Source: a virus. From it: DNA of 36,069 bases. The notes beneath the pieces were generated by a model. That model did not search any database and was not told where the DNA came from. It saw nothing but the letters and a program-made list of their open reading frames with translations. This document shows positions 1 to 36,069 of the stretch, one piece after another. How positions within the stretch are numbered: the stretch's first letter is position 1; each line of letters opens with the position of its first letter. The DNA is taken from positions 1 to 36,069 of the IMG/VR virus record IMGVR_UViG_3300015373_000019; one strand, 5' to 3'. A program made the translations under genes and the position numbers.

Positions 1-34
1 ACCCAGCCACGAGGACGAGCTGAATACCTACCGC
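1..34. other. left edge of window; putative genome end (cos-proximal)
   Basis: This short non-coding edge follows the stop codon of the minus-strand HNH gene. If the two window edges are joined, only about 88 bases separate that stop from the ATG of the terminase small subunit at the right edge. HNH next to TerS/TerL with the packaging site nearby is the arrangement known from HK97-type cos phages. I saw no terminal direct repeat, so circular permutation cannot be proven from the sequence. Calling it a cos end is inference. Confidence 0.4.
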
Positions 35-412
35 CTAAGATTTTATCCCTCGCCGTATCGCCCCTTGCTTCCTCTCCATGGCACTCTTCCTGCTATGACA
101 GGCCCGGCACAGGGGTTGCAGGTTAGCCTCATCATAGGCCAGGTCCAACCGTTCCGTCAACGGCACGATATGATCCACCTCCACCGCCGGCTCGAACCTG
201 CCCCATGTCGCATGCAGCGCGAAGGGATCAGCACACAGGGGTTGGCGGTTCAGGATGATCTCCCGCAGCCTGCGCCAGCGGGCCGTGTTGCGCACCTGTT
301 GCGCCGACCAGAGCAGGGGGTTGAGCTTGCGTTGCGTGTGGTTGTAGGCGCGGTCATCGGTGGTACGGTCATGGAAGCGGTGTGGTTGATGAATGGGTGG
401 TCGGGTCGGCAT
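35..412 (-). CDS. HNH endonuclease (packaging-associated)
   Basis: A protein of about 125 aa. Its C-terminal half carries an HNH nuclease motif: a VEVDHIVPL core (the DH pair), then an LQPLCRACH segment with the Asn/His-type metal ligands and CxxCH, followed by a Lys/Arg-rich tail. A cysteine (QPLCADPF) upstream of the DH could complete a zinc site. The frame stays open upstream to 631, into the repressor gene. I chose the ATG at 412 because AGAGGTG lies six bases before it; an ATG at 430 has no comparable SD. In HK97-like phages such proteins work with terminase in cos cleavage and are encoded beside TerS. Here the gene reads toward TerS across the window edge, which supports that role. Fold assignment is firm; role in packaging is inferred from position. 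Confidence 0.85.
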   Translation of the reverse strand: MPTRPPIHQPHRFHDRTTDDRAYNHTQRKLNPLLWSAQQVRNTARWRRLREIILNRQPLCADPFALHATWGRFEPAVEVDHIVPLTERLDLAYDEANLQPLCRACHSRKSAMERKQGAIRRGIKS

Positions 413-480
413 CGGACGCACCTCTAGCATAGGTGGTAGGACAGGTTGGATAGAGAGAATAGTACGAGTGGCGCGTGGCG

Positions 481-873
481 TCAAGCGGGCGGTAGCCCCT
501 TCCTCATCGTTTCCCGCATGGCCCGGCCCATTTCCTCGACCGTGCGCGTGAGAATTTCCTGCTGCGCGGGGTGCGACCAGAGTTCGTGCACCTTGGCTGG
601 GAGGCGCAGCATAAACATCTCGCTGTACCACTCCTGCGAGGGAGGCGGTGGTGCCGCAACCCCCATCACAGCGTTCAAGTCAATCCCTAGAAACCGCGCA
701 AGCTCCATGGCCACATCGAAATTGGCCATGACGTTGCCCATTTCAATCTGCGTGATGGTGGCATGGGTCTTATACCCCATCCGCTCGGCCAGCGCCCGCT
801 GACTTTCGAGGCCCAACTTGACCCGCCGCGAGCGTACCTCTGCGCCAAAGATGGCACTCCAGTGTTGCGCCAT
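481..873 (-). CDS. XRE-family HTH transcriptional regulator (repressor candidate)
   Basis: A protein of about 130 aa with an N-terminal helix-turn-helix of the XRE/Cro-CI type. The segment FGAEVRSRRVKLGLE is followed by QRALAERMGY, ATITQIEMG and a third-helix region ending ARFLGID, typical of phage repressors. The C-terminal half is unrelated to the LexA-like cleavable domain of lambda CI and is short, so induction by RecA-driven cleavage is not supported. The start is uncertain. The ATG at 873 lacks a close SD. An excellent SD (GAGAGGAGGAAG) lies just upstream of a GTG at 928, but that reading frame is separated from this gene by an eight-A run. The gene is divergent from the HTH gene at 1164, the usual geometry of a lysis-lysogeny switch. 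Which of the two regulators maintains lysogeny cannot be told from sequence. Confidence 0.8.
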   Translation of the reverse strand: MAQHWSAIFGAEVRSRRVKLGLESQRALAERMGYKTHATITQIEMGNVMANFDVAMELARFLGIDLNAVMGVAAPPPPSQEWYSEMFMLRLPAKVHELWSHPAQQEILTRTVEEMGRAMRETMRKGLPPA

Positions 874-889
874 ACCACGCCCCGTTTCG

Positions 890-928
890 TCACCCTCCGG
901 TGATATGCCGGCTGTTTTTTTTCGCCAC
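890..928 (-). other. leader mini-ORF or displaced repressor start
   Basis: A GTG at 928 sits six bases after a near-perfect SD (AGGAGG) and opens a 12-codon frame ending in TGA at 890-892. The frame runs through an eight-A tract (positions 915-922). With seven A residues, this start would read directly into the repressor frame, adding an MAKKTAGISPEG-type N-terminus. It is either a real leader peptide, a slippage-controlled start, or a one-base sequence error or mutation. Confidence 0.4.
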
Positions 929-966
929 GACTTCCTCCTCTCGTCAATGGTAAGAATGTTACACAC

Positions 967-1163
967 AGCAACATCACATAGTCAATATCTTGCGTTAATA
1001 CAGCACTTTTTTATAGCAAGAAGGTTACCGACAATAAACATATATATGGCTGTATACGCTCAATGCAGAGAAAACATGGAACATTTCTACCCTTGTATAC
1101 GCCCGTCTAATAGCTATAATCGACGTTACTAATAACAACATACAGCGGAGAGGAGCGCTCTTG
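967..1163. promoter_or_regulatory. divergent switch region between the two HTH genes
   Basis: An AT-rich intergenic stretch, in sharp contrast to the GC-rich genes on both sides. It contains two exact copies of TGTATACGC (1051-1059 and 1094-1102), each built around the palindrome GTATAC and spaced 43 bases apart, close to four helical turns. Such paired boxes are typical operators for a phage repressor. The right-hand box overlaps the -35 of the rightward promoter. Confidence 0.6.
1093..1120 (+). promoter_or_regulatory. early rightward promoter (sigma70-like)
   Basis: The -10 is a perfect TATAAT (1115-1120), preceded by TTGTAT (1093-1098) with a 16-base spacer. The -35 overlaps the second TGTATACGC box, so repressor bound there would block this promoter. 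It would drive the gene at 1164 and probably the early genes beyond. Confidence 0.55.
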
Positions 1164-1559
1164 ATGGAGGAGCCGAGCCGCATACGCCTCTATTTACGCC
1201 GCTTCCGAGAAGCCCGCGGGATGACGCAGCAGGAATTTGCCACACTGATCGGCTGCAATCGGAGTTATCTCACCCAGTTAGAAAACGGCGATACGTTACC
1301 GTCGCTCTCCATGCTCTGCAAATTTGCCCAGGCACTCGGCGTGCAGGTCCGAGATCTGCTCGATGAGCGTCCGTGTCCCGACTGTCCGTATCTCGATCAT
1401 CTCGACCACCACGGCATCCGTCTCAGCGGGACACCCATCGTGTCGCCCGCCCTGGAGCAAGCCATTGAGCACCAAAAAACGCTGCTCTATGAACCGCCGC
1501 GACGCACGACCTGGCTAGGCACCATCGGCGTGCTCCTGTTGAGCTGTCTGGGTCTTTAG
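1164..1559 (+). CDS. XRE-family HTH regulator with hydrophobic C-terminal tail
   Basis: A protein of 131 aa. Residues about 5-65 form a clear XRE helix-turn-helix (LRRFREARGMTQQEFA, then a CNRSYLTQLENG recognition-helix region, then ALGVQVRDLLD). A CPDCPY motif follows. The last ~17 residues (WLGTIGVLLLSCLGL) are strongly hydrophobic and could be a C-terminal membrane anchor, which would be unusual for a phage repressor. AGGAG at 1151-1155 lies eight bases before the ATG at 1164; a TTG at 1161 is an alternative start. It is the first gene of the rightward early region, the position of Cro in lambda, but it is larger than Cro proteins. The HTH assignment is firm; membrane attachment is inferred from composition only. 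Confidence 0.85.
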   Translation: MEEPSRIRLYLRRFREARGMTQQEFATLIGCNRSYLTQLENGDTLPSLSMLCKFAQALGVQVRDLLDERPCPDCPYLDHLDHHGIRLSGTPIVSPALEQAIEHQKTLLYEPPRRTTWLGTIGVLLLSCLGL

Positions 1560-1633
1560 CTTCTGATAAAAACATTTATGTCACGCATGGCATTGTTGCT
1601 GGGGCACACAGGAACCCCTAAGCACCGTCCATC

Positions 1634-1653
1634 ATGCCTGCTGCGTCAGGCAT
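1634..1653 (+). promoter_or_regulatory. hairpin in leader of the second early gene
   Basis: A perfect seven-base inverted repeat (ATGCCTG / CAGGCAT) around a six-base loop lies in the gap between the HTH gene and the zinc-ribbon gene. No T-run follows, so it is not a standard terminator. It could be a pause site or an mRNA structure. Confidence 0.3.
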
Positions 1654-1693
1654 CACGGGTGATGTGCCTGGGAGACCTGGGGAGGGAAGATCG

Positions 1694-1912
1694 ATGACCC
1701 TGTGTACTATCTGTCATGACCCATATACGCCAGATGCCAGTCTGCCGAGCGAGCTGTGCCCCGAGTGCCACCGGCTCAATTTCCACGGCGCCCAACCGCC
1801 CCTGGGCTGGGCCGAGGTGGAGGCCGCAGCGCTCACCCTGACGCCGCGTCAGGTGCAGGCCCTGGCCCGCATCACGGCGAGACAGCGGGCGCGGCAGGAG
1901 GAGGAGCCGTGA
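1694..1912 (+). CDS. small zinc-ribbon protein, function unknown
   Basis: A protein of 72 aa with two cysteine pairs (CTICHDPY and CPECH) forming a probable zinc ribbon at residues ~4-25. A helical Ala/Arg-rich C-terminus follows (LTPRQVQALARITARQRAR). I placed the start at 1694 because GGAGGG lies seven bases upstream; the frame is open further upstream without an SD. The stop overlaps the GTG start of the methyltransferase (GTGA), and the final Glu-rich codons supply that gene's SD, so the two are translationally coupled. Function is not recognisable; nucleic-acid or protein binding is a guess from the zinc ribbon. Confidence 0.7.
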   Translation: MTLCTICHDPYTPDASLPSELCPECHRLNFHGAQPPLGWAEVEAAALTLTPRQVQALARITARQRARQEEEP

Positions 1913-3330
1913 GTGTCCTGCTCCTCCAGGGCGATGCGCGCCAGATCCCGCTACTGGACGGGAGCGTGCATTGCGTGGTCACGTCACCGCCCTACTATGG
2001 GCTGCGTGACTATGCTACGGGAGCATGGTACGGCGGCGATCCGGCCTGCCTACATTCCCCGGCTGACACGCCACAGCAGCGTGGGCTTGCCTCAAGTACC
2101 CTCGGTGGCGGGAAGGGCACGACCGGCCACCAGCGCGAGGGCTTTCGTGGAACCTGCCCACGCTGCGGCGCCGTACGGGTCGATGCCCAGATAGGATTGG
2201 AGAAACAGGCGGATTGCCTCGCCTGGGCACGCCAGGAGCCCCCGTGTGCGGCGTGTTGGGTGTGCGCCATGCGGGCGGTGTTCGCAGAGGTGCATCGCGT
2301 GCTGGTGCCCACGGGCGTGATGTTCGTCAACGTCGGAGACGCCTACACGAGCGGCAACCGCGTCGGCCACGGCACGCGCGTGGGCTATAAACAGCAGACC
2401 AATCGCGGCATGAATGGCACGAGCGATCCACCACGCGCCCCACAACCGCCAGGGCTACGCGAGAAGAATCTGCTGGGCTTGCCCTGGAGGTTGGCGCTGG
2501 CGCTGCAAGCGGATGGCTTTATCCTGCGGTCAGAAATTATCTGGCACAAGCTCAACCCCATGCCCGAGAGCGTGCAGGACCGGCCCACACGGGCACATGA
2601 GCAGGTGTTCCTGTTCAGTAAGCAAGGGCGCTACTACTTCGATATGGAGGCCATCCGCGAGCCCGCAACGATGCGGCCCCAAGCCAGGCTGACGCCCCAG
2701 CCGCGCCGTGAGAGACAACATGCCGCCGATGGGTGGGCCGAGCCGCGCCTGTTACGTGAGACGCCCATGCTTGATGGCAACCCCACTGGCCGCGCCATGC
2801 GCAGCGTCCTCTCCCTCGCCAGTGAGCCCCTGAGTATGAGCCACTTTGCGACCTTCCCGACCGCCCTGGTGCGCCGCTGCCTCCTGGCTGGGGCGCCATC
2901 CGCCGTGTGCCGGGAATGTGGGGCGCCATGGGTACGTGACATCAGCGCTACGTATACCCCATCGACACGCGGGACGGTGGGCAAAATGATTGAACGTAAC
3001 GGTGAGCACATTACCCCAATGGCTGGGCTGCCACGTATGAACAAGTACGTCACCACTACCGGCTTTTCCCCCGCATGCACCTGCACCGCCCCCACGCAGC
3101 CTGCAACCGTCTTCGACCCCTTCTGCGGCTCCGGCACGGTGCCTCTTGTTGCCCGCGAGTTGGGCCATCATGGCGTAGGGCTGGACCTCAGCTACGCATA
3201 CCTGCACGACATCGCCCGCGAGCGGCTTGACCTGGCCAGGCTGGCCCGCTGGAGCGGCCAGGCCACGCCAGACGCCACGCGCGAGTATACCGACTTACCC
3301 CTCTTTGCCCTCACGGAGGACACCCCATGA
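1909..3330 (+). CDS. DNA methyltransferase, beta class (N4-cytosine/N6-adenine type)
   Basis: A protein of 473 aa. The catalytic motif TSPPYYGLRDY is at residues ~25-35, and the AdoMet-binding motif FDPFCGSGTV is near residue 402, close to the C-terminus. Catalytic motif first and AdoMet motif last is the beta-class order. SPPY is more usual for N4-cytosine than N6-adenine enzymes, but the base cannot be settled by eye. Between the motifs are several cysteine pairs (CPRCG, CAACWVC, CRECG, CTC) that probably bind zinc. There is no adjacent cognate restriction enzyme, so a protective solitary phage methyltransferase is likely. The start is GTG at 1909, coupled to the upstream gene. The last codons (TEDTP) hold the SD for the next gene, which starts in an ATGA overlap. 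Confidence 0.92.
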   Translation: MSVLLLQGDARQIPLLDGSVHCVVTSPPYYGLRDYATGAWYGGDPACLHSPADTPQQRGLASSTLGGGKGTTGHQREGFRGTCPRCGAVRVDAQIGLEKQADCLAWARQEPPCAACWVCAMRAVFAEVHRVLVPTGVMFVNVGDAYTSGNRVGHGTRVGYKQQTNRGMNGTSDPPRAPQPPGLREKNLLGLPWRLALALQADGFILRSEIIWHKLNPMPESVQDRPTRAHEQVFLFSKQGRYYFDMEAIREPATMRPQARLTPQPRRERQHAADGWAEPRLLRETPMLDGNPTGRAMRSVLSLASEPLSMSHFATFPTALVRRCLLAGAPSAVCRECGAPWVRDISATYTPSTRGTVGKMIERNGEHITPMAGLPRMNKYVTTTGFSPACTCTAPTQPATVFDPFCGSGTVPLVARELGHHGVGLDLSYAYLHDIARERLDLARLARWSGQATPDATREYTDLPLFALTEDTP

Positions 3331-3506
3331 CCCACGTCCATCGCTTTCGGCCCATCTGGCTGGTCCTGATGTCCCCCGCCGATTATGGCGGCTGGCAGCG
3401 CATTGTGACCTATGCCGAGTGCATTCTCTGCCACCAACGCGCCACGATCGCGGGCGAGCAGCACCCGCAAGCGGTGCAGAGTCGTATGGTCGAGGAGGGC
3501 CACTAG
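3327..3506 (+). CDS. small protein with CxxC motif, function unknown
   Basis: A 59-aa protein beginning in an ATGA overlap with the methyltransferase stop, with GGAGG just upstream. It contains a single CILCH motif near residue 33 and ends directly against the ATG of the nuclease gene. The coupling on both sides argues that it is translated. Nothing more can be said about function. Confidence 0.6.
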   Translation: MTHVHRFRPIWLVLMSPADYGGWQRIVTYAECILCHQRATIAGEQHPQAVQSRMVEEGH

Positions 3507-3884
3507 ATGCCCTATGACGAGCGCTGGCTCGTAGACGTTCTGGCGCGGGGCCAGGTGCGCCTGGTGGGAGGGCACGCGCCAGCGGAGCCGCCTGCCCTGT
3601 CAGAGCGGGCGTTCCAGCAGGCGGTACTGCGGATGGCGAAGGGGTGTGGCTGGTATGCGTACTTCACGAAGGACAGCAGGAGAAGCCCCTCTGGCTATCC
3701 CGATCTGACACTGGTGCATCCGGAGCGCCGAATCGCTCTGTGGGTCGAACTCAAGGTGCCTGGCGGGGTCCTCACGCTCCAGCAGCAGCACTGGCTAGCG
3801 GTGCTGGGCCAGGTCGAGCACACCGAGGCGTACCTGTGGACGCCGCAGGAGTGGGAGGAGATATGCCAGACGTTACGCGGTTGA
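3507..3884 (+). CDS. VRR-NUC domain nuclease
   Basis: A 125-aa protein matching the VRR-NUC (PD-(D/E)xK superfamily) pattern. An N-terminal helix carries an SERAFQQAVLRMAKGCGW-type entry with the first acidic residue. GYPDLTLV then supplies the catalytic Asp, and WVELKVPGG supplies the ExK pair, followed by LQQQHWLAVL. Stand-alone phage VRR-NUC proteins are thought to process branched DNA, as does the FAN1 domain in eukaryotes. It starts immediately after the preceding stop with GGAGG in range, and overlaps the next gene. It sits between the methyltransferase and the replication genes, consistent with a DNA-processing role. Confidence 0.88.
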   Translation: MPYDERWLVDVLARGQVRLVGGHAPAEPPALSERAFQQAVLRMAKGCGWYAYFTKDSRRSPSGYPDLTLVHPERRIALWVELKVPGGVLTLQQQHWLAVLGQVEHTEAYLWTPQEWEEICQTLRG

Positions 3885-4693
3885 CGTTGTTTGAACCGAG
3901 CTTGCCCCTGGCGCTCAGCCATACCCTGACGCCGGTCAGTCTTCAATTGCCGACCGACCTCACGGCGCAGCAATGGCAGCACGTTGGTGCCACGCTGCAG
4001 CGCTTTGATGAGGCACGACAGTGGTGGTGGGGAGATTGGTGGAATGCCGGGGTGCAGTGGAAATCTGGACAAGAGGTATGTGCCGCGTTAGGAATTACAT
4101 ATAGTAATGCATCTACTTGTGGGAGTATTGCCCATAAATTTGAATTTTGCCGACGTCGGCAAAATCTCAGTTTCAACCATCATGCCGAAGTGTCCTCCAT
4201 TCCTGATACATCCGTCCAGGACCGCTTCCTTCTCTGGTGTGAAGAAACCATCGAGGCCACCAGAAAGCCCCGCTCGATCAGGGAACTCCGCGAAGCGATT
4301 AAATCATACCTCGACAGCCAGGGCTGGACCGACTTTGAGCGCGAGCGTCGGCGCTGGGTCGAGGACCTCGGCTATCCCACCCTCGCCAACCATACCCTCG
4401 ATACCCACTTAATTCAGTGGGCCAAGATGAATGGACTGCATGTCTACATTGGTCGTGGCAGCAAGTGGGGGAATCCCTTTGAGATCGGCAAAGACGGTGA
4501 TCGTGAGTATGTCATTGACTCCTACTGCTTCCACTATCTGCCGCGCAAGCAATCCCTGATCGATGCCCTGCCCGAACTCGATGGCAAGGTGCTGGAGTGC
4601 TACTGCGTCCCCGAGCGCTGCCACGGGGAAGTGTTGATTGAAACACTCAGGCGCGAAGCCTGGGAATTACTCCATCACTGGATGAATCCGTAG
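3863..4693 (+). CDS. two-domain protein: LmbU-like N-terminus fused to DUF4326
   Basis: A 276-aa protein. Residues ~35-120 show the pattern QWWWGDWWNAG...ALGITYSNAST...KFEFCRRRQNLSFNHHAEV, which resembles a DNA-binding-type domain seen in LmbU-like regulators and in phage proteins. Residues ~192-262 match DUF4326 (VYIGRGSKWGNPFEIG, then LECYCVPERCHGEVL). The DUF4326 biochemical function is not known to me. The start at 3863 overlaps the nuclease gene and has GGAGGAG upstream. A 22-base perfect palindrome lies inside the coding region. The combination suggests a sequence-targeted version of DUF4326, but that is inference. DUF4326 recognition is good; the N-terminal likeness is moderate. Confidence 0.75.
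   Translation: MPDVTRLTLFEPSLPLALSHTLTPVSLQLPTDLTAQQWQHVGATLQRFDEARQWWWGDWWNAGVQWKSGQEVCAALGITYSNASTCGSIAHKFEFCRRRQNLSFNHHAEVSSIPDTSVQDRFLLWCEETIEATRKPRSIRELREAIKSYLDSQGWTDFERERRRWVEDLGYPTLANHTLDTHLIQWAKMNGLHVYIGRGSKWGNPFEIGKDGDREYVIDSYCFHYLPRKQSLIDALPELDGKVLECYCVPERCHGEVLIETLRREAWELLHHWMNP
4144..4165. repeat. 22-bp perfect palindrome inside the DUF4326 gene
   Basis: The half-site ATTTTGCCGAC is followed immediately by its exact reverse complement. The structure is a GC-rich core flanked by T4 and A4, which in RNA gives a tight hairpin with a following A or T run depending on the strand. It encodes part of the FEFCRRRQNL motif, so some of the symmetry could be forced by codon choice. Confidence 0.7.
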
Positions 4694-4703
4694 GAGGCAA
4701 ACC

Positions 4704-4946
4704 ATGGAGCGTCAATTCCCCAAAGACATTCCCCTCGATCAACTGCTCGGCTATATGCAGTGGCAGGCTGATTATATGGTTGAGGTGTACAAAGACGAGA
4801 TTGCGGCAGAAGAGATCACGCTGGAGGAGGCCATAAAGAACCTCAATCATATGGACGGCATTATTCTGGCCCTACAAGAACTCATGCATCTGAAGGGGGC
4901 ACCGCACTCTGCAACGTGCCCCATGCATACTCTCGCGCACAATTGA
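4704..4946 (+). CDS. small acidic helical protein, function unknown
   Basis: An 80-aa protein with GGAGG seven bases before the ATG. It is mostly alpha-helical by composition and acidic in its middle (YKDEIAAEEITLEEAIKNL). The last ~15 residues (HSATCPMHTLAHN) look less ordered. No family is recognised. It lies between the DUF4326 fusion and the next conserved unknown, seven bases before the latter's ATG, so the three are probably co-translated. Confidence 0.65.
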   Translation: MERQFPKDIPLDQLLGYMQWQADYMVEVYKDEIAAEEITLEEAIKNLNHMDGIILALQELMHLKGAPHSATCPMHTLAHN

Positions 4947-4953
4947 GGTATCT

Positions 4954-5679
4954 ATGCGTCTTGATGACTTTATCGTACTGGGTCGTACCGTCCCCGAAGC
5001 CTCGCAGCGGTATGGCACACGGGTCTGTATGGTGGGGTACTCTGAGGAACTCGGCAAAGCCCTCAGAGTCTACCCGTTGCTGATTGATGCCCCGCTCAAG
5101 TCGCGGCATCAGGCGACGTTGGAACTGACGCGCAATAGTGATGATAACCGAAGAGAAAGTTACAAGCTACGGGACGCTGTGACGAGCATTTACGGGGTAT
5201 CCGCTCAGCCCTCTTGGAGTACAGGGCAGGTCTGCGACCTGGCCGATAAGATGCACTACGCCTCCCTGGCGGATCTCAATCGGCAGAAAGCCTCGATTGG
5301 GTTTGTCGCGTTGCTGGGGACACCCACTTTACACTTCATCAGCCGAGAAGAAAGCCCCCAGGGACCACAGATGGATCTCTTTGAGGAGTTCGTGCAGGAC
5401 CTGCGTACCACCAACTTCTGGGCAGGGAAAGACTATCCCCAGGTGCCATACGTCACGTTTCAGGATGCGACCGGCCTGCACACGCTGCAGCTCCGGGAAT
5501 GGGGCACCTTTGAATATCTGCGCAAACATCAGTTTGTCGGGGACGGGCTCGACAAGGCCCTGCATCTGCATACGGCGGGGGAGCAGTGGTATGCCCTGGT
5601 CGGCAACATGGCCCATCGGCGCAATGTGTGGCTGGTGATCCAACTTATCCACCGTCCGCCGACGCTGTTTGCCGTGTAG
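4954..5679 (+). CDS. conserved phage/bacterial protein of unknown function
   Basis: A 241-aa protein with a distinctive N-terminus: FIVLGRTVPE, then RVCMVGYSEELGKALRVYPL and LELTRNSDDNRRESYKL. This GYS..L....R.YPL...LERN..D.R.ES pattern looks like a conserved family of uncharacterised proteins, but I cannot name it. No catalytic motif, membrane segment or signal peptide is visible. A GAGG box precedes the ATG. It sits directly downstream of the DUF4326 protein, which may indicate a joint function. Confidence 0.7.
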   Translation: MRLDDFIVLGRTVPEASQRYGTRVCMVGYSEELGKALRVYPLLIDAPLKSRHQATLELTRNSDDNRRESYKLRDAVTSIYGVSAQPSWSTGQVCDLADKMHYASLADLNRQKASIGFVALLGTPTLHFISREESPQGPQMDLFEEFVQDLRTTNFWAGKDYPQVPYVTFQDATGLHTLQLREWGTFEYLRKHQFVGDGLDKALHLHTAGEQWYALVGNMAHRRNVWLVIQLIHRPPTLFAV

Positions 5680-5695
5680 CACGAGGGGAGCCCTC

Positions 5696-5905
5696 ATGAC
5701 CAAACGCTGCCCCCACTGCCATCGTCGTCAGCGCCTCACGGCCTTTCACCGCAACACGGCCCAGTCAGATGGCCGGGCCTCCTGGTGTAAGGCCTGTATG
5801 CAGGAGGCGGGCGCGCGTTGGTATGCACGGACACGCGGGTATCCCTGGGTGGCGCGGGGGCGCATTACGGCAGCGGGGTGGCCACCGGCGGAGAGGGCCG
5901 GCTAG
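5696..5905 (+). CDS. small zinc-finger protein
   Basis: A 69-aa protein with paired cysteines CPHC...WCKACM separated by ~27 residues. This spacing resembles the zinc site at the N-terminus of many phage HNH/endonuclease-VII-like proteins (CxxC, F..N....DG....C..C). The nuclease part itself is absent, so it is either a free zinc-binding module or a shortened relative. I chose the ATG at 5696 for its SD (GAGGGGAG, five bases upstream). It ends with a four-base overlap with the oppositely oriented Arc-like gene. Confidence 0.65.
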   Translation: MTKRCPHCHRRQRLTAFHRNTAQSDGRASWCKACMQEAGARWYARTRGYPWVARGRITAAGWPPAERAG

Positions 5906-6108
5906 GCGGTGGAGGTCGCAGGGATATAGACGCGGCGTGGTGGTGTCTGCCGACGATGGTCGGCCCATTCGCGCAGGACATGCACCAGCTCGCCATTCAC
6001 GCTGCGATCAGACGAGGCCGTTTCCTCTTCGAGCGCTTCGAGGATATCAGGAGGGATACGAATGAGAATCTTCTTATAGTCGCCGTTTTTCATGCGGGTC
6101 TGTGCCAT
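5902..6108 (-). CDS. Arc-like ribbon-helix-helix regulator
   Basis: A 68-aa protein with the Arc/MetJ ribbon-helix-helix pattern. A short beta strand YKKILIRIPPDIL is followed by helix A (EALEEETASSDRSV) and helix B (NGELVHVLREWADHRR); the SVNGELVHVL segment is typical of Arc. Such proteins are dimeric repressors. An AGAGGG SD lies upstream. It is the only minus-strand gene inside the rightward early region and is divergent from the helicase gene across a symmetric, palindrome-rich intergenic region. Control of itself and of the helicase operon is therefore likely. Confidence 0.85.
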   Translation of the reverse strand: MAQTRMKNGDYKKILIRIPPDILEALEEETASSDRSVNGELVHVLREWADHRRQTPPRRVYIPATSTA

Positions 6109-6229
6109 AGCGTTCCCTCTTGATGCTGGTATGCCTATGGTATATACTTGATATAGTTTATTGATACGTGACGTATTGTTTACTCACATATATATACCAT
6201 ATGGAAGATATTTGTGACAAGGAGGGGGA
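6109..6229. promoter_or_regulatory. divergent operator/promoter region of the RHH and helicase genes
   Basis: An AT-rich intergenic region with nested symmetry. TATGGTATATA (6136-6146) is mirrored exactly by TATATACCATA (6191-6201). Midway between them is the 13-base palindrome ATACGTGACGTAT (6164-6176). The outer arms and the inner palindrome share nearly the same centre. This is the expected target for the adjacent Arc-like protein. A strong SD (AAGGAGGGGG) precedes the helicase ATG. Confidence 0.65.
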
Positions 6230-7489
6230 ATGGCCGAGACTACCATCGTCGATACTCAGCAGGAGACCCTACCTCCTCCGGCAGACTTTGCCGCGCTGCT
6301 TGACCGGCTGGCCGACGTATTCCTCACGCAAGATATCACGGAGTGGATGGTACTCCCCGCGATTCACCTGTTGAGCGTGTTCCGCCCGCATCCGCAATAT
6401 TGGGGCCTGAGTAAGGCCACCTATCGCAAGCTCGGCGGCAACGCCTACGACCTGGAAAAAGCGGTGGATCATTACCGCGCCAAGCATGATCTTGATGCCA
6501 CGTTCGGCCTCGAAGCCCCCACGCTTGATCCCTTCATCTTTACGGATGCCACGAGTATCCTGGCACATGCCCCCATGCCGCGTCGCTGGCTTCTGCCGGG
6601 CATCATTGCGGATGGCCTGACCTTGCTTGGCGGCTCGCCCAAAGGTGGGAAGACGTATCTAGCCTATGCCCTGGCGCTCGCCGTGTCACACTATGGCCGC
6701 TGGTGCAATCATTGGGAAGTCGAGCAAGGCAAAGTCATCTACATCACCCTGGAAGATGACGAGAACGATACGCACTTGCGGCTGCTTGAGCTTGATCCGC
6801 ACTTGAAGCTCAAGAGCAATCGCCTGATCTTTGTGCATGGCCAGGAGACCATCCCGAACTTTGGGAGTGGGCTCAGAGAATGGCTCGAAGGCACGTTAGA
6901 ACTGCACAAGCCACGCCTGATGATTATTGACCCGATCTCCTATCTCTATGTGCTCAAAAAGACCGGCAGCCAATTTGAAGAAACGAAAGACATGCTCTTT
7001 CCCCTGCAGTGGCTCGGCAAAACCTACCAGTGCGCCATTGTCTGTCTGGATCACCGCCGCAAGCGTTCCCGCGATGATGTCTCGATGGTCGATACCCTCT
7101 ACGGCAGCGTGGCCAAGCAAGCCGTGCCAAGCGGCATCATTATGGTCAACCGTGATCAGAGCGACATCGAACTCGATATGACCATCCGTAATGGCCAGCA
7201 GCAGAAAGAGTATGTGTCGTTCACGTTCGACAATGGGTGCTGTTTCCTGGCGTACAAAGGTGGCGAACAGCAACCCATGAATCAGAGCGAGCTGCGTATG
7301 CGTGTACTCGACATCCTCCAGGCTTCTCCCATCCCCATGGCGGTGCCTGATGTGTTGCTTGCTCTGGATCTGCCAGACACACGCCAGGAGCGCAACATTG
7401 TCTTCCAGATCCTCTACCGCGCTATGAAAGCACGGGAGATCGAGAAGACCTCCAGGGGCAGGTATGTGGTGAGTACGAAGGAAGACTAG
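6230..7489 (+). CDS. repA: RepA-type hexameric replicative helicase (AAA_25/RecA-like ATPase)
   Basis: A 419-aa protein. The Walker A motif GGSPKGGKT is at residues ~134-142, an acidic YITLEDDEND segment near 171-180 supplies the probable catalytic Glu, and Walker B LMIID is near 230-234. LDHRRKRS follows further on, a likely sensor or arginine region. The order and spacing match RepA/AAA_25 helicases of plasmids and phages. The C-terminal ~70 residues look like a winged helix (LRMRVLDILQASP...IEKTSRGRYVV), suitable for DNA or partner binding. The N-terminal ~115 residues are less conserved. The gene is followed at once by the iteron region, so it is probably the replication helicase acting at that origin. 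No primase or helicase loader is recognisable nearby. The symbol is by family resemblance. Confidence 0.85.
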   Translation: MAETTIVDTQQETLPPPADFAALLDRLADVFLTQDITEWMVLPAIHLLSVFRPHPQYWGLSKATYRKLGGNAYDLEKAVDHYRAKHDLDATFGLEAPTLDPFIFTDATSILAHAPMPRRWLLPGIIADGLTLLGGSPKGGKTYLAYALALAVSHYGRWCNHWEVEQGKVIYITLEDDENDTHLRLLELDPHLKLKSNRLIFVHGQETIPNFGSGLREWLEGTLELHKPRLMIIDPISYLYVLKKTGSQFEETKDMLFPLQWLGKTYQCAIVCLDHRRKRSRDDVSMVDTLYGSVAKQAVPSGIIMVNRDQSDIELDMTIRNGQQQKEYVSFTFDNGCCFLAYKGGEQQPMNQSELRMRVLDILQASPIPMAVPDVLLALDLPDTRQERNIVFQILYRAMKAREIEKTSRGRYVVSTKED

Positions 7490-7494
7490 AGACA

Positions 7495-7673
7495 TGTACA
7501 ACGTAAAAAACATAAAGAACGTGTACAGCGTGTACAACGTGTACAGAGAAGTTATGATAATCATAAAATTAGTACGGTTAATTTGTACACGTTGTACATG
7601 TCGGGGTATTTGTACCCCATGTACATTTTATTATTTGATATGAAATGAGTTACAGCCATGTACACGTTGTACA
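7495..7673. repeat. iteron-like array of TGTACA-based inverted repeats
   Basis: The unit is a 15-base near-palindrome, TGTACAACGTGTACA. Copies are at 7522-7536 and 7531-7545 (overlapping, nine-base period), and reversed exact copies at 7584-7598 and 7659-7673 (TGTACACGTTGTACA). A degenerate copy is at 7611-7625 and a half unit at 7495-7504. The plus-type copies lie on the left and the reversed ones on the right. Repeated binding sites of this kind bind initiator or regulator proteins. Confidence 0.8.
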
Positions 7674-7695
7674 TGCTTTTTATGCACATGCAGCA

Positions 7696-7707
7696 CGCGC
7701 GCGCGCG
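7696..7707. repeat. (CG)6 alternating tract
   Basis: Six CG dinucleotides in a row at the border between the AT-rich iterons and the downstream leader. Alternating purine-pyrimidine DNA of this kind can adopt Z-form under negative supercoiling. A role here is speculative. Confidence 0.5.
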
Positions 7708-7757
7708 AGACATATAAGTCTTAGAGGAATACCGTTAAGGTAGGTAGAAACACGACA

Positions 7758-7795
7758 GCCCCTCAGCGTTCCCCACCACGGTTCCGCTGAGGGGC
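7758..7795 (+). promoter_or_regulatory. long hairpin in the 5' leader of the SWIM-protein gene
   Basis: A perfect 11-base inverted repeat (GCCCCTCAGCG / CGCTGAGGGGC) encloses a 16-base loop and ends 29 bases before the next ATG. It is not followed by a T-run, so a standard intrinsic terminator is unlikely. A regulatory or mRNA-stabilising hairpin fits better. Confidence 0.55.
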
Positions 7796-7824
7796 CTGAC
7801 TCTCTCAAGAAGGAAAGAGTAGCC

Positions 7825-9084
7825 ATGAGCTTAGCAACACCCATCAAGGAAGTACAGGATATCGTGGACAGTGCAGAAGAGCGCGAGTTCTGGACGGTGG
7901 TCAGGCTCCATGAGCGGCCGCCGTATTATTTCCCAGACGAGGGCGTGAACAATCGCCTGAACCTGGCAGCCCGCCTGGTGTACGAGGAGCATGTGCATCC
8001 GCAGAGTGATGGCTCCTTCCAGGTCGATGGATCCGGCGGCAGGCGGTATCGCGTCGAGAAGGACTGCTCATGTCCCGCCTCGCAGAAATCGAAGTCGAAA
8101 TGGTGCAAACATATGTGTGCCGTGGCCATCTACGTCGAATGGCAGCGGCGCCTCCATCCCCCTGCCCCGGTGGTCCTCGGCACGCTCCGCGCTGGAACAG
8201 CCCCCCTGCCGCCCAGCACGCCGGACGACGACGCCCTCGGCAACGGCCTCCCCCCGGACGACGAGACGCTGCCGCTGGCCTTACCACCCGTGACCGTGGA
8301 CGAACGCCTGGCACTTCCGCCCACACCGCCCCAGGAGGACCGTATGACCGAAGACCCAGTATCCTACATCCCCGAGCCCGACGAGGCCCCTGTGGCCGTG
8401 CTAGAGGCTCCAGTGCCCACCCGCGCGTTGACCCCCATCCCGCCCCAGGTCCTCGATCTGGAAGTCGCGCTCCAGACCTGGACGAGCGAGCGGGCCATTG
8501 TGCAACGCTTTTTGCGGCAGGAACTGAAGGCCAATATTGATTACTATACCTTGCGCATCGGCGGCAAAGACTCGAAGCCCTCGTTGTCGAAAGCCGGCGC
8601 GGAAAAGGTCATGGGCTGGCTCAAGCTGCAAGCATCCTTTGCCCCCGATACCGGCACCTGGGAGATGCTCGGCCGTCCCACCGATCTGGTGTGTTTCGTG
8701 TGCACCTTGCGCACCCGCAGCGGCGAGATTGTCGGCGAAGGGCGCGGCGCCCGCTCTATCAAGAAGGATGGCGGCGACGTCAACAAGGCCATTAAGATGG
8801 CGGAAAAGAGCGCCAATGTAAGTGCGGTCCTGCGCACGGGCTGCCTCAGCGACGTGTTTACCCAGGATCTTGGCGAGGATGACGAGGAACCCGCCAAGCC
8901 CACGGCCCCCGCCACGCCCTCCTCGCAGGACCTGCGCCAGCGCATCTGGCTCTACGTCACGCAGCACGATACGACCGTGAAGACCAGGGAGGATGCCGCC
9001 TCGTTTGTCCGAGCACGCACCGGTCTGGAGTTAGCGCCGGACAACTATGCGCAGATCATCGCCGCGCTGGAAGGGCACGCATGA
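7825..9084 (+). CDS. SWIM zinc finger fused to a putative phage recombination domain
   Basis: A 419-aa protein in three parts. Residues ~45-110 hold a SWIM-type zinc finger with the pattern CxC-x10-CxH (C81, C83, C94, H96). A long Pro/Asp-rich linker covers ~112-200. The region ~210-355 contains KPSLSKAGAEKVMGWL, GEGRGARSIKK, NKAIKMAEKSANVSAVLRTGCLSDVFTQD and an acidic stretch. This KPGAEK...NxAxKMAxKxAxVxAVL...SDxFTQD pattern is familiar from uncharacterised phage and plasmid proteins near replication genes, and the second half resembles ERF/Rad52-like annealing proteins. A short C-terminal helical domain ends the protein. GGAAAGAG provides the SD. ssDNA binding or annealing is an inference from the pattern and position. 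Confidence 0.7.
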   Translation: MSLATPIKEVQDIVDSAEEREFWTVVRLHERPPYYFPDEGVNNRLNLAARLVYEEHVHPQSDGSFQVDGSGGRRYRVEKDCSCPASQKSKSKWCKHMCAVAIYVEWQRRLHPPAPVVLGTLRAGTAPLPPSTPDDDALGNGLPPDDETLPLALPPVTVDERLALPPTPPQEDRMTEDPVSYIPEPDEAPVAVLEAPVPTRALTPIPPQVLDLEVALQTWTSERAIVQRFLRQELKANIDYYTLRIGGKDSKPSLSKAGAEKVMGWLKLQASFAPDTGTWEMLGRPTDLVCFVCTLRTRSGEIVGEGRGARSIKKDGGDVNKAIKMAEKSANVSAVLRTGCLSDVFTQDLGEDDEEPAKPTAPATPSSQDLRQRIWLYVTQHDTTVKTREDAASFVRARTGLELAPDNYAQIIAALEGHA

Positions 9085-9314
9085 GCGCCCCCCTCTCACC
9101 CATCGCCTTGTACACCCGGCTGACCGAGGCGTCAGCCGCGCTAGGACGCCAGATATTCCTCCTTGATACGCAGGACCAGGAGCTGGCGTCTCCCGTGGCA
9201 TCCGTCTGGGTGCACCTGGACGACCCCGTATCGAGTACGGGGCAGGCTCTGATCGAGCGCCTCCCAGCGGCGCTGGCGTGGGAGGCGCACCGCCAGATCG
9301 AGGAGGGCGCATGA
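9081..9314 (+). CDS. mini-gene 1: small helical protein, paralog of mini-gene 3
   Basis: A 77-aa protein starting in an ATGA overlap with the SWIM gene. It aligns along its whole length with the protein at 9507 (ALYTRLTEASAALGRQIFLLDTQD against ALYARMADASALLARQIQRLDTQD, then WVHLD and LIERLPAALA against LIEQLPAALA). It differs by an extra stretch, PVSSTGQA, encoded by an inserted palindromic element at 9224-9242. No membrane or catalytic features are seen and the function is unknown. Its C-terminal EEGA codons provide the SD for the next gene. Confidence 0.7.
   Translation: MSAPLSPIALYTRLTEASAALGRQIFLLDTQDQELASPVASVWVHLDDPVSSTGQALIERLPAALAWEAHRQIEEGA
9224..9242. mobile_element. small palindromic element inserted in frame in a mini-gene
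   Basis: CCCCGTA - TCGAG - TACGGGG is a perfect seven-base stem with a five-base loop, followed by CAGGCTC. It encodes most of the extra residues that distinguish mini-gene 1 from its paralog, and the reading frame is kept. A gain of eight codons relative to the paralog fits the insertion of a short REP- or RPE-like palindromic element. That it is mobile is inferred from the paralog comparison. Confidence 0.55.
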
Positions 9315-9514
9315 ACGACGTCGGCTACTGCCTCTTCACACGCCTCTGCACGGTCGGCAACGCCCTGGAGGTGCTCCGCGATACGTACACGCCGATGTCT
9401 GACGATTGGCTGATGGCGACAGAGGTGCTCGGCCTGCTGGACGAAAGTATTGATCTGCTGGTACGCTCAGACGGGCTGGACGGCGTGGACGAGGAGGAAG
9501 ACGATCATGACTGA
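9311..9514 (+). CDS. mini-gene 2: small acidic protein
   Basis: A 67-aa protein that starts in an ATGA overlap, with GAGGAGGG just before. It looks helical (NALEVLRDTYTPMSDDWLMATEVLGLLDESIDLLV) and ends in an acidic EEEDDHD tail. It overlaps the start of mini-gene 3. No family is recognised. Confidence 0.6.
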   Translation: MNDVGYCLFTRLCTVGNALEVLRDTYTPMSDDWLMATEVLGLLDESIDLLVRSDGLDGVDEEEDDHD

Positions 9515-9719
9515 ACCCCTGGCCCCCATGGCCCTCTACGCCCGGATGGCGGACGCCTCGGCCCTGCTGGCCCGGCAGATTCAGCGACTCGACACGCAGG
9601 ATCCCGCGCTGGCCGCGCCCCTCGAAGCGGCTTGGGTGCACCTCGACAACTTGATCGAACAACTCCCTGCCGCCCTCGCCCGGGACGCGCAGCGCCAGGA
9701 GCAGAAGGACACGCCATGA
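9507..9719 (+). CDS. mini-gene 3: small helical protein, paralog of mini-gene 1
   Basis: A 70-aa protein, the uninterrupted paralog of the protein at 9081. Both share ALYxRxxxASAxLxRQI..LDTQD.xLAxP and the LPAALA segment. The presence of two related copies separated by one unrelated gene shows tandem duplication within this region. It ends in QKDTP, whose codons carry the SD for the following gene. The function is unknown. Confidence 0.65.
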   Translation: MTEPLAPMALYARMADASALLARQIQRLDTQDPALAAPLEAAWVHLDNLIEQLPAALARDAQRQEQKDTP

Positions 9720-10075
9720 GTAAGCCGACCGCCGACGGCACGGGGTTTGCCGAACCAGGGCACGCCGATGACCACTGGCGGGCGCGGAAGCTCCTCCAGT
9801 GGCTGGAGTGCGTAACGGCATTAGAACAGCACAGCAATGACGCCTTAGCTGCCCTCCTCGTCGAGCATCTCTGGGCAGATGTCCCCCTTGGCACGCCGCT
9901 CAGTGATCTGGTCGCGGAAGTCACGCCACGGCTCACAGACCAAGCCGGGAAGATGCACCTGTTGCTCGCGTATCTGCTGGACCATGCCGCCCCTGCGGAT
10001 ATCGACTCCCTGCACGTGTGGCTGACTGAGCAGACGGCCCGCCTGCACCAGAAGGAGAACACACCCCATGCCTGA
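9716..10075 (+). CDS. mini-gene 4: helical protein, function unknown
   Basis: A 119-aa protein, the largest of the series, starting with ATGAGTAAG in an ATGA overlap. It is all-helical in appearance (RKLLQWLECVTALEQ, ALAALLVEHLW, MHLLLAYLLDHA) with no cysteine cluster or catalytic motif. It ends QKENTPHA, so the SD-bearing junction lies in its last codons and overlaps mini-gene 5 by eight bases. No homology is recognised. Confidence 0.65.
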   Translation: MSKPTADGTGFAEPGHADDHWRARKLLQWLECVTALEQHSNDALAALLVEHLWADVPLGTPLSDLVAEVTPRLTDQAGKMHLLLAYLLDHAAPADIDSLHVWLTEQTARLHQKENTPHA

Positions 10076-10301
10076 ACCCACCCCTGGCCAGCTCGCGTAT
10101 GCCGCGTACCGCCAACACTTCGTCGCGTATCGCAACCATACCGACGGCACGGTGATGCCGGAACCGTGGGCGTCTTTGCCGCTCCTCGTCCAGATGTGCT
10201 GGGAGGTGGCGGCTGACGCCGTGCTGGCCCAGTGCGTGCCACAGGAGACGCCGCCCCTTGTGCCCCCGCAGCCCCTGCATGCGGCAGAGGAGGAGGCATG
10301 A
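10068..10301 (+). CDS. mini-gene 5: 'PGQ-AY-AY' protein, paralog of mini-gene 9
   Basis: A 77-aa protein beginning with PTPGQLAYAAYRQHF, then a Trp-containing segment and a MCWEVAADAVLA helix. The same arrangement (TPGQVAYEAYQ, then RAWEAAAQAVLA) occurs in the 58-aa protein at 11087. This W-x-x-A-A-x-A-V ending resembles many small phage proteins of unknown function. It overlaps both neighbours and its Glu-rich end supplies the SD for mini-gene 6. Confidence 0.65.
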   Translation: MPEPTPGQLAYAAYRQHFVAYRNHTDGTVMPEPWASLPLLVQMCWEVAADAVLAQCVPQETPPLVPPQPLHAAEEEA

Positions 10302-10483
10302 CCCTGCACGACCTGATGGAGTTTCTCTGGGACGAGGCTGAGCGCGGCACCCTGAGCCGCCAGAAGATTGACCGTTGCGTACTGCTGGCCTATGAAATGG
10401 GCTACGACCTGGGGCGTGAGAATCCGCGCCAGATTGTCGTGCTGGACCTCGACCCGGACGTGCAGCAGAAGGAGACGCCATGA
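10298..10483 (+). CDS. mini-gene 6: small protein ending in DLDPDVQQKETP
   Basis: A 61-aa protein in an ATGA overlap, with AGGAGG before it. It looks helical (DLMEFLWDEAERGTLSRQKIDRCVLLAYEMG). The last 12 residues resemble the end of mini-gene 11 (DLDPDVPREDAP) and share a 19-base identical stretch there, which points to exchange of 3' ends between cassettes. The function is unknown. Confidence 0.6.
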   Translation: MTLHDLMEFLWDEAERGTLSRQKIDRCVLLAYEMGYDLGRENPRQIVVLDLDPDVQQKETP

Positions 10484-10674
10484 GCAAGGCGGAGGGCATA
10501 GCGGTCCTGGCGAGCCTGGCACACGAGATCATCCGCTGTGGGTGCTTCAGGCGTGGGCGCTACTGTCCGCACGGTCCCTGCGTGGAGGAGATCGCCAGAG
10601 CGCTCTGTCTCTCCTCCTTCACCCATGATGCACTGCGCGTGCTGTATGCCGCGCGCACCGAGGAGGAACAATGA
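10480..10674 (+). CDS. mini-gene 7: small cysteine-containing protein
   Basis: A 64-aa protein starting with ATGAGCAAG in an ATGA overlap. It carries four cysteines spaced IIRCGCFRRGRYCPHGPCVEEI, a possible small zinc site, followed by a helix (EEIARALCL). It ends TEEEQ, with GAGGAGG as the SD of the next gene. No family is recognised. Confidence 0.6.
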   Translation: MSKAEGIAVLASLAHEIIRCGCFRRGRYCPHGPCVEEIARALCLSSFTHDALRVLYAARTEEEQ

Positions 10675-10838
10675 CGCATGCCTTTGCCTGTCCCACCTGT
10701 GAGCGGAGGCTGCAGATACGGTATGGCGTGCGGCCAGCCGGGCAGGTGTGCGTCTGTGGGTGTGGTGCGCGTTGGTGGGCACAGACGGAAAAGCACTGGG
10801 TCATGATCGTGCCCCTGCCCCAGGAGGACACCCCATGA
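10671..10838 (+). CDS. mini-gene 8: zinc-ribbon mini-protein
   Basis: A 55-aa protein starting in an ATGA overlap. It has CPTC near the start and CVCGCG about twenty residues later, a compact zinc-ribbon arrangement, followed by a WVMIVPLP strand. It ends QEDTP with the standard SD-bearing junction. The overlaps on both ends, the SD and the cysteine pairs support it as real. The function is unknown. Confidence 0.6.
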   Translation: MTHAFACPTCERRLQIRYGVRPAGQVCVCGCGARWWAQTEKHWVMIVPLPQEDTP

Positions 10839-11074
10839 GTGCCTGGAACTGGACGCCCGACGAGACCGGCCTGGACGAGGACGTACGCCCCATGGGTCCC
10901 TGCGTGGACTGTGGCCGGCCGTGTCGCCCAGAAGACGCGCCGCGCTGCCTGGCCTGCACGCTGCTTGAGGAGGAGGAGACCGAGGAAACCGAGCGCTGGA
11001 ATTATCCGGAGCAGCATCATGAGGGCTCAAGAGATCATCGTGGCGATGCCAGCCGGGACGATGTGCACCGCTGA
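10835..11074 (+). CDS. mini-gene 9a: zinc-ribbon protein, paralog of mini-gene 11
   Basis: A 79-aa protein. Its first 20 residues (MSAWNWTPDETGLDEDVRPM) nearly repeat those of the gene at 11571, and the DNA is almost identical there, so the duplication is recent. CVDCGRPCRP and CLACTL form a zinc ribbon. The C-terminal part is acidic, then basic and low in complexity, unlike the paralog. It ends 12 bases before the next ATG, one of the few junctions in the train without an overlap. Confidence 0.65.
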   Translation: MSAWNWTPDETGLDEDVRPMGPCVDCGRPCRPEDAPRCLACTLLEEEETEETERWNYPEQHHEGSRDHRGDASRDDVHR

Positions 11075-11086
11075 GGAGAGGCAGCT

Positions 11087-11263
11087 ATGAGTAAGGAGAA
11101 CACCCCCGGCCAGGTGGCCTACGAGGCGTATCAGGCGAAGCTGCCTGAGCGGGCATACTTCCCGGCAGCCGCGTGGCTGGTGCTCCATCCCGCATACCAA
11201 CGCGCCTGGGAAGCCGCCGCGCAGGCCGTGCTGGCGATGCAGGAGAAGGAGGACGCGCCATGA
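11087..11263 (+). CDS. mini-gene 9: 'PGQ-AY-AY' protein, paralog of mini-gene 5
   Basis: A 58-aa protein with GAGGAGAGG upstream of ATGAGTAAG. NTPGQVAYEAYQ, an aromatic middle and a RAWEAAAQAVLAMQ helix mirror mini-gene 5 but with shorter connecting segments. It ends EKEDAP with the conserved SD junction and an ATGA overlap into the next gene. The function is unknown. Confidence 0.6.
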   Translation: MSKENTPGQVAYEAYQAKLPERAYFPAAAWLVLHPAYQRAWEAAAQAVLAMQEKEDAP

Positions 11264-11574
11264 GTAACATGAACGCCGTGTATCACGAACGCAACATGCT
11301 CGTCGCCTATCTGGCGACGTGCTATCCGTCACACCTCGCCCGCCATCCCGAGGACGATGCGTGGGATGACGATTGGCGCTGGCTGGTCTGTGTGCACACG
11401 CCTGCGGGCCAGATGATGTGGCATCTCCACGACAGCGAATACCCGCTCTTCACCTGGCTCACTCAGCAGCCCAACGATTGGGATGGCCATACGACTGCCG
11501 AGAAATATACGTGCCTCCTGGGACTGATCATGGCGCGGCGTGGAAGACGCGCACCGCAGGAGGAGAGGCCATGA
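11260..11574 (+). CDS. mini-gene 10: phage 'WDGHTT-EKY' protein
   Basis: A 104-aa protein. It is rich in Trp, His and Asp, with the stretch WDDDWRWLVCVHTPAGQMMWHLHDSEYPLF and then WDGHTTAEKYTCLLGL. The W-D-G-H-[ST]-T-x-E-K-Y motif recurs, to my recollection, in many phage-encoded proteins of unknown function, and its His/Asp residues could bind metal. It starts in an ATGA overlap and ends QEERP. No activity can be assigned. Confidence 0.65.
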   Translation: MSNMNAVYHERNMLVAYLATCYPSHLARHPEDDAWDDDWRWLVCVHTPAGQMMWHLHDSEYPLFTWLTQQPNDWDGHTTAEKYTCLLGLIMARRGRRAPQEERP

Positions 11575-11780
11575 GCGCCTGGCATTGGACGCCAGACGAG
11601 ACCGGCCTGGACGAGGACGACAGCCCCATGTGTCCCTGGTGCGGCGACCTGATCCCGCCAATGACCGGCCACCGCTGCGGGTGGGGCGATACGCTGTGTG
11701 CGGTCTGCTGGCAGCACGCCAACGAGGAGCCTCTGACGCGAGACCTCGACCCGGACGTGCCGCGGGAGGACGCGCCATGA
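11571..11780 (+). CDS. mini-gene 11: zinc-ribbon protein, paralog of mini-gene 9a
   Basis: A 69-aa protein. It has the MSAWHWTPDETGLDED N-terminus shared with the gene at 10835, then CPWCGDLIPP and CAVCW as a zinc ribbon, then a DLDPDVPREDAP tail shared with mini-gene 6. It therefore looks like a mosaic: front from one cassette type, back from another. Overlaps at both ends are of the ATGA type. Confidence 0.65.
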   Translation: MSAWHWTPDETGLDEDDSPMCPWCGDLIPPMTGHRCGWGDTLCAVCWQHANEEPLTRDLDPDVPREDAP

Positions 11781-11983
11781 CCTGGAGCCATATGACCATG
11801 GCGCAAGCGATGGCCCTGCACGAACTGCTCACGCAGCTTGGGACCGAGCACCATCGGCAGTCCTGGCGCCGCGCCCAGACGCATGACGATTATACGTGTG
11901 AGGTGGTGGACCCGACACCGGAAGAACGAGACGCCATGGCCCAGCTCATGAAACTGACGCTCCAGCAGGACGCGCCTCCCTAG
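11777..11983 (+). CDS. mini-gene 12: last gene of the early train
   Basis: A 68-aa protein in an ATGA overlap (MTWSHMTMAQAMALHELLTQLG, then VVDPTPEERDAMAQLMKLTL). Its end, QQDAPP followed by TAG, still resembles the common EDAP junction, but no gene follows on this strand. The junction sequence is left over, as if a further cassette was lost. It stops 26 bases before the stop of the convergent late gene. The function is unknown. Confidence 0.6.
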   Translation: MTWSHMTMAQAMALHELLTQLGTEHHRQSWRRAQTHDDYTCEVVDPTPEERDAMAQLMKLTLQQDAPP

Positions 11984-12009
11984 CGCCTCTCGGTGGCTGG
12001 TCACGTTGA

Positions 12010-13434
12010 TTACTCGTCTGGCGTACAGTGCAGCGTCAACGTCGAAGGGACCGCTGTGAGCGCGCCCGTGCAGGTCATGGTAGGTCCTGGCGTTGGCGTC
12101 GGGGGTTCAGGCGGCTCCGGCGTCGTGCCGCTCCTGAGGCACTGCGCCGGGATCGCCCCCGTGCGGGCCGTGACATGCGTCGTCACGCTCCTACTCGGCT
12201 GCTTGGCTACCGCATACGCCGCCCGGATCCGCTGCTCCATCGGCCAGGGCCACAAGCCCTCGTTGGTGATCTGACGGTTGACCACCTGCTTGCAGATGCC
12301 AGGAAAGGTGTCCCACACCGTTTTTCCCGGCAGCGCGGCCTCCAGCGTCGTGCCATCGTACAGCTCGCTACACGCCCACCCTGCCCCGCCACAGGCGCTG
12401 CGTTGTGGCGCGACCGCGAGCAGCCGCTTCGCCACATTGCCGGTCGAGCCTGACCCACCGTCGATCTGATAGCCTTTCATAGTGCCGTGGGATTGCTCGG
12501 CAAACATCAGCACGTCTTGCACCAGCATGTGCGAGGTGACAAAGCCTGAGCCTTCATGGCTCCCCGCTTCCGGCACGACGTTGAGGAGCGTGGTCGTGTC
12601 GTAATGATCGGCAGCAGCCACAAACGCAATAGAACCCAGAATCGCGCTCCCGTGCGTACTAAAGGCGTGCAAGGCGGCTTCGGGTTGCGTCGTCGAGCTG
12701 AGAATATTGCGCCTGGCAATAATATTCTCAAACGTCACATTTGACTGGTTATACCCTACTTCGGCAGTTTCAGTGGGATTGCCCTCGGCACTGCCGACCG
12801 GGGCGCCGTTGTGCTCTGTCCAGCCACGTCTGGCGGTATTCGGTCCGTTGCCGCCCCGCGCACCGATGGCTAAAATTTTTCGAGCGAAACCCCATCCGGC
12901 AAAGTCTTCGAGGAGATTGTGCTTCCCGCCGACATCCCAGATATTTTCGATGGCCCCATCGGCGGGCGGCGTGGCCCAGGCAATGACGCGCTGCACCGTG
13001 CAGTGCTCGCCCCGCACGACCGCCGTGGTGTCGTTGCCGTTGCGCACATCGAGTCCTATCACGGTAATATACGATGCATTGCAATCAAGCGGTCGCCGCT
13101 GAAATTCGCCGTCAAGGAGCACCTTGCCGTCATGGAGGGCACGCACCGTGATGGGATTCCCCGCCGTGCCGCTTGCCCCAGAAAACGACAGCATATGGGC
13201 GTCGCCACGATAGGAGCCATCGAGCAAACACAGGACCTTCCCAGGCCCGGCGTGCTGCCCGTACCAGGTCGCAAACGTACAGGGGCTCGCCTCTGCGCAC
13301 GCATTCCCTCCACCAGTAGGACTCGCCCAATGCGTGCACGTGGCAGGGGTCTGCGCCTGGACGAACGCCGGCAGGAGCAGGAGGCACAGCAGCAGCAGGA
13401 GGAGACGGACAAGACGACGACAAGGGGTGTGCAC
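12010..13434 (-). CDS. secreted right-handed beta-helix protein
   Basis: A 474-aa protein. GTG at 13434 is the best start: it follows an AAAGGA SD, lies just after the stop of the upstream gene, and gives a signal peptide (basic start, then an almost pure Leu stretch, with VQAQ as the probable cleavage region). The mature part has repeating short strands and turns (DGSYRGDA, NPITVRALHDG, ASYITVIGLDVRNGN, HCTVQRVIAW, NVTFENIIARRN) typical of right-handed parallel beta-helix proteins such as polysaccharide lyases and tailspikes. A Pro/Thr-rich linker (EPPEPPTPTPGP) leads to a small C-terminal piece. It is the last gene of the late operon. A signal peptide is odd for a virion tailspike, so a secreted or envelope-bound depolymerase is possible. 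Confidence 0.75.
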   Translation of the reverse strand: MHTPCRRLVRLLLLLLCLLLLPAFVQAQTPATCTHWASPTGGGNACAEASPCTFATWYGQHAGPGKVLCLLDGSYRGDAHMLSFSGASGTAGNPITVRALHDGKVLLDGEFQRRPLDCNASYITVIGLDVRNGNDTTAVVRGEHCTVQRVIAWATPPADGAIENIWDVGGKHNLLEDFAGWGFARKILAIGARGGNGPNTARRGWTEHNGAPVGSAEGNPTETAEVGYNQSNVTFENIIARRNILSSTTQPEAALHAFSTHGSAILGSIAFVAAADHYDTTTLLNVVPEAGSHEGSGFVTSHMLVQDVLMFAEQSHGTMKGYQIDGGSGSTGNVAKRLLAVAPQRSACGGAGWACSELYDGTTLEAALPGKTVWDTFPGICKQVVNRQITNEGLWPWPMEQRIRAAYAVAKQPSRSVTTHVTARTGAIPAQCLRSGTTPEPPEPPTPTPGPTMTCTGALTAVPSTLTLHCTPDE

Positions 13435-13436
13435 GC

Positions 13437-13682
13437 TTATTCCTTTCCGACCGGCGGGCAATGCGCCAGCCTGAGAAGCACGTCCTGGTGAAATTTCTCC
13501 TGTTGGGTAATGAGACGCTCGCTGAGCACATGGTTGCGGTTGACACATTCGCGCAGCATGCCGAGCCCCCACCACAGACTTCCCGCGAACAGGATGGCCA
13601 TCACGAGGGTAAGGAGCGGCCCTCCTTGCTGCGCCATGGGCAAAAGCACGTCGTACCAGTGCTTTGCATCGGATGGTCCCAA
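13437..13682 (-). CDS. small single-span membrane protein, lysis candidate
   Basis: An 81-aa protein with a TTG start at 13682 preceded by AAGGAG at seven bases. It has one clear membrane segment (LLTLVMAILFAGSLWWGLGML, residues ~23-43) and a soluble, helical C-terminus (RNHVLSERLITQQEKFHQDVLLRL). Its position after the tail fibre and next to another tiny membrane protein is where holins or spanins are often found. No holin family is recognised, so lysis is inferred from topology and place only. Confidence 0.55.
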   Translation of the reverse strand: MGPSDAKHWYDVLLPMAQQGGPLLTLVMAILFAGSLWWGLGMLRECVNRNHVLSERLITQQEKFHQDVLLRLAHCPPVGKE

Positions 13683-13694
13683 CGCAGCACTCCT

Positions 13695-13835
13695 TCAGCG
13701 CCCAAGCGGGAGCGCCCGCAACAGCTCGATCACGGTCAGGACGAGGACTGCGATCCACAGCGGTGTGCGGTTCATCGCGGCCATGATCGTGACGATAAAG
13801 GCCGCCAGCCCCAGGACCAGCAAGACGCTTATCAT
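13695..13835 (-). CDS. 46-aa two-span membrane protein, holin-like candidate
   Basis: A very small protein consisting almost entirely of two hydrophobic segments (VLLVLGLAAFIVTIMA and LWIAVLVLTVIELLRAL) joined by NRTP, ending LPLGR. Its ATG overlaps the stop of the preceding gene (ATGA) and its own stop is followed by the SD of the next. Two spans and a basic end are compatible with a class II holin, but it is shorter than usual ones. It could also be an accessory membrane protein. Confidence 0.55.
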   Translation of the reverse strand: MISVLLVLGLAAFIVTIMAAMNRTPLWIAVLVLTVIELLRALPLGR

Positions 13836-14119
13836 AAAAAGCGCGCCGCGAGCTGCGCGAGCTGGCCATAGCCCGCCGTGATCGCCGGGAGCAGCGTGGT
13901 GGTTAACACATACGAGCCATCATCCATCTGGGTTTTCGTCAAGCCGCTCAAGGCGGCTTCTTCGTCCATTTCGGCTTGCGTTAAGGTTTCCTTGACGCCG
14001 CCCGCACTATCGTAAATCTGCTGCAGCGCCTGGAGCTTGGGAAACAAATCGTTCAGAATCGTTTTGCAGACAGCAAATTCCTTGCTAAGCGTGTCTTTCT
14101 CCAACTGGCTCATCGGCAT
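13832..14119 (-). CDS. small helical protein between fibre and lysis genes
   Basis: A 95-aa protein preceded by AGGAGA. It is helical, with a slightly acidic centre (LTQAEMDEEAALSGLTKTQMDDG) and an Ala-rich end (GYGQLAQLAARFL). It has no cysteine motif and no transmembrane segment. It lies directly downstream of the S74 fibre gene and overlaps the following holin-like gene. It could be a virion or fibre accessory protein; no family is recognised. Confidence 0.6.
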   Translation of the reverse strand: MPMSQLEKDTLSKEFAVCKTILNDLFPKLQALQQIYDSAGGVKETLTQAEMDEEAALSGLTKTQMDDGSYVLTTTLLPAITAGYGQLAQLAARFL

Positions 14120-14131
14120 GATGTGTGTCTC

Positions 14132-16507
14132 CTAAGCCCCCAGGGCTTGTTCGAGTGTGCTGAGTCTCGCCGTCAATGCGTCAATCTGCGCCAGCGCGGC
14201 TTGCAGGCCAGCCGTGAGCAGGGGGATGAGCTTCGAGGCGTCCGTTTGCTGTGGGCGGATACTCCCGTCATCGTTCACCTCATCAGGCTGACCCGTCACC
14301 GCCCGTGGCGCGACCTGCTGTAGCTCATGGGCCAAAAAGCCCTCATCTAGCTCATCTGTACTATTCCACTTAAAATTGACCGGCCGCAGCGCCCGCACGC
14401 GCTCCAGCGCGCCGGTGAGGGTCTGGACGTTGCGTTTCAGCCTGGCGTCTGACGACGTGTTGAAAGCCGTCGCGCTGGCCGTTGTCGCAATAGAGCCTAC
14501 GGTGCTGTTTGCAACGTTCTGGAAGAGGATAGCACTACTGTTGGCATCACTATCGGTAGGATGGAGCACAATCGGAAACTCTGAGGCTTTGAGATAGTCG
14601 ATATACAGCCCAACCGTCGACGCTGGCGCTCTATTGCGTCCAATCCCGGTCGCCACCTGCACCGTGCCACCAAAATAGGAGGGCGCATCGCCATCATGCC
14701 GCAGAAACCAGCGATAAGTACCGCCAGCATACGCAAGCGTCGAATACAGCGCAATATTGCTATCGCCTGCCACGTTGGCTTTGACAAACGATCCTCCTGC
14801 CGTAATATTTGCCGTTGAGTCTATCGTGGAGACGCCCGCTATCGTCCCCCCCGTAATTGCCACCGCGTTGGCGTTCTGCGTGGCCATGGTGCCGAGGCCC
14901 AGGGTCGTGCGCTGCGCCGCGGCGTCGGCGTCGTCGAGGAGGGCGCGGCCGGCCGCCGTCATCGGCGTAAAGTCCAGCGCCGTGGCGCCGCTGTTCACGG
15001 TCACCAGGTTGCCGCCCTGGCCGCTGTAGGCGGCAGGCGTATCGGTGAGCAGAAGAAACGTGGTCGCGGGCGCCCCAGCGCCGAACTCGCTGATGATCGA
15101 GGCCATGGCGCTGTCCAGATCGATGGTCCCACCGGAGTTCTGAAAGAACACAATCTCGACGTAATCACTCGCCGCAAAGTACCGCGTCACGGCAATATTC
15201 TGGCGCAGATCGGCCATGCCGTTGGTGGCTTGCTCGGCAATGATCGTGCTGCCGTTCAGGCGCACATAGAGAAAGCGTCCGCCCGTGGTGGGATTGTCCC
15301 AGTTGATCGAGGCCGTGACCGTATACCATCCAGCCGTGGCGATAGTGAGGCGCGTCGGGTTGGGCGTACTCGCCCAGAAATTCGCGTCGTCACGCACCTC
15401 GGTATTCCAGGAGACGGCGATGTTCGTACTCGTCGGCCCGCTGGTAAAGGACGTGCGTGTCACCATGGCGCCGACCACCGTCCCGCCGGCGCCGCCGCCC
15501 GCTGGCGTACTCCAGGCGCCCGTGCCATCGAGGTAGTGCGTGGCGACACCCGTGGCTTTGGGCACGAGCCCGTGCTGCGTCGTCGAGACGTTCAGCGTGG
15601 TGACATCGGCAAGGAGCAACTTGGCTTCCGTGATACTCGCGTCCTTGACGCTGCCCGTGAGGCTCGGCGTGGCATCATCATAGGTGAAATCCAGCGTGGC
15701 GCTGTCGGTGAAGATGCTACCTACAGCATCCTGTGCCTGCTCATCGGTGTAACTGCCACCTCCGCCGCCGGTGGCACTGAGAATATCGCCGGTCATGGTG
15801 AGCCCGGCGCCCAGCGTAATGGGGCGCACATCGGCCAACGTGGCATCGCCATTGCCCAGCAGCGTAGCCGGGAGGATTTGCGCCAGCTTGCCGAGTGCCA
15901 CGCCATGCGCGGCAATCTGGGCGCCAACCTGCCCGGCGGTCGTGAGGTCCCAGGTCACCTGGGTGTTGTCAGTGAGCACCCGCTCCGCCGTCAGTACCCC
16001 GTTACTGGTGGCCGTGATGTACGTGGCATCAGGTGGGGCCCCGCCACCCGTCGTGCCGAACTCCAGGGCGGTTTCCCCGGCGGCCACCAGCACGGCCTTC
16101 CCCGCCTGGCCCGCGTAGCTGTTCGGCGTATCGGTTAAGGCCAGCCATGTCGTCGCCCCACCGCCCCCGGCGCTCACAATGACCCACGCCGTTCCTGACC
16201 AGTACACCTGCACGGCTTCATCATTGACCCAGCACTGGAAGCCCGGTAAGGGCGCAATGAATTCCCATTGGCTCGAGACGTAGAGCGCCAGGTGATTCGC
16301 GTGGCCAGACCAGAGGCCCGTGGGCGCGGGACCGACAATGTAGGCGTCCCCCAGGGCCGGTGCGCCGGGAGGTGTCGAGAGGTTGCGGTCCAGCACGCTA
16401 CATTGCACCAGGAGGTCAAGCCGGTCGAGGGATTGATTATGTGTCGTGGCTTTTTGGTATTGACTCTCGGCAATATAGGGCAAATCTAACCGTGGTGTTT
16501 CACTCAT
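14132..16507 (-). CDS. tail fibre with DUF2793 N-terminus and S74 chaperone C-terminus
   Basis: A 791-aa protein. The N-terminal ~110 residues match DUF2793 (LPYIAESQYQKATTHN, GDAYIVG, WEFIAPLPGFQCWVNDE, YWSGTAWV), a module found on phage fibres. The middle is repetitive and Gly/Thr/Ala-rich with recurring TTWLALTDTPNSYAGQAGK-type units (also TFLLLTDTPAAYSGQGG), which are probable fibre repeats. The C-terminal ~106 residues are an intramolecular chaperone of the peptidase S74 type: SSDARLKRNV with the Ser-Lys pair, LRPVNFKWN, EGFLAHELQQV, and a terminal coiled coil. By family knowledge this part trimerises and cuts itself off. The ATG at 16507 follows GGAAGGGAAG. It is probably the main receptor-binding protein. 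Confidence 0.88.
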   Translation of the reverse strand: MSETPRLDLPYIAESQYQKATTHNQSLDRLDLLVQCSVLDRNLSTPPGAPALGDAYIVGPAPTGLWSGHANHLALYVSSQWEFIAPLPGFQCWVNDEAVQVYWSGTAWVIVSAGGGGATTWLALTDTPNSYAGQAGKAVLVAAGETALEFGTTGGGAPPDATYITATSNGVLTAERVLTDNTQVTWDLTTAGQVGAQIAAHGVALGKLAQILPATLLGNGDATLADVRPITLGAGLTMTGDILSATGGGGGSYTDEQAQDAVGSIFTDSATLDFTYDDATPSLTGSVKDASITEAKLLLADVTTLNVSTTQHGLVPKATGVATHYLDGTGAWSTPAGGGAGGTVVGAMVTRTSFTSGPTSTNIAVSWNTEVRDDANFWASTPNPTRLTIATAGWYTVTASINWDNPTTGGRFLYVRLNGSTIIAEQATNGMADLRQNIAVTRYFAASDYVEIVFFQNSGGTIDLDSAMASIISEFGAGAPATTFLLLTDTPAAYSGQGGNLVTVNSGATALDFTPMTAAGRALLDDADAAAQRTTLGLGTMATQNANAVAITGGTIAGVSTIDSTANITAGGSFVKANVAGDSNIALYSTLAYAGGTYRWFLRHDGDAPSYFGGTVQVATGIGRNRAPASTVGLYIDYLKASEFPIVLHPTDSDANSSAILFQNVANSTVGSIATTASATAFNTSSDARLKRNVQTLTGALERVRALRPVNFKWNSTDELDEGFLAHELQQVAPRAVTGQPDEVNDDGSIRPQQTDASKLIPLLTAGLQAALAQIDALTARLSTLEQALGA

Positions 16508-16517
16508 TCTTCCCTTC

Positions 16518-19500
16518 CTACACTGTGGCGGTTGTCGGCCAGCCTCTTCCGAGGGTCCCAAGCTGGTAGACGGTCACCGTCACAGGGTTACCAGGTGTCA
16601 GGCCATCGGTAGTTTGCTCGCTCGCCAAATACGTGGCGCTCTGCACCGTGGTGTCTATCGTCCGCACGATGTCTGCCCCATCGAGAATATCCACAGAGTA
16701 TTGCTCACTCGCTTCCCCCAGCGGCACGTCATGCCCGTCGGCCCATTGTCCACCCAGGCGCGTGCGTCGCTTCCACGTGATCGTCAGGTCATTGCCGGTG
16801 GTGCGGGTGCCGGTCACATGCTCCGGGCTATAGCACTTGAGCCCCAGGGCCGTATTCGTAAACGACTGCGCGTAGGTCGCAAGCATATCGGTATTATTCG
16901 TCACGGCGCGGTAGGCCCGCGCTGCCCCCACTTCAGAGAGGCCCATCTGCTCGCGGCGCAGCGGCGTCGGTGCCAGGACAATAAAGCGCTCCCCCACCTG
17001 ATGTGTTCCTATGGCCCAATCCGTCCCGCGCCGCCCGCGGAGCAGGTTCGAGAGGCGCCAGGACGTGGCATCGAGCGCCGTGGCGGTTTGCCACTGCACG
17101 ATTTCGTTGCCGAGGAGCGCAGCGTTTTGCCCGTTGAGCATCTCCAGTTCACTAATACTACTGAGCGTGCCGCGCGCCATACGAATATCGACGGTATGGC
17201 CGTAGTCAATCACATACGGCGAACCGACCGCCAGCACACTGGTGGCGCCGCCGTAACTGACGGCGCTGGTGATGGTGTCCTCCATGCGCCAGGCCTGCCC
17301 GTCGAGCGAACTAAAAGCCGTCGCACCACTCCACTCCCCGCTGCCCTGCGGGGCCATGGCCATGTAGTAGCCGCTGCCCTCGTCCACGTCGCGCAAGAGA
17401 TGCGTGTCCATGAGAAAGAGCACCGTAGGCGCATTCATGGTGATCGTCTGCTTCACGACCGCATCTCCCAGCACCCCGACGCTGACGCTCGCGGTATAGA
17501 TGTGCCGGTCATACGCCACGGCGGTCATCTCCAGAATCCCATTGGCGCCGTGCTGGATCTGCTGCACCCGCATGAGGGACGTGGCGCCGTTCGCCTGCAC
17601 CTCCAGGACGTCGCCAGGGTCCAGGGTGCTCCAGCGGTAGGGCGTGGCGAGCTTGTACGTGCTGCGACTCACCCAGGCTTCCGCCAGGCTTTGCTCGGCG
17701 AGCTGCTTGGCCTGGTCGGCGCTGAGAATGACCGGCGTGCGCACCTCGCGTTGGGAGCGCGCCCGCTGCCCGGCCTGGAAGCGGCGCGCGTGTTGCACGC
17801 TCTCTTGATAATCGCGCGCCGGATCGGCATACGTCACGTCCAGCCGGATGGGGATTTGCTGGTCATCGAGGCGTTCTGGCGTCAGCACGTCAGGGAGCGT
17901 ACTGCCCGGCTCATGCGCCGCCAGGTCGTTTGCGGTCAGTGTGGCAGCGGGCAGCAGGGCGCGGTGTTGGAACTCAATATGCCAGTCGGTCTCAACGCCG
18001 TCCGCCAGAAAGGCCGCCAGCAAGGGCTCGACCGAGGCGCGAGCTTCACTGCGCTGCGATACGACAAAGCCATGCACTGGCTCGGTCAGGTCCTCGGTGA
18101 AGACGTCGGCGCTCGCCAGCCCGGCCCGCAGCGAGAGATCGCGCACGATGGTGCCCAGCGTCACGGGCTGCGGGGCGGTGCGGTCAAAGAAGAATTTGCC
18201 AAATGTGCTGCCATGCTGAATGGTCCAGAAGGCATGCGTGGAGGGATCATAGAGTCCGCCATAATTGAGCGAGTTCGGGAAGGTCGTGCCATCGGTCACA
18301 TCACTGCGGGTAATGGTCAGGCTATCCACATCGAGGCTCTGGATAAGTGAGCCATCGACCACCCACAGGGCGCGCCCGACAATGCCGCGGCGCCAGGCGG
18401 AGGCCTGATAGCCGATACCCACCAGATTATCGCCGGTCAGGGTGACGGTGCGGCTGTCGATGTCAAACTTGAGGACGCGGCTCAACATGGGATCGGTGGG
18501 CGTATAGCCGGCACAGATGAGACTGTGGGTGAAGCTATCATAGGCCAGCAGGGTCCCCGCGCGCAGATCCGCCGAGAGGTCAATCACCTCGGCGTTGCCC
18601 ACCGGGTCCATGTGCACCAGGTACGTCCCCGGCACGTTGCCGCTGCAGATCACCCAGGCCCGCTCATCCCGGTCAATCGCAATGAATTGTCCGCGCATGC
18701 CCACCAGTGGGCCGTCAAACGAGAAAAAGCCTGTAATCATCATCACCGTGATGGGCACCCCAGTGGCCAGATCAATGGCCCCCGGACGCTTGGCGCATGT
18801 CACTCCCACCTCCCCCGCGAGGCTCGCCCACCAGACAAACATCTGGGACGTGCGCAGCGTCGAATTAAAGCCCATATTGGCCGGGAGGCCCGTAAAGGGA
18901 TTGATCGCTACATGGGTAATTTGTAGGGTCAAGGGGTCAATCCGCACCAGGCGGTTCGCAGACGGGGGGGAGACTTGCGCATAGAGGGCGCCGTCAACGT
19001 CCAGGTCCATGCCGAGACTCGAGGATTGCAGGATGCCACCGCCGATGGGCGTGGTGTTGAGCACTTCCGTCCGCACAATCGTATTGCTCAAGGCATCAAG
19101 CTGGAGAATCGTCTGATCAGCCCAACTCCAGAGGATTTGCCGTGTGGTGTCAAACAAGAGATCATCCTTGACCAGCCCGGTCGGCGCGGGCGACAGGGAC
19201 ACCGCCGGATAGGCGAAGGTACTCTGCTGGAGGACCTCAGCTCCCACATTCGGAATACGGTTGCCATACGCCGCCAGCGGCAAATCAGCAAAGAGCAGAT
19301 AGGCCATGCCGCGATGCGCCGGGACTTCGCCAGCACCTTCGTGGGCTTCCATCACCGGATCAGGGAGTTGCGTGTCACTGCCGATATAGACGCTCAGGGA
19401 GGATTGCACTTTGGCGAGTTCGCTCTGGAGTTCCCCCCGGCGCTTGGCGAGCTCCTCCGGCGTCATGAGGCCACGCGGGTCCTGTTCCCCTGTCCGTTGA

Positions 19501-19937
19501 TTGATAATGCCGGTGTTATCCTGCGAGACATCGTAGACTAATTTGGTATCTAACCAGATCTTGCGAACGCTGTCGATGGGCCCTTCACACAGGCCGATAG
19601 CAAACGAACTGTAGTAGTTGTAGGTCGTGCTGGTGGGTCCGCCGCCCTTCATGCTTTCCTCGTGACTGCGTTCCTCAATGCCCGAGGTCCAGATCATTGT
19701 GCCTGCCACCCGCGCCGTCCCGTACACAATGGGAATCGGCACCCCGTAACTGGCATCCCCAATCCGCAAATCGCCGAGGCGCGGGCCTTTCTGGTCCTCG
19801 CCGCCTGGGAACAGGAGTGCCCCGGCAATGGAGCCCACCATCATGCCGAGCTGGGCCCCGAGCATCGGCGCGCCGAAATAGGCGCCAACGGCGGCCCCTG
19901 CCACGGTAAATCCCAGGGTGACTGCGGTGCGTGCCAT
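16518..19937 (-). CDS. tail tip / baseplate hub protein (J-like) with beta-propeller insertion
   Basis: A 1139-aa protein. The N-terminus has a Gly/Ala-rich hydrophobic region, then LGDLRIGDASYGVPIPIVYGTARVAGTMIW, which is typical of phage tail-tip (Phage-tail_3, GTA-like) proteins. A short coiled-coil insertion lies at ~160-182. Residues ~250-590 contain repeats of the LWVVDGSLIQSLDVDSLTI kind (strand, turn, 'ID..T..I'), which looks like a beta-propeller placed inside the protein. After it come the usual hub and fibronectin-like regions (LTPERLDDQQIPIRLDVTYADPARDYQ; LSNLLRGRRGTDW). It would sit at the tail tip, contact the host surface and organise the fibre. It overlaps the NlpC/P60 gene at its start. 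Confidence 0.85.
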   Translation of the reverse strand: MARTAVTLGFTVAGAAVGAYFGAPMLGAQLGMMVGSIAGALLFPGGEDQKGPRLGDLRIGDASYGVPIPIVYGTARVAGTMIWTSGIEERSHEESMKGGGPTSTTYNYYSSFAIGLCEGPIDSVRKIWLDTKLVYDVSQDNTGIINQRTGEQDPRGLMTPEELAKRRGELQSELAKVQSSLSVYIGSDTQLPDPVMEAHEGAGEVPAHRGMAYLLFADLPLAAYGNRIPNVGAEVLQQSTFAYPAVSLSPAPTGLVKDDLLFDTTRQILWSWADQTILQLDALSNTIVRTEVLNTTPIGGGILQSSSLGMDLDVDGALYAQVSPPSANRLVRIDPLTLQITHVAINPFTGLPANMGFNSTLRTSQMFVWWASLAGEVGVTCAKRPGAIDLATGVPITVMMITGFFSFDGPLVGMRGQFIAIDRDERAWVICSGNVPGTYLVHMDPVGNAEVIDLSADLRAGTLLAYDSFTHSLICAGYTPTDPMLSRVLKFDIDSRTVTLTGDNLVGIGYQASAWRRGIVGRALWVVDGSLIQSLDVDSLTITRSDVTDGTTFPNSLNYGGLYDPSTHAFWTIQHGSTFGKFFFDRTAPQPVTLGTIVRDLSLRAGLASADVFTEDLTEPVHGFVVSQRSEARASVEPLLAAFLADGVETDWHIEFQHRALLPAATLTANDLAAHEPGSTLPDVLTPERLDDQQIPIRLDVTYADPARDYQESVQHARRFQAGQRARSQREVRTPVILSADQAKQLAEQSLAEAWVSRSTYKLATPYRWSTLDPGDVLEVQANGATSLMRVQQIQHGANGILEMTAVAYDRHIYTASVSVGVLGDAVVKQTITMNAPTVLFLMDTHLLRDVDEGSGYYMAMAPQGSGEWSGATAFSSLDGQAWRMEDTITSAVSYGGATSVLAVGSPYVIDYGHTVDIRMARGTLSSISELEMLNGQNAALLGNEIVQWQTATALDATSWRLSNLLRGRRGTDWAIGTHQVGERFIVLAPTPLRREQMGLSEVGAARAYRAVTNNTDMLATYAQSFTNTALGLKCYSPEHVTGTRTTGNDLTITWKRRTRLGGQWADGHDVPLGEASEQYSVDILDGADIVRTIDTTVQSATYLASEQTTDGLTPGNPVTVTVYQLGTLGRGWPTTATV

Positions 19938-20437
19938 CAGGGACCCCCGAGGGCGTTCGCGGCGTGTGGGGCCTCCTGGGCGGGTGTGAGGGGCAACCGA
20001 TACACGCTATGCAGGCACGCCAACCAGTGGCCGCCCAGGCGGTGTTCCTGGACTTTCGCCTGACGCTGCGTGCGTGCCGCAAAGGCGTGGATGAGCGAGA
20101 ACGGCTGCCCGCCATCGCCCAGAAAACCCATATGCGCCGGCTGCCCGGTCACCATCTGAAAGAGCACCACGTCACCCACCTGCATGTCCCGCCGGGCCAC
20201 CGGCGTCAAATACGCCAGCAAATGCAGCGTCATGCCGTAACTGTCGGGGAAACGCCCATACCCCACGTGATCCCAGCCCGGTGGCAAGCCCGCCGCCTCG
20301 ACTAAGCCGACTTCGCGACAGGTCTCGATGATTAAGCCGATACAGTCGCACCGTATCCCCTTCATGCGGCCCTGGTGTTCAAAGGGCGTTCCCTTCCAAC
20401 TCCGCGCGACGGTCAGGACCTCGGCCACGGTAGGCAT
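19937..20437 (-). CDS. NlpC/P60 family tail peptidase
   Basis: A 166-aa protein with the NlpC/P60 order: ARSWKGTPFEHQGR at the start, the nucleophile Cys32 in CDCIGLI, then GDVVLFQM and the catalytic His102 in AHMGFLGDG. Such proteins are tail components that cut peptidoglycan peptides during DNA entry, or help assemble the tail tip. The neighbours (DUF2163 before, tail tip after) match lambda-like and GTA-like gene order. It has no strong SD and is probably translated by coupling. It could in principle serve as a lytic enzyme, since no separate endolysin is seen. Confidence 0.88.
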   Translation of the reverse strand: MPTVAEVLTVARSWKGTPFEHQGRMKGIRCDCIGLIIETCREVGLVEAAGLPPGWDHVGYGRFPDSYGMTLHLLAYLTPVARRDMQVGDVVLFQMVTGQPAHMGFLGDGGQPFSLIHAFAARTQRQAKVQEHRLGGHWLACLHSVYRLPLTPAQEAPHAANALGGP

Positions 20438-20439
20438 GG

Positions 20440-21357
20440 CTACACCGCATGCCCAGAAGGGAACGTGAGCGCCTTATCCACGCCTGGCAAGAACGGTTCA
20501 GCGCGCATGTTGACGATATTGTTGAACCGCGCCTTGCACGTCTGACGCCGCTTGTCGCACCCCACGGTGAGAGTCAGTGTATCGCCGATGACAATCGGAA
20601 ACGGTGTTGCCAGAAACAGCGTCGCGGTGGAGGTCGCCGCGTCCCAGTCCTTCACTTCGCCAGCCGCCCCACTATTGGCGCCCGTGAGCCACGACGCCTT
20701 CCCCATGGCGAACCACGGCAAGCCGCCGGCTTCTGGCACCAGCGCACTGAGGTCTTCCTCTACCTGGAAGATATACGTGCCGCCCTCGCCGGGTTGCGGC
20801 GCTGTGACGGCGGCAACCGTGCAGGTCACAGTGAACTCGGGGGTATCGAGGTTCACCTGGCAGCGGCTGTCGCCCAGATCGGCCCGGCAGTCCGGCGTGT
20901 AGAGTTCGCCGATGACCGTACTGTAGGCGTCCATGAGCCCGCGTATCTCGGCCACGTAACTGTCTCGGTGCACGGTAATCTGGCCCACGTAGCCGCGCCG
21001 GAGCTTGAGCACGCCCTGGCTGAGGTCCTGCCAGTTGACCAGCATGAACTTGAGTTCCGCGTTATCGTAGAGCCCCTTCAGCAGGTCCTCATCAGTGATG
21101 GCGTCGTCATCGAGCACGCCTTCCAGTTCGAGGTTATCGGCAGCCAGGCTTAACTGCGATTCGATGGCGCTGCGCTTATAGCCGCCCTCGGCGTTGTACG
21201 TCACCATGCCGAGCCCATCACAATCGAAGGTGAGCGGCAGGTCATGCGTGGTATAGCCGAGCACCAGGCCATCGCGGCGCGTCACCTTGACGCATGTGGC
21301 GAGCGTAGTGGTGTCCTGACTGAGATGGTCGAGCAGGCCAGCGCTGATCACTTTCAT
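20440..21357 (-). CDS. distal tail protein, DUF2163 / BR0599 family
   Basis: A 305-aa protein. The N-terminus (LLDHLSQDTTTLATCVKVTRRDG, GYTTHDLPLTF, YKRSAIESQLSLAADNLELEG) and the C-terminus (CDKRRQTCKARFNNIVNMRAEPFLPG) are the two hallmarks of DUF2163 plus the BR0599 C-terminal domain. The four conserved cysteines of the C-terminal part (TPDCRADLGDSRCQ; CDKRRQTC) are present. It is a structural protein of the tail hub region in HK97- and GTA-like phages. The start at 21357 overlaps the stop of the preceding gene. Confidence 0.9.
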   Translation of the reverse strand: MKVISAGLLDHLSQDTTTLATCVKVTRRDGLVLGYTTHDLPLTFDCDGLGMVTYNAEGGYKRSAIESQLSLAADNLELEGVLDDDAITDEDLLKGLYDNAELKFMLVNWQDLSQGVLKLRRGYVGQITVHRDSYVAEIRGLMDAYSTVIGELYTPDCRADLGDSRCQVNLDTPEFTVTCTVAAVTAPQPGEGGTYIFQVEEDLSALVPEAGGLPWFAMGKASWLTGANSGAAGEVKDWDAATSTATLFLATPFPIVIGDTLTLTVGCDKRRQTCKARFNNIVNMRAEPFLPGVDKALTFPSGHAV

Positions 21358-21962
21358 GGCAGGCGCACCTCCACCACGGGAATACTCAGCCGCGCATAGA
21401 TCAGATCGTCAAACGACATGCTCAAGTGATCCACATCAAAGCGCGCCGGCTTATCGAATTCGCCCGACCAGCGCACCGCCTGCCCGGCTGCCGGGATATG
21501 GCCCGCCAGGAATGTGATGACACCCGTTGTGGTATCGAGGGTATACGCCGTGCCTTCCACTTGCAGCACGCCAGCCACGGTGATGCGAGACGTGCCTACG
21601 ACAGGCTTCCGGATGATCTTGGTATAGGCGCTGGCGTCTGTGCCGTAGGTCTTGGTGAGCTGGTAGGTGGTTTGGACGCCATCGCCGGTGCCAAGGAGTT
21701 GGTCAAGGGCCTGATAATCCTTGGGATCGTGGAAGCGCCAGGCGACAAGGCGCCCGCGGACACTGTTATAGAACGCCAACACTGTGGCCATCTCGGCGTT
21801 GGTGGTGACAAAGCTCCCCACGTCCCAGGAGCCCAGGTCCTGCGCCCAGGGCTCGTTGCGTTGCTCATAGCCGGAGTCCACGCGCACGATAGACGTGTTC
21901 CACTGTGGTCCACCAGAGGACCTGAGCGATATAGGCAGTGGCATGCGCTGTTCGCTAAACAT
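21354..21962 (-). CDS. distal tail protein, DUF2460 family
   Basis: A 202-aa protein with the DUF2460 pattern: SGGPQWNTSIVRVDSGYEQRNEPW near the start, then TVLAFYNSVRGRLVAWRFHDPKDYQA, and a middle with YQLTKTYG...RKPVVGTSRITVAG. It precedes DUF2163 in the same order as in other HK97- and GTA-like phages and probably forms the distal tail ring. AAGGGCG provides the SD. Confidence 0.9.
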   Translation of the reverse strand: MFSEQRMPLPISLRSSGGPQWNTSIVRVDSGYEQRNEPWAQDLGSWDVGSFVTTNAEMATVLAFYNSVRGRLVAWRFHDPKDYQALDQLLGTGDGVQTTYQLTKTYGTDASAYTKIIRKPVVGTSRITVAGVLQVEGTAYTLDTTTGVITFLAGHIPAAGQAVRWSGEFDKPARFDVDHLSMSFDDLIYARLSIPVVEVRLP

Positions 21963-21970
21963 CGTCGCCC

Positions 21971-24571
21971 TTAGAGGTTGCGCCGCGCGCGGGACAGCAT
22001 GCGCGCCGATTGCGCCGCAATCTGGCGTTCGTTCATGCGGAACGAGTTGGCATCGTTAGTGATGACCGTCATGTTGAACGTCTGGCCGCCGTTGGGGATA
22101 ACGGTCCCCGCCCCACCTGCGACGAGCGTCTCAGGCCCACGCTCCCCGACCGTGTAGAACTTGCCCGGCATGACGGGGCCGCCTGCGGCCATGCCGCCGC
22201 CAAAGGCGAAGAGTTCAGGGCTGGCAGCCATGGACGTGCTAATATCCGTTTGCAGTGCGGCATTGCCCGCGCCACCGCCCGCATTGCCGAAGAGACCGCC
22301 AAGCGAACCAAGCAGCCCACTGCCGGACTGCCCACCTGCCGCGGGTTGCCCCACCAGATCCTTCAGCACCTTACTGAGCATCCCTTTCAAGTCGATGGCA
22401 TCCGCCACCATATCGAGCACCATGCGACTAAATGAGTCAGCCAGACGCTTAAACGAAAATTCCCCAGTGACCGCCATGTCCACAAAGGTATTGGTCAGTT
22501 CTTCCGCCATCTTATTCAAATGTTCCATCATATCGGCTTGCTTTTCCGTCGCGAGCGTGTCCTGCATCTGTTGCTGCGCTTTGGCCAGCGTGCCAGGATC
22601 ACTCGTCACTTTCTTGAGATCCTCGAAGCGTTTGGCCAGTTGCTCCCGGCGCGTGAGTTTGATGTCGGGTTCAAAGTCCGGCATGATGTCCTTGATGGCT
22701 TCGAACTCCGCAGCGCTACTCTTAGCGGCAGACCGCAAGGCGGGAAGTTGCGCTTCGATGCGTTGCACATCGGCGATGGCGTCGGCCAGGTTCCGCGCTT
22801 CCTTGGCATACTGCGAGGTCGCCAGGCTTGCTGCCAGCATGCTCGCCTTATCGGCGTCCCGCTCGGCGCGGACTTCGATATAGCGCGCGGCCAGGGTGCG
22901 CAGCGCATCGATATTCTGGGCATGGACGCGGGCGACCTCCTCGGCTTGCTGCAGATCCTTGCGCTTCTCCTCTTCCGCCAGTTGTGCGGCTTTGCGCCTG
23001 GCGGCTTCGGTCTCCTGGATGGCTTTGCGTTCGGCGGCTGCCGCGTCCTGAATGGCTTGCTGTTTGGCCTTGATGCCAGCCGTATCCTCCCGCAGTTGCC
23101 GCCGCAGAGCCTCCTGATTGGCCACCATCTCAGTGGGGATGGGTTCCGCCTTAGCGCTCCTGGCCAGGATGCTTTCGGTGAGTGTTTCCAGAGATTTCTC
23201 TGTGATCGCCTTGCGCTTTTCTAGGAAAGTAATTTGTTCTTGCAGCGTGCCGTTAATCCGACCGTAAATCTCCGGGGTCGTGGCAGAAGACTTGTTGAGT
23301 TTGTCGATGGCGACTTGTTGATCTTTGAAGGTGGTCGTAAGCGCGTCGTTACTGGTCTTGGTCGCATCAATAACCGCCTTGCGGTTCACATAGGGCTCGT
23401 TCACTTCCTTGAGGCGGCTGGCAGCGGCTTGTTCCTGTTGGACGCGGTTAGTGGCCGTCGCTGCGATGGCATCCCGTTCTTTTTTCAGGGCATCGATACG
23501 GGCTTGGGCCTCGGCCATAGCGCCACTCGTGGCAACCGCGCCGGTCATGATGCCAAAACTGCGCTGTTGTCTGGCCACTTGGAGACCAAGAAGCTCATCT
23601 TCCGCGCGCTTGAGTTTTTCCGTCAGGTCAAGAAGCTTCTGGCGTTCATCCCCCTGAAGTTTATCGAGCGTTGTGCCGAGTCCCAGGGTCGGTGTGGCCA
23701 ATCGCTCAGTGCGTTGGCGTTGTTCCTCCTCCCCCTCGCGCAAGGCTCGTGCGACCGCCGCCGCTTTCCCCGCCGCAGCATCCAGAAACGTCAACAAGCC
23801 CGATTGTGCCGCCCGTTCTTTGAGGAGCAAAATCTCATTGCCGAGTTGGACAAAGCCGGCCCCCGCCTTGGCCGCCGCTGTGGGGAGTTCTGTCTGGAGC
23901 TGCGCGGTAAAGCGCCGCGTAAATTCCGCGGCGTCCAGGCCCTTGGTAATGAGATCTTCCAGCCCCTTCGTCGTCGTCCCAAAGGCGCGCGCGGCAATCT
24001 GCATGGCCCCTGGCAGGGCTTCGCCTAACTGCCCGCGCAACTCCTCCATACTGACCTTGCCCTTGCTGATAATCTGCTGCATGGCGGTAAGGGCACGGCC
24101 GAGCTGCTCGGTGGAAAGGCCGTAGGTTTGCGCAGCACGCGAGAGCGCGGTGAAGAGGTCACGGGTGGCCGTGCCCTCCAGAGCGGTGCCGCGCGTGGCG
24201 GCGCTCAGTGAGCGGTACTGCCCGGCCACACTCTGGAGTTCGAGGCCCAGCTTGTTGGCGGTCTGCACGACAAATTGAAATTCCCGGTTGCCCGCCTGCG
24301 CCCCGCCACTGATTGCCGCAAAGGACTGCCGCAGATTCTGCATCTCGATGCCGACTTTGACCACATCCTTCATGGCGGTACTGAGGGCCTGCACGGACAG
24401 GACACCAGCAGTCAGGCCGACTAAGGACGTGGACAGCGCCTCGAAGCCAGACTGCGCACTGGTGACCGCTTTCTGGGTGCTCTGTACTTCCGTGCGCACC
24501 TTCCGCATACCGGATTCGAACGCATCCGTTTTGGCTTGCACCGTGACGATAAGAGAGCCGGCTATGGCCAT
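21971..24571 (-). CDS. tape measure protein
   Basis: An 866-aa protein. The N-terminal region (LIVTVQAKTDAFESGMRKVRTEVQ, MKDVVKVGIEMQNLRQSFAAISGG, YRSLSAATRGTALEGTATRDLFTALS, GKVSMEELRGQLGEALPGAM) is the standard tape-measure start. Long Ala/Glu/Lys/Gln coiled-coil stretches follow (residues ~300-620). A Gly-rich hydrophobic part (SGSGLLGSLGGLFGNAGGG) and a C-terminal end with NERQIAAQSARMLSRARRNL complete it. At the usual ~0.15 nm per residue it would set a tail of about 130 nm. AGAGG gives the SD. Confidence 0.93.
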   Translation of the reverse strand: MAIAGSLIVTVQAKTDAFESGMRKVRTEVQSTQKAVTSAQSGFEALSTSLVGLTAGVLSVQALSTAMKDVVKVGIEMQNLRQSFAAISGGAQAGNREFQFVVQTANKLGLELQSVAGQYRSLSAATRGTALEGTATRDLFTALSRAAQTYGLSTEQLGRALTAMQQIISKGKVSMEELRGQLGEALPGAMQIAARAFGTTTKGLEDLITKGLDAAEFTRRFTAQLQTELPTAAAKAGAGFVQLGNEILLLKERAAQSGLLTFLDAAAGKAAAVARALREGEEEQRQRTERLATPTLGLGTTLDKLQGDERQKLLDLTEKLKRAEDELLGLQVARQQRSFGIMTGAVATSGAMAEAQARIDALKKERDAIAATATNRVQQEQAAASRLKEVNEPYVNRKAVIDATKTSNDALTTTFKDQQVAIDKLNKSSATTPEIYGRINGTLQEQITFLEKRKAITEKSLETLTESILARSAKAEPIPTEMVANQEALRRQLREDTAGIKAKQQAIQDAAAAERKAIQETEAARRKAAQLAEEEKRKDLQQAEEVARVHAQNIDALRTLAARYIEVRAERDADKASMLAASLATSQYAKEARNLADAIADVQRIEAQLPALRSAAKSSAAEFEAIKDIMPDFEPDIKLTRREQLAKRFEDLKKVTSDPGTLAKAQQQMQDTLATEKQADMMEHLNKMAEELTNTFVDMAVTGEFSFKRLADSFSRMVLDMVADAIDLKGMLSKVLKDLVGQPAAGGQSGSGLLGSLGGLFGNAGGGAGNAALQTDISTSMAASPELFAFGGGMAAGGPVMPGKFYTVGERGPETLVAGGAGTVIPNGGQTFNMTVITNDANSFRMNERQIAAQSARMLSRARRNL

Positions 24572-24727
24572 GACAATCCTCTACTCAAGTTCTCGCGTGT
24601 CTTGACCGATATAAAAGACAGTGGTTGTGTTATCATACTGACGTGGGATGGTAGCGGGTCGCTCCCGCTCGTAAGCTACATGCTTCACCATGTCAGGCCA
24701 TCCCTTTCACCTGTGAAGAGGTGCCTT
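24572..24727. promoter_or_regulatory. intergenic region with moron promoter and hairpin
   Basis: A divergent gap between the tape measure and the plus-strand moron pair. For the plus strand it contains an extended -10 (TGTTATCAT, 24628-24636), without a well-spaced -35. A six-base GC-rich hairpin AGCGGG / CCCGCT (24653-24669) follows, not backed by a T-run. An own promoter is expected for a moron; this candidate is plausible but weak. Confidence 0.4.
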
Positions 24728-24877
24728 ATGACCATCGATACGCTGACTCTCGTCTTTCTCTTTGCCATCCTCGGCGCCATGCTCTGGGACATCCACCGTG
24801 TTGGACTGCGTGCCCATGAGCGCTCGCAAGAGATGCTCAAGGAGATTGCCCGCTTCCTCGGCACAGATCGGAGGTAG
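24728..24877 (+). CDS. moron gene 1: 49-aa membrane protein
   Basis: A 49-aa protein on the opposite strand to all its late-gene neighbours. It has one N-terminal membrane segment (LTLVFLFAILGAMLWDI) and a charged cytoplasmic-type tail (RAHERSQEMLKEIARFLGTDRR). AGAGGTG lies six bases before the ATG; the frame is open upstream but without an SD. It lies two bases before the next gene. Small membrane proteins in this position of temperate phages often affect the lysogen (for example superinfection exclusion), but nothing specific is recognised. Confidence 0.6.
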   Translation: MTIDTLTLVFLFAILGAMLWDIHRVGLRAHERSQEMLKEIARFLGTDRR

Positions 24878-24879
24878 CC

Positions 24880-25224
24880 ATGAAAAGCATCAATGGTCTC
24901 CTCTGTGGTCTTGCCTTCATAACCCTCACAGCTCTCGCCCCTGCACATGCAGAAGCGAAGAAAGCAAGAAGTACCAATGAGGATATTTGCCCCATCATGG
25001 GCAACATGGTTCTTTCGGCTGTGCATTACCGCGATCTTGGCATCGCAGTGGAAAACGCCCTGCGTGTCAATGACGACATGGCCATGAAACAAGGTACTTA
25101 TGGGACTCTTGGGCATAGTGCGTACCAATTGGTCTTACTCACGGTCTATAAAGACCCACACGCACAAACCGCCAAATTACGCGAAGAGATTGAAAGCTTT
25201 TGTCGCCAGCATCTGTCTCGCTAA
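24880..25224 (+). CDS. moron gene 2: secreted/periplasmic small protein
   Basis: A 114-aa protein with a clear signal peptide (basic start, LLCGLAFITLTALAP, cleavage after AHA). The mature part has one Cys near its start (EDICPIM) and one near its end (ESFCRQH), which could form a disulfide, enclosing helices (MVLSAVHYRDLGIAVENAL, AYQLVLLTVYKDP). The arrangement resembles small periplasmic proteins of the C-E...M..R..G kind in proteobacteria and their phages. It is coupled to moron 1 and its stop overlaps the stop of the convergent chaperone gene. The function is unknown; expression in the prophage state is a guess. Confidence 0.65.
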   Translation: MKSINGLLCGLAFITLTALAPAHAEAKKARSTNEDICPIMGNMVLSAVHYRDLGIAVENALRVNDDMAMKQGTYGTLGHSAYQLVLLTVYKDPHAQTAKLREEIESFCRQHLSR

Positions 25225-25511
25225 CGTATCTCTCCCCCCGCTGCCCTCGTCAGTGCCTCCAGCATCTGTTGCTGCTGGGCGATAAGCGCATCACGGTCTT
25301 CCGCTGGCGCCTGTCGCCCAAAGTCGGGCATGAAATCCGCAGGCGTGAACGGGTCGGTCTCCCCACTGCGGTGGATATTCGCCAGCGTACTGGCAAGAAT
25401 CCCGGTACGGAGATCAGCGCGCCCTTCGCCCCATGGTTCGAGCTGCCAGTAGGCTTGCCATTCGGTAAACTCTCGACTGTCTACCTCCCGCTGCGCCCGC
25501 TTGACGGACAT
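25221..25511 (-). CDS. tail assembly chaperone T-part (DUF4035-like), made as G-T fusion
   Basis: The frame contains SREFTEWQAYWQLEPWGEGRADLRTGILASTLANI, the pattern of DUF4035-like tail chaperone T domains. An ATG is present at 25511, but the frame is open upstream to the slippery site at 25565-25571 and reads LRERPERRFWFRLALSLGM there, which fits the family well. The true product is therefore a ~231-aa G-T fusion running from 25915 to 25221 by -1 frameshift, as in lambda. Independent start at 25511 has no evident SD. It acts with G in tail assembly by binding tape measure and tube proteins. Confidence 0.85.
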   Translation of the reverse strand: MSVKRAQREVDSREFTEWQAYWQLEPWGEGRADLRTGILASTLANIHRSGETDPFTPADFMPDFGRQAPAEDRDALIAQQQQMLEALTRAAGGEIR

Positions 25512-25513
25512 CC

Positions 25514-25915
25514 CTAGACTGAGGGCGAGTCGGAACCAGAAGCGTCGCTCGGGACGCTCGCGGAGTTTTTTGTCAGGGTGTCCACGTCCTCCTTGGTCAT
25601 GCCACTGAGGCGCTGCGCGACAGTAAAGAGGCGGTCGAGCACCTTGGCCGACTTGCGACTCAGCGAGTCCACATCGTTGAGCATAAACAGCGGCATACCC
25701 TTGTCATCACACACGGACAGCACCACGAGACGCGCGCGCAGGTTGTAGAAGCGCTCGCGGCTGTCTTCCTCCGGATCACTGAGCATGTCCGCCTCGAAGC
25801 GGTCGCGCTCGGCGCCCGTGAGACAGCGCACGAACACGTCTCCACCCCACTCCTCAACGTGAACGAGTTCGCGCTGCAGATCATCGGCCCCTAAGATGTC
25901 CTCACGAGAAAGCAT
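25514..25915 (-). CDS. tail assembly chaperone G
   Basis: A 133-aa protein starting at ATG 25915 (GAGGG upstream). It has the G-type tail chaperone pattern (LSREDILGADDLQRELVHVEEWGGDVFVRCLTGAERDRFE, then a LRARLVVLSVCDDKG helix and NDVDSLSRKSAKVLDRLFTVAQRLSG). The end carries the A AAA AAC slippery site within the LTKNSASV codons. It lies between the tail tube and tape measure genes, exactly where G and G-T are found. Confidence 0.88.
   Translation of the reverse strand: MLSREDILGADDLQRELVHVEEWGGDVFVRCLTGAERDRFEADMLSDPEEDSRERFYNLRARLVVLSVCDDKGMPLFMLNDVDSLSRKSAKVLDRLFTVAQRLSGMTKEDVDTLTKNSASVPSDASGSDSPSV
25565..25571 (-). promoter_or_regulatory. programmed -1 ribosomal frameshift site (A AAA AAC)
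   Basis: On the minus strand the heptamer A AAA AAC lies in the correct phase (ACA-AAA-AAC in the G frame). Slippage by -1 enters the T frame, which is open from here to 25221 and gives residues typical for the family. Most G frames and the fused T frames in tailed phages are linked in this way. Confidence 0.9.
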
Positions 25916-25922
25916 AGGTCCC

Positions 25923-26369
25923 TCATGCCAGCAACGTCGGGCGGCTGTACTCATACGCCCCTGTGAAGGCAATAATAATGGCCGCCATCATGATTTCATT
26001 GGGCTGCATGGTCACCTCGACATCTTTCACCCACCCTGTTGCCTGCCACTTCGCCGGCGCGCTTTCATTGGTGCGCTTGGGCAACGTCAACTTGATGGTT
26101 TGCACCTCATGCACCTTTGGTAGACCGATAGCGCTATCAAAGTGCACGCTCAAGTTCCAGTCCTTGAGCTGCACCACACCGCCGGGAATTTGCTGCCCGT
26201 TGCTGTTCACCTCATCGAGCGTGGGCATCATCAGGTGCGAGGCGTCGAGGCTGGTGCCCTGCACACCCATGGCGCCATTGATCGAAACAATCTCGCCGAT
26301 ACTCCCGCTTTGCGTAAATTCGATTTGTGCGCCCAGGCCGATCTTGGCCCGGCTATTCGAGACGGCCAT
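25923..26369 (-). CDS. major tail tube protein
   Basis: A 148-aa protein starting at ATG 26369 after GAGAGGGGGG. It has the composition and beta-rich pattern of siphovirus tail tube proteins (RAKIGLGAQIEFTQSGSIGEIVSINGAMGVQGTSLDASHL, then QLKDWNLSVHFDS, QTIKLTLPKRTN, KWQATGWVKDVEVTMQPNEIM). A 'NEIMMAAIIIAFTG' end is typical. It lies between the DUF3168 protein and chaperone G, the canonical place. Confidence 0.85.
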   Translation of the reverse strand: MAVSNSRAKIGLGAQIEFTQSGSIGEIVSINGAMGVQGTSLDASHLMMPTLDEVNSNGQQIPGGVVQLKDWNLSVHFDSAIGLPKVHEVQTIKLTLPKRTNESAPAKWQATGWVKDVEVTMQPNEIMMAAIIIAFTGAYEYSRPTLLA

Positions 26370-26380
26370 AGGCCCCCCTC

Positions 26381-26806
26381 TCAGGCTGGCACCGCGCGCA
26401 TGTGCCACACGGAAATAGTTAGGATGCGCCGAAAATAGGCGCGTTCCGACCCGTCCTGCGCAGGCTCCGGGGCGTCCTGCTCACTATCGATAAATACCCC
26501 GTCGACTTCGAGGCCATCCCAGGCGGCTGGCATGCCGTCCATGCTCAGGCGTATGATCTGGGCCATCTGATGCGCCTGCATGGGTTCCAGTGACCAGCAG
26601 TCCACTTGAACCATGGAGTCAAATGACGCACTGGCACCGCCTAAGTAATAGACCGACTCAATCATAATTTCGTGCAAAGTAATATAGGGAAAACTAGCCG
26701 AAGTGGGCGCAATACCTGGATAGATCCGTGTCCCCACAATAGTTGTGAGGGGCGCATAGGTTGAGAGATACGCATAGATCGCGCGGGCGAGGGAGGGTAC
26801 AGTCAT
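26381..26806 (-). CDS. tail completion/terminator protein, DUF3168 family
   Basis: A 141-aa protein with the DUF3168 layout: LARAIYAYLSTYAPLTTIVGTRIYPGIAPTSASFPYITLHEI at the start and VQVDCWSLEPMQAHQMAQIIRLSM in the middle, then a RRILTISVWH ending. DUF3168 proteins close the tail at the head-proximal end. GAAGGTG gives the SD; the neighbours are the HK97 gp10 protein and the tail tube. Confidence 0.88.
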   Translation of the reverse strand: MTVPSLARAIYAYLSTYAPLTTIVGTRIYPGIAPTSASFPYITLHEIMIESVYYLGGASASFDSMVQVDCWSLEPMQAHQMAQIIRLSMDGMPAAWDGLEVDGVFIDSEQDAPEPAQDGSERAYFRRILTISVWHMRAVPA

Positions 26807-26809
26807 AGG

Positions 26810-27253
26810 CTACACCTTCGCTTCCCGCTCAATACCGGCTTCAAGCTCCTGGCGCACAATCCCCAGGATGGCACTTTCCCCCGTGCGGAGGCTGATACGC
26901 ATGGGCGCTACAGGGGGATGATGCACGCCAGCCCGGTCTCGATGACCAAATTCCTGGTGGGCAGGGTAGAAACCGCGCTGCTTGGGGTCGATGCCTAATT
27001 CCGCCCGCGTCCCAACACGAATCGCCACCCCCACGCGGCCCTTACGCCGTTTCAATGCCCGCACTTGCAGCGTACTGGCCCAGCGCCCCTCATCACGAGG
27101 AACCCGCGCTTTCGCCAACGCCAGGTAGAACTTCCCGGCTTGCCGCAACGCGCGCGTGAGGATCTTGCGCTCAAGCTTGTCAGGCAAGGCCGCCAGGGCT
27201 TTCGAGAGTTCCGGCACGCCGAGCATGCTGATGTCGAACCGATTGCTGGCCAT
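26810..27253 (-). CDS. HK97 gp10-like tail protein
   Basis: A 147-aa basic protein with the gp10 pattern: GVPELSKALAALPDKLERKILTRALRQAGKFYLALAKARVPRDEGR, then RVGVAIRVGTRAELG and a C-terminal PAHQEFGHRDRAGVHHPPVAPMR segment. It joins the head-tail interface or the tail terminator complex. The ATG follows directly after the preceding stop. It lies in the canonical adaptor-gp10-DUF3168-tube order. Confidence 0.88.
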   Translation of the reverse strand: MASNRFDISMLGVPELSKALAALPDKLERKILTRALRQAGKFYLALAKARVPRDEGRWASTLQVRALKRRKGRVGVAIRVGTRAELGIDPKQRGFYPAHQEFGHRDRAGVHHPPVAPMRISLRTGESAILGIVRQELEAGIEREAKV

Positions 27254-27583
27254 CTATTTGAGCTCCGGTGGCCCTACACTGACCTGAAGCGAGGCCGCAC
27301 TGGCACTGGTCACGTTCACCGGCATGGTATCGAGCACGGGCACGACGCCTTCGCCGAGATCCGCATCACAGGCCATCTGCACGGTCGAGTCTCCCGGCTC
27401 CGCGCCACTGACCACATAGGCGCGGACGGGATCAGGCGGCTCCAGCGCCTGGATGGTACAAGTGCCGCTCGTCACCGAGAACTGCACGGCGCCGTCAATG
27501 GCCGCCGGATTGCCGGCCGCGGTGAGCGGCTGCGCCGTCACCAGACGTTTTTCTTCCGTACTCATACTGATGGCATCTGCCAT
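27254..27583 (-). CDS. Ig-like beta-sandwich protein, structural
   Basis: A 109-aa protein with AGGAG upstream. It is beta-rich and Ala/Val/Thr-rich, with an Ig-like order (LVTAQPLTAAGNPAAIDGAVQFSVTSGTCTIQALE, VRAYVVSGAEPGDSTVQMACDAD, VLDTMPVNVTSASAASLQVSV) resembling bacterial Ig-like folds in phage virions. The two cysteines could pair. It interrupts the usual adaptor-gp10 order. A surface decoration role on head or tail is inferred from the fold only. Confidence 0.65.
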   Translation of the reverse strand: MADAISMSTEEKRLVTAQPLTAAGNPAAIDGAVQFSVTSGTCTIQALEPPDPVRAYVVSGAEPGDSTVQMACDADLGEGVVPVLDTMPVNVTSASAASLQVSVGPPELK

Positions 27584-27594
27584 ACCTGTGTCTC

Positions 27595-27921
27595 CTAGTC
27601 GAGAATCTCCCAGGCCAACGCTTCCAGTGTCCTATGCCGTTCCCCGAGATCCCGCACCGAGTAGAGCTGGAAAGCCCGCACTTGTTCTTTCCAGACCAGG
27701 CGCCAACGCGGGTCGAGTTCGGTGGTCCCGCGCAACGTGACCTTATGCGACAGGCGCCCCTCGATGCTTTGCGCTTCAAAGACTTCCCGGCCCTTGAGCG
27801 GCTGAATATCGCACCACGCCTCCCCGACCACCATCCAGATTTGTCTGACGCCGCCGAGGTCATCACGGCTTTCCACCGGCGCCTGGATTTCCACGCGATG
27901 CCTGAGTGCTCCAGCGCGCAT
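27595..27921 (-). CDS. head-tail adaptor protein (Phage_H_T_join)
   Basis: A 108-aa protein with the family pattern LRHRVEIQAPVESRDDLGGVRQIWMVVGEAWCDIQPLKGREVFEAQ, then HKVTLRGTTELDPRWRLVW and a short C-terminus. It is the stopper or adaptor joining connector and tail. No strong SD, so it is probably coupled to the preceding gene, whose stop lies two bases upstream. Confidence 0.88.
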   Translation of the reverse strand: MRAGALRHRVEIQAPVESRDDLGGVRQIWMVVGEAWCDIQPLKGREVFEAQSIEGRLSHKVTLRGTTELDPRWRLVWKEQVRAFQLYSVRDLGERHRTLEALAWEILD

Positions 27922-27922
27922 G

Positions 27923-28336
27923 CTAGGCCAACGTATGCGACGGAAACAGGTTCAGGTACACGCCCGCTTGCGCGTTGCCAACGCCCACCAGCGAGCAATA
28001 CCAGCCCGGCGCTTTGTCGGCCACGGGCGCAATGCCGCCTGGCGTGCCGCCAACGATATAGACCGTGCTGGTCCCCACCCCCGCGGCGATCCCGAGCGTC
28101 AGCGTCCCCCGCGTCTGCACCCGCAGCGGTTGCTCTGGGGAGGCCGCGTGTAAGGCAACACCCACGACCTCGGCACTGTCGAGCGAGCCGTTGGCATCGG
28201 CCAGGCGCAGCCGGTTACTGAGTGAATCGAGATACATGGTCTTCCCGGCCGTGACGGTATCGCCAGAAATCCCCTGATAAAAGTCAGCATCCGCCCCAGA
28301 CAGTACGGCTGCAGGGCTTATCGTCAGTTCAGCCAT
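27923..28336 (-). CDS. capsid decoration protein B (DUF2190-like), tandem copy
   Basis: A 137-aa protein with a GADADFYQG start, AGKTMYLDSLSNRLRLADANG, then VVGVALHAASPEQPLRVQTRGTLTLG. This is the capsid-cement or DUF2190-like pattern (AGxxVYxD...RxADA...GIALH). It aligns with the protein at 28352, the product of a duplication. TAGGAG precedes the start. It probably binds the outside of the head, with the two copies perhaps occupying different sites. Confidence 0.7.
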   Translation of the reverse strand: MAELTISPAAVLSGADADFYQGISGDTVTAGKTMYLDSLSNRLRLADANGSLDSAEVVGVALHAASPEQPLRVQTRGTLTLGIAAGVGTSTVYIVGGTPGGIAPVADKAPGWYCSLVGVGNAQAGVYLNLFPSHTLA

Positions 28337-28351
28337 AACGTTCTCCTACGG

Positions 28352-28762
28352 TCATGGGACAACCTGGCCAGATGGGGCAATGGCTAATTTCAACCGATTG
28401 TTCGGAGCCCCGACCCCAATGGCGGTATAGAAGGACCCGGTAAGCACATCAGCGGCGTTGGTAATAACCCCCGCCGTAGCCCCCAGCGCATACGGCGCCC
28501 CCGCAACGGTCGTCCCACCAATGGCCAGTGTGCCAGCGATCTGGATACGCAGCGGCTGCCCATCACTGGAGCCGTGCAGAGCAATGCCCTTGACGTTGGC
28601 GGCACGCGCCCCGCCGTCGCAGTCGGCCCCGCGTAATTTGTGGTCTTGCGCGTCCTCGTAGACGGCCATGCCGGCGGTAATCGTGGCGCCGGCATAGCCC
28701 TGGAAAAAGTCCGCGTCTGCACCAGCCACAACACTGGCTGGCGTAATAGCAATGGCTGGCAT
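28352..28762 (-). CDS. capsid decoration protein A (DUF2190-like), tandem copy
   Basis: A 136-aa protein, paralog of the following gene: SVVAGADADFFQGYAGATITAGMAVYEDAQDHKLRGADCDGG against the other copy's VLSGADADFYQGISGDTVTAGKTMYLD. Then VKGIALHGSSDGQPLRIQIAGTLAIGG. The same decoration-protein pattern is present. GGAGATG lies upstream of the ATG. It sits between the connector gene and its paralog rather than beside the capsid gene. Confidence 0.7.
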   Translation of the reverse strand: MPAIAITPASVVAGADADFFQGYAGATITAGMAVYEDAQDHKLRGADCDGGARAANVKGIALHGSSDGQPLRIQIAGTLAIGGTTVAGAPYALGATAGVITNAADVLTGSFYTAIGVGAPNNRLKLAIAPSGQVVP

Positions 28763-28763
28763 A

Positions 28764-29354
28764 TCAGTACATCTCCAGGTTGCGGTATGGCCCGATCAAG
28801 CGGCATACCGTGGTGTTTTCCTCTAAGCGGTGCTCGGCCTGTGCTTCCGTGTGCTCGTACATATCAGCGGCAAAGAGCAGGATCGCCTGCCGCAGAGGCG
28901 CCGGCACGTCCGTAGGCAGGTCCCCGTAGCCCGCCTGATAGGTGATCGTCACGGGTGTGAGGCCGCTCCCCAGCGCCGGCATGCTGGAGAGCAGAATGCG
29001 GCCGGGTTGTGAGGCCATATCCACCTGATAGGTCGCCGGGTCGAGCACCTGCACCACGCCAGCACTGTCGATATACGCAATGCCTAAGTCCGGCTCAGTC
29101 ACCGTGGGAATCATGTTGGCCAGTGGTGGCCGTGGGACCTCGATCACCGGTTGCCAGGCATCCAGCAAGAGCGCCCAGGTGGCCGTGATGCATTGGCGCC
29201 ACAGGGATACCTCGAGCATCTGCCGCGCCGCCATGATGAGGGCCGCCAGCATGGTGTCTTGCGCATCGGTGTCGAGACGCAAGTACATCTTGAACTCGTC
29301 CACGCTGACGGGTTCGGTGGCGGGTGGAGTAACCTGCACAAGCGACAGAGGCAT
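28764..29354 (-). CDS. head-tail connector protein (gp6-like)
   Basis: A 196-aa protein with the Phage_connect/gp6 pattern: VSVDEFKMYLRLDTDAQDTMLAALIMAARQMLEVSLWRQCITATW at the start, then ITYQAGYGDLPTDVPAPLRQAILLFAADMYEH near the end. It docks onto the portal ring after packaging. AGGA is found upstream of the start. The last codons overlap the start region of the decoration gene by spacing of one base. Confidence 0.9.
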   Translation of the reverse strand: MPLSLVQVTPPATEPVSVDEFKMYLRLDTDAQDTMLAALIMAARQMLEVSLWRQCITATWALLLDAWQPVIEVPRPPLANMIPTVTEPDLGIAYIDSAGVVQVLDPATYQVDMASQPGRILLSSMPALGSGLTPVTITYQAGYGDLPTDVPAPLRQAILLFAADMYEHTEAQAEHRLEENTTVCRLIGPYRNLEMY

Positions 29355-29368
29355 AGGAATAGTCCTAC

Positions 29369-29857
29369 TCAGTCAATTTTTGCGTCTGGCATGACTGCCT
29401 GCTGGTACCGCGCGCCACTCAGGATGTAGAGCACGGTGATGAGGTCAGCAAAGGCCCCCGGTGAGGCAATGGCCACACTGAGGCAGTCATAGCCATTATC
29501 GACATCCAGATCATCGCCGTTGACTTCCAGCACCGTAATGTTATTCGGCACATTCGGGAGCTGGAACGTATCGCCCGCCACCGGCAGTTTGCCAAACGTC
29601 GAGCCTGCAAGCAGGCCGACTTTCACCCACCGCGCGTTGAACGACAGGGGCTTATTCGTGGTCCCGGTGACATCGGTGGCCTGATTGAGGGTGACGGCTG
29701 GCGTGCCCCCGGCCCAGGCCCCCTGAATAATCACGATGGTGGCATGCGAAAAGTTCTTGAAGGAAACCCAGTCCCCCGTTTGCGCCGCGCTGATCGCATC
29801 CTTGGGCGCCACGGCCGTTTCAAAGCCCATCAGTTCCACTAAGGCTGGCAAGGTCAT
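29369..29857 (-). CDS. head-associated protein of unknown function
   Basis: A 162-aa beta-rich protein with TTAGGAGGA upstream. Features are SAAQTGDWVSFKNFSHATIVIIQGAWAGGTPAVTLNQA and a second half with NITVLEVNGDDLDVDNGYDCLSVAI. It resembles proteins found directly after the capsid gene in other siphophages, usually annotated hypothetical. It is likely a minor head protein or cement; the exact role is unknown. Confidence 0.6.
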   Translation of the reverse strand: MTLPALVELMGFETAVAPKDAISAAQTGDWVSFKNFSHATIVIIQGAWAGGTPAVTLNQATDVTGTTNKPLSFNARWVKVGLLAGSTFGKLPVAGDTFQLPNVPNNITVLEVNGDDLDVDNGYDCLSVAIASPGAFADLITVLYILSGARYQQAVMPDAKID

Positions 29858-29866
29858 GCTGTCCTC

Positions 29867-31279
29867 CTAACGTGTCTCAAGAGTGACGAATGGGCTTAAG
29901 GTGAGGGCGCTATAGGCCGGCGTCAGCGGTTGCTGGAGCCACGGTTGCCCATCGACGCTGAACAGGAACCGGAATGCCACCTCGTCATAGTCGAAGCGCA
30001 GATGGATCGACATGGCCTCGTTGATCCCGCCCCGAATCCCGACCGCGTAGTAGGAGAGGTTGGCAAAGATCACGTCGCCCTTATCCCCGAGCGTCTTGCA
30101 GTACTCAATAGGCTGCACGGGACGGCCCTTGAGACGGTTTTGAGGCGCTTCTGCGACATTGGGAAAGCCGGTCGGGGAGGCGATGTACACCGGCAAGCCG
30201 CCTGTGCCGACCACGGCATTGAGGCCTTCGAGGGCAGGCTCGACATCCTGATTGATGAACCAGCGTGCGCCGTTGCGTGCTCTCGCGTGCATGCGGCCGT
30301 ACATCTTGTTGACGTTTTCGAGCTGGAAGGTGTCCGCGAGCTGGCTGCTTTCCTTCAGCACGGTAATGAGGCACGAACTATTGAGCACACCCAGCGGCAT
30401 GCCGGTCCCAGAGCCACTGATAATCGAGTCGTTGACCAGCCACATGATTTCTTCACCAGCCGCACGTCGGATGTACGTATCAAGCGCGGTCGCATTGCTC
30501 ATGAGTTCATCGGTGGCGTAGACCAGCACGCCGAGTTTGTGCGGTTCCAGTTTCATTTGCCGGAAAGTCGGCATGCTCTGCGTCATCTGCGCCGCCTCCG
30601 CCAGCCAGTAGGCGCGAATCCCGCCGTAGCGGCTGCCGGTAGCACGGGAGGTTTCGGCATTGGCCGGGAAAGTCAAACTCGAACCCGTCACCGGGTAGAC
30701 GTCGCAGTACTGCATGAGGTTATCGGGCATGGCGTTCAAGCCATCCCAGATCTGGGTGGAAAACTCCGGCGGGATGAGATAGCCGCCCTGCGAGCCAATG
30801 CCCTGGTTCATGCCCGAGGCCGCAGCTTGTATCTTTAAGAGCCGATCATCCACCGGCCCCATGGAGGGGTTGTAGGCATCCATGACCTTCAGGGCAAACT
30901 CGCCCATATGCCCAAAACCCCGGCGCGGGTCGGCCATGGTCAGATCAAACACGCTCGTAATGCGTGCCAGGGGCGAGCGGCCCATGATCTCAGTGGCCGA
31001 GGGGCGATTGTTGAGCCCGGCCCGGTGTTCTTTCAGAGCCAGCGCGCGCGCCGTTTTCTGATCGGCCTCCACGGCAGCATCATATTCCTGCTTGAGCCGT
31101 ACACTGTCGTTAAAATAGCCGTCCCATTCCGCCTGTTCCTCGGCAGTCATGACGCGATTTTCTTTGTCGGCCAACTCCTCCAGGGCTTGCGCCTTATCAA
31201 GGGCGTCCTGGCTGGCCTGATGCAGTTCGTTCAGTGAGCGCACAAGCTGCCCACGGCTGGGTAAGGTCGCAACGGTCAT
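29867..31279 (-). CDS. major capsid protein (HK97 fold)
   Basis: A 470-aa protein. Residues ~8-75 are a charged coiled coil (LNELHQASQDALDKAQALEELADKEN; EEQAEWDGYF; AAVEADQKTA), the scaffolding delta domain of HK97-type capsids, which the upstream protease removes. The rest has family markers: SQGGYLIPPEFSTQIWDGL, VYPVTGSSLTFPANAET, PHKLGVLVYATDELMSNA, INQDVEPALEGL, and GDVIFANLSYYAVGIRGGINEAMSIHLRF. AAGGGGAG precedes the ATG, and the gene overlaps the protease stop. It builds the icosahedral head. Confidence 0.93.
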   Translation of the reverse strand: MTVATLPSRGQLVRSLNELHQASQDALDKAQALEELADKENRVMTAEEQAEWDGYFNDSVRLKQEYDAAVEADQKTARALALKEHRAGLNNRPSATEIMGRSPLARITSVFDLTMADPRRGFGHMGEFALKVMDAYNPSMGPVDDRLLKIQAAASGMNQGIGSQGGYLIPPEFSTQIWDGLNAMPDNLMQYCDVYPVTGSSLTFPANAETSRATGSRYGGIRAYWLAEAAQMTQSMPTFRQMKLEPHKLGVLVYATDELMSNATALDTYIRRAAGEEIMWLVNDSIISGSGTGMPLGVLNSSCLITVLKESSQLADTFQLENVNKMYGRMHARARNGARWFINQDVEPALEGLNAVVGTGGLPVYIASPTGFPNVAEAPQNRLKGRPVQPIEYCKTLGDKGDVIFANLSYYAVGIRGGINEAMSIHLRFDYDEVAFRFLFSVDGQPWLQQPLTPAYSALTLSPFVTLETR

Positions 31280-32235
31280 AGTCTCCCCTTTGCGAGTTGT
31301 AGGTGCTGGCCCTGGATGGCCCTCTGTTGCCCAAAATTGCGCCTTACCTGTGGCGCTATTGGCATTGGCGGCTGTTCCCCCCGTTGTGCCGCCTCAAGTG
31401 CCTCGTCAAAACTCTGCACCGCGTCAATCAGCCCGTAACTCTGCGCCATGGATGCTATGTGCACCCGCCCATCACTCACGGCGTCGACCTGGGCATCACT
31501 TAAGCCCCGCCCGCGCTGAATCGCCGCCAGAAAGTGGGCGTTGAGACTCTCGACGCGGCCACGGAAATAGGCGAGGGCTTCCGCGCTGAGGGGTGCCCCG
31601 TCTACGCCAGCACCCTTGTACGGCCCGGTCGAGAGCACATGTACCTCGATACCCAGGCGGTCCATGCGTTTGCTGGTGTCCTCCAGGACCGCCACGGTGC
31701 CGATAGAACCCACTTCGGCGGTGGCGTTGGCGGTAATGCGTTTGGCCTGGGACGCCACCCAATACGCGGCAGAGGCGCCCAGGTCCTCGATATGGGCATA
31801 CACGGGCTTGGTGAGACCGGCGCGGGCGACGTCGGCAGCCAGCTCATGCGTGCCGTCCACATGCCCGCCTGGAGAGTAGACGTGCAGCATGAGCTTCTCG
31901 ACCGCCTCATCACGGCTGGCCATACGGATCATCTGGCGCATCTGCACCGTGGAGCCCTCGCCAAACTTCATGCTGCCATGCTTACTCAATGGACCTTGCA
32001 CGGGCACAATGGCCACGCCGTCCACCACATCATAGGGACGCATCTCCCGGCCGCGTGGGCTGTCGGCCGCGTCTACCTCGACGTGGCTATAGTGCGCGAG
32101 ACTGATCCACTCGCGACGAGGCACCTCGTACAGCCCGGCCTTGTAGAGCGAGACTGCCTGCATGAACCACAGTGGTTCTATTACCCATATACCTAAATGG
32201 TTGGACCAGCACTGTGGCGTCTCAGTCGTGTCCAT
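31276..32235 (-). CDS. S49 family prohead protease (SppA/ClpP-fold)
   Basis: A 319-aa protein. The region ~72-250 is the S49 fold: GVAIVPVQGPLSKHGS, LMLHVYSPGGHVDGTHELA, the Ser155 motif DLGASAAYWVASQA, and TAEVGSIGTVAVLEDTSKRMDRLGIEVHV with a Lys near 189 as the probable dyad partner. The C-terminal ~60 residues (EAALEAAQRGEQPPMP...) are a tail often involved in scaffolding or self-cleavage. It cleaves the capsid delta domain. It overlaps both the portal stop and the capsid start. Confidence 0.9.
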   Translation of the reverse strand: MDTTETPQCWSNHLGIWVIEPLWFMQAVSLYKAGLYEVPRREWISLAHYSHVEVDAADSPRGREMRPYDVVDGVAIVPVQGPLSKHGSMKFGEGSTVQMRQMIRMASRDEAVEKLMLHVYSPGGHVDGTHELAADVARAGLTKPVYAHIEDLGASAAYWVASQAKRITANATAEVGSIGTVAVLEDTSKRMDRLGIEVHVLSTGPYKGAGVDGAPLSAEALAYFRGRVESLNAHFLAAIQRGRGLSDAQVDAVSDGRVHIASMAQSYGLIDAVQSFDEALEAAQRGEQPPMPIAPQVRRNFGQQRAIQGQHLQLAKGRL

Positions 32236-33569
32236 CAGGGCTCCTCGTCCAGCACAGCCGTATGCCCGTTGCTGCCGTTACGGGTAGGCGGTGTCGGAGC
32301 AAAGGGCACTGGCGTGGTGTCTGGTGCCGTCATCGCCACCGCTTGCTTGAGCGGCATGAGATTATTGGCCGCAATAAAATAGGCATCACCCTCTGGCCCC
32401 ACCGGCGACATATTCTCGAGCTCCCGAATGTCGTTCGGACTAAACACCCCGACACCAAAGAGCTGCGTGTAAAAGTGACTGCGGGCGGCCTGGTCCCCGC
32501 GCATGAGCCCTTGCAGGGCATGCTCGCAGAAAAACTCACTGCCAATGCCAAAGAGCTTGCGCTGGATCTGCTGCTCCCACCGCACACACCACGGCATCAG
32601 CGTATCGGTCACGTACTCGATACATTGCTGCTCGATGTTGGTGTACGTGGCAAACTCTAAATCGCCAATTTTGTGCAGCGGTACTCTAAACCAGCGCGCC
32701 ACATCACGTACCTGAAACAGCCGCGTTTCCAGAAACTGCGCATCGTTGGGAGGAATGGCCATGCGCATATACTTCATGCCCTCTTCGAGTATCCCCACCT
32801 TGCCGCTGTTCTCCGGCCCACTGTAGACGTTCTCGAACGATTCCCGCAGATGCTTGGCAGCCTGGTCACTCAGCTTGCCAGGATGTTCCAGAACCCCACT
32901 CATGGCCGCGCCGTTGCCAAAGAACGCCGCGCCAAACGTCTGGGCCGCCAGGGACAGCCCGAGGCTTTCAGCGGCGAGCTGCGCCACGCTGTAGCCGACA
33001 ATGCCCTCAGCCGCCATGCCACGAATGTGGAGCATGTCGTCACTGCGCACGCGATAGACCTGTTCGAGTCCGGATCCGGGAAGGAGTTCGCCACCGTAGA
33101 TGTCGTAGACCAGTAGCCCGTCATCGTCGCGGCGCACGACCACGCGCGAGGGATGGACGGGATGAAGTGCTACCGCTTGCATGCGGCTATCGCGGTCAAT
33201 CAGGGCATAGCCGTTGCCCCAGGACAGGGCGTAGTGGGTGAGCGTTTCTCTGAAGGTCATCGCTTCCATGTCGTCGTTGGGGGCATCGTGCAGGAGGCTG
33301 TAGAGGGGATGACTGGGCGCGCGTTCTTTGCCACGGGGTTCGAGGCGTCGGTAGGTAATCAGCGGCAGTTTGCCAATATCTTCAGAGATAGCGCGAATAC
33401 AGGCGTAGTAGGTCGGGAGCGTCATGGCCGAGGCGGGGGTGACGTTCACGCCTGCAAGCGTACGCCGGCCCATGGCCCAATCCCGCAACCAGGCAGTCGG
33501 GTGCAGCAGGTCCGAGAGGGCGTCGGCTTTGGGAGTAAACCAGCCACGCACGCGGTCCACAAGCCACAT
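32235..33569 (-). CDS. portal protein (HK97 family)
   Basis: A 444-aa protein with start ATG 33569 (GGAG upstream). HK97-portal features: MTLPTYYACIRAISEDIGKLPLITYRRLEPRGKERAPSHPLYSLLHDAPN, ALSWGNGYALIDRDSRMQAVALHPVHPSRV, IRGMAAEGIVGYSVAQLAAESLGL, LETRLFQVRDVARWFRVPLHKIGDL, and CVRWEQQIQRKLFG. It forms the dodecameric DNA gate at one capsid vertex. The frame is open upstream through the terminator but lacks an SD there. Confidence 0.92.
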   Translation of the reverse strand: MWLVDRVRGWFTPKADALSDLLHPTAWLRDWAMGRRTLAGVNVTPASAMTLPTYYACIRAISEDIGKLPLITYRRLEPRGKERAPSHPLYSLLHDAPNDDMEAMTFRETLTHYALSWGNGYALIDRDSRMQAVALHPVHPSRVVVRRDDDGLLVYDIYGGELLPGSGLEQVYRVRSDDMLHIRGMAAEGIVGYSVAQLAAESLGLSLAAQTFGAAFFGNGAAMSGVLEHPGKLSDQAAKHLRESFENVYSGPENSGKVGILEEGMKYMRMAIPPNDAQFLETRLFQVRDVARWFRVPLHKIGDLEFATYTNIEQQCIEYVTDTLMPWCVRWEQQIQRKLFGIGSEFFCEHALQGLMRGDQAARSHFYTQLFGVGVFSPNDIRELENMSPVGPEGDAYFIAANNLMPLKQAVAMTAPDTTPVPFAPTPPTRNGSNGHTAVLDEEP

Positions 33570-33584
33570 ACAAGGGCTCCAGGC

Positions 33585-33636
33585 AAAAAAAAAGGGCAAC
33601 GACAGGTCCCGGCGTCGAACGGGATGTCGTTGCCCT
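33585..33636 (-). terminator. intrinsic terminator between the packaging genes and portal
   Basis: On the minus strand AGGGCAACGACA (33636-33625) pairs perfectly with TGTCGTTGCCCT (33604-33593). The 20-base loop contains an additional inner TCCCG / CGGGA stem. Nine T residues follow immediately. This is a complete Rho-independent terminator. It sits right in front of the portal SD, within the late operon. Confidence 0.9.
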
Positions 33637-33654
33637 GTGCTGAGCAATGCGGGA

Positions 33655-33683
33655 ATAGTACTAGGGGAAGATCTACGCTGCAA
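33655..33683 (-). promoter_or_regulatory. candidate late promoter just upstream of the terminator
   Basis: On the minus strand TTGCAG (33683-33678) and TACTAT (33660-33655) are separated by exactly 17 bases. Transcription would begin about a dozen bases before the terminator stem, giving either a ~60-nt terminated RNA or, with antitermination, the whole head-tail operon. Confidence 0.4.
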
Positions 33684-33686
33684 GCA

Positions 33687-33899
33687 TTATTTTGTGCCCG
33701 GATGCAGGGTAATTTTCGGCATGACGGTTTCGCGTTGTTCCAGGCGGGTAAAGTGGTACTCCACCGACCCACTGTCACAGGCGTTAATCAACTCAGCATC
33801 ACGCAAGACGAGGGTGATAATGCGCTGCACACGCGGTGTCAGATCGGAGAGATCGACGCAATGGGCCGCACGACGGACTTTCACCACGCGCATGCTCAT
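33687..33899 (-). CDS. small protein between TerL and portal
   Basis: A 70-aa basic protein whose ATG overlaps the TerL stop. It starts MSMRVVKVRRAAHCVDLSDLTPRVQRIITLVL and ends with a DSGSVEYHFTRLEQRE segment. No domain recognised. It is coupled to TerL and followed by a terminator, so it belongs to the packaging transcription unit. It could be a packaging or head accessory factor, as is common for small genes in this position. Confidence 0.6.
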   Translation of the reverse strand: MSMRVVKVRRAAHCVDLSDLTPRVQRIITLVLRDAELINACDSGSVEYHFTRLEQRETVMPKITLHPGTK

Positions 33900-35542
33900 A
33901 TACTGAGTATTCCCCTGCGATCATAGACCGACCCCGGCTCTGGACGCACCAGCACGCACCCGAGCGCCATAAGGGCTGCCACTACCCCATCAATTTTGCG
34001 CTTACTGAGCGCCTTATTGGGCTTATAATTGCCCGCGGCGTCCTGTTGTACCGCCACATTGCCGACGCACCAGGTCATGACCGGGTGATTACCATGCCGC
34101 AGTTCTTTGCCTGTCAGTAAGCGCTCAAATTCCCGGCACGGGGCCGCCATACTCGCAAAACCCTGCCCGAACCCCGTGAGATTGAGGCCAGCCCCTTGCA
34201 GTTGTGTGACGATATGGGACGCATTCCAGCGATCATAGGCGATTTCCTGCACGTCATACTGCTGCGACAGGTCTATGATGGTCTGGTAGATGTACTCATA
34301 GTCGGTCACATTGCCCGGTGTGGCCCGTAAATGCCCCTGGCGCACCCACAGATCATACAGCGGGTCGCCTTTGACCTCCATCGCCCGTACCGTGTCCTCT
34401 GGCACCCAGAAAAAGGGCAGGATGGCGTTGCCGGCGTCGGGAAACCACAGGACCAGGGCGCAAAAGTCGCTCACAGACGCCAGATCGAGCCCGGCCCAGC
34501 ATGGTTGCCCCAGCAGCTCTGCCGGGTCGAGCCGTTCCCCGCATGCCAGCCAGTGATCCATCGAGAGCCAGCGTTCCACCTGCGAGGTCCAGATGTTCAG
34601 ACGGTAGCGCTTGAAGGCGTTTTCCAGGCGTGGCGACTGCACCGCGCGGGTAAAATCCTCGCGAAAGCTCTCCAGGCTGATGACGGAGCCGAGCGCCGGA
34701 TTGGCCTCATGCCACACCTGCTCCTCTTTCCAGCACGCTTCCTTCTCAGCGTCGTCGGTCGTCCGCCGCATGGCCCATTCTGCAGAGCGCACATAGGCGA
34801 AAAAGCCGTCGTCCTGCACCGACCCGTCCATCACCTGCATGGCTTTGGTGTGGTACTCATAGCAGAGGCTTTCCGGATCGACCCCCGCGGTGGTGATAAT
34901 CACCTGGAGGGGTTGTCTGCGGGCCGCACCACCGTACATCAGGGCGTTCCAGAAGGCATCCGTCTGCTGCGCGTGCATCTCGTCCATGATGAGAAAGTGA
35001 ATGTTCATGCCTTCATTACTGCCCGCATCAGCGCTAAGCGCCTTATACCAGGACTTGGTGCCCTGATCGGCCATATGCTTCTGGGATTCGACCAGTGTGA
35101 GCCGTTTATAGAGCCCTGGTGAGGCTTTGACCATGTTGACGGCTTCGCGGTAGACAATGGCCGCCTGGTCGCGGGTCGAGGCCGCGCTGTATACCTCCGC
35201 ACCCGGCTCATCGTCCCCGAGCAGGCCATAGAGCGCCAGGCCACTGCACAGGCTACTTTTGCCGTTTTTCTTGGGGATTTCGATGTAGGCTGTGCGGAAA
35301 CGCCGGGTGCCATCCGCGCGCTTCCAGCCAAACAGCGGCTTGAGAATCTCGTCACGCTGGAAGGGGAGGAGTTTGAAGGGCTGTCCAGCCCATTCGCCCT
35401 TGGAATGGCGCAGGAAGCGCTCGAAAAAGGTGCACACGCGGGTCGCAGCCGGGACATCGAACCAGCAGCCATTGGCCACGGCGAGTTGATCGGCCACGCT
35501 ATGCGTCCACCGCTCTGTGGCGCGGCGCTGGTGCGCGTTCAT
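33896..35542 (-). CDS. terL: terminase large subunit (TerL)
   Basis: A 548-aa protein with the two-domain terminase layout. The ATPase has a variant Walker A EIPKKNGKSS (near 88-97) and Walker B IHFLIMDEMHA (~181-191), with a coupling-type segment VIITTAG. The nuclease domain begins with WAGLDLASVSDFCALVLW (the first acidic residues Asp353 and Asp359) and continues through ITYDRWNA-like EIAYDRWNASHIV to the C-terminal NGVVAALMALG-like GVVAALMALG stretch with the last Asp in KRKIDG. It packages DNA into the head through the portal. It overlaps TerS by four bases. Confidence 0.95.
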   Translation of the reverse strand: MNAHQRRATERWTHSVADQLAVANGCWFDVPAATRVCTFFERFLRHSKGEWAGQPFKLLPFQRDEILKPLFGWKRADGTRRFRTAYIEIPKKNGKSSLCSGLALYGLLGDDEPGAEVYSAASTRDQAAIVYREAVNMVKASPGLYKRLTLVESQKHMADQGTKSWYKALSADAGSNEGMNIHFLIMDEMHAQQTDAFWNALMYGGAARRQPLQVIITTAGVDPESLCYEYHTKAMQVMDGSVQDDGFFAYVRSAEWAMRRTTDDAEKEACWKEEQVWHEANPALGSVISLESFREDFTRAVQSPRLENAFKRYRLNIWTSQVERWLSMDHWLACGERLDPAELLGQPCWAGLDLASVSDFCALVLWFPDAGNAILPFFWVPEDTVRAMEVKGDPLYDLWVRQGHLRATPGNVTDYEYIYQTIIDLSQQYDVQEIAYDRWNASHIVTQLQGAGLNLTGFGQGFASMAAPCREFERLLTGKELRHGNHPVMTWCVGNVAVQQDAAGNYKPNKALSKRKIDGVVAALMALGCVLVRPEPGSVYDRRGILSI

Positions 35543-36015
35543 GCGGCGTGACCCTTGCGCTTGCCAGCCGTGATGAACTGATCAAGCGTATCGCCCTCGG
35601 TAGGCACGCCGGTCGCCAGCTTGACGCGCGCCGAGGGCGTGAGACCCAGGTCCTGCATGTATTTGTACATGCTGTCGAGGGCTTTATGGGCAATCGTGAT
35701 GTTCGGGTGGGTAATCAGTGAGCCCATAGAGCCTATGATCGTCAGCGTTGTGATGCCTTTTTCCGCCGTGACCCAGCGTTCATACACCGCACAATAAGCC
35801 GCCAGCACGGTTTGGTCCACGGACGTCAGAATGCCGATGCGATGCAGCTCATAGGCCACGCGCTCCCACTCAAAGCGGGCAATATCACCCAGAAACGCGG
35901 GTGGATCGGGTAAATCAGGCGCAGGCTGGGGCTCCCCGAGGCGCGGCGGGTGGTGCGAGGCGGTCGCTTTGAGTTTGCGCAAGGCACTCGGTAACGGCTT
36001 CCTTCCACGGGCCAT
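35539..36015 (-). CDS. terS: terminase small subunit, P27 family (TerS)
   Basis: A 158-aa protein from ATG 36015. P27-family features: MARGRKPLPSALRKLKA at the start, a Pro-rich EPQPAPDLPDPPAFLG region, ARFEWERVAYELHRIGILTSVDQTVLAAYCAVYERWV in the middle, and KYMQDLGLTPSARVKL near the end. It recognises the packaging site and brings TerL to DNA. A TTG at 36042 would extend it by nine residues but has no SD; the chosen ATG has only a distant G-rich box. Confidence 0.9.
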   Translation of the reverse strand: MARGRKPLPSALRKLKATASHHPPRLGEPQPAPDLPDPPAFLGDIARFEWERVAYELHRIGILTSVDQTVLAAYCAVYERWVTAEKGITTLTIIGSMGSLITHPNITIAHKALDSMYKYMQDLGLTPSARVKLATGVPTEGDTLDQFITAGKRKGHAA

Positions 36016-36069
36016 TGGTGCTATAACCCCCCTATGAAACAATGAATTACGGGAGAAAAAGCGTGCGAG
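36016..36069. other. right edge of window; putative cos-side genome end
   Basis: Non-coding leader of TerS, with a short A-rich stretch (GGGAGAAAAAGCG, 36050-36062) near the edge. It is the counterpart of the left edge. If the window is a full cos-ended genome, the packaging site lies within or next to these bases. No inverted repeats or terminal redundancy were seen. Confidence 0.4.

Follow-up and report, generated by a model that had tools for sequence, protein, structure and literature searches.

An array of thirteen mini-genes downstream of a SWIM-domain gene

An ORF survey of the window, the whole 36,069-nt stretch of viral DNA analysed here, placed thirteen mini-genes of 55-119 codons at 9081-11983 (Table 1), which bears out the number, lengths and limits given in an earlier sequence-only reading. 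The array follows a gene for a SWIM zinc-finger protein, and after g13 comes a convergent late operon on the - strand. The sequence-only reading also held that almost all of these genes start in an ATGA overlap. A 4-nt ATGA overlap is the start type of 10 of the 13; the exceptions are 9507 (ATGACTGA) and 10068 (ATGCCTGA), which are 8-nt overlaps, and 11087, where g10 starts 12 nt past the stop of g9 but shares an ATGA with the end of a short ORF (11019-11090, 23 codons). Pfam and PHROGs recognised g11 alone, through its WDGH domain, the other mini-genes being unknown or marginal; Rfam and tRNA searches of the window returned no match and no tRNA, respectively. No integrase was found among the window genes covered by a general domain and family scan.

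Table 1. Positions of the mini-genes, the gene upstream of them and the joints in the window (G numbers denote contigs with homologues)
Feature	Position	Strand	Remarks
Methyltransferase-end joint	3315..3330	+	GGAGGACACCCCATGA; DNA methyltransferase gene 1909-3330, C-terminus TEDTP
SWIM gene	7825..9084	+	SWIM zinc finger and central domain (8455-8886); adjoins array upstream
g1	9081..9314	+	77 aa; starts within stop of SWIM-domain gene (ATGA); paralogue of g3
g2	9311..9514	+	67 aa; G012, G013, G026 (three other neighbours downstream)
g3	9507..9719	+	70 aa; C-terminus QKDTP; 8-nt overlap with g2
Joint g3/g4	9704..9719	+	GAAGGACACGCCATGA
g4	9716..10075	+	119 aa; G004
g5	10068..10301	+	77 aa; paralogue of g10; 8-nt overlap with g4; G002, G021 (two), G024, G026 and G030
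g6	10298..10483	+	61 aa; C-terminus QKETP; G004 (two); last 39 nt common to g12
Joint g6/g7	10468..10483	+	GAAGGAGACGCCATGA
g7	10480..10674	+	64 aa
g8	10671..10838	+	55 aa; Cys-rich; C-terminus QEDTP
Joint g8/g9	10823..10838	+	GGAGGACACCCCATGA; left edge of g9/g12 duplicated block
g9	10835..11074	+	79 aa; paralogue of g12; G021
g10	11087..11263	+	58 aa; C-terminus EKEDAP; paralogue of g5
Joint g10/g11	11248..11263	+	GGAGGACGCGCCATGA
g11	11260..11574	+	104 aa; C-terminus QEERP; WDGH domain (PF25311), E 1.6e-8, above curated cut-off
Joint g11/g12	11559..11574	+	GGAGGAGAGGCCATGA; left edge of g9/g12 duplicated block
g12	11571..11780	+	69 aa; C-terminus REDAP; start and preceding 17 nt of joint duplicate g9 start
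Joint g12/g13	11765..11780	+	GGAGGACGCGCCATGA; right edge of 39-nt tail common to g6
g13	11777..11983	+	68 aa; final array gene; C-terminus QQDAPP
Relic joint (probable)	11964..11983	+	AGCAGGACGCGCCTCCCTAG; array end, no gene after

The predicted fold of the central domain of the SWIM protein is of low confidence (mean pLDDT 59), and the full-length fold (pLDDT 48) was set aside. With this low-confidence model as query, BFVD returned RecT (3.5e-5), Rad52/59/22 (7.9e-4) and, more weakly, ERF, and of the high-ranking viral matches with a name, most were recombination proteins. A PDB search with the same model gave nothing below 0.001; the domain had no Pfam match, and its PHROG match is of unknown function. 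As judged from the structural matches of this model, the central domain may resemble the Rad52/RecT/Erf annealing proteins of phages. The SWIM gene had no match in an annotated phage collection, in which the portal had only relatives of <60% identity. Two scans of genome contigs, one with the SWIM-gene alignment and one with the F10 family, found no relative that would point to a host.

Joint sequences between unrelated genes

About half of the array joints in the window match GGAGGAC-RCSCC-ATGA. The repeated 3' theme described in the sequence-only reading holds for these joints, and is missing in its full form from the ends of g1 (EEGA), g2 (EDDHD), g4 (KENTPHA), g5 (EEEA), g7 (TEEEQ) and g9 (DVHR). 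The C-termini that it quoted for g3, g6, g8, g10, g11 and g12 are correct, as are the like junction at the methyltransferase end and the end of g13 with nothing after it. When up to three mismatches are allowed, the element GGAGGACRCSCCATGA occurs eight times in the window, in every case on the + strand and at a gene junction; 1.8 occurrences were expected, and a count of eight was reached in 0 of 100 shuffles.

A comparison of the joints with codon-matched ends and a search for exchange at the joints in related phages were the two checks named in the sequence-only reading, and neither spoke against it. The 7-nt spacers between the Shine-Dalgarno (SD) sequence and the ATG were compared solely in joint pairs with different gene families on both sides, and the null ends kept the SD base and the final A (1000 draws). 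Spacer identity between unrelated joints of the window was 0.472, compared with 0.303 +/- 0.029 in the null (0 of 1000 draws; z 5.7), and across all 66 array joints it was 0.382 against 0.302 (z 8.2); the excess within single phages is weak outside the window (G004, z 1.45; G021, z 0.5). Late 4-nt overlaps, in contrast, showed no excess (0.286 against a null of 0.301). Identical 16-nt joints are also present between unrelated gene pairs in several phages. Together, these data show that the joints are more alike than SD plus ATGA require, and a special translational requirement is possible.

The element is found almost only before early genes, mainly at 4-nt overlaps; it reaches the start codon, and there are a few late copies. 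In order to obtain an unbiased count, the window and contigs G012-G015, the latter having been found via the motif itself, were left out. In contigs not chosen by motif, at least 10 of the 12 motif positions were matched at 9 of 46 early 4-nt joints and at 1 of 191 late starts (p 2e-6); other early starts reached this level in 7 of 294 cases. Consistent with these counts, conservation of non-SD spacer bases among unrelated genes is seen in early 4-nt overlaps and not in late ones, and is rare at non-overlapping early starts.

Turnover of array genes in related phages

Approximately 15 related contigs, from uncultured phages that represent at least three structural types, carry arrays of common gene families, and a scan of IMG/VR for exact joints gave 90 stretches, at least four of which have homologues of array or neighbouring early genes. 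At matched protein identity, and with pairs that are not independent of one another, the same downstream family was retained in 10-19% of small early pairs as against 54-74% of late pairs. Among four phages with a g2-family member, no two have the same neighbour downstream of it, and g4, which precedes g6 in the window, has a homologue in G004 that follows both g6-like genes. The window itself contains three paralogous pairs: g1/g3 (68% DNA identity over 135 bp), g5/g10 and g9/g12 (86% over 85 bp), the homology in the last pair beginning at the joint, between unrelated genes. The unrelated proteins g6 and g12 have a common 39-nt 3' end that stops at ATGA, and within-array duplicate pairs are also present in G004, G021 and G030. 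The early arrays consist of cassettes that turn over at the joints between genes, and the exchange looked for in related phages was seen as cassettes gained, lost, duplicated and reordered at these positions.

Where the same gene lies downstream of unrelated genes, identity rises from ~0.33 upstream of position -14 to 0.53 at -13 to -8. The start block tends to stay with the downstream gene, with a spacer identity of 0.49 compared with 0.31 in unrelated pairs. In the window, the edges of the g9/g12 and g6/g12 homologies fall at joints, but in the contig set, which includes no near-identical phage pair, late edges are similar: once DNA homology ends near a start, its edges have similar shapes and places in early and late genes. 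Homology edges were therefore ruled out as proof of crossover at the joint. The proposal that a modular array is swapped at its joints stands as regards turnover; crossing-over by joint homology is only suggested, since in late genes, too, homology stops near ribosome-binding sites.

A model for cassette exchange and its alternatives

The explanation that best accommodates the data as a whole, and which we consider likely, is that accessory early genes, coupled in translation, make up the array and turn over one gene at a time, as cassettes. The cassette would be a gene preceded by a short start block of its own (SD, a spacer of 7-8 nt and ATG). Read in a different frame, the block also supplies the final codons and the stop of any gene upstream, and unrelated proteins gain the same tail (EDTP, EDAP or ETP) in this way. 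Because the block holds SD, start and upstream stop, a gene joined there would be expected to be translated at once, with its neighbours still expressed. Exchange would often rely on the short common joints annealing with one another, a step in which the putative Rad52/RecT-like protein of the upstream gene might assist, and the survivors would be kept by selection for in-frame coupling. A stronger form of this model is put forward only tentatively. Here the joint would be a dedicated exchange element that unites the upstream stop, the ribosome-binding site and the start with homology for recombination, and with which a phage annealing protein swaps single accessory genes between unrelated phages while their expression is kept, and the array would be a gene-capture array without an integrase.

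An alternative with somewhat less than an even chance of being correct is illegitimate recombination at random points, followed by the loss of every product in which the upstream gene no longer ends in an SD and a start. The likeness of the joints would then stem from start blocks that move along with their genes and from a single ribosome-binding site that works well in these phages. The similar early and late homology edges and the weak correlation between joint and flank similarity (r 0.08-0.09 overall; not significant in the window alone) leave room for such exchange plus selection for an in-frame ribosome-binding site, and the retention of the start block by the downstream gene fits it as well. 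However, random joining does not readily account for non-SD spacer bases that are conserved in early 4-nt overlaps alone, for identical 16-nt joints between unrelated gene pairs or for a g9/g12 duplication that starts at a joint.

It is less probable, though conceivable, that GGAGGACRCSCCATGA is a start element without a role in recombination, being either optimised for coupling or bound by a phage or host factor. Its position, its one-sidedness and its near confinement to early genes are in keeping with this, and there is a precedent in the Start-Associated Sequences (SAS) of Cluster K mycobacteriophages (consensus GGGATAGGAGCCC), which are found among the non-structural genes, 3-7 nt upstream of their starts, and for which a translational role was proposed by their authors (PMC3203893). 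Both are short repeats that contain AGGAG and lie just upstream of non-structural gene starts of many families, and both are conserved beyond rRNA pairing; SAS are confined to the non-structural genes, and the array repeat nearly so. The array repeat differs in that it continues into the ATGA overlap, where it helps to set how the upstream protein ends, and the SAS consensus had no match in the window at up to two mismatches. Moreover, the element is a loose one that is missing from many array genes, and a pure start element leaves the high turnover, the joint-edged duplications and the common 39-nt 3' tail unexplained.

Recent tandem duplication within one lineage, to which the three paralogous pairs of the window might point, is improbable as the sole source of the common joints: the similarity values come solely from joint pairs whose flanking families differ on either side, and other phages have the same joints between different genes. 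Selection on a common C-terminal peptide (EDTP or EDAP), for instance for stability or partner binding, would explain the similar ends of unrelated proteins but is highly improbable and was set aside, as the tail varies with joint type (EDTP or EDAP at ATGA, ETHG or DTHA at 8-nt overlaps, ESVC before an ATGTTAA joint) and the ends of F10-family homologues depend on how the next gene starts.

Comparison with known systems

Together with SAS, the closest known parallels to the array joints are the boundary sequences between genes of lambdoid phages (Susskind and Botstein 1978; Clark et al. 2001, on HK620; both as cited in PMC3029335), which, in the account given there, are short conserved junction sequences proposed as homologous-recombination sites that join mosaic modules. 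In comparison with that account, the array joint is itself SD, start and upstream stop, repeats many times per array and is common to phages with unrelated structural modules; as a recombination site it is a candidate. As in a boundary sequence, a short sequence is conserved between unrelated genes beyond expression signals, both against the codon-matched null and in contigs not chosen by motif, and genes are exchanged at junctions between relatives, with neighbour turnover far above that of late genes. In phage Island3 the unrelated neighbouring proteins gp67 and gp68 likewise have the same C-terminal tail, of 18 residues, which was explained by recombination between ~50-bp repeats (PMC3029335). 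That case concerns one pair, whereas here a whole array is involved, with shorter joints. The PeSL mobile regulatory cassettes of T4-type phages are reportedly also small gene cassettes shuffled with a common regulatory joint, although the joints there are said to be promoter and stem-loop elements between genes and the array joint is a translational overlap. An integron cassette array, which is defined by a site-specific integrase and attC-type sites, may be compared by analogy only.

Whether phage mosaicism arises by random joining and selection or by short boundary homology is an old question, with few clear cases of the latter. In the array group, each genome has many joints, gene families are common to at least three structural types and the joint sequence is defined, which makes it possible to count breakpoints and to test what the joint does. 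Common C-terminal tails of unrelated phage proteins can, moreover, be by-products of the start signal of the next gene. The end of the array, where AGCAGGACGCGCCTCCCTAG has no gene after it, is probably a relic joint, and QETPP inside g5 may be another.

Small early genes joined by a repeated junction

The window is a linear contig of 36 kb from IMG/VR with a G+C content of 61%. Its minus strand carries siphovirus-like late genes (portal, capsid, tape measure, tail proteins), while early genes, including those for a DNA methyltransferase, an AAA ATPase and a SWIM zinc-finger protein, lie on the plus strand with the array of small genes last; at position 11983 the array ends and the convergent late operon begins. 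All thirteen genes of the array (g1–g13) were found in the window, and the C-termini quoted in the sequence-only reading are correct. The claim that almost all start inside the preceding stop holds for ten ATGA overlaps, whereas the starts at 9507 and 10068 have 8-nt overlaps and that at 11087 lies 12 nt after gene 9. Similarly, the theme said to recur at the 3′ ends (SD, 7-nt spacer and ATGA; GGAGGAC-RCSCC-ATGA) fits about half of the joints in its strict form, but not the remainder. With up to three mismatches allowed, this 16-nt theme gave eight matches in the window versus 1.8 expected, all eight at plus-strand gene junctions. The basic observation is confirmed. Between g9 and g10, a short ORF that overlaps g10 could be either a very short gene or a remnant. 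In the related contig G014, the joint-like sequence with CTG reflects either initiation at a non-standard codon or decay of the gene.

Joint similarity exceeds the SD and ATGA constraint

An SD placed in the ATGA frame forces Glu/Gln/Lys-Glu, so the occurrence of EE, QE or KE near protein ends is trivial. The 7 nt from SD to ATG are not forced. These spacers were compared only between joints differing in gene family both upstream and downstream, against a null of ends assembled from the arrays' own internal codons with the -8 base and final A kept. Spacer identity in the window was 0.472 versus 0.303 (reached by 0/1000 null sets), showing that the joints are more alike than SD plus ATGA demands. 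For 66 array joints in 17 contigs the values were 0.382 versus 0.302 (0/200), and for late 4-nt overlaps (n = 23) 0.286 versus 0.301. This excess peaks in the window; it is not convincing in G004 or G021 taken singly (30/300 and 100/300 null sets). In contigs found without the motif, at least 10 of 12 motif positions were present at 9/46 early 4-nt joints, versus 1/191 late starts and 7/294 other early starts.

Turnover of cassettes among related phages

Protein and motif searches of IMG/VR yielded about 15 related contigs whose small early genes belong to common families, comprising at least three phage types. Array families cut across this division: members of the g2 family are present in the window, G012, G013 and G026, and those of the g5/g10 family in the window, G002, G021, G024, G026 and G030. 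G012, G013, G014 and G015 were first found by an exact-joint scan and then shown to have homologues of array genes or of early genes beside the array.

Coordinates of selected features and composition of the phage types
Feature	Sequence	Position	Remark
SWIM-protein central domain	window	8455-8886	homologous SWIM proteins, two different domains
SWIM-protein central domain	L142 (relative)	7433-7813	as above
SWIM-protein central domain	L200 (relative)	6582-6953	as above
TGTACA palindromes	window	7495-7673	nine, in AT-rich gap between AAA ATPase and SWIM genes; several spaced 9 nt
Short ORF	window	11019-11090	23 codons; ATGA overlap with g10
F17-family homologue	L216 (G014)	6657-6858	upstream, joint-like AGGAGGAGACGCCCTGC with CTG instead of ATG
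Late gene pair, family 27	window	27923-28762	neighbouring, alike, 136-137 aa
Phage type	window, G004, G007, G009		late genes in common
Phage type	G014, G021, G022, G023, G030, G031		late genes in common
Phage type	G001, G002, G012, G013, G026		late genes in common

At 30-50, 50-70 and >70% protein identity, the downstream family was unchanged in 5/51, 8/67 and 6/32 pairs of small early genes, compared with 74/136, 85/122 and 104/140 pairs of late genes; the difference is large, though the pairs are not independent. The g2 family has four downstream families in four phages, and g4 precedes g6 in the window, whereas in G004 its homologue follows both g6-like genes. Paralogues lie within the arrays (g1/g3, g5/g10 and g9/g12 in the window; further pairs in G004, G021 and G030). 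The cassette changes predicted for relatives were therefore found, as duplications, reorderings and neighbour turnover far above that of late genes, and the reading of the region as a cassette array of small early genes is supported.

Position of the homology breaks

An 85-bp stretch (86% identity) is common to g9 and g12 of the window and begins 20 nt upstream of the ends of g8 and g11; as these two preceding genes are unrelated, the joint marks the start of the duplicated block. g6 and g12 have their last 39 nt in common (87%), up to ATGA, and their downstream genes are unrelated. Where the same gene follows unrelated genes in different phages, identity stays near 0.33 as far as -14 and reaches 0.53 at -13 to -8. 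The start block thus tends to move with the downstream gene, the tail of the upstream protein deriving from the block; F10-family homologues end in EDTP, ESVC, ETHG or EAHG, depending on the joint.

That swapping is driven by homology at the joint, as also proposed, is only plausible, since DNA homology edges near starts fall at the same places in late and early genes. It is their frequency that differs, homology continuing beyond -100 in 78% of late versus 23% of early cases. Spacer and flank similarity are weakly correlated (r 0.08 and 0.09; 1 and 2 of 300 shuffles), not significantly within the window alone. Illegitimate exchange can be true alongside the cassette array, as can a translational role of the joint; because both are compatible with it, confidence in the cassette array overlaps with that in these rivals.

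The idea of boundary sequences was put forward for lambdoid phages (Clark et al. 2001; Susskind and Botstein 1978, as cited in PMC3029335). Closest to the joint in position and character are the Start-Associated Sequences of Cluster K mycobacteriophages (PMC3203893), although their sequence differs, and Island3 gp67/gp68 (PMC3029335) provide one precedent for protein tails in common. Unlike these systems, stop, SD and start are here fused in one repeated joint, in a long array common to structurally different phages.

The SWIM gene, a palindrome cluster and a late gene pair

The SWIM gene, whose stop overlaps g1, encodes a SWIM finger and a central domain with no Pfam match. A model of this domain (pLDDT 59) matched viral proteins named RecT and Rad52/59/22 and, more weakly, ERF, with nothing significant in the PDB; a phage annealing protein is thus a lead, not an identification. 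The domain belongs to PHROG 10048 in the window and close relatives and to PHROG 22961 in G012 and G026. Since it is replaced in the latter, the SWIM gene is modular too, and the two domains in homologous proteins represent a swap within one gene.

TGTACA occurs 13 times in the window versus 4.3 expected, and its cluster upstream of the SWIM gene looks iteron- or operator-like; no such clustering was seen across 16 related contigs. The family 27 gene pair of the late operon is duplicated in G004 too.
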